Shown in pieces: positions 1 to 64,000 of a DNA stretch of 64,000 nucleotides. The stretch spans positions 434,001 through 498,000 of the forward strand of contig FMBT01000306.1 of the NCBI GenBank assembly GCA_900095095.1, written 5' to 3'. Each line of letters opens with the position of its first letter. The stretch's first letter is position 1. The notes under the pieces are model-generated. The model saw only the letters and a program-made list of their open reading frames with translations. It made no database searches and had not been told where the DNA came from. This DNA comes from Fragilariopsis cylindrus CCMP1102 (Eukaryota; Bacillariophyta; Bacillariophyceae; Bacillariales; Bacillariaceae). The position numbers and the translations under genes are program-made.

Positions 1-2
1 GG

Positions 3-2060
3 GAGGACATCAAACATGATTTCCCCCCAAATCTAAAAATTTCACCACTAGCTGCAGTACCGCACAAGTCTCGCGTCTATCGGATGATCCTAGACTTATC
101 CTTCCAGCTCCTCGTCAACGGAAAGAAGCTGGACTCAGTAAACAGTGCTTCCGACAAATCATTGGCAAAACAAGAATCAATGTACGAACTAGGGAACGTT
201 ATTCCCAGAATCATATGGGCAATGGCTCTGTCGAAAGACAAAACGACACCTTTTATGTTCTCAAAAGTAGATTTAAAGGATGGCTACTGGCGAATGGCAG
301 TCAGCGAAAAAGATGCATGGAATTTTGCATACGTCCTACCAGGAGCAGGCCCGGACGACCCGGTACAACTCGTTATCCCGGACGCCCTCCAGATGGGCTG
401 GAGCGAAAGCCCGCCTTTCTTCTGCGCCGCAACCGAAACGGCACGCGACATCATCAACGACAAGATGCGACATAACGTCATCATCGACGAGCAACCGATG
501 GAAAACATCATGATGGACATCGATTGGACCAAGATCAACAAACTTCACACTCCAATCGACTCGGAAACTGATAAACGGACGTTCCTTCAACTCATCGAGG
601 TCTACATCGACGATTTCATCGGCGTAATCCAGAGCACCAACGAAGCCGATCTACTCCAGTTTTCACGTCGCATCCTCGACGGCATCACCAAGGTATTCCC
701 GCCTCCGGAATTGTCCGGAAGCAAGATGGCACATCCGGTCTCAGAAAAGAAGCTTTTCGAGGACGGAATCTGGGACACCAGGAAAGAAATCCTAGGTTGG
801 CTCTTCGATGGAATCTCACGCACCATCGAACTGCCACAACGTAAATGCGAAGAACTCCTTACCGAACTCAAGGCGATACGCCGCAAAGACAAGATTGAAG
901 TAAAACGTTTCCAAAAACTTCATGGACGACTACAATTCGCGACCATTGCCATACCATGTGGCAAACCAATCCTGGGACAACTAAATTGTTACATGGCCGC
1001 AGCTGCCAAAAACCAGGGTCGGAAAATCGAAGTAACAAACGACTTCGCAAACATCCTCCGGGATTGGTCAGCACTCATCCGTCTAGTCGGACGACGACCA
1101 ACACATGTCTCCGAACTCATCGAACATCCACCATCTTATCAAGGCTTCGTAGATGCATCCAAATGGGGAGTCGGAGGAGTCTGGTTCAGCGGCACAACGA
1201 CCGTCGTCCCGATCGTATGGTTCTTCGAGTGGCCGCAAGAAATACGAGACCAGTTTTGCTCGTCATCCAACAGAAGCGGGCAACTCACGATATCAGATTT
1301 AGAACTAACCGGAATACTCATGCACTGGCTTGTTCTCGAGCACAGCGTGGACCCAATTACACTCCGGGGCGTCAGCGTCTCAATCTGGTGCGACAACCTC
1401 CCGGCAGTAGCGTGGATGTACAAATTCAGAACGAGCACATCATTGGTCGCAGCACGAATCCTCCGAGCCATGGCGGTACGCCTGCACACCAACAGAACAG
1501 CATTACTCTCAGTGGAACACATCTCCGGCATTTACAACAAAATGGCAGACGTTGCATCCCGCAAACATAGTCTCGACAATGCTACATTCCTCACCGACTT
1601 TTCCGCTCATTTTCCCCCACCACAGGACGAATCCTGGACTCTGTTCCTCCTCAGCAACAAAGTTACGTCAAAAGTCTCTTCGGAGCTGCTACAGAAGCAA
1701 TCGACTTTGGAGTCGTGGCGTCGACTACCAACGAAAGAATACGTTTTTGGAAAGCTTGGACCCACTACCTCGCCATTTACTTTCCTACCTATGACAAAAA
1801 ACTCAGTACACTTACTCAACAGGACAAAATCGAAGTGCTGGTCAGTTTCGCCCAACATGTGCGATCCGGAGGCGTTTCAAGACAAAAACAACAAGTTCGT
1901 GCGCAAACAGTCCAAGTATCGCTTCGGGCCATCACAGCGCGTTTCGAGATGGACGGAGAACAAAGTCCGGTGGTTAACACGCAAGGAAAATATTATAAAA
2001 AAATCGGCCAACTTATTGAGGGCTACCGACGAACCGACCCCCCTGCCAAATTCAAATTAG
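3..2060 (+). CDS. Reverse transcriptase-RNase H polyprotein of the YR retrotransposon (5' partial)
   Basis: The frame is already open at base 3, so the protein begins upstream of the window. An early RT block with the core RMILDLSF lies around 81-104. FSKVDLKDGYW follows near 260-290, and the catalytic YIDD box is at 603-614. A thumb-like region leads into RNase H, with FVDASKWGVGG near 1145-1177 and WCDNLPAVAWMYK near 1387-1425. The enzyme would copy the element RNA into DNA and degrade the RNA strand. Recognisable RNase H ends near 1570-1620. The last ~115 codons (from about 1715) overlap the recombinase in another frame and are probably not functional sequence. It could instead belong to another DIRS-order subfamily; the RT/RH identity itself is secure. 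Confidence 0.9.
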   Translation, partial: EDIKHDFPPNLKISPLAAVPHKSRVYRMILDLSFQLLVNGKKLDSVNSASDKSLAKQESMYELGNVIPRIIWAMALSKDKTTPFMFSKVDLKDGYWRMAVSEKDAWNFAYVLPGAGPDDPVQLVIPDALQMGWSESPPFFCAATETARDIINDKMRHNVIIDEQPMENIMMDIDWTKINKLHTPIDSETDKRTFLQLIEVYIDDFIGVIQSTNEADLLQFSRRILDGITKVFPPPELSGSKMAHPVSEKKLFEDGIWDTRKEILGWLFDGISRTIELPQRKCEELLTELKAIRRKDKIEVKRFQKLHGRLQFATIAIPCGKPILGQLNCYMAAAAKNQGRKIEVTNDFANILRDWSALIRLVGRRPTHVSELIEHPPSYQGFVDASKWGVGGVWFSGTTTVVPIVWFFEWPQEIRDQFCSSSNRSGQLTISDLELTGILMHWLVLEHSVDPITLRGVSVSIWCDNLPAVAWMYKFRTSTSLVAARILRAMAVRLHTNRTALLSVEHISGIYNKMADVASRKHSLDNATFLTDFSAHFPPPQDESWTLFLLSNKVTSKVSSELLQKQSTLESWRRLPTKEYVFGKLGPTTSPFTFLPMTKNSVHLLNRTKSKCWSVSPNMCDPEAFQDKNNKFVRKQSKYRFGPSQRVSRWTENKVRWLTRKENIIKKSANLLRATDEPTPLPNSN

Positions 2061-2822
2061 CAGTACCAATCAGTGTCCCAAGATACATGTATCACTACGC
2101 GTTAACAGGCACCGAAAAAACAAAAGGCAGTGGCAGATATAGCCATCATCGCTTTCTACTATCTCCTCCGAGTCGGAGAGTACACGTACACTCCGACCTC
2201 AACCAAAAAGCTAACACAAGCTTTCAGACTCCAGGACGTCACATTATGGGACAAGAATACCATCCTCGACCATAACCTCCCAATCGACGCCCTTTTAATC
2301 AGATGCACAGCAGCAACTCTTCGAATATCGAATCAGAAAAATGGCAAACGAAACCAGGCAATACACCATTTTACAACAAATACGGATACATGCCCAATAA
2401 AAGCACTAATTAGAAGAGTCAAGCACATCACTGCTCACACTTCAGTCCCGACTGCTATAATTAGCACGTATTTCGAACACCCGACTCACCAGGGCAAAGT
2501 AATGCGCGCAACCGAAATTAACTCCGCGCTCAAAGCAGCAGTACTCCAACTCGACATGAAAAAACACGGGTTTGAAGCAGCGCAAATAAGCTCACACAGC
2601 TTACGCGCCGGAGGGGCGATGGCGATGCACCTACACAACACCCCAACACACACGATTCGAAAAATGGGACGCTGGAGCAGCGACACTTTTCTCGACTACA
2701 TCCACGAACAGATCGCTGTTTTTTCAGCCGGCCTGTCAACAGCGATGGGCAAGAACATTTTCTTCCATAACATAGGCTTTCGCGCCATCCCGACCCCTAT
2801 TTTAGACAACGAAGATACTTAA
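1571..2822 (+). CDS. Tyrosine recombinase of the retrotransposon, frame-interrupted
   Basis: The N-terminal part reads in frame 2 (open from 1571; clear homology-like sequence from about 1676) and the catalytic part in frame 0 to the stop at 2822. The catalytic set is complete: first Arg in LLRVGEYT (near 2170), HxxR in SHSLRAGG (His codon 2595-2597, Arg 2604-2606), a Trp in GRWSSD and the nucleophile Tyr in LDYIHE (2697-2699). The enzyme would insert a circular cDNA by site-specific recombination. The two frames meet near 2115-2130, beside an A6-C-A4 run. No ATG opens the N-terminal part in its own frame, so it may be made as a frameshift fusion with RT-RNase H. The internal break may be a base-calling loss or a real mutation. 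Confidence 0.85.
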
Positions 2823-2867
2823 TTAATATAAAAACAAACATTTACCCTAACTAATTTGCTCACAACT

Positions 2868-2908
2868 AGTCGCGCTCAAAACCACTGAGCTACCGAATGC
2901 AGCATCCA
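2868..2908 (-). other. tRNA-like 5' half (A-box and D-arm) inside the retroelement
   Basis: On the minus strand the gap between the YR and the third ORF contains GGTAGCTCAGTGG (2882-2894), a very good tRNA A-box. A D-stem (GCTC/GAGC) and a preceding 7-nt acceptor-like segment are also present. No anticodon stem of proper form and no T-arm or B-box follows, so it is a fragment or a chance match, not a functional tRNA gene. Confidence 0.35.
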
Positions 2909-2989
2909 CAACGTTTTTGAGTTGATGCCATTCCGGTTTTACTCTCGCACATAATCTACTGTTTGAGTTCTAAATCCGTTACCAATCTC

Positions 2990-4723
2990 ATGCTGGAACA
3001 AATAGAAACAACCGTTTCAACTCTACCCACCATGCTAGATCCGTTGCAGGAACGGCAATCACCCATCACGGAGAACGCCACGACCGAAACGGCTCCAATA
3101 ACAACGAAAAACCTGAACTCACACCTGTCTCTAGGCAAACCAACAGGTTCAAAACCAACACCGGCTCACAATGCGACAATAATCACACAAACGAAGTTTG
3201 CTCAACGAACTATAATCGAAAGTTACACGGATTTAGCCTGGTACAATTCACCACAATACTCCCATAAATCGCTTTCACTAAATTACAAAAACGCAAATTG
3301 CAACAACACACTCCCTACTAAAGCAAACATGCCTCTCAACCACACCATTCCAGGCTTCGAATCCCTAGGTGATGCTTACATCGAGATCAGTGCTCTCATC
3401 AACCGCGACTTTTACACCGAAATCACCGACGCCCAAGTGTACAACGCCGACTACGAGCTTGCTAAAGCACGTCACATCCGAACTCTTCTCCGCAAAGGTA
3501 CAACCACCGAACCGGACGCAAAACGCAGCAAGAACGATTCCCTGCCACAGTCCATCATGGCCTCAATCGCCGAGGCTTTCACCAACACCCCCCACCTCAA
3601 CGTCCCCGAAATCAACACTACAGCACTTGTGTTAATGGACATGGAACTACAACGCCATCGTAAACTTGCCGAAACAATCGATCTCACAATCGACACCCAT
3701 ACGGCACCTGTTCCCACTCCGCCGGCAAACATTGCGGCCGTCATTCCACCAGCAAACATACTGGCCGTCATTCCAGTCATCCCAACGGTTCCGATCACCC
3801 CAGGTTCACCAGCGGATGCAGCGCCAGGAATCGGAGATAACACCACTGGACCAACGACTCCGGTAAACAGAACTCTTTTTGGTCCCGAAACCGCGGCAGA
3901 GGCCGAAGCCAGGGAACAGACCGAAGAGACCGAAGCCCCGGTAGATGCCGAGGCCAAAGTATTCAAACATAATTGCACACCTTCCAAGGAGAAAAACAAA
4001 CACCACGCCAACGCAATTGTCGGAGCAACGCTACGCATCCACTTTGCAACTACTATGGTCGCGGAAACGGAACGACCATTCATCCTAACCTGCAAGAATG
4101 AAGATAACCCGCGAACTGCACTACAAGCGATGTTCACAATCATGGGTGTATGTGTACCGCAGGATTGGCTCGACGGCCTCTTCACGCCTGCTCACGACTA
4201 CACAAAGGACAAAGAACCATTGTTCACGATCCTCCGGAACCACAAAGGAGAAGACTATTTCAACTTACAAGACTACATGTCCGAAGCCACCAACCACGGC
4301 CTCCCATGTGACGTACAGGGATGTTTTCTAGGAAAAAACGGCGGAAATTTTAGCAAACAGGGTTTCACCACCACCAACCCACTCCTCTGCCAAATGGAAA
4401 TCGAGGGGAATCTCGTCACGTCTAAACCCGAGAAACATTACCAATGGGTAATCTATATTCCGACCATGAACATCGTAATCACGTGCAACGACTATGTCTC
4501 AACCTCCTCAAAGGCAGACACATCACAAACCACGTGGTCACTAGGAAAAGGCACCCATTATGCATTATTGCACAAGGAATACTGCAGCATCAACAAACTC
4601 CTCGGAAAACTCATGTTCCCTGCAAAGAAGGACAACAACCGAAACCTAAAGTTGAACAGTGCAGTTTGGATTACAAACAAGCAATCCAACTTCAAATTAT
4701 TCGATGATAACGTAGAAAACTAA
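2990..4723 (+). CDS. Third ORF of the retrotransposon, function unknown
   Basis: An open frame of 577 codons from the first ATG at 2990 (the frame is open slightly further upstream) lies between the recombinase and the B1 repeat, on the same strand and with the same codon style. I recognise no domain. The N-terminal half is Thr/Pro/Asn-rich. The middle has a Pro/Ala/Val-rich linker with repeated PPANI units (about 3720-3790), followed by an acidic Glu/Ala stretch (3890-3960). The C-terminal third (from about 4000) looks globular, with several Cys, Trp and aromatic residues. Ngaro elements of animals carry an SGNH hydrolase ORF at this position, but I see no GDS-type motif here. It could be a Gag-like or accessory protein; that is inference from position only. 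Confidence 0.6.
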   Translation: MLEQIETTVSTLPTMLDPLQERQSPITENATTETAPITTKNLNSHLSLGKPTGSKPTPAHNATIITQTKFAQRTIIESYTDLAWYNSPQYSHKSLSLNYKNANCNNTLPTKANMPLNHTIPGFESLGDAYIEISALINRDFYTEITDAQVYNADYELAKARHIRTLLRKGTTTEPDAKRSKNDSLPQSIMASIAEAFTNTPHLNVPEINTTALVLMDMELQRHRKLAETIDLTIDTHTAPVPTPPANIAAVIPPANILAVIPVIPTVPITPGSPADAAPGIGDNTTGPTTPVNRTLFGPETAAEAEAREQTEETEAPVDAEAKVFKHNCTPSKEKNKHHANAIVGATLRIHFATTMVAETERPFILTCKNEDNPRTALQAMFTIMGVCVPQDWLDGLFTPAHDYTKDKEPLFTILRNHKGEDYFNLQDYMSEATNHGLPCDVQGCFLGKNGGNFSKQGFTTTNPLLCQMEIEGNLVTSKPEKHYQWVIYIPTMNIVITCNDYVSTSSKADTSQTTWSLGKGTHYALLHKEYCSINKLLGKLMFPAKKDNNRNLKLNSAVWITNKQSNFKLFDDNVEN

Positions 4724-5150
4724 CAAGTCCTACAACCTCGACCATGTCCAGAGTCGTGCTACCCCAATAGCACTCCTGACTCAACCATTCCGACATCCAT
4801 CTACACCGAGCAAATCGTAGACACCAGGATCACGCCTATACAATAACGACGTATCCAACGAACATCTTGTTAAAAGGTTCTATACCCCTAATCGAACCAA
4901 CAATTTTTAACTATACATATATAAAGAAAAGAGAATAATCAGTAGTTAACTAATAATCGTAACTTTCACCGAAGCTACAACTAGGTTGCAACACAAAATA
5001 TTTCATTCTCAACTTTCACATTAGCTACACTAATACTAGAGTCTCACTCCCGTGCACATAGCCTGGCCTAACACACCCACGCTATGACCGGAAGTCATTT
5101 CAACATTCCACACATTTATGGGACTATACCCAACTAAAGTTGGTTTGATG

Positions 5151-5418
5151 GAGGAAGCTCTTTTAGTATCTTTAATGGCTAGTGAACCCCGGAACACAAG
5201 TGGTCCGGAATACACAATCCACCAAAAATAGGTCACATCAGTTCAGTCCCGAGTTAGCCACGACTGACAACAATCAACCTCTTTTGACGAAACTATATAC
5301 ACTTAGATAGATCCAGAAAAACGTGTTCAACAAAACCGAGGTAAGCCAGAAGAATGATTCACATAATTACTTTAGTCGCATAGCAACTCCGGCTAAATTT
5401 AGTGCAACTAAATTTAGT
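5151..5418 (+). repeat. Direct repeat B1 of the split-repeat terminus
   Basis: It is a 268-bp copy that appears identical to 5618-5885 by eye (constant offset of 467 bases at both ends). It ends in the 12-bp palindrome ACTAAATTTAGT (5407-5418). It begins inside the non-coding tail after the third ORF. Confidence 0.9.
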
Positions 5419-5617
5419 CAAGGAGTGTTAAAGCTGTAAAAAGGAATCAAGCGATTTATTTTTATACAACGCGCGCGCTAGTAGAAAAATCAAAGTCCAG
5501 AAGAGAAATCTATTCTGGACTCATTCTTTTGGAAACATCGTGTTTTGTTGTGAGGCAGCTCCGGAGCTGACGTGACCGCTGAAAGCGCTTCTTCTTCCAC
5601 AACCATCCTCACTCCTA
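5419..5617 (+). repeat. A2 segment between the two B repeats
   Basis: It is a 199-bp spacer. In a split-direct-repeat element it should match the A1 terminus at the unseen left end. It holds a perfect 9-bp stem, AGTCCAGAA (5494-5502) with TTCTGGACT (5513-5521), around a 10-nt loop, and a CG-rich GCGCGCGC run at 5471-5478. Confidence 0.7.
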
Positions 5618-5885
5618 GAGGAAGCTCTTTTAGTATCTTTAATGGCTAGTGAACCCCGGAACACAAGTGGTCCGGAATACACAATCCACCAAAAATAGGT
5701 CACATCAGTTCAGTCCCGAGTTAGCCACGACTGACAACAATCAACCTCTTTTGACGAAACTATATACACTTAGATAGATCCAGAAAAACGTGTTCAACAA
5801 AACCGAGGTAAGCCAGAAGAATGATTCACATAATTACTTTAGTCGCATAGCAACTCCGGCTAAATTTAGTGCAACTAAATTTAGT
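5618..5885 (+). repeat. Direct repeat B2, right terminus of the retrotransposon
   Basis: This is the second copy of the 268-bp repeat at 5151-5418, again ending in ACTAAATTTAGT (5874-5885). Sequence after 5885 does not continue the match, so this is the probable right boundary of the element. Confidence 0.85.
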
Positions 5886-6219
5886 GAAAAATAGCGTACT
5901 GGCTCGACTCACTCGACTCAATCATGAAAAACAGCTTTTTCTTTCTTAAAAAATCTCAATCCAATCATGTCGGTGGTCTCATTATATATTATGAAGTAGG
6001 TCCTACATTGTTCTTCCTTTGCTTTCCATAGAACACAACCACCAATCAAGCGCTAGCTAGTATGCATCGGTCAACTGGATCCTAAATCCAGTCTTTGTAG
6101 CCAGACACATTCCTTTTTTTAAAATCTACATTGTGCCTCTTCCATAATACACTATTGAAATAATACAAAAAAAAAAGCTAACATACATAATAATGATATA
6201 TATATATATGAATTAAACT
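5886..6219. other. Intergenic stretch right of the retroelement
   Basis: It is AT-rich DNA with short A, T and AT runs (for example 6197-6208) next to the 3' end of the aminotransferase gene. I see no gene or clear regulatory site. Confidence 0.6.
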
Positions 6220-7593
6220 TTATATAATTTTAACACTATTCCGCATCATGTCTTCTTCAACTAAGGATTTGATTCGTAAAATTATCGGTGATATAGTTTG
6301 GAAATTATACGTCGTTATTGTTGTTTCTTCTTCAGAAGGACATGTGGTAGTGACAGGGTGACAATAACGGGAAGGTATTATAATTTGATGAATCGGAAGA
6401 ACTAATCGTGATGTACTTGTAAGGAATGCACCTTGAATGAATCGGCGATCCTGCTGCTGCTGCTGATCATCATCCTTATCATCATCGCCATCGTCGTCGT
6501 CGTCATTATTTAATAGTAAGGTGTTTAATTTTACTGGTTGAAATTTTACTGGTATGCTATTCATTTTACAACAAGTCAAAACTGATGCTCGTGCGGTCCC
6601 TTTTAATACATCGTGATCTGCCGTTAAGACATTACCATCAATATCAACAGCAAAAAAGTTTGTTTCTGTTCCTTCAAGTAATGTTGGATTATCTTTATTA
6701 TTATCAATATCATTATCATTATCTTTATTACCATTGTCCAACAATATGATATCTTCAATCTTCTGATCGTCTTCTTGTACAATATTAGTACTGCATAATC
6801 CATCTTCGACATGATGATTCATGGCAATATGATTCATTTGCTGACGAAATAATTCCTTTCGTTGTTTCACCCAGTTCGCATCTTTAATCGTTGAATTAGC
6901 TCGCTTTGCTCCTCCGATCAAAACAGTTATTGTTCTATTATTATTTCCACTGCTGGTGGTAACAGTGCTAGCAGTTGTTGGTAACAATCCTACATAACAG
7001 TACAAATCTAATGACCGCCGTATTGATGCTGTTGTTACTGCTGTTGCTGTTTTATTAGCATTGACATTGACATTGACATTGACCACAAAAACAGCTAGAG
7101 TTAGTTTCAATTCATGATCTCTCTCTCTCAATTGATTCCCAAATTTCGTCGAGAAAGTTTTCATCGCAAGGGCGCAATTAGGTTTGATCATATCATGTAA
7201 TTGATCAAGCAGTTCTTTTATTTCCATTGTTGTTTCCTCCTGTTCTTTTTGTTCTTGTTCTTTTCCAAAAGAAGTCACGAGCACTGCTCTAGTCGAATCA
7301 ATCAATCGTTTAACATGCAATTCATATTGGAAAATATTTTTCCGTTCACATGTTGTTCGAGCACAAGTATATGCACATTTATAATCATGCCGTGCTTGTT
7401 TTTGTTTTTCTCCATTATCATTGTTATGACTTAGGTTGTAAAAACCATCAATTAAAGTATCCATAGACGGTTTCTCTTGAGAACATTTTGTAGTGACTGT
7501 GACGACATTACTATCCTTTACAAGTACACTGTAATAGCATTCATCTTGTTGTTGTTGTCTTGGAAGAGGAAGAGATGATTCAGATGGCACCAT
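6220..7593 (-). CDS. Class-IV PLP aminotransferase-like protein (D-amino acid aminotransferase / ADC-lyase fold)
   Basis: It is a single-exon frame of 457 codons with an ATG start. The C-terminal two thirds match the class-IV aminotransferase pattern. TIKDANWVKQR (near residue 233) supplies the likely PLP lysine. LLEGTETNFFAVD with the following VLKGTARASVL is the signature block where the cofactor phosphate is held. GAFLTSTSRLVLPI is the late active-site loop. Family members transfer amino groups or cleave aminodeoxychorismate; the exact substrate cannot be read from this sequence. Asp- and Gln-rich insertions (near 6455-6515 and 6690-6740) make it longer than the usual ~300 residues. No targeting peptide is obvious. 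The frame is intact. Confidence 0.75.
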   Translation of the reverse strand: MVPSESSLPLPRQQQQDECYYSVLVKDSNVVTVTTKCSQEKPSMDTLIDGFYNLSHNNDNGEKQKQARHDYKCAYTCARTTCERKNIFQYELHVKRLIDSTRAVLVTSFGKEQEQKEQEETTMEIKELLDQLHDMIKPNCALAMKTFSTKFGNQLRERDHELKLTLAVFVVNVNVNVNANKTATAVTTASIRRSLDLYCYVGLLPTTASTVTTSSGNNNRTITVLIGGAKRANSTIKDANWVKQRKELFRQQMNHIAMNHHVEDGLCSTNIVQEDDQKIEDIILLDNGNKDNDNDIDNNKDNPTLLEGTETNFFAVDIDGNVLTADHDVLKGTARASVLTCCKMNSIPVKFQPVKLNTLLLNNDDDDDGDDDKDDDQQQQQDRRFIQGAFLTSTSRLVLPIHQIIIPSRYCHPVTTTCPSEEETTITTYNFQTISPIILRIKSLVEEDMMRNSVKII

Positions 7594-7804
7594 TTTGATT
7601 ATTTCGTATTTCGTATCAATTTTTATCTACAACGAACGTCGTCGAATATTATTTTAATAGACAAGTGAATAAAGAAATAAGATATAATAACACCAGCGAG
7701 CGCTAATTTAATAAAGGAAAGATAAAACATAAAATGAGAACACTGGAGTAGAAGTGTAACACTGAAATGAGAAGTGTGAATGTATCACTGACATTATTTC
7801 CTCT

Positions 7805-7990
7805 GGGCAGCGCTAATTTACTATAGAGTTTTGCGCCTTAAATTTGACGTTACAAAGGACGAAGATTGAGTGAATTCAAGTGAACGCTTTCAATTTTAAT
7901 TTAATTTTTAGTTCTTTCCCTCAAAAAACTTGCTTTGTAGTGTGCAATTTAAGCCGCAAAACTCCGAAGTAAATTAGCACTCGCTGGAGG
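7805..7990. repeat. Imperfect inverted repeat (fold-back / MITE-like)
   Basis: The left arm near 7805-7850 and the reverse complement of 7938-7988 share CTAATTTACT, GAGTTTTGCG and CTTAAATT in the same order and spacing, around a ~90-bp centre. A further partial copy of the arm end (AGCGAGCGCTAATTTA) sits at 7694-7712 in direct orientation. Confidence 0.55.
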
Positions 7991-8099
7991 AAGTAACAAA
8001 TTTTACAAAGAACAAAAGCAAAGTTCATAATCGTAGAATAACAAAGCGCGCGTATTTTCATTCCTCAAGACTACTTTCCTCCCGTACAACCACAGCTTG

Positions 8100-8190
8100 G
8101 AGGTTTGGTCACATAGTGGGTGGTTTAATCGGCATTGAGCTTAGAGGTTTGGTCTCAGTGGGTGATTCAACCGGCATTGAGCTTGAAGGT
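8100..8190. repeat. Short tandem repeat, unit about 43 bp
   Basis: Two near-identical units share GAGGTTTGGTC and CGGCATTGAGCTT, followed by the diverged start of a third. On the minus strand they would encode repeats with the core SSMPxxxP. Confidence 0.6.
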
Positions 8191-8939
8191 TCGGTTACAG
8201 AAGGACTGGATTTTGGTAAAGCAAGGAGGATTAAAGTTGATTCATTGCCGATCTTTGAGCAGCTTATCATCCATGGCAATTTTTTTAATGTCGCCACCTT
8301 CAATCCAGCTAACTGTTCCCTCGAATAGTACTTGACCAGACAAAAATCTCCACGGCTGAAAGCATACACTTTTATCTTGTCAAAGGTTGCTGCTCTACCT
8401 AATCTACTGATAGTGGAGTGTATTGTATTCTAGGAATGACTAAATCATGATTGTATCTTTGTTTCTGCTACTTCTAATCAAACGACCTGTCCTCAGACGC
8501 AATTTCTTAGTTGCACCCCAGAAGTATACCACAACTTCGTATATGTTCCTTCCTACAGAGCAGATAAGTTGTATAGATGATCGCTTCGTCACTGTTCACA
8601 TTGGAATAATGCTTCTGGTATATTGATAGAGGGTGCCCATGTAATACTTCCAGCATTGCATAAGATTGGGTAACGATATGCTATCGATGAGGACAAGACA
8701 ATATTTGAGAGAAGAACGACGAATAGCTTTGTAGAAAAATGGCGAAGATGTTATGACGCTCTCTATTATGTTTACCATTGGAGTCAGTGCGATTTAAAAA
8801 CTTGATGTGATAAATTAGTCTATATTTTAGTGACTATTATAGAAGCGTAGTAACTACTGAGAACCCGAAATCAGAACCCATATTTGTCAGCAATCAACAG
8901 AGGCCCCGAATATCGATTAACTAGTTCTTTTCTACTTAG

Positions 8940-9911
8940 TTAACTCAAACAACGATCGATTCCCTCCGTCATCGTGAAGGGGATGATATCCATCATGCGC
9001 TTAGTGCTTTCCAATTCCAAGTAAGATTCAGAAAAGATCTTTCGAAGGTACGGACGGACATCAACTAGCTGGTCCAAGTTTTGCAACGTGAGCTTTACTA
9101 TCTGAAGATGTTTATCATCGGGATCTCCATGCCAACTCAGAATCGGAATCCCGTTGTCATGATTCAACAAGAAATTGTTCAGACGGTCGTCGATATGGAC
9201 GATCCTTCCTAGGTCGTCGCGTCCGGCCCATTTAGCGACTTTTGCAAGCGGTTTTACGTAGATCCTACCAAATACGTAATCGAATACGATTGTTTCACAG
9301 TCTCTCCGGTACCATCGTTTTGCAAAGGCATTTGAATCGCCGACCAACATGCATAACCGATCAATGATTGGATCAGCGTAACGCTTACTCCCCGCCGTGA
9401 AGATATGCGTCTCATACCGTGCAGTGGCGAACACCAAAAAGTCTACTAGCCCAGGGCGGAGCATCACCTCTAATTCAAATGTCGACTGCGCATGTTTAGT
9501 TGGATCCAAGCTACCGCCATCATTATCTTCCTTAGGACAACTTGGTTGTCTTGTTACTAATTCTTTGGAATGAATTAAACAATCGTCCAAGTCCAACACG
9601 ACGATCAGATCGGATGGGTAAGATTTCGTTACTTTCTTCCTCAACTCGATACAAAAGTCTTCCTCGATGATAATAGTTGGCGTATAATCGCAACTGTCCT
9701 CACCACTAGAACTGTGACATCGCTTGCTGATTCCGATGCTGTTGCTGTTGCTGTTGTTGCTATTATTCTTGATGTTTTCTTCGGATGTTACGTCAGTTAC
9801 TTCAATATGATGGGCATTAATACTTACTGTTACCGTCTTTAGCGCAATTTCTTCTGATTTCGAGTTCGAATCGGCATTCATCGTTCGTGTCATCGCGCTG
9901 GTGGGGATCAT
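8940..9911 (-). CDS. FCP1/SCP-like (NIF-family) HAD phosphatase
   Basis: It is a single exon of 323 codons from ATG 9911. The FCP1-homology domain starts with VVLDLDDCLIHS (the DxDx nucleophile motif, with Cys where Thr or Val is usual). MLRPGLVDFLVFATARYETHIFTAG, written here only as a pattern (LRPG...YET..FTAG), is motif II. YVKPLAKV and VHIDDRL (Asp pair) are the late motifs. Such enzymes dephosphorylate Ser, for example on the RNA polymerase II C-terminal domain, or act on other phosphoproteins. The ~90-residue N-terminus is Ser/Asn-rich and probably disordered. The length suits a small CTD phosphatase-like protein without a BRCT domain. The substrate is unknown. Confidence 0.85.
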   Translation of the reverse strand: MIPTSAMTRTMNADSNSKSEEIALKTVTVSINAHHIEVTDVTSEENIKNNSNNSNSNSIGISKRCHSSSGEDSCDYTPTIIIEEDFCIELRKKVTKSYPSDLIVVLDLDDCLIHSKELVTRQPSCPKEDNDGGSLDPTKHAQSTFELEVMLRPGLVDFLVFATARYETHIFTAGSKRYADPIIDRLCMLVGDSNAFAKRWYRRDCETIVFDYVFGRIYVKPLAKVAKWAGRDDLGRIVHIDDRLNNFLLNHDNGIPILSWHGDPDDKHLQIVKLTLQNLDQLVDVRPYLRKIFSESYLELESTKRMMDIIPFTMTEGIDRCLS

Positions 9912-10452
9912 GTTGTTCTAATATCGGTAGAAATAGTTGTCTACAACCATAAAAAGTGATCAAAAATGAAATTATGTGGTTCGTTCTAGCTGAGCTATGT
10001 TGTTACTAGATAGCGTTATAATCTGCGAATTAGAAATATGGAATGGGATGTAGTTTCAAGTTGAAGCAAACGGTTTTCCTCTCCACGTTTTGGCGTCACG
10101 ATCGATTTTGAAAAAACAATTTCGAGTCAATTTCAGGTTTTGAGTGAAGGAGATATTCAATATATTGGAACACGAGCACGATTGCTACAAAAGTGACTCG
10201 CCAGTCACACATCATCTTTAATAACGACACGCACGTATTAATGACGTAATATATGAATCTCGATTTTGTGACCGCATTAAGTTACGGAATCTCGTCAATA
10301 GTGAACACTAGATTTGTGTTCATTAAATTTGTTAACAACCTCTTCATCACAAAATACACTGTACCGTTTTCCTATCGATCCAACAGTATACCGAAAATGA
10401 AGCTCGCTATGAATGATACGACAGCTTTTTCGCTAATTTCGATTTTGCCTTG
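9912..10452. other. Divergent intergenic region
   Basis: It separates the minus-strand phosphatase gene from a plus-strand gene and so should hold both promoters. A short ORF at 10397-10450 starts MKLAMNDTTAF and stops just before the next gene's ATG. It could be an upstream ORF or part of a mis-read N-terminus. Nothing else is evident. Confidence 0.5.
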
Positions 10453-11049
10453 ATGAGCAACAATGACGCACGGCGGGTTGGTGCCTTCCGTACTATGATT
10501 AATATATCGACACGAGTGCCACTTCCGTCGACGTCGTCGTCACACGTTTTGTCTATGGGCCTCATCGATGATTGGAAACTCATTTTTTCAGAGGAAGGGA
10601 AGGCGAACAAAGCTGCGTATGAAGCGAGAGAACGTACCGAACAGGAGGCAGCTCAAAGAGAAATATTAGAACGAAGAAGGAATCCTGAGAAAATGGAAGA
10701 ATATGAACAACAAGTCAATGAGGGACGAGTTAAACTACAGGAAGAGAAGGATGTATGGGATTTTCAGGGTAAAATTGAAGATGGGTATGATCCCTTAACA
10801 GAATGGACACGTTTGAAAGACGAAGGGTTGATCACTACCGGGAATGATTTGGAAAGAGATAAAGGCAGCGAGAGATTGGGCAGCGAAGGTTTGATCGATG
10901 TCCGTATCGATGAACGTCTCCCTTACATTGACCAAGGTTACGTCGACGAGGGAGCTGATCTTATGGGAGGAATTATGAATCTATTCGGTGGGAACAAAGA
11001 AAAGGTTGATAAAAAGGATGATAATGAAGAAGAACAGGACAGTAACTAG
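10453..11049 (+). CDS. Hypothetical 198-residue charged protein
   Basis: The first ATG in frame is 10453. The N-terminal ~35 residues are Arg/Ser/Thr-rich with few acids, like an organelle transit peptide. A highly charged helical region follows (EEGKANKAAYEARERTEQ and onward to about residue 100) that may form a coiled coil. The tail has a hydrophobic MGGIMNLFGG segment and an acidic end. I do not recognise the family. Because of the short ORF directly upstream (10397-10450, in another frame), the true start could be further 5', with a signal peptide. That would suit a plastid protein, but it is speculation. Confidence 0.65.
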   Translation: MSNNDARRVGAFRTMINISTRVPLPSTSSSHVLSMGLIDDWKLIFSEEGKANKAAYEARERTEQEAAQREILERRRNPEKMEEYEQQVNEGRVKLQEEKDVWDFQGKIEDGYDPLTEWTRLKDEGLITTGNDLERDKGSERLGSEGLIDVRIDERLPYIDQGYVDEGADLMGGIMNLFGGNKEKVDKKDDNEEEQDSN

Positions 11050-11481
11050 AATAGTAGAAGAGGGAGAAAGATGCTGACGATGTATATGTTATGCGGATAC
11101 ACTGCACCCACATATAGAATTGGACAAGGATAAAAAGTACACTTACGCCGCAGCCCTCTGTCTCAGCTCTAGGTGAAAATTCGATACAACCAGGGTCGTT
11201 TCTTTCTTTGAAGCGCTTCATATCGCGCATGCCTATACAGCAAAAACAAAACAAAAAGAAGCATCAGCATTATAATGGGTATCTAAGTGTTTAGGACATG
11301 GAATAAGCTTTGTTAACAAAAAACCGTATGTATGAAAGCTGTAACAGTAACAGCAATAACATGTAGAATCAATTAGCCAGCCAGCCAGTCAGTCAGTCAA
11401 CTAAAAGGATGTGATTTAAAAAATAAAAATAAATAAATAAATGGATGTACAGTACAGTGTCCTCTTCCAATTAAGGAATCA
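11050..11481. other. Intergenic region between convergent genes
   Basis: It contains a GCCA/GTCA tandem run (11375-11399) and an AAATA run (11424-11444). No gene is seen. Confidence 0.5.
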
Positions 11482-14400
11482 TTAGTATTTATTTGATTTA
11501 ACTAATAATTTTGATGCACACAACACTGCTTGTTGCTGTACTTCGATTCTTGGATGTAATAAGTATTGCATAATTAATTGTTTTGCATTACAACTATTAC
11601 CATTACCATCATAACCCATATCTAATTTTTTGATAATAGATCGTCCATTCCCACCAGGATAATGTTGTACAAATTCACCTATATCATATAAACATACTGT
11701 AATCGATTCACATAATTCATCATCTCGGATATTATCTTTGTCCCATAATGATGAGGATGATGATGATGTATTACCAATAATTTCCTTCAAACCAATATAG
11801 CTGCGACGATTGCAACCATCGCTACTTTTTCGTGGATATCGATTATTATATAGTATATTAATTAGACATTTCAATGGATAAAAATCATAATCTGTTCCTT
11901 CCATGTATATAGAATTGGTACGGAAAAAGTTTGTTGTGTGGATCGAATTATAATAATCATCATCCCAACGTAATATACCATTTTCAATTTGTAACATATA
12001 TACATCCCACAATCTTGTTAATTTCGATGTCATATAATCATTTAGTAATTTATATAAAAAATTTACATTATTTTGCAGATCTATATTATAATTACAGGAT
12101 CGTAATTGAATCATTTGATTTAGTACTTTTATGATACCACAACCAACCATTCGACGTATGAATATGTTGTCGTTGTCGTCGTCCTCGTCGTCATCATTTG
12201 TTGTTGTTGTTGTTGTTGCTAATGATAAAAGGCATGCAATTGCCATTCGAATAACTTTTTCACGTTGTGCAGTTTTTAATAAATATGCTAATGCAGGGAT
12301 AGCACCATCACGACGTGCAAAATTTCGTCGTATACTTTCATTATCCGTACAATCTAATGACATACACCACATTGAAAATACTAAATCGTATAGTAATTGT
12401 TGTGATTGAGATGACGTCATAGAACAAGAAGACTTTTGCAGTTGCTGTTGAATTGACGAACGAGGAGATACCGATACTGATGATAAGGATTGAGACAATA
12501 ATGCGTTCGTTGTAGTTTAGCGGCTGTTACGGTCGTTGTTAGAAAATCACTTATCTCTGCAACAACAACTGCTGCCGAAGAACTACTAACAGACTTCCTG
12601 GTAACACACTATGCTGAAGCTAGTAGTGTTGCTGTTATTGTTCTTAGTACCACCCCCACCAACACCAAAAGAATTTAAAGATGACGTCAATGCATCACCA
12701 AGATTGGAAGTAAAAGACGATCGTGAATTTCGACGTATTAATGTTGTAGAAGTTCTGTTTCGTGCAGGTGATGATAATGAAGGAGATGATACCATCCCCA
12801 CCATCGAAGCTGTTGGTGAAACCGACACTGGTTGGTGTGGTTGTCTTTGTGGTACTGAACTGCTTGATCGCCGTAAATCAGTCCGTACCGTAATAGAAAG
12901 ACGACTACTACTACTACTATTACTATTACGGCGAACGTCTATTACACTTCGTTGCTTTCGTCGTTTTTCTTTCATGTGTCGTGCTAAATAATCAATACCA
13001 CCAGATTCATTGAATGCTATTCTAGCCTGTCGCGTTGTTGACATCAATACGTTGAGTGTTGGTGTTATAACGCACAGTGACTGTGATTCGTAATTTCCTG
13101 TTGAAGTTTGTAATCTTGACGTCAACCAGGAAATAAGAGACTGTAATGTTTCTTCGATAATGCTTTTGTTATTGTTATTGCTCTTGTTTCCAGTATCCAC
13201 CAAAGTAGGATGAGGGTAGTAGTGTATTGAAGACGGTAAATTTGTCGTTTTGTGCTCTTCATTTGTAAGCGGTAATAAAAGAATTCCTTCTTCTACTGGT
13301 TGCTTCTTCTTCTTCTTTTTTTGCATCATAAATGAAAAAGATTTCCGTCGCAATTTCTCCTCTTTTTCTTTTTCACAACCAACTTTTAAGATGTATGCCA
13401 ATATAAGTGCCGAACCACGTTTTGTATATTCATCATATAACGATTGTATAGTATTCTTAATAAGGGTCTCCATTCCTCGTCATCTAATTTGATTATAGAT
13501 GATCGGGATCGGGATTGGGTTTTTGTTTTTGTTGTTCCTGTTCCGAATGAATGATAATTGTTGCTGCTACTGATCTTGTTCTCTCCCTCATCCTCATCCT
13601 CTGAATCTAATTCTGTTTCAAAATAAAATAAGTCTGGTAGGCTTGGAATCCCTCGACCATGACCTCGTCGACTTCCTCTATCCATACCACCAAATCTATT
13701 ACTGTTACTCTTCTGAGTATTGCAATTATTGTTACTACACTCTTTTGAGTTTTGTTATTTTATTGTTATTGTTATTATATTACTGCTATTACTATTACTG
13801 ATCCGTTCATAATCTAATGATACGCAAATTATTTCATATATTTTTGTAACACAGTAATGAGCGACCGTAAGTTTCTTATACTGATAACCGGAACAGTAAT
13901 ATATCGCAAAGGCTTCCTCGTCCGTTAGGGGAGGTGTTTCAAGTGTCATAGTCATAGTCATATTGCCTTCGTCAGATGATAGTAATTCACCACTACCAAT
14001 AGAACTTAGAATTCCACCAGAAGTAGTAGCAGTACCACTACTACTCGAAGTTGTTGGGGCAGTAGTAACTTGATCTAACATTTTCAATAATATTCTAATA
14101 TATGATATAGCATCATCTAATTCTGCTAATGTATATTCAATTGGATTTTCTTCTGCCGATTTTAATAAAGAGAATTCTGGTGGACTTAAATAAAATGGTG
14201 GTAAATCAAAGTCCATAAAATCAGAATCATCATTAACATCAATTGAGTGGTTGTCGTCATTATTATTTATATTATTATCGTCATTTATATTGTTATAATT
14301 GTTGTTTTCATTATCATTAGTATTATTACTACTATTCTTATTGTTATCTTCGTCGTTGTCATAATAGTTGTAACAGTTAGAAAAGCTATTACCGACGACA

Positions 14401-14571
14401 CCCCACCACCACCCCACCACCCCCACCACCGCAATAAGAATTTTGGTATCGATGCTGTGAAGATGACGCTGATGACGTTGATGGCATTGATGTCGATGTT
14501 GAATTTGACACGACGTAACAAAAAGCCTTTTCGACAGGTGATGGAGAAAGTACAGGATGATGAAACGACAT
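11482..14571 (-). CDS. V-type H+-ATPase subunit H, multi-segment with frame breaks
   Basis: Several minus-strand segments together match subunit H, the regulatory HEAT/armadillo subunit of the V1 sector. From N to C these are: 14250-13800, with the cores ISYIRILLKML and TVAHYCVTKIYEI; 13500-12970, with EEWRPLLRIL running into YDEYTKRGSALILAYIL and later RIAFNESGGIDYL; and 12420-11482, with QLLYDLVFSMWCMSLD, REKVIRMAIACLLSLA and the diagnostic IGEFVQHYPGG plus a C-terminal armadillo helix. Long Asn, Asp and Ser runs (14230-14350, 12890-12920) make it much longer than the usual ~450 residues. The frame switches near 13435 (one missing base would fix it). The junction between 12660 and 12450 is an intron or another break. 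The start is uncertain; ATG 14571 is one candidate. Confidence 0.75.
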
Positions 14572-15047
14572 TATTATTTGATGATGGGGGGCACGTACTG
14601 TATGTAACGTCCTTAAATTTTAGACTACTTTCTTTTCGTTTCTTCAAATCAAGCTTAGTCCTATAGGCGGTAGGCTTTTACCACAGTACCATCCTAGCTG
14701 TGGTGTTCGTCCTTTTCAGCTATTCTTGTCGATACTTCTTTTGTAATAGGTTCGCACCCTCCAATGTTCATCCGAATGAATAATGATGCTACTATAGTAG
14801 AAATGAAAATGATAATTCTCAATTACGAACAATACTAGGCATGATAAGCATCACAATAACCTTCCCCCTTTTAAAATCCCCTTCCCCCAAATTAACTGTA
14901 TTATTCCATCACCATTTTTAAAATGTAAGACACAAATAAAACCCACAAAACAATTTTAAAACTGTGAATACTGTTGTCATTCATACAGTACATCCTAATC
15001 TGGTCGAATCAGCTTACTTGTACAAGTATAATACTACATACACAATA
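14572..15047. other. Divergent intergenic region
   Basis: It lies between the 5' side of the V-ATPase gene and the BAG gene. It is AT-rich, with no recognisable gene. Confidence 0.5.
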
Positions 15048-15823
15048 ATGGAAACATTCAAAGCTATTGGTGAGAAACTCAAGAACGCAACGAACGGCGG
15101 ATTCGTCGTCGACACAGATGAAATAAAGAAAAATATTGACGACATTATTGTGAATCCATTGAGTACTAAATTAAATGAAACGGTTGCTTATGCCAATAAT
15201 GAAATCAATGCTACCACGAAGAAATGGCAATCATCAACAACACATCGTCGTCGAAAAAATCGCAATCAGATGGTGATACCACTGCCGCTACCATTACTAT
15301 TACGCTTCGTATTACGGGTCTTGGTCATAATATGACATTGAAGGATCTATCATCTACAACAATGACAATGGCAGAACTGATGACAAAAATTTACAATTCG
15401 ACTGGAATTATACCTCGGTATCAACGTTTGATCGGACCAAGAGGATTAAAAATAGATAGTAATAACGACAATAGCAATGACAACGGCAATGGCGGTGATG
15501 AAAAAACTTTATTCGAAATAGGAATAAAGGATCGTACAAAACTAATATTGATGCATTCTCCGTTGTATTCGAATGAAAAGGATTCATACGAAAAATTAAT
15601 TGGAATTGAAAAAGAAATCAACGATCTAAAAAATAGTATTCTTATTCGAGAGAGTATCAGTAATAATAACAATAATGATCACAAAAAACCGATTGTTGTT
15701 TCTGAAATGGTAACACGAATTTGTTGTAAATTGGATTTAGTTGATACTGTTGGATCGATATTTATAAGATTGAAACGGAAAGAATTAATAAAAAAGGTTG
15801 AAGGATTGGAAACCATTCGATAG
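15048..15823 (+). CDS. Ubiquitin-like/BAG-domain co-chaperone, with one frame break
   Basis: The C-terminal frame (15224-15823) has a ubiquitin-like segment (ITLRITGLGHNMTLKDL to RTKLILMHS). A BAG-type three-helix region follows, with the core EMVTRICCKLDLVDTVGS and the RLKRKELIKKVEGLE end, where BAG proteins contact the Hsp70 ATPase domain. Such proteins act as Hsp70 nucleotide-exchange factors and link it to ubiquitin pathways. An ATG at 15048 in another frame opens a protein-like N-terminus (METFKAIGEKLKNATNG). The two frames meet at the A6 run 15254-15259, where one extra A would join them. If the sequence is right as given, the BAG protein would start at ATG 15224 instead. Confidence 0.7.
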
Positions 15824-16054
15824 ATAGATAAAATAAAGTAAACCGGGTCGGTATGGTGGGCAGATGTAGAAATATCTGATCGAATTTTTCAAGACAAAAA
15901 TATGACTAGTTAGAATATGTAGATATTTATTTATTATCTTACATAACGGCTTTTACGATATACTATTTGGGTGATAATTCGAGTACAATCAATGTAGATC
16001 TAACTCCTCTGTTCAATTTGTTCCGGTTCAGAGCTTACTTCGAGTTTAAAATCT

Positions 16055-16810
16055 TTATTCCTCGACGGATGGATCAACTTTTATTCCGACATTCTTAAAT
16101 AATTTTTTTGATGCTGCTTGCTCTGCCAACTTTTTGCTACGTCCCTCTGCCTCGGCTGAGTGGCCGGAAATATTCGCTTTTGCTAAAAAAACAGGTTCAT
16201 GATCCGTGCCCCCTATCCGTTTGGTTTCTATACGCGGTACTTTCAATAGACGTCTCTTATAGTTATAGTTATCATGACCTCGTTTTAGTGCCTCCTGAAC
16301 AAGCCATTCGGCTAGTTCGGCCACCGCCTCCCTTCCAGAATCGCCACCAGGTATTGATGTCGCAACAGCTTCAACCGCGGCCTCTACAAATGTACCGGCA
16401 TCGTGGGATTGGCGTTGGGCCAATTCAACAAAACCTTGGCTTTGATCGGGTAAGATTAGACCTACATTCTTAGCAAACATTCGATTCGAAACGGCAACAC
16501 TCTTGACTTGAGTTAGCCACCCCAGGTCAACTTTGTAAGGTGAATTTGGCATTGTCGAGATTCTTTGAAGTGCTAGCGTTACTTCCATGTTGATTCTTTG
16601 GTCACCAAAAAATGCTGCGATGTTGGCCTTGTTGCTGGCTGCTCCAAATCCTATCGGAAGTATTGTGGAAAGTGGAATTTGTGCGACAGCGGCATGCCAT
16701 TTGGAAAGCGAAGACACAGTATGCATTAGACATCGAGTTCTTGCAGTATTCGACATACACATAATCGTTGACAATGCGGACCGCGGAAACCGCGAAACTC
16801 CAAGACTCAT
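16055..16810 (-). CDS. RNase III-like / mitochondrial ribosomal protein mL44-like, with dsRNA-binding domain
   Basis: The frame is open further upstream, but ATG codons are at 16825 and 16810. From 16810 the protein begins with an Arg/Ser-rich, acid-poor leader (MSLGVSRFPRSALS) typical of a mitochondrial pre-sequence. The middle resembles a degenerate RNase III fold (the FGDQRI segment, and later DAGTFVEAAVEAVATSI in the place of the usual catalytic EALIGAI helix). The C-terminus is a dsRNA-binding domain (EPVFLAKANISGHSAEAEG and SKKLAEQAASKKLF). This order fits mL44/Mrpl3-type proteins of the mitoribosome. A true RNase III is possible, but the acidic catalytic residues are not convincing. 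Confidence 0.65.
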   Translation of the reverse strand: MSLGVSRFPRSALSTIMCMSNTARTRCLMHTVSSLSKWHAAVAQIPLSTILPIGFGAASNKANIAAFFGDQRINMEVTLALQRISTMPNSPYKVDLGWLTQVKSVAVSNRMFAKNVGLILPDQSQGFVELAQRQSHDAGTFVEAAVEAVATSIPGGDSGREAVAELAEWLVQEALKRGHDNYNYKRRLLKVPRIETKRIGGTDHEPVFLAKANISGHSAEAEGRSKKLAEQAASKKLFKNVGIKVDPSVEE

Positions 16811-16825
16811 TACAATTATATGCAT

Positions 16826-17464
16826 AGTTTCAAGGTTTATAGATGTGATAAGCGAGTTGGGGGTACAAGGGAAAACCTCAACGGAAAATAAGGTTAGCTG
16901 CAGAAAGCTTGCAAGGAGGTGGTCGAGACAAAATCGGCTTTGCTGGCAATTGGGAACAGTTAAACAGGCTAAAGACAAGTATCCTTATAAAATCTAAAAT
17001 AGATATTTTACCGATCTTCTTCCAAGTATTGTTCTCCTTTGCATTGGACAATGATCGATCGATATTATCTTTCAAGTCTGAAATTGTCGATTTGTCATTT
17101 TTTTGCAGGACGGATCATGCGCGAACAGTGCGTATCTAGGACCTAGGTTCGAGTTAGGGTGTAATATATATGTATTATACCATGCAAAGTCATTACTATT
17201 TCTTACTCTATCTATTGTTCCAAACCTCCTTATCCTCAATGTCATGGACAACAAATCATATCTCATTATAGACCGTAACATGTACGTGACACTGCCCTAC
17301 CACCTAATTGACATTTTAGTTTACGCAATCAATCTCTGTCCCGTCCGTCCACCCGTCCGTCTAAGATCGCATCTAACACCTTCACGACATACCCAGGATA
17401 ATATCAAAACTTTTTGTGCCCCGATCGATACCTCCCCCGAGTCGGGGGACCCACGCACTCAAAT
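16826..17464. other. Intergenic region
   Basis: It lies upstream of the minus-strand mL44-like gene and after the end of the Cys-rich protein gene. I looked at a tRNA-like GGTTCGAG at 17147-17154; no cloverleaf can be drawn. No gene is seen. Confidence 0.5.
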
Positions 17465-17968
17465 TTAGAAAAAAGAAACTGTCGCCACCAGCATAATAGC
17501 ACTGACGAGCGCCAAGGTACTCCCAGCCACGCTACCTGCCGAGATATCGCAGGAGAATCCTTGAGCGGCAAACTCCTTCTCCAACTCAGGAAATATTTCT
17601 CTGTCAAAGGCTTCCTCGTTTTCGCTGTTGGTACAATTGGCACCGACGCAGGAGCCAGAGTTTTTGTAAAAATAATCCGCGTCGAAAATCTGTCCAAACA
17701 CAAGGACGGTGCAGTCGAGCACGAGATCTTGCTCGTAGTACTGACCACCTTTGGCAATACATAGGGTCTCAAATTGGTCGTACATACCACCGGCGTCGAT
17801 AGTGCACGAACTGGCTTCATTCAGGTCAATGTCGCAGCTCACGAAGGGTCTCACAGCAACCAGCGCGGCGTCGTTTGCGAGAAGGTCGCTTTCGGCTTCG
17901 CACTGTGCGCTAATGACACCCTGTGCTGCAGCCGCCAATGAGAGAAGGACGAGGACTTTCAAATACAT
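17465..17968 (-). CDS. Small Cys-rich secreted protein, probably GPI-anchored
   Basis: ATG 17968 gives 167 residues. The N-terminus is a clear signal peptide (MYLKVLVLLSLAAAAQG), with likely cleavage near residue 17-21. The mature part has eight Cys, consistent with four disulfides, and is acidic. The C-terminus is a small-residue site (SAGSVAGS) followed by a hydrophobic tail ending at the stop, the pattern of a GPI-attachment signal. Function is unknown; the architecture suits a cell-surface or cell-wall-associated protein. Base composition is more GC-rich than its neighbours. The frame is intact and there is no intron. Confidence 0.75.
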   Translation of the reverse strand: MYLKVLVLLSLAAAAQGVISAQCEAESDLLANDAALVAVRPFVSCDIDLNEASSCTIDAGGMYDQFETLCIAKGGQYYEQDLVLDCTVLVFGQIFDADYFYKNSGSCVGANCTNSENEEAFDREIFPELEKEFAAQGFSCDISAGSVAGSTLALVSAIMLVATVSFF

Positions 17969-18542
17969 TATGATGACCTTAATCAATTCACTATCCAGCA
18001 GAAGATTACTTGAAACGTATTGTTGTTCTATGCGTAGTAATGTGTATATTCCTTTTCCGGTTGTTTAGAAACTTCAAGTTACTACATAAAATCATAACAA
18101 ATAAGGCAGATAGATACCAAAAAGAAGAATTGTTCTGGATTTTTAGTCGTGGCGTGATAATATACAGCATCGAGACACGATGGAAACGCAATGGAAGTAT
18201 GCAGCAACTGCAACGCAAGGGGAGATCACGTTCCCGTAACAACAAAAAGAAGCACGAATAAAAATCTAGAAGAGCGGAACAGAGAAGAAGTCTAAAAAGA
18301 GAACCGCAATCGTACAAGTATATAAAAGAAGCTAAAGTATGTCGTCAAGCAGTGATTTGGCCAAAGATTTCGACATTTCCCACCAAATAATTTCAATTTC
18401 AAGAAAAAAAGAGAATGCATATTATATATAACGTCACAACGTTACAATAAAAGTAATTAGTACCATGATACAAGATCAAGGGTGTGAAAGTGTAAAAGTG
18501 TAAAAGTAGACATTCCCGAATTCATATTGTCGTTGAAAGGAG
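17969..18542. other. Divergent intergenic region
   Basis: Promoter region for the Cys-rich protein gene (minus) and the methyltransferase gene (plus). It contains AT-rich tracts, including TATAAAAGAAG (18320-18330) and TATTATATATAACG (18420-18433). No gene is seen. Confidence 0.5.
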
Positions 18543-19646
18543 ATGCCGTCTATATCTAGTATAGCTATCGCGCTGTCGTTCCTATATCTTTTCGCATGTG
18601 ATTATGTATCGACAGTAAGTAGTCTATCGACGGCTGCACCGGTTCCAAGCAATCATAATGTGATTCGATCCTATACTTTTGACGACGAAACTATATGCAC
18701 GGAGTTATTATTTCCGTCGTCGTCCGTTTTAGATCATCAGCATAAGGAGGAGGAAGACGAAGTAGAATATTGGTACCCAACGAATCGACGTTATTTTGAA
18801 TTTTCAATTCCATCAATATTATCAACAACAACAACAGCATCGGACAACGATCCATCACCAACACCAGTTTCGATTCGTCAAACATCTTTTGGATGTGGGA
18901 AGTTAGGTTATGAATTATGGGATAGTAGCATAGCACTTTGTTTGTACCTTGGAAAACATAATTTAGCGAAGACTTCGTCCCGAGTGTTAGAACTTGGTTC
19001 TGGTGTTGGTTTACCCTCCGTCGTTTGTCGAGATGTGTTCAAGGTAGACGCAATACTCGCTACCGATTTTTGGGAGACAGATGATGATGTTTTTGATGAG
19101 GATCGATTGGTACCAACAAAGTTTCATGGAATGAATTTACACTATAACGTTGTTGATCAACAACAGCAAGGTCAAAAAGAGATAAATAATAATGACGATG
19201 GTATTGATGATAATGATAATGATAATGATATTGACAGAGCAGTGGAAAGTGCTGTTCTAAAACTGGATTGGTATGACCCAGGAAGTACCAAATTGATTAA
19301 GACTACATTCCGTCCAGACTTGATTATTGGTAGTGATCTGATGTATTATCCGACGGATGTCGAACCGTTATTAAATACATTGGAAATTCTTCTTCTCCAA
19401 GATGAAAATGACGAGGAATCATCATCATCATCTCCTCCTGAAAATAAAACTACTAATGCACGAGCTGTACTTGTGTTGCCATTGGCACCAAGTGTAAGAG
19501 AAGCTATCCCAGAATTCCGGTCGAAACTGCCGGCTCGATTTAGTGCAACTCATACGGTAAACATAAATGAAATCGATTTTCTTTTTGATCAGGACAGTGG
19601 GGAGAAATCTACCTTTCTCACTATCGATATTATCCCCAAGAAGTAA
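18543..19646 (+). CDS. Methyltransf_16 (METTL21/FAM86-like) protein methyltransferase with N-terminal hydrophobic leader
   Basis: ATG 18543 gives 367 residues. The AdoMet-binding motif I is RVLELGSGVGLPSVV, preceded by the family feature GYELWDSSIALCLYL. The post-II motif is DLIIGSDLMYYP. The family methylates Lys (or His/Arg) of proteins such as chaperones and elongation factors; the target is unknown here. The first ~28 residues (ISSIAIALSFLYLFACDYV) form a hydrophobic segment like a signal peptide or signal anchor. That is unusual for this cytosolic family and could direct the enzyme to the ER or plastid. An Asn/Asp insertion lies near residues 215-230. The frame is intact. Confidence 0.82.
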   Translation: MPSISSIAIALSFLYLFACDYVSTVSSLSTAAPVPSNHNVIRSYTFDDETICTELLFPSSSVLDHQHKEEEDEVEYWYPTNRRYFEFSIPSILSTTTTASDNDPSPTPVSIRQTSFGCGKLGYELWDSSIALCLYLGKHNLAKTSSRVLELGSGVGLPSVVCRDVFKVDAILATDFWETDDDVFDEDRLVPTKFHGMNLHYNVVDQQQQGQKEINNNDDGIDDNDNDNDIDRAVESAVLKLDWYDPGSTKLIKTTFRPDLIIGSDLMYYPTDVEPLLNTLEILLLQDENDEESSSSSPPENKTTNARAVLVLPLAPSVREAIPEFRSKLPARFSATHTVNINEIDFLFDQDSGEKSTFLTIDIIPKK

Positions 19647-20026
19647 TATAAATAGGGTCGAGTAGGAACTTTTTTATTTCTCGATTGCTGCTAGATGGAG
19701 TGTTGGCTATGCTATACAACATTCCACAATCGTCGACACAATTTTGCATCAAACTGTGACAACAACAACAGCAACAAAAGACGCAAGGAACATCTAGATT
19801 TCGAACAACGTCGAAATATATGACATGGTGGTCTTCCCTAAACCCGAATGGAATTGACCAAAGTAAATACATCTTTACTATTTGTGAATTGGTGGGAACA
19901 AATCAAAGATTATTGAGGTTCGATCCACAACAAATTTGAACTTTGACATGTAGAGATAATATACAACCTAAATAAAATATTTAGTGGTGATCTAGATTCG
20001 AAGTATTATAAGATGATAAGATGATA
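19647..20026. other. Intergenic region between convergent genes
   Basis: No gene is seen. A B-box-like GGTTCGATCC at 19918-19927 has no matching T-stem or A-box. Confidence 0.5.
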
Positions 20027-20701
20027 CTACAAGTATCCCATTAATTGCACACCAACAGTTCGATTTCTAGGTCCGTCAAGATCTACCATTAAGACGCTTT
20101 GCCATGTTCCTAGTACCATCTGTGAGTCGACAATTGGTATCGATTCCGAAGACGATCCTGCCAGTATGCTTAACAAATGTGAATGCGAATTAATCGGTTC
20201 TTGTTCTCTCCAAGCTTGTAATTGAACGGGATCATCAACGTTCCATCCGTTTTCTCGACACCGTTGAGCTTCTTCGCTGTCTTTTTTGTTGTTACTATGA
20301 CTGTCATCACTATCACTATCGTCACAAAATGGTCTAAAATGTATATCGTTATGCTTGTATGTTACTCCTTCACGCGATGCTGGTGAAATTGAGCGTTCGT
20401 CGGGTGGTACTAAATTTAACAAGGTTTCCGCAATATCTTGTGTTAAACGTGATTCCCATTCGTTTATTGTAATACTAGTCGTGGTGTGTCGGCTTATCAC
20501 TGTTAACAGTCCATTGACCATACCAGATTCGTCCAATAATTTCTGGAGAGTCGGTGTTAGATCTTCAACAAAAATCGCTTGACGTGGTATTGGATTATCT
20601 TTTTCGCTCGTTGGAATTTCTACTTGATGGTAAACACAAATTGGTTCACCGAGGATCGGACTCTTCGGAAGATTTTGCTGGCTGTTGCTGCTGTTGGGCA
20701 T
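20027..20701 (-). CDS. UPF0047 / YjbQ-family protein
   Basis: The ATG is at 20701. The family motifs are plain: SRHTTTSITINE, then the NDIHFRP region, then NSHSHLLSILAGSS, and near the end LGTWQSVLMVDLDGPRNR. These proteins form small trimers with bound metal and have a weak thiamine-phosphate-synthase-like activity; their physiological role is poorly known. An Asp/Ser insertion (DDSDSDDSH) sits mid-protein. Upstream, an ATG frame from 21008 in a different phase encodes a basic start, a hydrophobic segment (MQLVLSSFTIFTVLS) and a transit-like RLFASSFSP. It runs into this gene over a CAG-rich tract (20685-20700). The real protein may begin at 21008 with a targeting pre-sequence if indels there are errors. 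Confidence 0.85.
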   Translation of the reverse strand: MPNSSNSQQNLPKSPILGEPICVYHQVEIPTSEKDNPIPRQAIFVEDLTPTLQKLLDESGMVNGLLTVISRHTTTSITINEWESRLTQDIAETLLNLVPPDERSISPASREGVTYKHNDIHFRPFCDDSDSDDSHSNNKKDSEEAQRCRENGWNVDDPVQLQAWREQEPINSHSHLLSILAGSSSESIPIVDSQMVLGTWQSVLMVDLDGPRNRTVGVQLMGYL

Positions 20702-21008
20702 CGGTGACTACCATCAATTTAGATGACATGTTTCTACTTCTATTTCTCTTTTCATTATTATTACTATTATTATTATTATTATTGCGAACCGTGACGGATA
20801 ACGGCGAAAACGACGAGGCGAAGAGACGAGATATGTTATGATGATCAACGTTCTCTCTACACAGCAACTGAACAAGTGTGCTCATTGATAGGACGGTGAA
20901 GATTGTAAATGATGAAAGAACTAACTGCATAGCGAACGACGATAGCGACGACGAAGAGAAGTTGCGCCGTCGTTTACGACGGTGGCTTTTCGTAGAAATC
21001 TTCATCAT

Positions 21009-21461
21009 CGTGGTGCTTTGGGGGAAATTGGACGATTCATCTCGAGACTATGATACTGTATGTCCTGCATTGATGGCTTAAGTATGATGACTAGCTACTA
21101 GTGAGCGTCGAATGAAGATGATGTGAAATTATTGTTGTGGATCGTATGATATTATGAATGAATCAAATCATAAATAATGATGGCGCTAATAGCAAAGCTA
21201 GCTAAAAGCTGCTAGTGCTACTGTCACCATATCAAATAGCTAGCTAGGCAGCTTGACAGCTTGAAAAAAGAAACTAAGTTATTCAAAATAAATATTAGAT
21301 GGCGCGCTGTAATATGGCGTGTAAATTTGTGGAGTATTTTCGCTATTCTATTTCGATATTTTTCCAACATTTTTCGATTTTCGCCGAATTGCTCAGAATG
21401 TTTCATTTTCGTTTCTAATCGTCATTTAAATTTAATAATAGAGATAGTAGACGTTGACAAG
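21009..21461. other. Divergent intergenic region
   Basis: It lies between the UPF0047 gene (minus) and the J-domain gene (plus). It contains several AGCTAGC-type short palindromes (21190-21250). No gene is seen. Confidence 0.5.
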
Positions 21462-21744
21462 ATGGCGCGGACAACACCCGAGCTCAAGTTGAGCTTGAAA
21501 GAAATTGGTATGTCCCAATCAGGAGACAAGGGGACATTAGAGTTCCGTCTCGCACGGGGCAATGAATGTATCAAACTTGGACTGAAAACTCCCGACGATG
21601 ATCCCGTACACCAGATGAAGCTTGGACCATTAAAAAAGCATGCTGCCAAAGCTGGAGTGTCTCCGATAGGATCTTTGGATGAAGTATTGTTCGCATACAT
21701 TGAATTCTTAAAGAAGAATGGTAACAATAGTAATAATAATAATA

Positions 21745-21775
<31 letters not shown>

Positions 21776-23549
21776 CTTCCTGCTGCTGCTTCTGCTGGTG
21801 GTGATGCTGCTGCCAGCAATACTAATAATACAGCCCTGCTTTCCACTAAGGTGCTGGAATTAGCCGACGAAGACGACTTTATTGGGATTTTGAGACTGGG
21901 TGTTGCTCCAACAGCAGCTGCAGATCTCACTGCATCGTCGTCGGTTGCAATTCTAAGAAAGTCCTACCTAAAGCTCTCGCTGAAACTTCATCCTGACAAA
22001 AACAGAAAATGTCCAGATGCGACCAAAGTGTTTCAAGCTGTCGTGAATGCCTTTGAGAGACTTAGTCAACCCGAACTCATCGATGACGTCAAGAACAAAA
22101 GCAAAAAACACACAGCAATTTCTCGTTCGAACACGGGTTGTAAACGATCACGTGTATGTTGTCCTCGATGCAAGAGTATCTGGTCGGAGACTACCGTAGA
22201 AGGAAACCCAGACTACTTCTACAACTTTATGATGACCGGACTCAAATCTTTCAACTGTGCGACGTAAGTGAACTAGAATGAATGAACTTGACTTGACTTG
22301 ACTTGACTTGTTTGTACAGCATAATGTACAAGTGACCGCACTCGAAGCTTTACTTTTGTGCCGTCTATCACGAAGAATAGTACAATCGGTAACTGGTCTT
22401 TAAAATTTAACAGATAACCGACCTCTCCAAAGCAAAAGTTCTCACACTGTCGTCCTCCTCTTTCTCTTTCATTAATTTAAATTAACAGGTGTTTGTTAGA
22501 ATTTGGATGTATGACAGCAATCCACAAGTGCCCATTCTGTAAGCACAACTTTGAATATCATCCATCCGATTTTCACCGGAAAATTTCTTGTGGTAGCAAG
22601 CGTTGCACCAAACAATTCGGATTCTACATGTTTCACTGTTCCGATAGAGCCATTAAGAACCTAAAGGTTGAGGTCAAAGAATTGAGGGAAGCAAGGGCGA
22701 AACAAACCGAACAAAAACGAAGACGAGCGGAATCCGCCCGCCGTCGAAGGGGAGTCAGTAATGAGAAGGATGCAGATGCTGCATTTTTGATGGGCTTGGT
22801 AAATGAATGTCCTCGATGTGGAATCTCGCTTGCCGAGTTAGAAGATCAAGACGAAATGGATCATCTACAAAATTGTAACGACGACGAGGGGAAAATATCA
22901 GCCAACAAACGCAAAAAGGAGCCTTGGAAGGGGCGAAGAGTCAAAAGAGGCAACGACAGGAACTTCAGGATGATGTAGCTGCAAAAGCTGGTAAGTTGGA
23001 GTTTTACTTCTCTCTCTTTCTCTCATTATGTCTCTCTCCGTATCTCACTATTTCTCTCTCCATATTTCTCTCCCATCATGATAAACAGCTTGGAATTTGT
23101 TGGGCAGCGAAAATGAAGATATGTGGCTTTTGACAGATGGGGCGCTAGAAAAGGAATGTGCCGAACACGGCGTTGATGTTGCCAAGGGAAAAACAGCTTC
23201 ACACGAAATGATTGCTAGCTTGGTGGGGAAACGAAAGAGCCAAGCATTAACAAAATTTGATCCCAAAAATGGAGGGAAGACGACGACGAGCCTCCCCTCC
23301 AATCTTCATACCATGACGGTTTCGCAATTGCGGGCAGTTGCCGCCTCTCGTGGGATTACAGTGGGAACAAAATTGTGTAAGTCCGATGTTATAGATCTTA
23401 TTGAATCGGAATCCGAATTGAAATCAGACGGAAAAGGCCCTCTGATGCTCACCGATGGAACAAATTCTAAAAAACGTAAAACTTCGAAAGACATTGAGTC
23501 GTCGGAGTCTGATTCGGATTCTGACTCTGACAGTGACTACGGTGAGTGA
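21462..23549 (+). CDS. J-domain protein with SAP-like and zinc-ribbon segments, three exons, two frame breaks
   Basis: ATG 21462. Exons are 21462-22263, 22489-22990 and 23089-23549, with GT-AG introns at 22264-22488 and 22991-23088 that keep the frame. Order: two SAP-like helix pairs (ELKLSLKEIGMSQSGDKG and the KLGPLKKHAAKAGVSPIG region); a Ser/Gly/Ala linker; a J-domain with the HPD motif (KLSLKLHPDKNRK) for Hsp70 stimulation; Cys4-type ribbons (CCPRCKSIW, CPFCKHNF, CPRCGISL); a Lys/Arg-rich coiled region; and a C-terminal SAP-like motif (MTVSQLRAVAASRGI). A nuclear, nucleic-acid-associated co-chaperone role is inferred. The frame shifts near 21743 (AAT/AGT repeat) and near 22913-22920 (AAAAAGG); each needs one base. 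Confidence 0.75.
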
Positions 23550-24612
23550 GTATATACAACCATCCCGTAGACAACAACAAAAACAGTAGACCAATGGAAC
23601 TATTTTATCAGAGTATGAGACACACGAATCAAAGACATGTCATTATTAAAAAGTAGGTTCCCGGAAGGGTGGACGGTAGATAAAATATGTGACTGGAGAA
23701 TGGCTTTATTTTAGCTTTTAGATTATGCTTTTAGAACATGGAACGGAACCCCTTTTAAAATCTTTATTTTTAACACTAGCAACTACTACAACAACGATAA
23801 ACTAGTCTAGACTATGGTTTTATATAGGAGTGCAGTCCATTCTCCTCATCTTTGTACTGCCTAGACCAATGGTCTTCGTACATTCAACTCAACTAGATAG
23901 GATTTACACAAAATAGCACATACAGATGGCAAGCCTTGTGCCCACTAAGTTATTCACTGTTAACAAATGTAAGTTTTGGGTACATCTCCGATGTATACTC
24001 CTCTATAAATCCGGCAAAAAGGTGTGTTGACAAGAACTGCATGCTGCAGTGTCTTGCATTTTATGAGAGTAATCATTAACCATCCTAATTTACTTGTCAA
24101 CCTGTGGACTATCTGGCTACATCTACTACAATGTGCACTTTAATTATGCATGTAGGGTCTTAGTTCTTGAATTCATTGCTCTGTTTATTATACAATAATT
24201 GTAATCTATAATAATATCTTCAAATTTAATTATTTTTTGCTCATTGGACGTGTGGTTGCAGGGTCACGCGTGACTGTTTTCCACGAATGAATCTAATTAA
24301 TCAAACGTAAAAATCAAAAAAAGATATCTTCGCCAGTTTATGTGTTATTGTAAAGCATACAATTATTAAATAGGACCTATTATTCTTTTGAATGTGAAGA
24401 AAGTACTTCCGAGGAATAAGTACGTAAACAACCTTTCAAAGCTCAATCGATTCCTTTCGTCGTTCTTGTGACAAATAGAGGGAGAGAGAAAGAGACGCCA
24501 GGAGTCGACTTGAAGAAGTGATCACGTTCTATTTTCTATGGCTGTTGTTCTTTCTCGATGTACCGCTCCGTCGTTGTCGATTCCGCGGGATATTACACTT
24601 CATTTTTAAACG
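23550..24612. other. Intergenic region, about 1 kb
   Basis: It is AT-rich, without a supported gene, between the J-domain gene and the SPX-EXS gene (both plus). The segment before 24613 should hold the SPX-EXS promoter. I looked for a phosphate-response-like element and could not identify one with confidence. Confidence 0.5.
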
Positions 24613-27600
24613 ATGGTAGACTTTCAGTTAAAACTCCAAGATAACAAGGTTTCAGAATGGAGTGACCGTTACATGAACTATGCAGCCCTGAAAAAGCTGT
24701 TAAAGACAGCAAAGATTGCCGAAAAGAAATATATTGATTTATGTTTAGTGGATCCATTAAAGGCAGAACAAACTACGAAGGCATATCGATCTGGGAATAA
24801 TATTGTGGGAGAAAATGAATCTTTTCCGACAACATTGAAAGACAATAAGAAGGGGAAAAATACTCGTCACGAACTATCTGGTGCTAGAACTAGTACAGAA
24901 AACGACGATGATGCCTTCTCTATTGACACTAAATCTAGTGGTGGTCTCTCAACAATATACTCTCAGGATAATCTTTTATCCCTTCTTACTACGGAAGAGT
25001 CTAATTTATTGCCTCGATCCACGAATTCACACGGCAACAGAGATCAACCGCAGCAACAACAACAAGGCGCCAGTCGTTTCTCCGTCAAAAATGCGTTTGG
25101 TAATATCTCAAGTTTATTTCCAGCTGATACTGAAGGCTCATATGAAAGGAAGCTAGAAAGTGCACTTCAAGTCAGAGACGATCAAATTTTAGCTTTCGAG
25201 GCTCTCTATTACGATGAGCAGAAGTCCGTCAAATCGTTTTACTATGAAACCTTGGACGATCTAGAGGAAAAATTTGAATTCATGCGAGATAGTGTAGCTC
25301 GAGCATTCGGTATTGATGTCTATACGGATGCAGAAAATCTTTTCCAGGATGATAGCATCATGTCACCATCACCAAGAGATCGTCATCGTGTTTCGCCTTT
25401 TACTACCCAAAGGAAACATCATCGTAAAACCTTATCGATGGACGGAGTGATGGAGAGTTTCCTCCATCATCACATAATTGGCGATGATACTAGTACCGGT
25501 ATTAGTGTTAGGGGTGACAACACCAGAAAAACGACGAGGAAGACCCACAACAGTAGTCCGTACATGCGAACTAGAAAGGAACAGAGTAAAATGAAAGAAA
25601 AACCCACACAGAAATCTCACCGTCGTAGAGTGACGAATGTCCAACTGGGGGATCTTTCACAAGATGACGAAGACGATGACGATGAACTTCACTTTCAAAG
25701 TACAAATATCAATAGTAAAAAGGATGACAACGGCGATGTTAATAATGATCCTGAACTAGAAGAAAAACGTATCGCGGATGCAGAAATGATAAAACGATTC
25801 CTCGTTTCACAGTATCGTATCGCCAAATATCTACACAACTATGCAATGTTGAATATTACAGGTTTCGTTAAAATTGTTAAAAAATTTGATAAGAATGTTC
25901 CTTCGTGCGCAGGAAAGTTTAAAACTTCACTCAAAGCACGAAACATGATGGATGATGCAGAAGATGTTGAAACGCTTATTAAGAAGTATGAAACAAATTA
26001 CGCTAATTGGTTCTGTGAGGTACGTGGATCTTGTTCCAGGCTTATTCTTATATCGTCATATCTATCAGTAGATGTTTTTTTGCTCAACAACGTTTTTCTT
26101 CTGTAGGGTGATACTAGAGCGGCTAAGGTACAGATGCTATCGAAGCAAGGAGATGGATTGCAAATGGATTGGAGTCAGTTACAACTTGGATATCGTATGG
26201 GTGTTTGTGCCGTGTTAGCTGTCTGGGTTTGTTGGGATTGCGTCTGGGGTCTCGTAAAGAATGGATATTCAACTATTGGAGAGAGGGCCGCTTTCCCGAT
26301 CTTCCGAGCCTGTGGTGGGCTTCTTCTACTACAATGGTATTGGGGTTGTAGCGTTTTTGTTTGGACGAGGTATCGAATCAATTACATATTTTTATTTGAC
26401 TTTGTCCCGTCGACTATCTCCACGCCTTTTGACATCTTCTGTGCCGCTGTGGATAATACTTTACTATTCATGATATTGATGTTGCTGTATTATAAGGTAC
26501 GTATGTAATACAGTATACTATTAATATTTCATTGTGAATATTGAACAGAAAAAGACAAACTTCACTCACAGTTGACCATTACGTTATTTTTCACGTGAAA
26601 TATTTTACCTTCCTTACCAGTCGGGTTCCCATGATATTCCCCAATTCATTCCCACTGGTGTGTATCCGTTACTCTTGATATTCATTACCATCTGGAAGCT
26701 CATATTTCCTCTGCGGCAAAGAAAACCTTTGTGGCAGGCAATTTTAAAGGTGATCTGTGCACCATTGCATTCGCCTACATTTTTTCATACATATGTAGGA
26801 GATGTATTTACGAGTATAGTAAAGATTTTGCAAGATATTGCCTGGTCGATTTGCTGGGTTTATGCTGGAAATGCTTTAGCTTCCGAAGATTCTGACATTG
26901 ATGTGAATCAAGAATGGAGCAACTCCTTTTGGTACAAAACTGTGCTCATCCCTCTTATCACAATGGCGCCCCTTGTAATTCGTTTCAATCAATGCCTGAG
27001 AAAGTTCTGGGACACCGTAAGTTACCTTCCAGTGATTTTTTCGAATTCACGATGGAGAAAGGAAGCAACTGTATTTATATCTCACGGCTCGTTTTTTAAT
27101 GCTTTATCATTGATCTATTTCATGATGAGCAGGGGGACCGATTCCCACATTTGGCTAATGCAGCAAAATATGTATCTTCATTGTTGGTCACTCTTTTTGG
27201 AATATTCCACCCACTTTATCTAGATTATGGTACTGGAAGGATCTACAATTTACAATGAACTTTTATCAGAGCTTCTGGACTTTTCTTTTTGTCGTGACAT
27301 CCATATACGCATTTATATGGGACGTTTATATGGATTTTGGATTGGGTTTAAAGCAATACTCCTATCTCAATCAACCTTTGATGTATCCCCAAAGTCGTAT
27401 TACTATTCCACAATTGGGATTGATTTGGTTTTACGATTCTTGTGGGTATTGACTTTGGTCCCCCCGACTCGGGCGCTTCGTTTGCCCTTCCCGAATATTT
27501 GACTGCCCTGGTTATGATGCTCGAGCTTTCTCGCCGTACTTTGTGGGGCTTCTTCCGTCTAGAAAATGAACATCGAAATAATGAGCATAAGTATCGACGA

Positions 27601-27789
27601 GCTGGTTTTGTACCGCTACATTTCAATACTGGTCACAAACACATGTATCAAAACAAAAAAGAGCGACCTGGCTCTGAAGTTTTACCTGAGGTGATATTCG
27701 TGACGCTTGTCGTTGGAATGTTTTGCTTCGCCACTATTGCAGCAGCGCAACACGCAAACCAAAGATACGCATCATATAAAGAGCTTTGA
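24613..27789 (+). CDS. SPX-EXS phosphate exporter (XPR1/PHO1 family), four exons, three frame breaks in the last exon
   Basis: ATG 24613. Exons are 24613-26019, 26107-26496, 26621-27016 and 27133-27789, all phase 0. The N-terminal SPX domain starts MVDFQLKLQDNKVSEW and contains YMNYAALKKLLK and later NITGFVKIVKKFDKN, the basic helices that bind inositol pyrophosphates. Several transmembrane helices follow (26170-26500, 26650-26900). The EXS domain then begins near RFNQCLRKFWDT/GDRFPHLANA and continues through IYAFIWDVYMDFG to LELSRRTLWGFFRLENEHRNN. The protein should export phosphate under SPX control. In exon 4 the frame changes near 27233, 27391-27393 and in the C run 27460-27465; each is fixed by one extra base. 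The resulting length would be about 950 residues, normal for the family. Confidence 0.88.
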
Positions 27790-29825
27790 TTGTTCCTAGG
27801 ATATAGAGATGAGCTACCCGAGCAGTTTTACCAATTATTAATGCTACCATAGAATAAGATTTGTATGTAAAATCTACTATCATAACATTCTAGACTTATA
27901 ACGATATGAACGCAGATGAGATTGGATGCTGCATTATTGTCACATACTACATAGTGTTATTATTTATCTGCCAAGATAAAAACATACAAAATACAGAATT
28001 ACCGGTGTGTTTCAATGATGGTCACATTTTACTCATTCATTGATTAAGAAACCAAGTTGTTGATGTTTTTTACCAGTGAATTATGGTATGAAACGAGTGG
28101 AAGAATTAGCAAAGGAGAAAAATAAACTGATATTGCAACACTTCATGGCAAATAAACCAACAAAGACAACAGTATCAAGGAAATATCCAGAAGGAAACAT
28201 GCCCAGCAAAAAAAATGCAGGACAACTCATTGACCAATGAAAGAACAGATTGAGGAAGAAAAGGTTGTCAAGCAGAGTGATAACAGCGCTAAGGTCAGAT
28301 ACAATAGAACTAACTTGGTAACAACGTTGTACAATAATCTGGGGGAAAAGAGGTATACTAGTAGAGATAAATCAGTACTGGGGCTAGAGGAGCAGATCAT
28401 TGGTGATAGATTTGGGGAATAAGATTAATATATGATAATTGACGGTTGATCAGAGTCTCTCCAGTCTTTTCAGGAGGGAGGAGCAATGCAGAAGCTTTTA
28501 AATAGCAAGTTAATATTATAATCAACCCCTCTAATAATGATGCAGGTCACTACTTACCGGTACCTGGTGGAAGGAACAATATACATAGTTGTACAATACT
28601 TACATTATTGATTTGTTTCTGAAAAATAATAGCACACAATAATTGTTGTTATTACAACCAAAAGCATATTATGCATGTTCAATCTCTATAGTCATGTTAA
28701 GTCACCCTCAGATTACTCCAACTAATTTAATTAGAAGTACAATAATATAGAAAAAAGCCTGATGAGGCAAGTAGTAGCATTATAATGTAAAAGTTTGGTC
28801 TAGGTGCATTGTTAAGTTTAGAGCACCACCACCAGATAGAAAAGTAATTTTTGTGCTGGAGAAACAACAACATCCACTGTGACTGGATTTCATATTTTAT
28901 TAAGCTTTATATATGTACTTACAGCAAGCAGGAACCCTACCTGGATCTAGGTATGTAAAAAACTTGTGCTGAGTTTTGTATTGGCATTTCCCATCCGTGT
29001 TAAAAGGACTCCACACAAGAAACTCTAGAAAAAAGTGTTGCTACGACTTAGTTAGCATTAGTGCAGCATGCAGTCCACTTCTTTAGTTAGCCATATTTTT
29101 ATATATGCCATGTAATGTAAGCCCCAACCCATCCTGTTGATTGAGACTTGATGTGGATGGAATCAAAATTACATACAACAACATCATAGATTTTAATTTG
29201 TAACATACCAACTGTTTCAAGAAAGGATGTTCAAGAAAGGAGTGTAGGTATTGTTGCTAAATTTAATTCAATTGTTGTCATGCTGCAGCTTTTGAAGACA
29301 CCAGCCAGAGATTGCTTTGCTTTGCTTTGTTTGTATTATTAGTATTAGTATTAGTCTATTCTTTGAAGTACCACCACACTACTAACTAATATAATTTAGT
29401 AGCCACAACAATTGATGTACTGGTTCTTAACTGTACTGACCCAGTAGATAAAATATTATTGTTTAATTTAGTTGTGGATAATAAACTTTGGATTTATTAT
29501 TTTTATTTATTAAGAATTTCTAAAAAAAACGTTTTCAAGACGACTCGTTCGATTCGATGCTTATTTTAAATTCTTTTGTACCACGTCTGTTTTCGACCGA
29601 AACAAGAAACTTACCACCGTTACTATTTTGTTTGTTTGTTTCGTTTTGTGTGTGAAGTACATCTTACGTAGAATTCTACGTAGAATAATTTCCTCATCCC
29701 AAACACGAAGAAAGTAACTACAAGAGCCGAAAGACCCGGATAAGCAGTAACAACAAGACGTTCTTTCTCTTGAATAAAGCTCCAGCTTAGCTTTAACATC
29801 ACTTTAGTCAAATAAATAATCAACA
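27790..29825. other. Gene-free stretch of about 2 kb
   Basis: No frame of convincing coding character is seen. A 61-codon ORF at 28237-28422 lacks family resemblance and is probably chance. Short repeats are present (GCTTTGCTTTGCTTTG near 29314-29329, ATTAGT units near 29337-29356). The right part is the promoter of RPL19. Confidence 0.5.
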
Positions 29826-31275
29826 ATGGGTAGTAAGTAAAGTAGTATCGGAATGATGATGTTTTTGTTGTTCTTTAATTATGTTAGACGTTGTAGTAGG
29901 AAACTATGATGTTACCAACTAAATAGACAATTGGCCTGTAGAATTTAGTTTGATATACAGTACGAAAGGTTGTGTGTTGAAAAGGAGATAAGATCTATCC
30001 CGACACATTACTTTGCAGTCTTGCTACGTTGTTAATGCGACAACAGCAAGTGTGTAATAACGAACGGGTAGTCTTCTATTCCGTACGAAAGTAGGAAAGC
30101 CTTTTTGTAAATATTCTTTGTTTTGTTACTATCATTTCCTCAGTATTCGGAATCGCCTGATCTCATCTCTCATCCCAATTTCTTTCTTTTTGTTGCTTTG
30201 TTGAACAAATAAAAACGAAAAACAAAACGATCTAATCACAATCACAATTACACAGCCAATCTTCGTTTACAAAAACGCCTTGCGGCATCAGTATTAAAAT
30301 GTGGTCAACGAAAAATTTGGTTAGATCCAAATGAAACGAATGAAATTGCATTAGCCAATTCTCGTCGTAACATCGCACGGTTACATCGTGATGGTTTAAT
30401 TATTAAGAAACCAACGGTTGTTCATTCCAGAGCACGTGTTTCATTAAGAAATGAAGCCAAGCGTAAGGGACGTCATACAGGTAAGCATTTTTATCAATAT
30501 TTAGATATATCACATGTATATAAATTCGTTGTAGTAGAATACTGTTGGACGGATGAGATATGAAACGATATATAATATATACGGCAATATCGAGGGACAG
30601 AGACACAAACAAACAAACAACTTCAGCCATGCCCCCTCGTTGGGTAACATTCTTTCTAGCGATAGGAGGGATGTTTACTCGGTTTTGCGACACCATATAA
30701 AACCAGTTTTTCTGACGAAAATAGGGGGCTATAGTTTGTGGATTTCAATACATCCAACTGGTCAGACAACCGGTAGTCCATTTCCACGCATTGCTCGAGC
30801 TTTTTTATCACTCGACTGTGTACTATTTTCACGTGACGACATTTTAATATATAACCGAATTCGTATAACTTATTTCATTCCTATACGTTTTTGTTCTTAT
30901 TCTTGATTTTTCTTTTTCATTATTAAAGGTATCGGTAAGCGTCGAGGTACTGCCAACGCACGTCTTCCTTTCAAGGTATTATGGATGCGCCGTATCCGAG
31001 TCTTACGTCGTTTGTTATCAAAAATGAGAGATGCTAAGAAAATTGATAAGCACATCTACCATTCATTGTACATGCTTGCGAAGGGTAATCAATTTAAGAA
31101 CAAATCTGTTCTTCTCGAAAAGATTCATGAATTGAAATCAATTAATGTTCAAGAAAAGGCATTATCTGAACAAGCTACTGCTCGTAAGGGACGTGCCAAG
31201 ACTAGACTTGAACGAAGAGCTGCCAAGGAAGCCAAAAAGGCAGCTGATGACGAAGCAGCCGCACAAGCATCTTAA
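29826..31275 (+). CDS. RPL19: 60S ribosomal protein L19 (eL19), three exons
   Basis: The first exon is only ATG G (29826-29829), followed by an intron with donor GTAGTAAGT. Exon 2 is 30256-30480 and exon 3 is 30929-31275, with GT-AG borders and joining phases that fit exactly. The product is 191 residues, the normal eL19 length. It begins [18 protein letters not shown] and contains [36 protein letters not shown] and [15 protein letters not shown], then the long basic C-terminal helix. eL19 bridges the large and small subunits in the cytosolic ribosome. A tiny first exon and long first introns are common for ribosomal-protein genes. Both introns (426 and 448 bp) are long enough to host a small RNA, but I could not identify one. 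Confidence 0.95.
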
Positions 31276-31716
31276 AATAAAATAAGTTTAACCCATACAC
31301 ACGATATATAATAAGTAATTTAAAATACCCCACCAAATTCAACTAGTCCTATATCAATACAATTACCGTATACACATACATAGAAAATAATACTATGCAT
31401 GTAAGAAATTATCACACATTCATTCTATTTTAATATCACTGACTTTGTAGTTGTGAAATATAGCATCCCTGAACCCCAGTATTTCGGCTACAGTATGCAA
31501 ACATTTCAAAATAGAAAAACGCCAACTTATGATGGTCACTATGATTATTTATAGGATTTCTACACTTGTAATTAGAATCATAAACTACTTGTTATATTCT
31601 ATCTACAAGACTCGCATAGCTGTAAATACAACCGTGTTTGCTGTTTGCGCATTGCATCATCATCATCATCATCATCATCATCCGACTCGACTCACACTCG
31701 TCGTGTGCTCTGTTAA
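31276..31716. other. Intergenic region between convergent genes
   Basis: It is AT-rich, with a (CAT)n microsatellite at 31656-31682. No gene is seen. Confidence 0.55.
31656..31682. repeat. (CAT)n microsatellite
   Basis: About nine CAT units lie between the ends of RPL19 and the USP gene. Confidence 0.9.
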
Positions 31717-34700
31717 CTATTCGAGACTACTGTATCTAGCTACATTAGCTGGAGTTAGACGTCTTCGACGGTAAAATAGAACATATGCTGATTCGGATAT
31801 TACACTTTTGGGTGCAATAGGCTCCACAACCTCGTCGTCGAATTGGAGCCAAAGAGGTTCAGCTGATTCTCGCTGGGCTTTCGCCATTGCCGCTGCCGCT
31901 ACCTTGTACTCGTTCACTTCTACCTTTGGTCGACCAAAAGCCTTCCAACCCGTCGGAGCGTCTGCCTCTCCTTCGGTGCAATTGGCATGGTCGTCCCAAC
32001 GCCGTTGAAATCAAATGCGACTTCTTCTCTTCCATCTTTGCTACAGGGTGTTGCCTTGCAGGTGGCCACGTAATGTCCACCGGTCATTCCTCCGTAATGA
32101 TTAAGGACGCCAATGAGATCGTATACGTAAGATTCACCAGATTCAGTCTGGTGTACAACAGGCGATTCTTTGTGACACCATTCTTTCATGTCGAGACCGG
32201 TCAGAGGAAAATTTACCTTCGTAGTAATCTTTTCTCTCCATTTTTGGGAAGACCGAAACCTCTTCATGTGGATCGTTAATATATCCGGAAGTCGCCATAA
32301 CACCAGATTCTGTTTGGCACCCGGTCGGAAATCTTTACACCGCGGACATCTCCAGTGCGTATCTCCCTCATCATTCTCTAACTTCTGAATCTTGCAAAAT
32401 TCAGTCAAACATTTTCCTAGGGGCATACCAGCACTTCCGGAAGCCGATTGAGTTTTCTTCGCTTTTTGGTTTGCCTTTGTCAGTATTTCAGCACTTTTTT
32501 CATCCAGAATTACCTTCGGTGGAACATACATAACCGGTGCACCAAGATAATTGGAATATTTAACAATAGGCGTTATGGCGCTAGTCTTTTTGTCCGATGG
32601 TGGCTCTCTCCATTGCAATATTATTGCGTGACGAGCGCTAAGGTAGTTTCCAATTGTCCTCATTAAAGAGAAAGGAAAGGCTACTTCGTCGTTTCCAGGT
32701 CCAGGGATTGGATATTCAGCACTACAAACACGAACCTCAAAAGGAAGTCGATGGAGCTTTTCGTTCACCCGTTTAACCAAAGCAGACGATATTGATGTAG
32801 CGTCGAAGCCAGGGTTGCGGAATCTCCTGACCTTGCTACTAGATGTCGACACATCTTGATGATTAAAAGCTAGGGCCCCAAGAACGTATTCTCGATCGCC
32901 TTCGATCAACAGGTCGATCAGTTCGGATATAACTGTTTGTGTGCGGTCATACAGTCGATTAATTTTGGCTTCCTGCTCTTGTGCACCATCAACATCTACA
33001 GGGCCTGTGGGAGTTGGTCCTTGCCTTAGGAATCGAGAAGCCTGTGCTAGAATCTGTGCACCAGCTCTAGCCGTACTCCATTCACTATGGCACTGCACAT
33101 AAAATGACTGACCAAAGAGATTTGGTATTCTAGTTGATCGGTCCATGTATCGGTGGTGTACAATGAACTCCGTTGGTTTGGTTCTATGAGTGGCATGAGA
33201 ATACAAAGGTTGTACTTGTCCGTCGTTAAAATGCTCAATGGAGTACGTTTCGTCCCATTTAGAAGAAAAATTATCGAAATGTATTCTGACCTTAGTTTTG
33301 CCCGCGTCTTCATTTTTCGTCGCTTCGCCATTGGCTGGACCATTCTCAAGAATTTCTACTACGCTCCCTGGATACCAATGCTTTTTGTGATCAATAGCAT
33401 CGACGCGAAGTCCAAGTTTTAGCTCTTCGTCTTTGGTTGGCCAAAGGCTCCGAGAAACAGCCTGTGCGATTGGAAGCGTATCGGTATCGTACAAGCGACA
33501 TTCTTCGGAATTTCCATACTGCATAACGATATTCTCGAGTTCTTTCTCTTCTTTTTTGTTTGGGATAGCAGAAGAGTTAATGATGTCATCCTCATCATCA
33601 TCGTAGTCGTCATTATTACTCTCAGATACTTCATCGACCTCTCCATCGTGTGGCCTCGTTCGTAATGTCGATTCAAAGGCAACAATCAACGCCGGAGAAG
33701 CTGGTGACGAGCTCGAATCTTCGTTCGTATTACGCTGTCGCGCAAATTGACTACACGGACCTTTCTTATTGGTTAAGACAGTAAGATCAGTTCTCCTCTT
33801 TACAACAGTGCCGTCGTCCTTTTCCTTTGACGCAAGTTTCTCCTCTGCACTGCAAATGATTAGATCCGTAGCGAGGATACCACAGACGCTCTGGATCTTT
33901 AGTCTTAGATCACCACTATCAGCTAATCGCGACATAGCAATGATGTATTGTTCCACAATAAGATGTTCTGAAGGGGGCTTTAGACTTGTCGGTTTGTTAG
34001 GACCGAATCGTACTTTTGCTTTTCCATTCTTATTCTTAGGCCTATTCAGAATCCATGGAGTGTTGAACGCATTCGCTCGCCGAACAACGTAGCACTTGAA
34101 AATTACATCGGTGACAGTTGGTAACGGTACCGACAATAAATTGAAAGGATCAAATTTTTGGCTTGAATAATTGCAAACTGGGCAAGTAGTTGTACTGAGA
34201 GTCTGGCCTGTAATGACATCGGTGACGATAGAACGACTCCTCCGTCTTTCTCTCCTCCAAGCTTCTTCTCCGACTCTATAGAGACCATTATTTTTAACCC
34301 AGTCGTCTTCTAGCCCTTCTACATATGGTTTCTTCCTTACACGATTGCTGTCTTCCATCAGCGCATCTAGTACGTAACTCAGCAGTTCTTGTGCGTCTTG
34401 TTGATCTGCCCCCGCAAATACATCAGGTTTAAGTTTCGCGATAACTTGCCTCAACCGTGTAGGTGATTTCTCTCCAGCTTTCGAACTCCACATGAAACGT
34501 AGTAACTCAACAAACTCTTCAAGAAGCCAACCTTCTGTGCCCAAAGGATTATCTTTGTTCAAATCCCCCGTAGTCTTATACTCCCCGCTGAGTAGATACG
34601 ACCTTAATAGAGGAAAATAGCTGATGCACTGTAAAGCCGAATTAATGTAGCAGGTATTCCCCAAATTCACCAAACCGCAAGCACCGAATCCTGGTATCGT

Positions 34701-37700
34701 ACAGACTTTTGTATTTTCAGTAGTGTCCTGGACAGCTTTCTTTACTTGTGCTTGGACCTTGTTTTTTGCTTCATTTGCAGCAGTTTGTACAGCCTGAGCT
34801 GGTTTCGTGGGAGATGTGGGAGCGGAATCTCCCTTACCCATAGTGAATCTCCCTTCAGCAGCCAATCGGTCTGATTCGACATAGATCCATTCACCGTGCC
34901 CACCATATTTTGAAAAATCGACTCGAACTTGTTTATATCCTTGGACCGGAGTATCGTCCATTGAATCATCGTCGTCTTCTTCGTCTGTATCCGGATCCAC
35001 CATCTTCACATGAGTGATGCGCACTTCGTACCACCGTCCAGATGCATCCATGGCGTCTACGGTCATTCCTATAAGGTCTGGCGATTTCGTCATTGGCTTC
35101 CCTTGATCGTTGAGTCCAAGAAGCATCCGACGAAATTTCATATCCCTATCTGCCAGGCGTCGGACCCGACCTGCTTTGGCGGCAGCTTCTCGTGGCCAAA
35201 TCATTTCGTTATTTCGATTCATTACAGCAAATTCTACCAATATTTGACTTTCATCAGCGAGGCCACTACTTTCTACTGTGGCATTATCCGAATAGGTCTC
35301 CCAATTTGACCTAAGCTCGTCGTAGTTTTCGGTAAGTTCTTTTTCGATGTCCTGTTGAGGCAAAATGGAAAAACGATTCTTACATACTAAAGTACATGGC
35401 CATGGTCCGTATCGGTCTTTGGTCCACTAGGGTCTATCCGTTTCCAAAGTCTAACTTTACCTCGCCCATCGGAGCCGTAGGCCCTATAAAGATGAAAAGG
35501 CAACCGCATGATGACCTCTGCATACAATCGCCATAGTGGCTGGTCAGGCGATGCCATGACTCTGATTGTCAAGGGTCCAGCTTCGTTGTAATCTTGTTTA
35601 CGATACGGCTGCTGCGGGTCACAAAGTTGGAATTGCATAACCCATGGATGGGTGATAACTTCCATAAGTCGTGGTATCCTCAGCACTCGATCACTACTAT
35701 ATGTTGAAGCCATCGCATCCAAATCTGTTTCAGTTGGAATGTCTCTAATTCGTTGAAATTGCCACCTCCATCTGATGAGGTGGGGCTGCATAGTTCGATA
35801 TCCATCTCAGTTGCACCTGCTGCATACTTCCCATCTATACATTCTGGTACATTAACCATACGGGGAAGGGGCGGTCCACCGGCATACATTTCAAAGAGGA
35901 CATCCCAAACAGGGGGTGGCACCAAAACATAGTCTACATCCTTTACGAGTCCCTTCTTCATGACCTCATAAGATCCTAAAGTTCCTGCAACCACCACATC
36001 ATCTTGTCGATCCAGCAGTCTTTCTGTGCTAAGTTCGCCCGGTCGTTTTCTAACCACAGTTTCCGGTGACACCATTGCGCTGTCTCCAGCCCACGACCAA
36101 CCAACGTATGATTCCCAATCATCCCACCATTCCTTGTCAATACTATACATAACCCCATAGCCAGTTCCACCTCTACCATCAAAGCCACCAAGACCACCGA
36201 AGATTTTCCGTGCATTTGTTGTAAATTTGATGTGATTATCTTCCGAGACCGTACTTGTATTTTTCTCATTATTGGTACCTCCATCATTTTCCAAAGACAG
36301 AACGCGACGGACGTTTTGCGAAAGAATTTCCATAGCATCATCAGCAGGTTGATCTAGAGACTTAGACCAAACAGAAAGAGCATCCGATGATTCTTGCCAT
36401 TCTTTCCACCGAGATCTGACCATATCTAGTTCCGTAGATCGATTAGGGACCCATCCTTGTGCATAAAGTCGGTGCATGATAGCCGATATACATCCATCAT
36501 CCAAGGCCTTTTGACAAAAATTATAGAAGTCAAAAATTGTCATGTTACTCGAGTTGGTTGTTGAGTCATCCTTGAGCCAAATAGCTGCTTGTTCGGCAAA
36601 GTTCATTCTACTTTCTTTGGTGCAATAGTTATTCAGGAAATTGATACTATCAGACGTTGAATTACCATCTTTACCGGAACAGCATTGTTGTTGCTGCCGT
36701 TGTAATCGTTCCGAGACATCAGTTTGTTGCGTCTCCGAATCATCAACGGTGAAAGAGCCATACCCATTTATATTAGACGAGTTGTTGTTATTATTGTTAT
36801 TATTGTTATTCTTATGAGTGGTAGAAGATCGACGCTTGAATCCCACAAGACTACCTTTGCGGTCTTTTGTTACTGGTGATCGACTATTGTTTTGACCGTT
36901 ATCGTTGGTATTTGCTGCGGAGGCTCCTCCCGTGGGAGATGATGGATCGTCTAACATCATGTGAGTTTCGGGAACAAGAATTGCCATGAGGAAATGAATA
37001 ACGTCTAAACCGGATAAAGTTAACGCAAGACTGTGTTGCTTCTGATTCCAGCGCTCAGTCGACCCATTTTTTGGTGTTGATGTTTTTTCATCGTCTACTT
37101 TAAGATCACTTTTAGACGATGACGGCAAGAAAGGACTATTTACAGATCCACCTCCATACCAATAATAGTGGGATAGCGATGCCAAACTAATAATGGAGTC
37201 TTGATCAACCTCTAGCAACCAAGTCGGAAAGCCTCCAGCAGGATGCAATTCAAGGAACGATTGTAATACATTCGGTGGTAACAGAATATAAAATAGTAAG
37301 TTCAGTTGTTGTTGTCGAGAACCACCTATTTAAGAGAGCAAAATGTATGTGTTAGTTACTTTTTTGGTGACTTCTCCTTAACATGATTTCCATGTTGTTT
37401 ACTACAAACATGAGCTTCTAATAAATGCACACACACACACACACACATATATATATTATAGAAACTTACGCAAAGCCAGTCCAAAAATAAACGTTAACGC
37501 ATGCATTCCCATACCAAGCGGTAAATCTGGCGGTCGGTCACATGTTGGATCTGATGGCGGCGGTATATCTTTATCGACATCATAATTATTATTCATCTGT
37601 TGCTGATGCAGCTGCTTCGCAGCTTTCTTATTAACATCCATTTCTAGATCGTTAATCTCAGCCGAACTAACCGCGATGTCGGCAACATCATCCCAAAGTA

Positions 37701-38868
37701 TGTCATTACAAAACAAAGCGAGTATGTATGTTGTTTCGATGGTCTGAATGGACGAAACACTATTATCATTATAACCACTGGCAATAGTTGATGTAACACC
37801 ACCACCACCACCACCACCACCGCTAATATCACCAATAACGATATTGTTACCACTACTGCTCAGATCAACGATGGTATGATTTCCATCAATATTATTATTG
37901 CCGTTGCCTGCTGCTGCTCCTGCAGCTGCTGCTATTATGGTCTGCATAAAATTGGCAGCTAAAAATTCAGTATTGCATTTTACTGCAGGAACCGGTGGAT
38001 GTGGTAAAAGTTTACGCATAACGTAGGATGTTAGTAGATGATGATTCTTTGCGATGCTGGTAGTTTCCTGTAACTCTTGAAGGAGCGTAAGTGAATTTGG
38101 ATTGTTATTGCTGCCATTGTTATTATTATTATTATCACCATGACTACTACCACCGCCACCATGGTTGCTGTTACTGTTGCCACCACCACTAAACGAAGGC
38201 AATCGTGCTTTTTTCATAATAGTTCGAGCACCACTAGTCTTCCCACTGTTATTATTACCAGATTGGTGTTCAGATTGTAGTTGAGATTGTCGTATTATAC
38301 TTCGTACCCTTCGTTGCAAAAATACTATTTCGGTATCGGAAAACTGATTAATAGACTTCGCCATAAGATCTTGTAACGTAGCATGGACGTCGGCAGGATC
38401 CAATAGTAAGTCTTTATTTGCCAACCAGAGTTCTTGCCACTGTGAATCATCTATACCAACTTCAGTAGGATATGTTTTTTCTGGAATTGCATTGGCTTTT
38501 GAACATTCCATATTGTTATTGTTGTTGTCTGTATTATAGAAAGGACCGTTCCCATTGGAAATATCAACCGCCGTATTAGTTCTATTTGTGCCATCGACAC
38601 CCAAACTATTGAGATTATTCGTACCGGTTATTTGGTGGCCATCGTGATCTATTGTTCCCTCCTCTATTGTTGCTGTCGTTATCGTTGCTGCAGCTGATAA
38701 TTGTTGTGGTGGCGTTGGTTGTGAATGTTGCTGTTGGGGAGGATTTGATGTATCAATAGCGCTAATGGGATTTGGAGATTGGTTATTCGTAGTATCCACG
38801 TCATTTTTACTATTATTGTTCGGGATCGGTTCCACAACATTAACTAGTTTCGAGTCGCCGCAACCCAT
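31717..38868 (-). CDS. Large USP32-like ubiquitin-specific protease, N-myristoylation signal, DUSP and USP domains
   Basis: Exon 1 (38868-37470) starts MGCGDSK, a myristoylation and palmitoylation-type N-terminus. It is followed by low-complexity Asn/Gly stretches and a helical region. A 144-bp intron (37326-37469) joins in phase to exon 2, which runs through WWDDWESYVGWSW to a DUSP domain (VDYVLVPPPVWDVLFEMYAGG, ~35830-36150) and a ubiquitin-like segment. A possible 44-bp intron is at 35352-35395. The USP domain has the Cys box GLVNLGNTCYINSALQC (Cys codon 34650-34652), Cys-X2-Cys ribbons and the His box YGGMTGGHYVATC (His 32073-32075), and ends SAYVLFYRRR. The same order (Gly start, DUSP, split USP) is known in USP32. 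It should remove ubiquitin at membranes. Frame breaks near 35756-35758 and 31995-31997 each lack one base. Confidence 0.85.
37428..37455. repeat. (CA)n/(TA)n microsatellite in the first USP intron
   Basis: A run of CA followed by TA dinucleotides lies just inside the donor side of the 144-bp intron on the minus strand. Confidence 0.85.
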
Positions 38869-40353
38869 TCTGGGATGTTGTTATATTAAAAAAGACAAGT
38901 AGTAGTACCGGTATGGGAAAGGGAATAACCGCAGACAGATGTCACTTTCTTATCTGCAAGAATTGTTGAATAATCGTATTATAATATAAACAAGAGGCAC
39001 AGACACGTGTGATGACTGTTTTCTGAACCCACGGTATTGGATCTAATCTTGAAAGACTTCTCCTTAACACCCCTCCCAAAATAAGGACAAATGACTTTTA
39101 TTGTTCGGATGGACCCAAAACTCCAGGTCTCTTTTGACGTCCTCCTCGCCTATTACCGCAGTCTAATTTCTACTCAGGCTTAATGATATTGCGCTCAGGG
39201 GTGGTAGGTCTCAAAGGAGATAAGCAAACGCAAGTTACAAGAAAATGTGTCGGTGCTTGTCTATCTCTCTGGGAGGATGAGAATCAACTTTAGAATGTCA
39301 TAGACCTAACGTTACTGTAATTACAAAATCAAAAATAAAATATGTCAGCCGCCATGTCATGGGATCGTGCTTGTCGTATTTTGTTTGTTTGATGCTTTTA
39401 GTCCCTCCGTAGATATTTTCGTGCATCTAATGAATCTTCAATGGATCTAACTTAGTGCCGAATTTAAGGCAAGCAGCTATCGTACACATAATAATAGTAG
39501 AATTAGAACAGGGCATACCGTGTATATGATATCTTATTATTTATTTTATAGTAGCCACTCTCTATGAATAATCTAGCCACATATGTTTATAGTGCAATGA
39601 TTGTAAGTTAGGGGTAGACAAAACAAATAATTATAATGGGTAATGTTGCTGTTCACCCATTTTGCTTTCCATCCAATGGCTTTCAAGCACAGATCTATAC
39701 ATACATACCCTGCTGGTCTTGCCTGTATAAGAAGCATTAATTGTTTCGAGAAGATCAGTGCACAAAGCAACATGAGGTAGGTCACTTGAATTGTGTGAGG
39801 CAAGACTAGCCGTTGAGAGAATTGAAAAAAATAAGGTGAATTAAAAAAGTTTACCAGATGATTAGAAATCTGTCAGATTGTTCAGTAGATAACTGAGCTT
39901 TGTGAAAAAAAAATCAACAGCTGATTGAGCTTCACAAAAAAGATCAATATCAGTACCTTTGTGAAGCCAATTTTGACCTAGTGCTACCACTCACACACAA
40001 GTCTTAAAAAAATATATGTCAACAAGTGATTGTTACCCCATGCTGCATAGAGGTCCCTACCCCCAGTCCCAAAAATTGACATGAGAAAATTAATACTACT
40101 CAAGGTCTAATATCTAGCAGTAGGTGCTCACTGTAATCATAGCACAAACCTAAATGATCTATACAAAATTAAAGGACAAAATAATGCATAATATAACACA
40201 TCATTATCAAACCAGAAGAAGAAGAGTAGTAAGTTGTTTGCTATTTTTTCTAAAGATCTAGCCAGTAGTATCATTGTTAATATTATTATGCCCTATTTGT
40301 AGTCAATGATTATGAAATATTCTACACCAATCGGTCAATAACGGGTTGTATTA
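38869..40353. other. Intergenic region, about 1.5 kb
   Basis: It includes the promoter side of the USP32-like gene (minus) and the downstream side of the RBM25-like gene (minus). Short direct repeats of TTCAC/TTTGTGAA character occur near 39895-39965. No supported gene is seen. Confidence 0.5.
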
Positions 40354-41984
40354 CTACTGCTGTATTTCTTGTACCTTTGCCCAAACAGCTTTTAAAAACC
40401 CATCAGCTTCTTCTTCCAAAACAACCTGTAATTCCTGGAGAAGTTCCGAGGTAGCCTTGCCCTGTAAGATATGAGAGTATATAAAATCGATTAGGGTAGC
40501 CTCCTCTACTCCCATAGATTCCTGGACTTGATTCGCTAAGAATTGGCGTAGCATGGCGTGAGAGGATTGTGGTAACGTGGAAGGAAAATGAGAAGGATAC
40601 GTGGAGGAAGAAGAATCCTCCGTCTTGATTTTTTTGGATATTGGCTCGTCCTCGGGTTGTTGTTGTGTCATCCATGCTGGAAGATTAGATCGACCACGTT
40701 TGCCTGAATCAGCTGATGATCCACCACGTTCCGCTCCCTGCATCGGAGGAGGAGGTAATCCCAGTGACGGAGGAGGTGGCGGTGGTCCACCACCAGGAAG
40801 TGGAGGTTGAGGAAGAGAAGTTTGAGGTGGAACCGGTAGAGGAACTGGTGGTGGCGGTACCCGTAGTCCAGCTCCCGGTGGTAGTCCTGCTCCTGTTCCT
40901 CCTCCGTCTTGTTGTCGTTGTTGCCGAGTCTTCTTTTCACTTTCGACCATTGCTTGAATTCTAGGCCGAAGTTCGTTCAATTTTTTGCCACCATTTCTGC
41001 TCGTTGTGTTTTCTGATTCCCATGAGTTCTATCAAGTTTGCGCCGAAATTCCTTCACAGCCGCAAGTACATTTGGTGCATTCAGTGGATCTTCATCAGCA
41101 TCGTACGCACCTCCCGCGGCGGCTGCTACCTTATCCGCATCGAGGAGTTTCGGTTCATCGTCATCGTTCATGTTATTTTCGGTATTGCGTCATTCGTTGC
41201 ATTATTCCCCTCTGTTGTTTTAGTTGATGTTCCAGCTTTATCGTTACTGTTATCTCCACTACTACTTTCATTTTGGCTTGTATGGTTGCTTCATAGGTAG
41301 TAAAATTATTTAACAACTTTTTGCCTAATAGAGTCGTATTGCCCCATTCACAAACGGTGGAGGCAATGGAACATCTGGCGACGAAGGTATCATATAGCAC
41401 CTGATATCTTTATACTTATCATCTAAGTAACGAATGAAATTCTTGAAAGCGACAACGACTTTCAAAGCCTGATCGGGATTGAGCATAGTCACGAGAACGG
41501 TTACTTTCTTTTTACTTTTATCTTTACCATCATTCGTTGTTGTCATCATTGTATCATTGCCGTCATTATTGGTCATCGTTATGTCGGCGTCTCCTGCTGT
41601 TTCTTCTCCCTTAATCTTTTTATTGTGCTTTTTTGGAACACGTGGATTGAACACACATGACTTAACAGTTCCGCATGGATATAAAAACTCTCGAATTTGT
41701 TGGTATCCGTGAAAGAAATATGGAACGTTTGTAATTAAAACGGTGTTCGTAAAGGGTGATCGCATTCCTCCATGACCACCACCACCACGTCCAACAGGAA
41801 TGTTAACGATCGGATGGTGCTGAGGAGGATGTTGGGGAATAGGAAACTGATTAATAACAGGAGTATGAGTAGGAATGAGAGGAGGTGGCAGTCCTGTAGG
41901 CATCGGCGGAGGCAAATTGCCAGCCATCGGTAGAGGAGGAGGAGGACCTCCCATAGGAAGAGGTGGAGGTGCTATGCCGGACAT
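40354..41984 (-). CDS. RBM25/Snu71-like splicing factor (RRM and PWI domains), several frame breaks
   Basis: ATG 41984 opens a Pro/Met-rich N-terminus (PPPLPMGGPPPPLPM) and then an RRM (TVLITNVPYFFHGYQQIREFL, VTVLVTMLNPDQALKVV). A charged middle (MNDDDEPKLLDADK, region 41171-40977) and a second Pro-rich stretch follow. SNLPAWMTQQQPED comes next, and then a C-terminal PWI domain (LRQFLANQVQESMGV, LIDFIYSHIL, LEEEADGFLKAVWAKV). This order is that of RBM25, the counterpart of yeast U1 snRNP protein Snu71, which regulates splice-site choice in the nucleus. Frames change near 41334, 41290, 41171 and at the T6 run 40981-40986. Each is consistent with one missing base, so I treat this as one gene rather than three. 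Confidence 0.8.
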
Positions 41985-42233
41985 TGCAGCTAGTTTTATT
42001 TATAAAGGAACGGAACAAATTTTCAAAAGTTGTTGTGATCGTTGTGTGTCTATGTTGTTGTTGTTGTTGTTGCTTGATGGTGAATGGCAGCACAGACCTC
42101 TACGACTCGACTCGTGAATTGAAATAATAACCGTACTACGCTTAACGATTTTGAGTAAGATTCATTCCCATCTTAATCTTTCGATCTTCGTCATTCATCA
42201 CATAAAATCGAATAAAACAATCACAATCACTTT

Positions 42234-42258
42234 CGACGACGACGACGACGACGACGAC
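42234..42258. repeat. (GAC)n repeat directly before a start codon
   Basis: About eight CGA/GAC units end one base before ATG 42260, so they form the last part of the 5' leader of the YgfZ-like gene. The 275-bp gap here is the shared promoter region with the RBM25-like gene. Confidence 0.85.
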
Positions 42259-42259
42259 G

Positions 42260-44335
42260 ATGGCCGTTTCAACTGGTAACAAGATTGCTGTCGACAAGAT
42301 TGCTACCTGCTATCTACTTACGGGGATCATAACATTTATCGCTTCTTTTCATGGTGCCGTCGCATTTGTACCAGTTCGTCGTCATACGAGTAGCAACAAA
42401 AGAATAAGCAGTAGTAACAAATCCATCAACCGAATAATAATAAGTCCTATAGTACAATATTCTACTTCAAGTAGTTATGAATATCTCCCACCCAATCCAG
42501 ATTCACCCCCTGGAGTGTTTCATATTCCAACATTAAAATCGTCGTATCCAAAAAATACACCGGCAGGACTGAGAGGCGAGGCTGTCCGATCCGCTTTACT
42601 GACAACGGAACGATGTATCGGTTGGGATTTAGCAACAAATGTAGAAACCTCCATGGGTGGACTATTAGAAATTTCTGGACGTGGAACAATTGATTTCTTG
42701 AACGGAAAATTAACGACTTCAATCGATAATAGCATCAGTAACAATAATGTGTACCGTGAAGGTTGTTTGTTGGATGCGAAGGGACGGTTGATTGATATAC
42801 TAAGAGTTACTATAGTCGATGACAGTTTTCGTGCCTTAATTATGACATCTCCAGGACATTCCAGTACTAACTTGATGAAACGATTAGATCCTTTTGTCTT
42901 TCCTATGGATGAAGTCGTACTTACCAATTTTGTTGGTAACAGTTACGATGATAATAATGATGGCAACAATAATGATAATAGTAACCGCTCCTTTGGGTTT
43001 ACGTTGGCCTCAACGCAATACAAACACGTACAGAAGGTGATGCGAGAACAATCGAATTTATTAGATGGACTTGAGAACGATATGTCTTTCCCGGGTCGTT
43101 CTCAAGGCGTCGTTTGGAAGTACCGAAACGATGGTACAGAAATTCTAGTCGTACCATCCACGGGACTTTCCTCGGTAGCATGCGTAGGATATACTTTCGT
43201 ATTTTTTGGTAATAAATCTACTGGTTCGGATGCCTTAGAACTAGGACAACGAGTTTGGAAACACCTAATCAGTGACGGCAATGTAGATGGTCCGATTGAG
43301 GTGGGAGCGTTAGAGTATGAAACTCTCCGAGTCGAAGCTGGACAACCGGCATATGGATGTGAATACGGAATCGATCGTACGAAAAGTAAGGATAAAGAAG
43401 AAGAAGTAGCAAAAATCTGCAGGAAAAAGCGTAGTAACTGAAGTAGATAATGAAAACAACAATAACAACAGTCAGAAAAAGAGGAAGAAAAAATCCATGT
43501 CTAGTATTATCAAAACCAGTCCCATAGAATTCCATTTAAACTCGTTGATTGATGAAAATAAAGGATGTTATCTTGGTCAAGAAGGGATCGCTTCTGTTCT
43601 AAAAAATCCTCGGGGGCCACCACGAAAACTTTACGCTGTTGTATTCGAAGATGATTCCAACATATATGATGCCCAATCAAGTGGGGATAAATCTGACTTT
43701 GATAATTTAACAACTTTACCCAAACCGGGTCAAAAATTATATGCTCTTGGAAGTAACGAAGAACTACAAGTAGGTACTTTGACGTCTGTAGGAGAATCGG
43801 GTGGTACGGGAAGTACGCATACCGTCGCGTTGGCCTTAATCAAGCGATCCGATAGTATCCGAAAACAAATGAAACAATTCGATTTAGAAATTCCAAGAGA
43901 TCCTGATGATTTTTTGGATGTTGACTTGTCTAGTGGGAGTGGTATATACAACCACCGTCCTTGGATCCTTTGGAGGGTCTAGAGGTAATTGTGGAGGGTA
44001 CATTCACCGTTGGAATTTTGAAATGTGTACCGAGTCGACGATCAGGGATTGGAATAAATCGTAACATGTTTGACGAGGACATCATAGTGGAAGGAATTCC
44101 TGAACATGAAGTGGAAATACCGTCGTCTAGGAACACGAGTGTTGACTTTGAAGTGGATGACGAGAATGATGACTCTTCCGCATCATTGGAAGATCTGGAG
44201 GCCGAAGTAAAACTAGCTGCTGTCGAAGCAGAAACCGCAGCTGCTGAAGCAAACCGAAAAGCCGAAAAGATGGCACTATTACAACAACGCGCTAAAGAAG
44301 CTATGGAAAGACGGAAACAAAAGAAAAAAGAATAA
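42260..44335 (+). CDS. YgfZ/IBA57-like folate-binding GcvT-fold protein, plastid-targeted, with frame breaks
   Basis: ATG 42260. A hydrophobic signal (TCYLLTGIITFIASF) is followed by GAVAFVPVRR, an AFVP-type motif at which diatom plastid pre-sequences are cut, so import into the complex plastid is likely. The GcvT-like fold follows (TIDFLNGKLTTSI, GCLLDAKGRLIDILRV, LEYETLRVEAGQPAYG). The family signature is KGCYLGQEG (near 43561-43587), with the invariant Cys. The C-terminus is a long Ala/Glu coiled coil. Family members (YgfZ, IBA57, plant COG0354 proteins) use folate in 4Fe-4S cluster assembly or repair. The frame changes in the A runs near 43401-43425 (two bases short) and near 43944-43948 (one base short). 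The segments are otherwise continuous. Confidence 0.8.
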
Positions 44336-44516
44336 ATTTGATGTCAAAATCTATCATGTTTCTATTTATTTTATGTTTGTATTCTCTTTTTTCTTCGTTG
44401 ACTTAATATAGAAAGAAATCCCATAACGAGTGGAAGCTGCCATGAGGATTTCGTTACCTCGTCACTTCTAACTATTTGTGTACGCAATATCTCACTTTCG
44501 ATTCTTTCGAGATGAT

Positions 44517-46081
44517 TTACATGATAGTACAAGCAAAACATTCCTTCTCCTTCTCCAATTTACCGATGAGAAGAGAATGCTCGTTATCCCTCTTCTGGTT
44601 TTCAATGCATGTGTTATCATCATGATATGGGCCGTTGACGTTGAGATATTTGTCCATGCTGACGCGGTAATATGAGGAATTGTACTCGTCTTCATTAGTC
44701 TCATCAAAATTGGCAGAAGATTGTAGACCTTGAAGAGTGGTGGTAAAGTGGTGATTATAATCTTCGCATTCGCGTTCCATTTGACCTCGAATATCGAATA
44801 TTTGGTTATATGAGGAATTATATTTGTCTTCATTAGTCTCATCAAAATTGGCAGAAGATTGTAGACCTTTAAGAGTGGTGGTAAAGTGGCGATTACAATC
44901 TTCGCCTTCGCGTTCCCTTTGGCCTCGAATGTCAAATGCTTCGTCGCACCCGAGGAGGATTTCCTGCTGTGGTCTACCGCTGCTATTATTTTCACTGTTA
45001 TCAATAATTTCATACTTACCGCTATCATGAAACGAAAAAACCGTAGTGCCATCATGACGAGTCTCTGAAGACGAAACATCAGTCACATTTGTCGATTCGG
45101 TCTCCATCGTCATTGAGGGTTTCAAATCATCACAGTAACAAAGTCCTTTGGGATCGTTGTCTTCGTTATCTTGACCGTTTGCTGCCTTCCGTATTTTCGA
45201 TCCAGCTACGTTATTGTTACTGTTTTGATTATGATTATGACTATGATATAAGAAACAGTCCCCTGCATTCAAAGATGACGATAGTATCCATTCTTCATTC
45301 GCATTGATATTCTCATTGCTATTGCCGTTCCAACTTTTACTTTTTCCATAATTATTTGTCGCATTCGCATTAGTATTAATAGCCATGGTAGTTCTTCTTC
45401 TACTAGTATAGCAAACTGGTGGTGACATTTGACTCGAAGAAATTTGATTTTGATGTTGGTTTTTGTAGTATTCCGTCCTGACAGTCGAATAATCCTCAGC
45501 TTTGTATCGATGCAAAAATTCTTTAGCTTTTTGGGTATTGTAACGATCACGCTCTACTGATTCCTTCTTCCGTTCTAGTTCTTTATTAACAACTTGATTG
45601 TCAGCCCGATAATTGTTCAAGTACATCCTTGCCTCCTGAAATTGGATCTTCTCTTTTCGATTGCTTATTTGTTGTTTTGTTTTGAAATTATTTGGTGTCA
45701 TCATTTCATTTGACACATTGGTGGCATCTCTCAATCTAGTTGCTATTTTTTATGGATGATAAATAATATATTGAAATATTTTGTGGTGAGAATCAGAGCT
45801 TAGAGCTTCTATAAGAGCTTCTATAAGAGCTTCTATAAGAACAACACCAGTATCGCGACAACGACAACAACAACAATATATCGTCTAAAAGCATGACGTC
45901 GATTTGAATGAATTAGCTTACCCTGACTTGTCGCCAACGATCTTCTTCTCAGCTTTTCAAGCTCTACTTTTCTTTCTTTCACAGCCTCGGACTCTTGAAA
46001 CATTTGGTTGTTATCGGGTTGGATATTCTGGTCATACTTGCATTTTCCTCTTGTCTTTGTGTCATTTTGTGGGTTTAACAC
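44517..46081 (-). CDS. Uncharacterised protein with C-terminal CaaX box and tandem internal duplication, two exons
   Basis: Exon 2 is 45742-44517 and exon 1 is about 46081-45922. A 179-bp GT-AG intron (45743-45921) keeps the frame (SLATSQ-ATRLRD). Exon 1 lacks an ATG at its open start; the first in-frame ATG is 46003, so the start is uncertain. The N-terminal ~110 residues are charged and helical, with repeated KxxLxxYxAD/E-type units (ARMYLNNYRAD, AKEFLHRYKAED). The middle is Asn/Ser-rich. Two 46-residue tandem units (FDIRGQ to NSSY) follow. The protein ends CFACTIM, a CaaX motif predicting prenylation and membrane attachment. I do not recognise the family. Confidence 0.65.
44666..44941. repeat. 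Tandem duplication, two units of 138 bp, in frame
   Basis: Copies 44666-44803 and 44804-44941 share long identical stretches, for example around the shared ATTAGTCTCATCAAAATTGG. The unit is 46 codons, so the duplication leaves the reading frame of the CaaX protein intact. Confidence 0.85.
45800..45840. repeat. 12-bp tandem repeat in an intron
   Basis: Three units of AGAGCTTCTATA lie inside the intron of the CaaX-protein gene. Confidence 0.85.
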
Positions 46082-46606
46082 AAATATATGAAGTTTTCCT
46101 TGAGAAGTTTAAGTATATCGTTTTTGATTACTTCTCCGTGCAACGGAAGTTTTCTACAAGCTATCGCGTGAACTTCCACACTGTGAAAGGGCGGTAATCG
46201 AGAGAATAAATAAAAAATGTCAAAAAGCGTTCGATTCAACTCACTCATTCTCGTAGTTTTATTGCTTAAACGTTTTTATCACGCTTAGTTTCGTAAATAA
46301 AATTCGTTGCACGGCGGAGTATCACGTAAAATAAAATAATGTGTCGTTTGTTTCGATCATGAGATTTTTTATTTTTTAGCTAATTGTTTGAACAGTTTGA
46401 AGTTTGAGTTCGCTATTGTAAGTCCCGCGTGAATCAATTTCAAATTGATTGAGCGAGACGCAATTAGAAGATATTCTTGTTTCTTTCATGTGAAATAAAG
46501 GTTTTTTAATGATGTTAAATTGAATGATAGAGATAGTAAACAATAAGGAGATAGCCATTGATCTCAGCACCATTACTGATTACATCATCAGCAAGAACAT
46601 TTGATC
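46082..46606. other. Divergent intergenic region
   Basis: It holds the promoter regions of the CaaX-protein gene (minus) and the MINDY-like gene (plus). It is AT-rich. The missing first exon of the CaaX-protein gene could lie here. No other gene is seen. Confidence 0.5.
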
Positions 46607-46693
46607 ATGAGCAACGACCCTCTCATTTCATCGCCATCGGGGAATTCTCCTCGTGGTGTTGATGGTGGCGGACAGCCTCTGGGAACAGGTTCT

Positions 46694-46727
<34 letters not shown>

Positions 46728-49700
46728 AGAATACCCCACTGTCACCGCAACAGCTACGAGAACAACGATTGTCACGTTTTGGAGGAGGTGGAGGGAAAGT
46801 AAAATCGCCATCGTCAATGTCACCGGATAAATCGAAACAACTAGCAACGCCGTCGACGACGACGATAAAGAACGTAACCGACACGAAACATACTAACAAC
46901 GACGTTACTTCTAACAACAGCAAGTCAATCGACACTATCATACCGTCCTTAAAAGATCAGCCACCCACGCCTAAAGATAAAACTGACAGTTCTGACAGCA
47001 GTGATATCACCAGTATTGAAAATGTTTGTATGAACGGTAGTACACCTTTGAAAGAGGAAGCAGCAGCAGCTACGAATACTGCTGATGTAAATAATGTGAT
47101 GGCGGTGGCGGCAGTGGCGGATCCGGATGACGAAAACGACGAGAACTTACAGGCCGCTCTTGCTCTTTCCTTAGGATTACCACAACCTAAATTCGACATC
47201 CTTCAACCGTTACCAGCATTTGGGGACGAAAAATGTGATGAAATGTCGTTAGGCGCTCATGCAACAACGACGACTCTAGACAATGTACAATTAGCTGCGG
47301 TGGTAGCATCAACGGCTATGGAGATCGAGGATCAACAAGACAATGACGTACTCATGTCAAACGACGATCGGAAACCAGCCGCGATCGATACGACTGCTGC
47401 AGCAAAAACTGCCACTGGTCCTCCAATGTCGCCTAGTAGAATTTTACGTACTAATCCAAAGCATTTTAGTGGACGAATCCGTACGTGGTATGAAAGTGCA
47501 TCGCCGTGCAACCTCCTTGATTTTCATTGTTGTATGTGGGAAGAAATGGTGACAACACGAAATGATCAAAAACGATGGTTGGCTCAAGCAATACAATTTA
47601 AGGAGGAACATGCCGATCACAGTAATGCTAATGCTTCGACGAATACTACAGATACATCGTCGTTGCTTGCGGCTATCATTTCAGGTCCTGGGGGTGAGTA
47701 AATCGACTAGTAGGATCGGGTCTATCAGGATAATTTATTCGTTGTTAACGTTGCGTTGATCTGTTCTGACGATTACAATGCTCTGTAATAATTCTCTTGC
47801 ATCTGCTAACTTCTGCCGTAATTCGTTTGCAAATGGAAATCTCACTACTTTTTCATTACATTTTTATTTGAATCTTTACGACGCCGATCGACTCGATGTA
47901 ACAATCTTGATGTTCAAATAACATGATACACCGTTTCGTTTCTTGTAATCCTTCGTGTACTTTCATTTTCTAAAAATTGAATTCGTTTGACTCGATCATT
48001 AAAATAATTGATATCCACTTTTAGTTTGGTGCCTTACACAACAGCATGGAGGACCGTGTGGCGTCCTTGCAGCGATTCAAGCTGAACTTTTGAAGATTTT
48101 GCTGTTTGGACCTCGAACGGTTCATCCCTTGTCAATGACAAGTATTGATTTTCCAACACATCTGACAAATGAATTTACGAAGGCTCCACTTGACATGTCA
48201 CGCCAAAAAATGAGGCAAGCGCTAGCTTTAAGTATGGGTATTATCCTGGCAAGGTGCAGCCTTATGCCAGCGGCTACCCTACAAGATGATACGACTGTCG
48301 GAAGCGGAAGCAAAGACAAAGACAACCAGTCAGTATGTCTTCCAAGTTCCGAGGCAACCGTCCGACTAGTTTTACCTAAACACGAACTATGGGACACAAC
48401 AACTTGTTTGGATTGGCAACATTTGAGACCTTGGCATAGTAACGACGGAGGTGGAGGACTATCGAAAAACTTGCTAACCTATACAATATCCCTGAATCGC
48501 AATATTCCAACGGGCGAAACAGCGCTGAAACGACAAAAACGTAGTGGCGAAGAAGTCGATAATGGTAATGATTTTGATCATTTGGTTACGGAACTTGCCC
48601 ATGCGACGGCACAGTTTTTACTTGAAACAAATAGCCTCAATTGGTTCCAGCGTCCTGGGGGTGTCCTTTTGATGGTTATGAGTATAGCTTTCAGTCGGGG
48701 GATTCCAAAAACGCAGGGTGATATGGATGATCTCACTGCCAAACTAACATCAAATTTTGGACATTGCTCGCAGGAATTAATTAATCTCCTCCTTACAGGA
48801 CAAGCAGGTATGTGTGCATATGTTCGCGTATACGAGCATATCAACAGAACATATAGGTACTACACATTCATTTATCCTCATTTCATATATATTTCCCCCT
48901 AATTTTATGTATACCTATGGATATACCAAAAAATGCTTTAAAAAAACAGTTTCCAACGTGTTTGATCATACGCTTCGACCTTCGGGAGAATTGATTTGTC
49001 GTGGAATACAATCCCGTCCAGGTATCGGATACTTGACACAACTCGAAGCAATGCGATACTTGGAAGTTGGTGGGTTTTACAAGACACCTCAATTCCCCAT
49101 TTGGGTAATAGGCAGTACCAGCCATTTTACTGTAATGTTTGGAGATGCTACAGCACTGAAAGAGTCTGCTTCGGATATACTTCTTGAGAGAGTTCGACGT
49201 GCCTTCAAACGAATGGATGGTGGAGCAGAAGAAAACGGATTCATTCAGAATAGTCAGTTAGGGAGCTTCCTGCAAAGCTTGGGACTAAACAGCATTTCTG
49301 AGCAAGGGGTACATACACTCGCAGCTTTAATAGAAGTGAATGGTGCAGGTATTATTCTTTGGGAGGATTTATGGAAACAGACTAGTCGCCTTTTGTCGGG
49401 CGCCAGTCTCGAATCCATCTTAGATACAGACGAGGATGCGAACCGCAGCACATCCACCAATCAATACGAAGGAGTTTTTGATATGCCAGCACTTGAGGCC
49501 GCGACTAATGATGTCCCATTATCAGACGAGGAATTGGCTCGTAAATTGCAGGCGGAATGGAATGGAGAAGTTGTAGATTCGACAGGAACTTCTGCAACGA
49601 CAACGACAACGGCTACTACGATTCCGACTACCACTCCCGAAAAATTTGGTCATACATTCCAACTATATCACTACAATGGTCTTCGGGGTGGTAACTTTAA

Positions 49701-49884
49701 GCCATTTCGTGTTACACGATTAAGCGCAGATGAGGCTATTGGAGCAAGTGTCTCTTTGGGAGTTTCCAACCAGGCGTCACATAATATAGGTGGTTTTGGA
49801 GGAGAATTGGATGGTGTTTTAAGAACAAAATGGCCATCGTGCAAGATAAAATGGCCCAATGATGGGCCACCAAGCATAGATTGA
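46607..49884 (+). CDS. MINDY-3/4-family deubiquitinase with UIM-like motif and EF-hand-like insertion, three exons
   Basis: ATG 46607. Exons are 46607-47693, 48025-48807 and 48950-49884, giving 934 residues with all phases fitting. The N-terminus is low-complexity, including a Ser run encoded by (TCG)n at 46694-46729. ENLQAALALSLGLPQP is a ubiquitin-interacting-type helix. The catalytic part begins QQHGGPCGVLAAIQAELLK (Cys nucleophile), continues with SQELINLLLTGQAVSNVFD across intron 2, and has FPIWVIGSTSHFTVMFG with the His. Between His and the end lies an EF-hand-like segment (RAFKRMDGGAEENGFI), as in MINDY-3. The C-terminus is LRTKWPSCKIKWPNDGPPSID. MINDY enzymes trim ubiquitin chains (K48 in characterised members). 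This gene shows no frame break. Confidence 0.9.
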
Positions 49885-49972
49885 TTCCGATATCCCACGC
49901 ACTTTATGCGTTGTAAAAATACTTCTCCTCGAAATTCTCATTGTTAATACAAATTGTTTGCTTTCTATTCAT

Positions 49973-50002
49973 ATGCATGCATGCATGCATGCATGCATGC
50001 AT
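49973..50002. repeat. (ATGC)n microsatellite
   Basis: Seven self-complementary ATGC units lie in the gap between the convergent MINDY-like and acyl-CoA synthetase genes. A TA run follows at 50143-50166. Confidence 0.9.
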
Positions 50003-50142
50003 ATTGCATTTACATTTTAATATTAAGAAATTGTCAATGTAAATTGGTGAGTTCACATGAAATATAGTAATACAATCCAATATCATTATTCAAATAGCTT
50101 ATTGACAACATAGCAAGATATTTTAGTAAATGATGAGTCAAT

Positions 50143-50166
50143 GCTTATATATATATATATATATAT
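50143..50166. repeat. (TA)n microsatellite
   Basis: A pure TA run lies just beyond the stop codon of the acyl-CoA synthetase gene. Confidence 0.85.
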
Positions 50167-50176
50167 GCGGTACAAT

Positions 50177-52378
50177 TTAATTGAAGACTCCCTTCTTTTT
50201 AGCTTCTTCAAACTCATTTGGGAATTGCTCAATTACTGTTCTGCGTTGGAGCTTGTTGGCAGCCGTAAGGCAGCCATTCTCAGGAGTCCACGCAGATGTA
50301 AGGAGAACGAAGCCACTGATTTTTTCGATACGACTTAATTCACTTCTTTTGTGTTCAGCCAAGAGAGAAGCCATGACGGACCTGAGGAATTCTTCATTTT
50401 CCTTCACGGTTTCAACACCTCCAGAAACTTTCTTTTCCCTAGCCCATTCCCGAGCTTTACTCATGTTCAATTGAACAAGAAGGACGGGTCTATCCATGTC
50501 TCCATCCGCATAAGCACATACTCCTCCAGATAGAGCATCGACAAAGTCTGAGTTGCCATAAACAGTTTCCATCTTTTCCAAAGCGACGTATTCGCCACCA
50601 TTAAGCTTAACTAGATTCTTTTTGCGGTCAACGATGCTAATACTGCCATCTTCTAGGAATTGACCTATATCGCCCGTTGCGAACCATCCACCTTCCAAAA
50701 ATTCCTCCTTGGTTTTTTCTGGCTGCATGTAGTAACCTTTTGCGATGTTCATACCTTTGATAAAAATTTCTCCCCGTCCCCAGCATGGATTTCCGTTCAC
50801 ATCAGTTCGGTCAGTCGACAAGTAGGGTAGTCCACCTTTATCAGTGATTTCCGGAGTCGAAACGAGCTTGATTTCACAGGAAGGAAACGGATATCCTTGT
50901 ACGCCACCTCTTAAATCATTTAAGTCTTGAGCCGATACAGTACCACATGATTCTGTCAACCCATACCCTTGGATCAATACTGCGCCAAATGCAACTCGAA
51001 TAAACATTTGAGTTTCGCCGCTAAGTGGACCTCCACCACTCAACGTAAGTTCTAGATGCCCGCCTACATTCTTTTTCAGCAATTTGAAGATAGTAGCATT
51101 TAGAAGAGGTGTGTCAAATCCATTCGAAATCGCAAAAGTACGCCATTCTATTGCGGTATTGATCAAGGCTTGTACGATAGGAGATGTCTTGCTGACATAT
51201 ACCTGCACACCCTTTCGGATCGTGTCCCAAATTTTGGGAACACCCTTCAGTATGAAGGATAACAGAATGAAAGATGAGAGAGCGGCAAAGAAAAAGTGAG
51301 CTAAAATATGATACAATACAATACAATACAATACAAAAAGGATCGACTGGTGCAATAGACACATACCACCATCACATGTGGTTTATAAAATTCCATCGCT
51401 CCCGTGGGATAAGCTCCCGAACTTGATAACGTTCTTGGATCGGCAAAATTAAGTGAACATCCATTCATAACCATAGTAAGTTCCACCACGAGTTCAAGAA
51501 TATGAGCCAAGGGTAGGTATGCTAAATAACGATGTCTGGGCGAAAAATCAATAATATAATCAGGATTTGACATAGCTGCTACAACATTCGCATGGGTCAT
51601 TATGACGCCTTTTGGTTTACCGGTAGAACCACTGTGTACATAACGACAGCAGTCGTTTCAGGAGAAGGAGGAACGGCTGGATAAGCATCTGTATCGCCCA
51701 ATCTAAAAATGATTCAAAGGAGAAGACCTCAACACCCTTTGGTGGCGAAGGCAACTCAGTCGAAATATCATCGGAAGCAATCGAATCGTTAGTATACACA
51801 ATCACTTTTAAAGATGGCATATCTTTTGCTTTTTCAAGGATTGTTTTGACATTGGTTTTGTTACAAACGATGGTTGTAATTGTATTATCGTTGATTGAAT
51901 CTCCAACAGCATCAACTCCTAAAGTGGCGTATACGGTTACAACAGCAACACTCTGTGTCATAGCACCCAGCATAGCAATCATCCACTCTGGACAGGTATT
52001 TTCGAATATAGCCATACGGCACGGTGCGGTATTTTTTTCCAAATTCGTCATTGTTGGAGAGGGAACCATACCCTTACTACGAAGAGCAGAACCAAACTTA
52101 TGCGACATCTCTCCCACTTGTCTGTATGTATATTCGATAGGATCCGGTGCAAATTCCTTTACTCGAGATGACTTCATACGGAGAAATTTTCTATTTCTGA
52201 AGCAAATTTTATTAGGATATTTTTGAATCGAATGTAAAATAATTTCATACAATGTAGAAGCACCCGATGAAGGCTTGGTATGCAAACCTTGAACGAAATC
52301 GGGATGGACACGATCCGATGGATCGTCTCCAATAGGAACTGAACGGATCGGTTTGGTTGCCAATATGGCTTTTTTCAC
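50177..52378 (-). CDS. Long-chain acyl-CoA synthetase, two or more exons, two frame breaks
   Basis: Exons are about 52378-51367 and 51244-50177, with a GT-AG intron of 122 bp (51245-51366) between HVMV and GVPKIWDTI. ANL-superfamily motifs: the ATP loop MYTSGSTGKPKGV (near 51595-51640; the frame breaks inside it), AYLPLAHILE, the GYGLTESCG core, GWFATGDIG and IVDRKKNLVKLNGGEYVA. The protein activates long fatty acids to acyl-CoA for lipid synthesis or oxidation. The C-terminal residues VFN give no clear peroxisomal signal. The frame shifts at the A5 run 51705-51709 (plus strand) and at 51633, each short by one base. The 5' end is unsure: the frame upstream of 52378 continues without an ATG to an AG near 52410, so a first exon may be missing. 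Confidence 0.85.
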
Positions 52379-53170
52379 GGCATCAATCCATGTAAACGTA
52401 ACTAGAGTGATCTATGTGATGTTCGAATGTATATATATAAAGGACTGTGAGATCTTGAAATTCCACGCAGGAAAAAAAAGAAAAAGAAAATATATTACAG
52501 CATCATCTATCTTCTTACCAAAAAATCAAGCCCGATCAAGATAATCTTCAAAGGGAGAAAGAGGATTTCAGAATCCATGTTGTAATAATGATATTAAAGA
52601 CTGATAGCAGAAATCTCTTCTTAACAACAATATTAAATGCTTTGGCGTTCTTATTTGATTTCAGGAAAGGCGAATGGCAAATAATTGAAACAAGCACAAT
52701 CAATGTACAATTTATGAACTATGAGCACACTAATTTACAATACTTTTAAACTTGTATTTTATAAAATGAATAAAGATTTTAGACACTCAATCCGCGATAC
52801 AACTGATAACGCCGATGATTCTTGTATAACGACAAGAATGATAATTAAGTCGTGAACATACTGGGGGAAACAATCGCCGACCACCCCTTTTTGATTTTAT
52901 CTCAACTAAATTACACCCAAACCCTTTTTCATCAGGTTGAAAACGGAGCGATCACGAAAAAAAGAAAATTGCTTATTAGTTTGAGATTTTGCGGTGAACA
53001 AAGTTTGTTGGCACGCTGCTACTTGTATTCGTTCTAGTTAGCTAGCCAGCTACTACTTAGAGAGTATACACAAAAATGTGTTACAAATGCTACAACCTCT
53101 GAGTGAACACGCTGGTGCAAGCAATACAGTACCGTACCTTATTCCGTTCGCAGTTTGACTTAGATTATTC
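52379..53170. other. Divergent intergenic region, about 0.8 kb
   Basis: It lies between the acyl-CoA synthetase gene (minus) and the winged-helix-like gene (plus). It may hold a first exon of the former. No supported gene is seen. Confidence 0.5.
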
Positions 53171-53857
53171 ATGATATTTTATTACTGGACCAGTTATGCA
53201 TTAGTTGATCTATTCCATAAAATCAAAGAACGAAAGGGATTTGAAAAAACCGTATTCAACAAAAACCTTCCAACAATGGTCGTCGCAAAAGCCGCAAAAG
53301 CTACCAAAGCAAACAAAAGCAAAGCAAGTGCTAAGCATTCAAAGAGTAGCTACAGTGGAGGAGCATCTCAATGTCTTCTCGATGTCATCGCAACCCTTAT
53401 GACCGAACCAAAGTTTTCGTCTTCCAGCTTCATTCCTCGAGAGAAGATTGATGCGTATATGAAACTTCAAGGTATTAATGGAGCATCGACAATTCGAAAC
53501 GCTGTAGCAAAATCGAAGAAGGATGATTTGATCGTTGTCGAAGGCAAAACCGTTGCATTGACCGAAAAAGGAATGAATAATTCTAATCGTCTTGCTCATA
53601 TGTCTTCAAATTCGAACGAAGAGTACCAAAAGAAGAAGATTGATGACGCAAAGCTCAATACGAAGATGAGAATGCTCCTGGATTATCTTAAGGATGGAAA
53701 AGCTTATAGCAAGACAGAGTTGCTCACTGAGCTTGATATGACAGCCAATAGTACATGGCGCAATATGATTGCAAAATTGAAGAACGAAGGATTCATCAAG
53801 ATCAAAACAACATTGATCGAACTATCTGATGAAATGTTTCCTCTCGGTCGCGAGTAA
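53171..53857 (+). CDS. Protein with two winged-helix-like domains, function unknown
   Basis: Possible starts are ATG 53171 and ATG 53276. The second is more likely, because it begins MVVAKAAKATKANKSKASAK, a Lys/Ala/Ser-rich basic tail like that of a nuclear, DNA-associated protein. Two similar ~65-residue units follow. Unit 1 is SQCLLDVIATLMTEPKFSSS to VVEGKTVALTEKG. Unit 2 is KMRMLLDYLKDGKAYSKTELL to GFIKIKTTLIELSD. Each has helix-turn-helix spacing followed by a beta-wing, as in winged helices. A chromatin or transcription role is inferred only from this fold impression and the basic tail. The frame is intact and there is no intron. Confidence 0.65.
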   Translation: MIFYYWTSYALVDLFHKIKERKGFEKTVFNKNLPTMVVAKAAKATKANKSKASAKHSKSSYSGGASQCLLDVIATLMTEPKFSSSSFIPREKIDAYMKLQGINGASTIRNAVAKSKKDDLIVVEGKTVALTEKGMNNSNRLAHMSSNSNEEYQKKKIDDAKLNTKMRMLLDYLKDGKAYSKTELLTELDMTANSTWRNMIAKLKNEGFIKIKTTLIELSDEMFPLGRE

Positions 53858-54333
53858 AATTTAACTATCAAACGACCGATGATATACTCGTTACGTTGTT
53901 CACGGTTATACAAATTAACAAATTAGGATATAATATGATAAAGTATTTCAATTGAATTCAAACTACTGCAATACTCAAAAACTCATCGTAGCTTTTCCAT
54001 TTTTAGACGGAAGTGATCCGTGTCGTCTATGGTTGGTGAATTAATAATATTTTCCTTTTTAGTTGTCTTCACGAAGCATCGCACTGGCTGCTTTATTCTC
54101 TTAATTGGGGGAAATACTAATATTGGTAAAATATCCTATAAGGGGGGCTGTACCTGCCCCATTATAAAAGAGCTCGTGAAACTTGCGCGAGCTCCCAATC
54201 GTTATGTTGGTGTTGAAAACGCACATTTTGAGAGAAGCACTATGTTAGTAGCGATGGTTAGTACATCGACAACGAACAACATGCATAAAACACATAAACA
54301 AAAAAGTAATAACAACAACAAACAATCAATAAG
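53858..54333. other. Intergenic region
   Basis: It lies between two plus-strand genes. A short GC-richer block (54130-54200) contains the hairpin-like GAGCTCGTGAAACTTGCGCGAGCTC (arms GAGCTCG and CGAGCTC). No gene is supported. Confidence 0.5.
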
Positions 54334-54774
54334 ATGGGCTTGACAGTTTGGTATGAACCCCCTCCCGGTGCTCCACGATCGAACTTAAATCGTGGTGGTT
54401 ACTATGTTGAGAGTGCCAGAACTCCCGCATTCATAACGAAGCTGAGTAAGGCACGACCAATTACCATTATTCCAGTAGCCGTCTGTACAATCGCTGCTTT
54501 CTGCTTCGTACCACTAAGTAAGTACCCCGTATATATTGTTCTCCAAATAAATATTTACAGTCTAAGATTTAACTTACAACCATTTTCTTTTCCCTTCCTT
54601 GATAATGACAAAATATAAACAACAACTGCGATATCAGTGGGCCAAAAAGGGCTTCCTTCTACAATGAGTCCTGAACACGTCGCGGCACAGAGAGCATACA
54701 TGCGTTACCATAACATGAATCCTATATTTGGAATTTCTAGCAAGCGTGCTCGAGCTGCCGATCCTGATCCGTAA
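54334..54774 (+). CDS. Small single-span membrane protein, two exons
   Basis: ATG 54334. Exons are 54334-54517 and 54638-54774, with a 120-bp GT-AG intron and exact phase. The product is 106 residues. It has a hydrophilic N-terminus (MGLTVWYEPPPGAPRSNLN) and one transmembrane helix (ITIIPVAVCTIAAFCFVPL). A conserved-looking tail follows (GLPSTMSPEHVAAQRAYMRYH, NPIFGISS), ending in a short Pro/Asp tail. Size and layout resemble accessory subunits of mitochondrial respiratory complexes, but I recognise no family and make no functional call. Confidence 0.7.
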
Positions 54775-55638
54775 ATAGAATAAATCAGCATATTGTTATT
54801 ATTATAATTATGATCATTATTATACGTCAAGATTATTCCGAAGCAGTACCAGTAGGTTGCATTTTTTCGAAAAAGAAAGTGTGAAATGTGGAATATTTAT
54901 TATTCGAATATTACGGAATATTGAATATTATTCGAATATTATTACTATGGGATTAAGATTGGATCGGATAGTGGAAATTGTATGGAAAAATATTGAATCT
55001 ACGCGAATTTACGATCGATAAATTGATGGTGTATTCATAGTATTATTTATTATGGTATAAGAAAATACTATATTTTTAAATTCTCAAGATAAAAACAAAA
55101 TTAAGTCAACTCTTTATATATTACTAGCTAGATGAGAGGGATGTAAACACGATGAGTCCTCTCCGTCTAATCCACGAAAGCGTTGAAAATTGACTTGTGA
55201 ACTTGTAAGCCATTTATTTGATTATTATATTTGATATTGAATTGATTTCAAAATGTAAGGATTCACAGCAAATACTTACTTCATTACTCTGTTTAAAAAT
55301 TGAAAAGTCGCACAGTCTAGCACTAGAGTACTTTCATCGTGGGAGAATAGAAGCTCATCAATATTTTCAATGTACAAGTCAGGTAGATATTGTACATCCT
55401 TTCTTTCAATGGCCCTTCTTTTCAATCTTGTATTGACAATTAGCTATCACCTAACATTTAGTGGCGTAGGACCTAACTCGATAATATTATTTTTGAATCT
55501 AGATATAGCCGAAAAAGTCTAGTTACCTATTTCTTCTTCTTCCCTACTACACGTAGTCTAGTATACATGCGGATACAATGTACAAGGACTGCACACACAC
55601 AAAATGATTGCTGTTTTGTTTTTTGTTCTGTTACGTTT
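54775..55638. other. Intergenic region between convergent genes
   Basis: It is very AT-rich. Two copies of the palindrome TATTCGAATA (near 54901 and 54936) sit in an inverted-repeat-rich tract. No gene is seen. Confidence 0.5.
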
Positions 55639-56745
55639 CTAATCCCCAAACACCACGCAACGGTTCCCATGAACAATGATACGATCATCTAAATGTGCCT
55701 CGATTGCTTTTAGTAGCACATTACGTTCTAGGACACGTCCCTTCTTAACTAATTGTTGTACAGAATCACGATGAGAACAATTTATAACGTCCTGTTCAAT
55801 AATCGGTCCATCATCGAGAACTTCTGTTGTGAAGTGAGCTGTGGCGCCAATAAGTTTCACACCACGTTCATGTGCCTGACGATGTGGACTCCCACCAAGA
55901 AATGCAGGTAAAAATGAATGATGGATATTAATTATCCCATCCTTTGGAAATTGTTTCAAAAATTCAGAACTTAATACCTGCATATACCGTGCAAGGATAA
56001 CAACATCAACATCCTTTAACAATTCGAGTTGTTGTACCTCATGATGAGGTAATGTTGATGACGTCTCGTCTGTCGCTGATACTTTTGTCGGTGAAATCAC
56101 ATGATAAGGTATTCCAAATGTTTCAGCGACTGGACGTAATGTTTCATGATTTGAAATAACAACAGATATATCCGCATCGAGTTCTCTCGCCTTATGTCGT
56201 AATAATAATTCCCACAAACAATGATCGTACTTTGATACTAATATACCTATTTTCTTTCGTCGATCTCTCCAATCCCATAATGCCTTTAACGTAGGAGTTT
56301 TTCGATGTAAATCCATCAAATCTTGTTCACAAGCAATCTTATCGACGATGCCATTATTATTATCATTATTATTACTATTACCATTACTATTTTCATTACT
56401 ATCATCACCATCACCATTAGCAACACCGTTGTAGTGAAAACTAACTCTCTGGAAGCATATATTTTCTCGAGTATCAGTCCATTGTTCACTTTTCAAAATG
56501 TTACACCCATGATGATTTAATACTTGTGTTGATGCTGCCAACAATCCAACACCATCTGGTCCTACAACACGCAAAGTGCCCAATCGTTTAACCACAGCGT
56601 TACTACTAAACATACATTTTCTATTGACAAGAAAAGAAGACGTATAAGAATTACTCGCCGCCGCCGCCGATGCCGATGATGCCCTAAAAGCCGAAGAAGT
56701 AAGGCGGCGAGGAAAAGCGACAATCGCTGATGATGATAACATCAT
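55639..56745 (-). CDS. purU: Formyltetrahydrofolate deformylase (PurU), probably mitochondrial
   Basis: ATG 56745 gives 368 residues. A Ser/Ala/Arg-rich leader (AFPRRLTSSAFRASSASAAAA) suggests mitochondrial targeting. An N-terminal ACT domain follows (TLRVVGPDGVGLLAASTQVL), and then the formyltransferase/hydrolase domain (KIGILVSKYDHCLWELL, ISNHETLRPVAE). The active-site block is INIHHSFLPAF with GGSPHRQAHERGVKLIGATAH, and the Asp of DGPIIEQDV follows. The enzyme releases formate from 10-formyl-THF and balances one-carbon pools, also linked to photorespiration in plants. The only oddity is an Asn-rich insertion between the domains (near 56345-56410). The frame is intact. Confidence 0.92.
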   Translation of the reverse strand: MMLSSSAIVAFPRRLTSSAFRASSASAAAASNSYTSSFLVNRKCMFSSNAVVKRLGTLRVVGPDGVGLLAASTQVLNHHGCNILKSEQWTDTRENICFQRVSFHYNGVANGDGDDSNENSNGNSNNNDNNNGIVDKIACEQDLMDLHRKTPTLKALWDWRDRRKKIGILVSKYDHCLWELLLRHKARELDADISVVISNHETLRPVAETFGIPYHVISPTKVSATDETSSTLPHHEVQQLELLKDVDVVILARYMQVLSSEFLKQFPKDGIINIHHSFLPAFLGGSPHRQAHERGVKLIGATAHFTTEVLDDGPIIEQDVINCSHRDSVQQLVKKGRVLERNVLLKAIEAHLDDRIIVHGNRCVVFGD

Positions 56746-57132
56746 TTTTCTGGATTTTTTTTTTTTTTTTTAGAATGCGATGATTCGAATGATCTACAGT
56801 ATGTGGCTGGTTATGTGGTTTTGTCGAGAACCATGGTTAAATCTCATCGATGGAAAGGAAATTTTATGAAAAGTGCGCATTTTGAATTTGTTTGAGAGAG
56901 TGAGAGTTTGAGTGATGTCGTGCTTTTAACGGGTCAAAAAGCAGTATTAAATAGTTAGATAAATAATAATAAATCAATGCTTCATTCTCTACAGTGAACA
57001 GTTCCTTCTACAAATAAATAAATAAATAGCTAGCTAGTTGAATTTCTCCTCTAGCATAGATATTTTTGAAATGCCAGATAAAATAAACTTTTTGTATTTA
57101 AAGTTCGAACCTCGTTTAAAAGCATATTCATT
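56746..57132. other. Intergenic region
   Basis: It lies between PurU and the 3' end of NUP98-96, both minus strand. A poly-T tract (56755-56772) lies just upstream of PurU. No gene is seen. Confidence 0.5.
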
Positions 57133-60100
57133 CTACATTAGCCATCGACAAATATTTTCTCCCTCACTGAAATCCTGCGCTCTCAAGAGCTTCAGCTTTT
57201 GCGAGGCTGTGCTAGAGATGGTCATCCCTTCTTTTAGTGTTAAAACCTGCAACTTGAAGTGGGAGGTCTGGTGCAAAGCTTCGGCCAAGAAGGAACCCAT
57301 GGGAACGGAATAAGTCGCAGGAATGATGTCGAGAGTATTGTCTGATAGCTGCTCTTCGCTTGCCTTGCAAGAAGAAAAAATATGTTCGATCTTTTCGAGG
57401 CCTTCCAGCAGCATCGGTGCAGTTTTTTCGATCTCTTCCCTTTTACACCCCTCCAGAAAATGAATTTGGTCATAAATTTCAAAGAATGTTGAGATAGCCC
57501 ATACCAATGATTCATTTTCTTCAGATAAATAGAGATCATCTAACAGCTGAAGTACGGCTTCTTGTTTTTCCCTGTTGTTGAAGAGAATGTTAGGAACGAG
57601 AGTCCTCTCAATGACCTTAGTCCCCTTGACTTCATCTAACTTGAATTGGTGTGTAATGTATCCGAGTACATCACCAGTTGCATTAGAGCGGTAACACATA
57701 GCTTCCTCAAACCAGTTAGATGGTACCTCCAAACCCTTTTCAAGAAACAGTCTTTTCTTATTACTTTCGTCGTCATTATTAAAGTTTTGTAATACCAAAG
57801 ACTTGGCATGCTGGATTCGCCAGGAAGATGACAAGGACGATTCACCACCAGATAATACACACAAGAATACATAAACTGCCCATTCCCATAGACCTAGCGA
57901 TTGCAGTTGAAATGCGTATCCATCCAAAATAGTATATTCTTCTTCAGGGGTCAAGGATGGCAAACGATACATTGCAGTAATACATGACGTCAAATGAAAC
58001 GAAAGAGAAAAATTCTTCGAATCTTGAGTATAACCAAGAGGATCAACAATATTTGAAAGCGATAATTCTGGAATTGAATTCACCTCAGACCCTAGCTTTA
58101 GTAACCGATACAATAGACTTTCAACAGTATTGTTGTCATTGTGGTGAGCTGATGGAAATGGAGAAATCCCTTTCGAAACATCCGCATCATACATTGAGAT
58201 AGCAGATTTGAGTGTTTTACAAGCCTGCGATGAGTACGTAAGTTTCATAACCATTCGTCGTCTCCAGTCAAAAGTATCGTTTCCGTCTCTTGAATGTTTG
58301 TACACGTTTTCTTCCATCCCAAGATCTCCAGCAATAAGACGATAAGTACGCAACAGATTTTCTGGTATTCTCGTGGAATTTTGATTTCCTCTCCACGCCA
58401 TAATTTCCTTGAAAATATCTTCCCTGGCTTCCGGACCTGATGCTAGTAAAATTGAAAGCTCTGTTAGGTTGTCTTCTTCGGCTATCTTCGCAGCTGTGGA
58501 GAGGTCACCCCCGCTAACTGCACTTAAAAGCGCCTTGTACCGTCCTTGATTTGATCTAGCCTGACGAATCTCATAGTCAACTTCAGGAGAACACGAAGCA
58601 ATGAGCCAACGCGTGATAGATACCATACACTGATTATCAATAGCATGATCTGTTGCTGGCTTGTTTGCACCTCCACCTCCAAACGTAGCGTCTTGGTTGT
58701 TACTGTGGTTCTGTCGCACTGTTTGCGTAGCATGTAAAACCTTCAGCAAAGAGAATGCCGATTTCGAAACAGAACTGATGCTTCCTCCTCCTTCTATATT
58801 TTTGACGGCTTCCGAATACGATTCGAGAGTGTTCTCGATAGGACTTGTATTTCCGTTGGCACCATTTGACGAAAGTGAGAAAAGAGGACAGTTATCTTCC
58901 TTTTTAACCCTATTATGATGAGATCGATGAGTTTCCAATACCTTCAGCTCTGATTCAATATTTATATTATCTTCAAACTTAGGCTTGGACCGAATAAGAA
59001 CTCCGTTTTCCCCCAGTGAAAGAAAAGATCCATCAGGACTCCAGCCGACTCGAAATGATCTCCCCATCCGCAATCCAAAATCAATGTTGCTTGAAGTTTT
59101 CTTTGATGTCGATTTTAAAAGCTTCGATGGAAAACTAGGCATGGAAGCTGCTGATCGAAAGTCCAATGAATTTGGGACATACCTGTAGCAGGTATTTTGC
59201 GATGTTTCGTTGTTGTCCTCCGGACCTTCTTCGGGAAATAGGGCTGTATCTTTTTCGATTCTCTTCTTAATCGCAACAACCTCGTTATCTTTTTCTAATG
59301 TCATCTGCATTTGGTTGAATGCTGTCTCTGCTTCCTCCATTATCGAGGCTTCCGTCATCACAACATCTCTAGTCGTTTCCATAGCATTATCGCTGACCTC
59401 CACGACATCGTGTTCGCTTAATACATAATTACCTTTCGGCTTATACGGCGTGTCTTGTCGTTTCATTCCTCCTCTCTTCAAACCATCATCCTTGATTGAT
59501 AACGGAGATCGCCCACCACGATCCCCGACACTAAAATCCACCTTTCGTTCTGTTTGCTGCTGTTCCTGCTGCATCTCTTCGTCGTCGTCCGAGTCATCAT
59601 CATCGAGCCCATAACGACTGAAATGGTCTACGAGTAAAAGCCATGATCCACTTTGAGGATCGTAGTTAATAAGTTCGGCACCCATGTTCACGGTTGCAGC
59701 AGCTACTTTCCTTTTGAATTTTTCATTAGCATTGGGAGCATCACGATTCTTAGGAAAGACATTTTCCATTGTCAGTTTGGCGGGACGATTAAGTTTTGTA
59801 CCGCGTGGTGGTTTAAGACCCATCTTTTCCTCGTCCGTGTAGATAGAAACTTCGCTTTGTTCGATGACCACAATCGAGTCTAAATCAGCTCCGCGGACGT
59901 CCACAGCACCTTGCCATTCAACTTTACCTACACCTTCTCTCGTCACGGAAAAGTTCGCAATCGCGGCTAAGTCCGCTGGGTTCATCCGTTGAAGTTCGGC
60001 AATCGATGGACTGCAGCTGTATCCGTCTTTAGAAAGAGTCGGTGCCCAATCATTACCTCCCGGAGTCCCCCTTGAAGCATGCACACCTGCTGCCTCATCC

Positions 60101-62988
60101 GGTGATCGAATCACGTTTTGGTAATATTCTTCAGCTGGATCCACGCGTCTCGGCGTTGTACCTGTATTCCTTGGAGTGGTAACGGGTTCGGGGGTATTCA
60201 TGACTGATTTCTGGACTGACCCGAGACCTACATTATATTATTATTGTTATTGTTATTGTTATTATAAACTCCATTGATCTGCCTGAAAGGAGTCGAGTTT
60301 GATGATGTATTATTAACGTTCCTCTTTACACCACCTCCGAACGCAAGTTTCAGTTTGGGTTTTGGGGAAGGCGCAATGATCAAATTAGTCCTAGAAGCGG
60401 CCGCAACTGTTTCGGGTGCCGCCATAGGCTTTCCTCCCCCCAACTTACTCAATGACTGGGGCATATTGTTGTATTTTGCATCTGATGGAGGAGAAGCAAA
60501 TCCTCGTGGTCGAATCTTCACATTCGACGATGGAGATGCTCGATACGTGGAAATCTTTGTTGAAGAAACTGGAAGAATGTTTCTACTTTCCCTCTGGCTG
60601 ATAGCAGTAATTGCAGATGAGCGAGTTGATCTATTTCGAAAGTTATCCTTCTGCTCGAGTTCCTTGCGTTTTGCATCGAGTGCTGCTAATTGGGAAGTCA
60701 TGATTTCGTTGACAGCGGGGGCAATCACCGAGCCAAGTGGAGGAGCTGCATGCATTTGCATTACAGAAGAAGCTTGAGGTTGAGCTCCATATCCATATGC
60801 GGGTGCCGCTGTTGGTGCGCCGAATAAACCACCTGCAGGTGGTGCTGGAGCTGAATTACCGAATAAACCTCCAGCGGCAGGTGCACCGAAAGCGCTAGGC
60901 GCCGGCGATGGTGCTCCAAAAAGGCCTCCTCCTGCTGGTGCGGGTGGGGCACCGAATAAACCTCCTCCTGCTGGGGCTCCTATCGAAAGAAGAAACAATT
61001 GCGTACGTGCGAGCGGGCGTAATAATAGTACATAATAGATTCTGTGAGCACAAATATGTTTCTGAAAAAGATATCGCATCAAGAAACCAAGTCAAGCCCA
61101 AGATACTTCAAGTACCAACAAACAAAAAATAACAAACACTAAACGTACCAAAAGCTGCCGGTGCGGGAGCTCCAAAAAGGCCTCCTGCTGGAGCTGCGGG
61201 TGCGGCACCAAATAATCCTCCTCCTGCAATGGGTGCAGGACTTCCAAACGCTCCTGCTGGTGCAGGGGCGGCTCCGAATAAACCCCCTCCTACTGGTGCG
61301 GGTGCAGCACCAAACAACCCTGGTGCTGGTGCGGCACCGAAAGCTCCTACTGGAGCAGGGGCTACTCCGAATAAACCTCCTCCTACTGGTGCGGGAGCGG
61401 CTCCGAAACCTACTTGTGCTGGTTGTCCCCCAAAATTATTCTGTGCCGCTGGACTACCAAACGCTGTTGCTGGTGCAGGTGCTGCTCCAAATAAACCTCC
61501 TCCTACTGGTGCAGGAGCGGCTCCGAATCCACCTAATGGTGCTGCTGCGGGTTGTCCTCCAAACAAACCTCCTGCTGGTGCAGCTGCGGGTTGTCCTCCA
61601 AACAAGCCTCCAGTTGTTCCTGGTTGTTGTGCCCCGAAGCCACCAGTCGGCCCAGGAGTTGCACTCCCTTTATTACCCTGACTATAATCTTCGAATCTTA
61701 ATTCTTCAAAAGATTTATTCTCATATTGTTGCATGGCTGAAATGGATTGCAAATTGATATTGGTGGATCCATCTTGTCGTGATTGTGCTTGGAAAGGAGC
61801 AATTCTTGTTCCTCCTCCTCCTGTACTAGCAGCGGGAGACCCAAATGCATTGTTTCCTCCAGGTGGGGCTTGAGTGGGTGCGCCGAACATACCTCCAGAA
61901 GCTTGAGGTTGTCCTCCAAACGCATTGTTTGTGGTTGCACCACCAAATCCTCCTCCGGTATTACTACCAAAAGCACCTCCAGTTGCCGGTGCAGGAGCGC
62001 TTCCAAACAAACCTCCAGTTGCCGGTGCAGGAGCACTTCCAAACATACCAGGAGCCTGTGGCGGTGCTCCAAAGGCTGTTGGCTGTGCTGAACTCGCTCC
62101 AAAACCTGTCGATGGGGCACCACCGAAACCAGTGTTTGCAGAAGGAGCACCAAATCCGACGGATGCACTAGGTGCTCCTATTTATGAAAATATGAAAATA
62201 AATAAAATCTAGTGAGCAAGAAATAAAAGAATAAAATCATATCAAGACATTAAAGGAATAAAAAACCACAAAAAACACGAAGAAATGATCATTCATTCTG
62301 TTGACATACCAAAAGCTCCTCCTTGTGACGGTGCTGGAGCTCCGAAACCTCCTCCTTGTGCAGGCGCACCACCGAACAAGCCTCCCGTTGCAGGTGCAGG
62401 AGCCGCTCCGAAGGGACTACTTGATGCCGACGGTTGTCCACCGAAACCTGTGTTAGTGTTGGGTTGCCCTCCAAACCCTCCCGATGCAGCAGGAGCACCA
62501 CCAAAACCAGTCGACGGTGCACCTCCGAACCCGCTGGCTGCAGGTGTTGCTTGTCCTCCAAAACCACCAAATCCTCCTGGTGCTGGAGAAGGAGCACCGA
62601 ACGCTAATTTTTATAAAATTGATTTATATTTTATTTTTTCGTCGTCGTTGTGACGTGCAAGTTAAAAGAGTTCAAGTTAGTAATGAATACCAGGAATGAT
62701 TAATTATATAAGTACAAATGAACATGTTGACACCGTCACCCGTCACACACCGATCGATACACAAAAAGTAAAATGAAATTCATTGGAATAATTATTATTA
62801 ATCAACAATAAAAAAGTGTGGCATAAAATATAAAACGTACTATTACCTCCAAAACCCCCACCACCAGCTGGGGCTTGTCCAAATGGTGCAGGTGCTGGAC
62901 TTCCAAATCCACCAGGCGCAGATGGTTGTCCGAAGCCACCACCACCGGCTGGGGATCCGAATGGTGTTTGACTTGCTCCACCAAACAT
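57133..62988 (-). CDS. NUP98: Nuclear pore precursor NUP98-NUP96, four or more exons, one frame break
   Basis: Exons are 62988-62847, 62603-62310, 62177-61149 and 60979 down to 57133. All introns are phase 1 inside FG repeats. The N-terminal half is GLFG/FG-repeat sequence, the permeability barrier of the pore. A GLEBS motif, the Rae1/Gle2 binding site (SISAMQQYENKSFEELRFED), lies near 61690-61755. The autoproteolytic domain follows (SIAELQRMNPADLAAIANF, VDVRGADLDSIVVI), with the cleavage site HFSRYG (59611-59625 for HFSRY). NUP96 follows to 57133 (MGRSFRVGWSPDGSFLSLG, WRGNQNSTRIPEN). Autocleavage would release NUP98 from NUP96, a Y-complex scaffold subunit. Near 60231-60236 an AAT-repeat lacks one base, which splits the FG part from the autopeptidase part. 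Confidence 0.93.
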
Positions 62989-63594
62989 ATTATTGTTGTT
63001 GACCTTTAAATTTTGTTGTTGTTTGCCGTCGTTTTGTCCTTGTGGCTAGCTTGTTAATGCCGTTGCTTGTTGTTGAAATGTGAATTGTCTTCTTCTATAG
63101 GTTGCTACTCTACTTCTAGAACAAGAAAGACATCCAATAATTACAACAATGAAGTTGTTGAATGTGGATGTTGTTGTTTGAAATTAAATTTGTCGTCGAC
63201 ACAAACTCAAAATCAATGCAGTGCATTGTTATCGTGCTACAGTACGGTCGCTACAGCGAAAAAATCCGACTCATTCGAATGAATAATTTTTCTCCGTTCA
63301 TACGTGGATAAATAATATGAAATCGAATTCTGCTCTGCATTATATAAAATAATGTGAGATATTGGATATTGGACAACTTCTCACTACCTAGTAGATAGAT
63401 AATATTGTTGATTACTCGACAGTAAAAGCTACTATATTCTATCTTCTTCCAGCAAGAAAGAAAAGAAAGGAACCATTTCTTGTGTTGCTAAAGAATATTG
63501 TCGTATTAAAATTATAGATAATCTAGAACACTCTTAATACTTTTTCTACTTGTTTTCCTTACTTGTACAGTGTAGTGTGTGTTTCTCGCTATAT
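62989..63594. other. Intergenic region upstream of NUP98-96
   Basis: Promoter side of NUP98-96 (minus) and downstream side of the partial gene at the edge. A 71-codon plus-strand ORF (63067-63282) has no coding character that I trust. No other feature is seen. Confidence 0.5.
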
Positions 63595-64000
63595 TCATAC
63601 CTGATCTTCCACGATTTTTTCTAGTTCCTTGTTCTTTCTGGTGACTCCCGCTTTCTCCCCATTGGTAGGAGTTTCAATGGGAGAGGACATGGAATCGTTT
63701 TTACTACTACTATTATCTTTTGATCCTGCGATACAAAGTTCCTCGGATCTGTTAATGTTGTTGTCATCACTCTTTCCAGTACCGGCGCTCACTGATGCCT
63801 TCGCCGCCTCCAATTTTCTCGATGATACATCACCTCCCTCTTCATTATCATCATTCCAAACCATTTCTGGTCGCGTTTCGTAGTCAGTTATTACCTGTGA
63901 ACTCATATCTATTGGCAATCGCGACACGGGACAAGGTTTACAGGCCGCTATATACCAGTTATGACAACATCCTTCATCGGCGTTGTTCTCAACCTGTCCA
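63595..64000 (-). CDS. Partial protein with a Cys-rich segment, N-terminus outside the window
   Basis: The minus-strand frame is open to the right edge. Within the window it begins with a Cys/His-rich segment (DEGCCHNWYIAACKPCPVSR) that could be part of a zinc-binding or disulfide-bonded domain. A hydrophilic tail rich in Asp, Asn, Ser and Lys follows and ends KNKELEKIVEDQV. Too little is visible for a family call, and an intron upstream cannot be excluded. Confidence 0.5.
   Translation of the reverse strand, partial: GQVENNADEGCCHNWYIAACKPCPVSRLPIDMSSQVITDYETRPEMVWNDDNEEGGDVSSRKLEAAKASVSAGTGKSDDNNINRSEELCIAGSKDNSSSKNDSMSSPIETPTNGEKAGVTRKNKELEKIVEDQV

Follow-up and report, generated by a model that had tools for sequence, protein, structure and literature searches.

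Split direct repeats and two versions of a fourth open reading frame in a probable Ngaro-like tyrosine-recombinase retrotransposon from what is very likely a diatom

Introduction

In the accessible parts of three accounts, Ngaro elements are described with a split direct repeat layout, a gene order of gag, reverse transcriptase/RNase H (RT/RH) and tyrosine recombinase (YR), and no methyltransferase (PMC4157794, PMC9210276, PMC3783388), all of which match the element analyzed here. These elements are on record in stramenopiles, namely in Cafeteria (PMC8547959) and, with 15 families, in Ectocarpus. The Ngaro of the stramenopile Cafeteria burkhardae has the same A1-[ORFs]-B1A2B2 layout, the same order of gag-like ORF, RT, RH and YR, and solo AB repeats, and the word methyltransferase is absent from the accessible text of the paper that describes it (PMC8547959). 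Compared by description, it is about 6-7 kb long and has three ORFs, whereas the element reported here spans 10.2-10.35 kb and carries a fourth ORF in two versions.

Amphibian Ngaro-like elements likewise have four ORFs with the fourth located after YR, split direct repeats and, in the available portion of the source, no methyltransferase (PMC9210276). Their fourth ORF, however, encodes an SGNH hydrolase, whereas the ORF4 found here matches no Pfam family. PAT-like elements share the split direct repeats but are described, in the accessible text, with a methyltransferase (PMC4157794), which was not found in our element. The VIPER/TATE elements of kinetoplastids, again compared by description and from an excerpt of the source, have similar split direct repeats that are 100% identical in some copies (PMC6681497). 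CryptonS elements of Phaeodactylum and oomycetes are also tyrosine recombinase elements, present in a diatom as well, although they are described as DNA transposons without a reverse transcriptase (PMC3212892).

By its structure, and with high confidence, the element analyzed here belongs to the Ngaro-like tyrosine-recombinase retrotransposons, a rare and known type that is copied through RNA and inserted by a recombinase; its direct repeats are split, and its host is very likely a diatom. In the parts of the open-access literature covered, no account of a diatom Ngaro element was found, nor any of an ORF exchanged within such an element. The diatom family, an ORF4 without a known domain and the apparent exchange of ORF4 as a cassette are new to us.

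Structure of the element and its copies

The window, i.e. the whole stretch of 64,000 bp that was analyzed (G000:C81:434001-498000), belongs to a eukaryotic assembly of 67.9 Mb in 818 contigs. Its first 5.9 kb represent the right part of a 10,202 bp element (G000:C81:429684-439885), the left 4,317 bp of which lie outside the window, upstream on the same contig (Table 1). The element reads A1-gag-RT/RH-YR-ORF4-B1-A2-B2, with gag followed by RT/RH and then YR as in Ngaro-like elements and with all four ORFs on one strand. ORF4 had been missed in a preliminary description of this DNA. The gag was identified by its position and by a CX8CX3CX3H motif occurring in eight of the ten whole copies.

Table 1. 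Features of the element copy at the left end of the window, in window positions.
Feature	Position	Strand	Basis
Right part of element	1..5885	+	Genome search and fetched whole copy
RT and RNase H frame	3..2060	+	YIDD and DASKWG by eye; weak RVT_1
Tyrosine recombinase frame, overlapping the end of the RT frame	1571..2822	+	YR residues; sub-cut-off Phage_integrase; Cre-like N-terminal domain
Two-version cassette (borders of the divergent stretch approximate)	2900..4742	+	Whole-copy alignment
ORF4 version I, 577 aa from ATG, without known domain	2990..4723	+	Open frame, genome search
Repeat B1	5151..5418	+	Repeat comparison
B1-A2 junction, CTAAATTTAG-T-CAAGG (right end joined to left end)	5408..5423	+	End reading
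Repeat A2 (179 nt, same sequence as A1 at C81:429684-429862)	5418..5596	+	Base comparison
A2-B2 spacer absent from A1 (21 nt)	5597..5617	+	Base comparison
Repeat B2 with the right end of the element; TTTAG occupies 5880-5884, T at 5885 possibly a target base	5618..5885	+	Repeat and end reading

The preliminary description had proposed two identical 268 bp repeats separated by 199 bp, and direct comparison of B1 and B2 confirmed both the identity and the spacing; a repeat search extends the pair to 271 nt with one mismatch. It had further read the middle 199 bp as a repeat of the left terminus and had set the leftward search for this terminus as the decisive test. The search succeeded, as A1 was found 4.3 kb to the left of the window. 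The first 179 nt of the middle segment recur there unchanged, but the last 21 nt do not belong to the repeat. The T at 5418 can be assigned to either B1 or A2.

Other copies, a search for which had also been proposed, were found when the genome was searched with positions 5151-5885, the B1-A2-B2 block occurring in at least 13 places (40 of 41 candidates scored; the counts are lower bounds). A1 lies 10.2-10.35 kb leftward in eleven of the thirteen; the remaining two (C282 and C562) reach the contig end first. Ten of the eleven A1-bearing copies were fetched whole and the other (C299) was read in its right part and left end only. Solo A-B remnants occur at C90 (470 bp) and C103, matching the isolated AB repeats of the Cafeteria Ngaro in the accessible text (PMC8547959).

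The left end is TCAAGG in the ten whole copies. On the right, nine of them end in CTAAATTTAG with a variable base after it, and C298 stops 8 bp short. At the border between B1 and A2 these same ends are found in joined form. All matches of A and B to the ten whole copies were in direct orientation, and no inverted pair of at least 20 nt was found in window positions 1-9000. Four sites within B are variable, and B1 equals B2 at all four in each of the ten aligned copies. Similarly, the sole shared variant of A (an extra A in C340) is present in both A1 and A2. Private differences are limited to one in B (B1 of C471) and three in A (A1 of C340 and A2 of C471 and C260).

The backbones of the ten whole copies differ by only 0.19-0.98% when gaps are excluded (median 0.51%, 45 pairs). 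The published reverse-transcription model, as given in the accessible part of the source, needs the repeats to be nearly identical at insertion, and the near-identity of A1 to A2 and of B1 to B2 is what this model requires (PMC6681497). The family is recently active and its copies are recently inserted.

Reverse transcriptase and tyrosine recombinase

The RT-RNase H that had been noted is present as one open frame with the motifs YIDD (603-614) and DASKWG (1152-1169), both picked by eye. About 133 bp that C324 possesses are deleted from the window copy, which fuses gag in frame with RT to give a 1760-codon frame, whereas RT in C324 is a separate frame of 836 codons. The YR had been credited with the full residue set, and all five residues were located (R200, H342, R345, W368 and Y376 in the 416-codon frame of C324; about 2169, 2595, 2604, 2673 and 2697 in the window). 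In the window copy, however, a one-base frameshift near 2113 splits the YR frame in two (1571-2128 and 2112-2822); the run of A at this point contains six A against five in the other nine whole copies. Six of the ten whole copies keep YR open at 416 codons.

The YR product shows the R...HxxR...W/H...Y signature together with the Cre/lambda-Int fold and a Cre-like N-terminal domain; the matches listed in the fold search comprise the recombinase fold and a few helical proteins. Pfam matches of the element proteins all fall under the curated cut-offs, including Phage_integrase on YR (E 0.0012) and a weak RVT_1 on RT. Sequence searches of the PDB with RT and with YR gave nothing meaningful, and scans of IMG/VR with RT, ORF4 and two alignments found no relative. 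For copies with intact frames (gag, four copies; RT, three; YR, six) dS is 0-0.043. The dN/dS of YR is 0.02-0.15 where defined and non-zero, and the gag of C209 is an outlier with 0.40-0.65.

Integration sites

Empty sites were obtained for three of eleven insertions by searching the genome with joined-flank blocks (40 of 100 candidates scored); the remaining eight insertions gave none. The solo copy at C90 corresponds exactly to the empty site C174 (AAAATC/TCAATTTT, the slash marking the site; 98%, 280/280 bases). Copy C349 was compared with C182 (83%; GATACAG/TTG) and copy C398 with C405 (85%), the latter having 29 extra bases near the site. No target duplication was seen at any of these three comparisons, of which that of C90 is clean and those of C349 and C398 are less clean, in keeping with the expectation of empty sites lacking a duplication.

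The first base to the right of the crossover is T at seven, C at three and A at one of the eleven two-sided sites, and it is also T at three further right ends (C282, C299 and C156). Left out of this count were C298, with its shortened right end, and C562, whose right flank is that of C166. The left flank of C299 is that of C398, and this copy was counted by its right end only.

Two versions of ORF4

A genome search with the ORF4 of C324 split the thirteen copies into two classes. Seven copies (C324, C81, C166, C282, C562, C340 and C471) carry version I, with 96-100% identity to the C324 ORF4 by longest piece and broken middle pieces of 81-89% in three of them. The other six (C298, C260, C398, C209, C299 and C349) carry version II, with only 39-45% identity to the same ORF. 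The two versions are about 43% identical to each other, in backbones that are less than 1% different. Outside ORF4, almost every 200-column window shows the ten whole copies to be 97-100% alike, the exceptions being the deletion of C81 and some windows at 91-96%. Inside the ORF4 segment, copies of different classes are 39-66% alike (gaps counted as differences). The borders of the segment are sharp (near 7345 and 9195 of C324), and the cassette holds 655 of the 698 two-state informative sites, with 43 lying outside.

Comparisons between the versions (three by four copies, 12 pairs) gave dS of 1.43-1.53, dN of 0.50-0.52 and dN/dS of 0.33-0.35. Within one version the changes are few and dN/dS spans 0.09-1.05, a spread that leaves current constraint on ORF4 unproven. 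Several copies of each version have ORF4 as an open frame.

ORF4 matched no Pfam family in any of six aligned relatives, and an SGNH hydrolase, the product of the extra ORF in amphibian Ngaro, was rejected on the same six members. Its profile returned two rows from the PDB (E 0.35 and 1.1) and chance-level rows only from PHROGs, and the AlphaFold model was unusable (pLDDT 26.7). We infer that ORF4 encodes an accessory protein. Since the divergence is confined to ORF4, with gag, RT and YR uniform, our best guess is that this protein faces the host (acting on silencing, or on chromatin at the target) and is not part of the copying machinery.

Exchange of ORF4 between lineages

ORF4 appears to behave as a cassette that is exchanged between element lineages. 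Copy C156, which is more divergent and hence probably older, is 90.3-90.7% identical to all ten whole copies in RT-YR. Its ORF4 is 96.5-96.9% identical to the five version II copies and 60% identical to the five version I copies, and the step in identity falls between about 7100 and 7540 of C324, at the same YR/ORF4 border. C156 shows what would be a second exchange at this border. A second family (L054, C81:413500-421500 and others), with 57-59% identity in RT and 49-50% in YR to this element, also has an ORF4 of its own behind YR; a comparison of just the two proteins showed them to be related over 119 residues (22%, E 2.6e-4). Given the ORF4 of this second family and the pattern in C156, ORF4 is an old part of the clade, with its segment apparently moving between backbones. 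A supposed exchange in copy C648 of the second family was a false lead, as it is a 98% identical copy of that family with many one-base gaps in RT-YR.

The two versions might instead represent an old polymorphism in several lineages, kept by selection or chance, with the backbones homogenized later by gene conversion or recombination. The relic C354 leans somewhat towards version I (summed tblastn scores of 423 vs 344 bits) while its repeats are about equally distant from both (76-84% and 77-86%), and signs of recombination are widespread in the backbone, where 143 of 946 marker pairs show four-gamete conflicts (Rm 9; five involve the ORF4 version), to which assembly errors may add. Both observations agree with such a polymorphism, which we regard as possible but less likely than not; however, the combination of a 10% different RT-YR with a 3% different ORF4 in C156 needs an exchange of ORF4 or of the adjoining backbone. 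For the exchange of ORF4 between lineages, template switching is the simplest route, with gene conversion or a long-kept polymorphism as alternatives.

Relationship to known elements

The placement of the element on the Ngaro side, as first suggested, is supported by its layout, its gene order and the absence of a methyltransferase. The split direct repeats (A1-[ORFs]-B1-A2-B2) are present in eleven of thirteen copies, ten of which were aligned base by base. A search with PF05869 gave no Dam methyltransferase match in the genome (the E. coli control was positive), and none was found in Pfam scans of the four ORF products or in the related families read, in agreement with what had been noted for the element; the methyltransferase domain of PAT-like elements was not found.

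A PAT-like element (DIRS group) that had lost its methyltransferase would share the repeat layout and take on a Ngaro appearance, and a loss of this kind has been inferred in the PAT lineage of Caenorhabditis briggsae, according to the accessible part of the source (PMC4157794). That neither the genome nor the element and the related families read gave a Dam match speaks indirectly against this origin, which we consider quite improbable. A DIRS1-like element, with inverted terminal repeats and an internal complementary region, was rejected as the repeats are direct only. Neither a DDE integrase nor an LTR structure, which would have refuted the preliminary reading, was found in the element, and an LTR retrotransposon was rejected on the split-repeat layout, the YR residues and a Pfam scan that listed no integrase core (rve) at E values of 5 or below.

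Host and assembly

A search with PF03842 (silicon transporter) gave 27 matches in the genome, all above the Pfam cut-off, with several long open frames and some fragments. This transporter family is typical of diatoms, and a few other protists have it. The host is therefore very likely a diatom, and the initial label of a diatom-like genome is well supported. Some of these matches form pairs of near-equal score, an indication that part of both haplotypes has been retained.

One-base gaps are frequent in one stretch of the assembly (copy C648), and there are copies with only a single flank in common; isolated frameshifts and some of the backbone mosaic could for this reason be errors of assembly. 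That the two ORF4 versions are themselves an artefact, with two element families joined into chimeras as the 818 contigs, the copies sharing only one flank and the indel-rich stretch might suggest, is extremely improbable, since, across the ten whole copies, the sequence on either side of the cassette is 97-100% alike in almost every window, each version has an open frame in several copies, the 13 contigs fall into two classes, and a mis-join could hardly put so divergent a coding segment into a 99% identical backbone with both borders unchanged.

Discussion

The observed anatomy, ends and repeats of this Ngaro-like element, together with the published model for such elements, suggest how it may be copied and inserted. 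An RNA copy of the element would be reverse transcribed, and B1-A2, which carries both ends already joined, would serve as the template that restores the ends and closes a circle. YR would then integrate the circle, crossing over between TTTAG and TCAAGG; at most targets the first base on the right is a pyrimidine. During reverse transcription, the ORF4 segment could be swapped by template switching of RT between two element RNAs, and the YR/ORF4 border may have been used at least twice in such exchanges.

Tyrosine-recombinase retrotransposons are poorly understood and the model of their copying is based on few elements. The family described here offers about a dozen near-identical recent copies with co-varying repeats, exact junctions and some empty sites, which makes the joined-ends model directly testable, while the presence of two ORF4 versions in one backbone amounts to a natural swap experiment for a gene located after YR. 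It would be a further step, and at present a rather unlikely one, to see in ORF4 a host-facing gene (e.g. one with an anti-silencing role) whose two deep versions are maintained together and handed from lineage to lineage as a cassette. If true, the ORF4 cassette would parallel, in a retrotransposon, the surface or antagonist genes that viruses can swap.

Ends and flanks of the Ngaro-like element

The B end of the element carries two copies of the 10-bp palindrome CTAAATTTAG, lying 15 bp apart, and the paired palindromes stop at the crossover point. They are a candidate binding site for the tyrosine recombinase (YR). The more divergent copy on C156 ends after one B and is without A2-B2, the structure to be expected had B1 recombined with B2.

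A left flank common to five contigs (C260, C298, C505, C553 and C156) was observed, with 99-100% identity over 1.5 kb. Within this group the junction in C156 is shifted by about 2 bp, and on the right side C156 and C298 have flanks unlike that of C260. Haplotigs, a repeated target or mis-joins might each account for this pattern.

Coordinates of the annotated features
Feature	Location
Paired palindromes	window 5393-5417
Paired palindromes	window 5860-5884
Single-B copy (L051)	C156:28300-34000
Second family (L054)	C81:413500-421500
Second family, further copy (L061)	C648:473900-478500
Distant family (L059)	C88:320500-328500
Distant family (L060)	C184:662500-665500

Other YR-retrotransposon families

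A second family lies about 8 kb to the left of the main element and encodes gag, RT, YR and an ORF4 of its own, its YR having matches on at least ten contigs. The copy nearby contains an identical direct repeat of 600 bp with a spacing of 796 bp, which runs up to the edge of the stretch examined. In the C648 copy, the RT-YR part has a one-base gap roughly once per 50 bases, but the ORF4 part has few; the assembly was probably left unpolished over the gap-rich part, and a frameshift seen in one copy alone calls for caution.

Two further, more distant families were found, in both of which the YR overlaps the RT/RH frame. Close to the end of the gag-like frame on C88 there is a CX8CX3CX5H motif.
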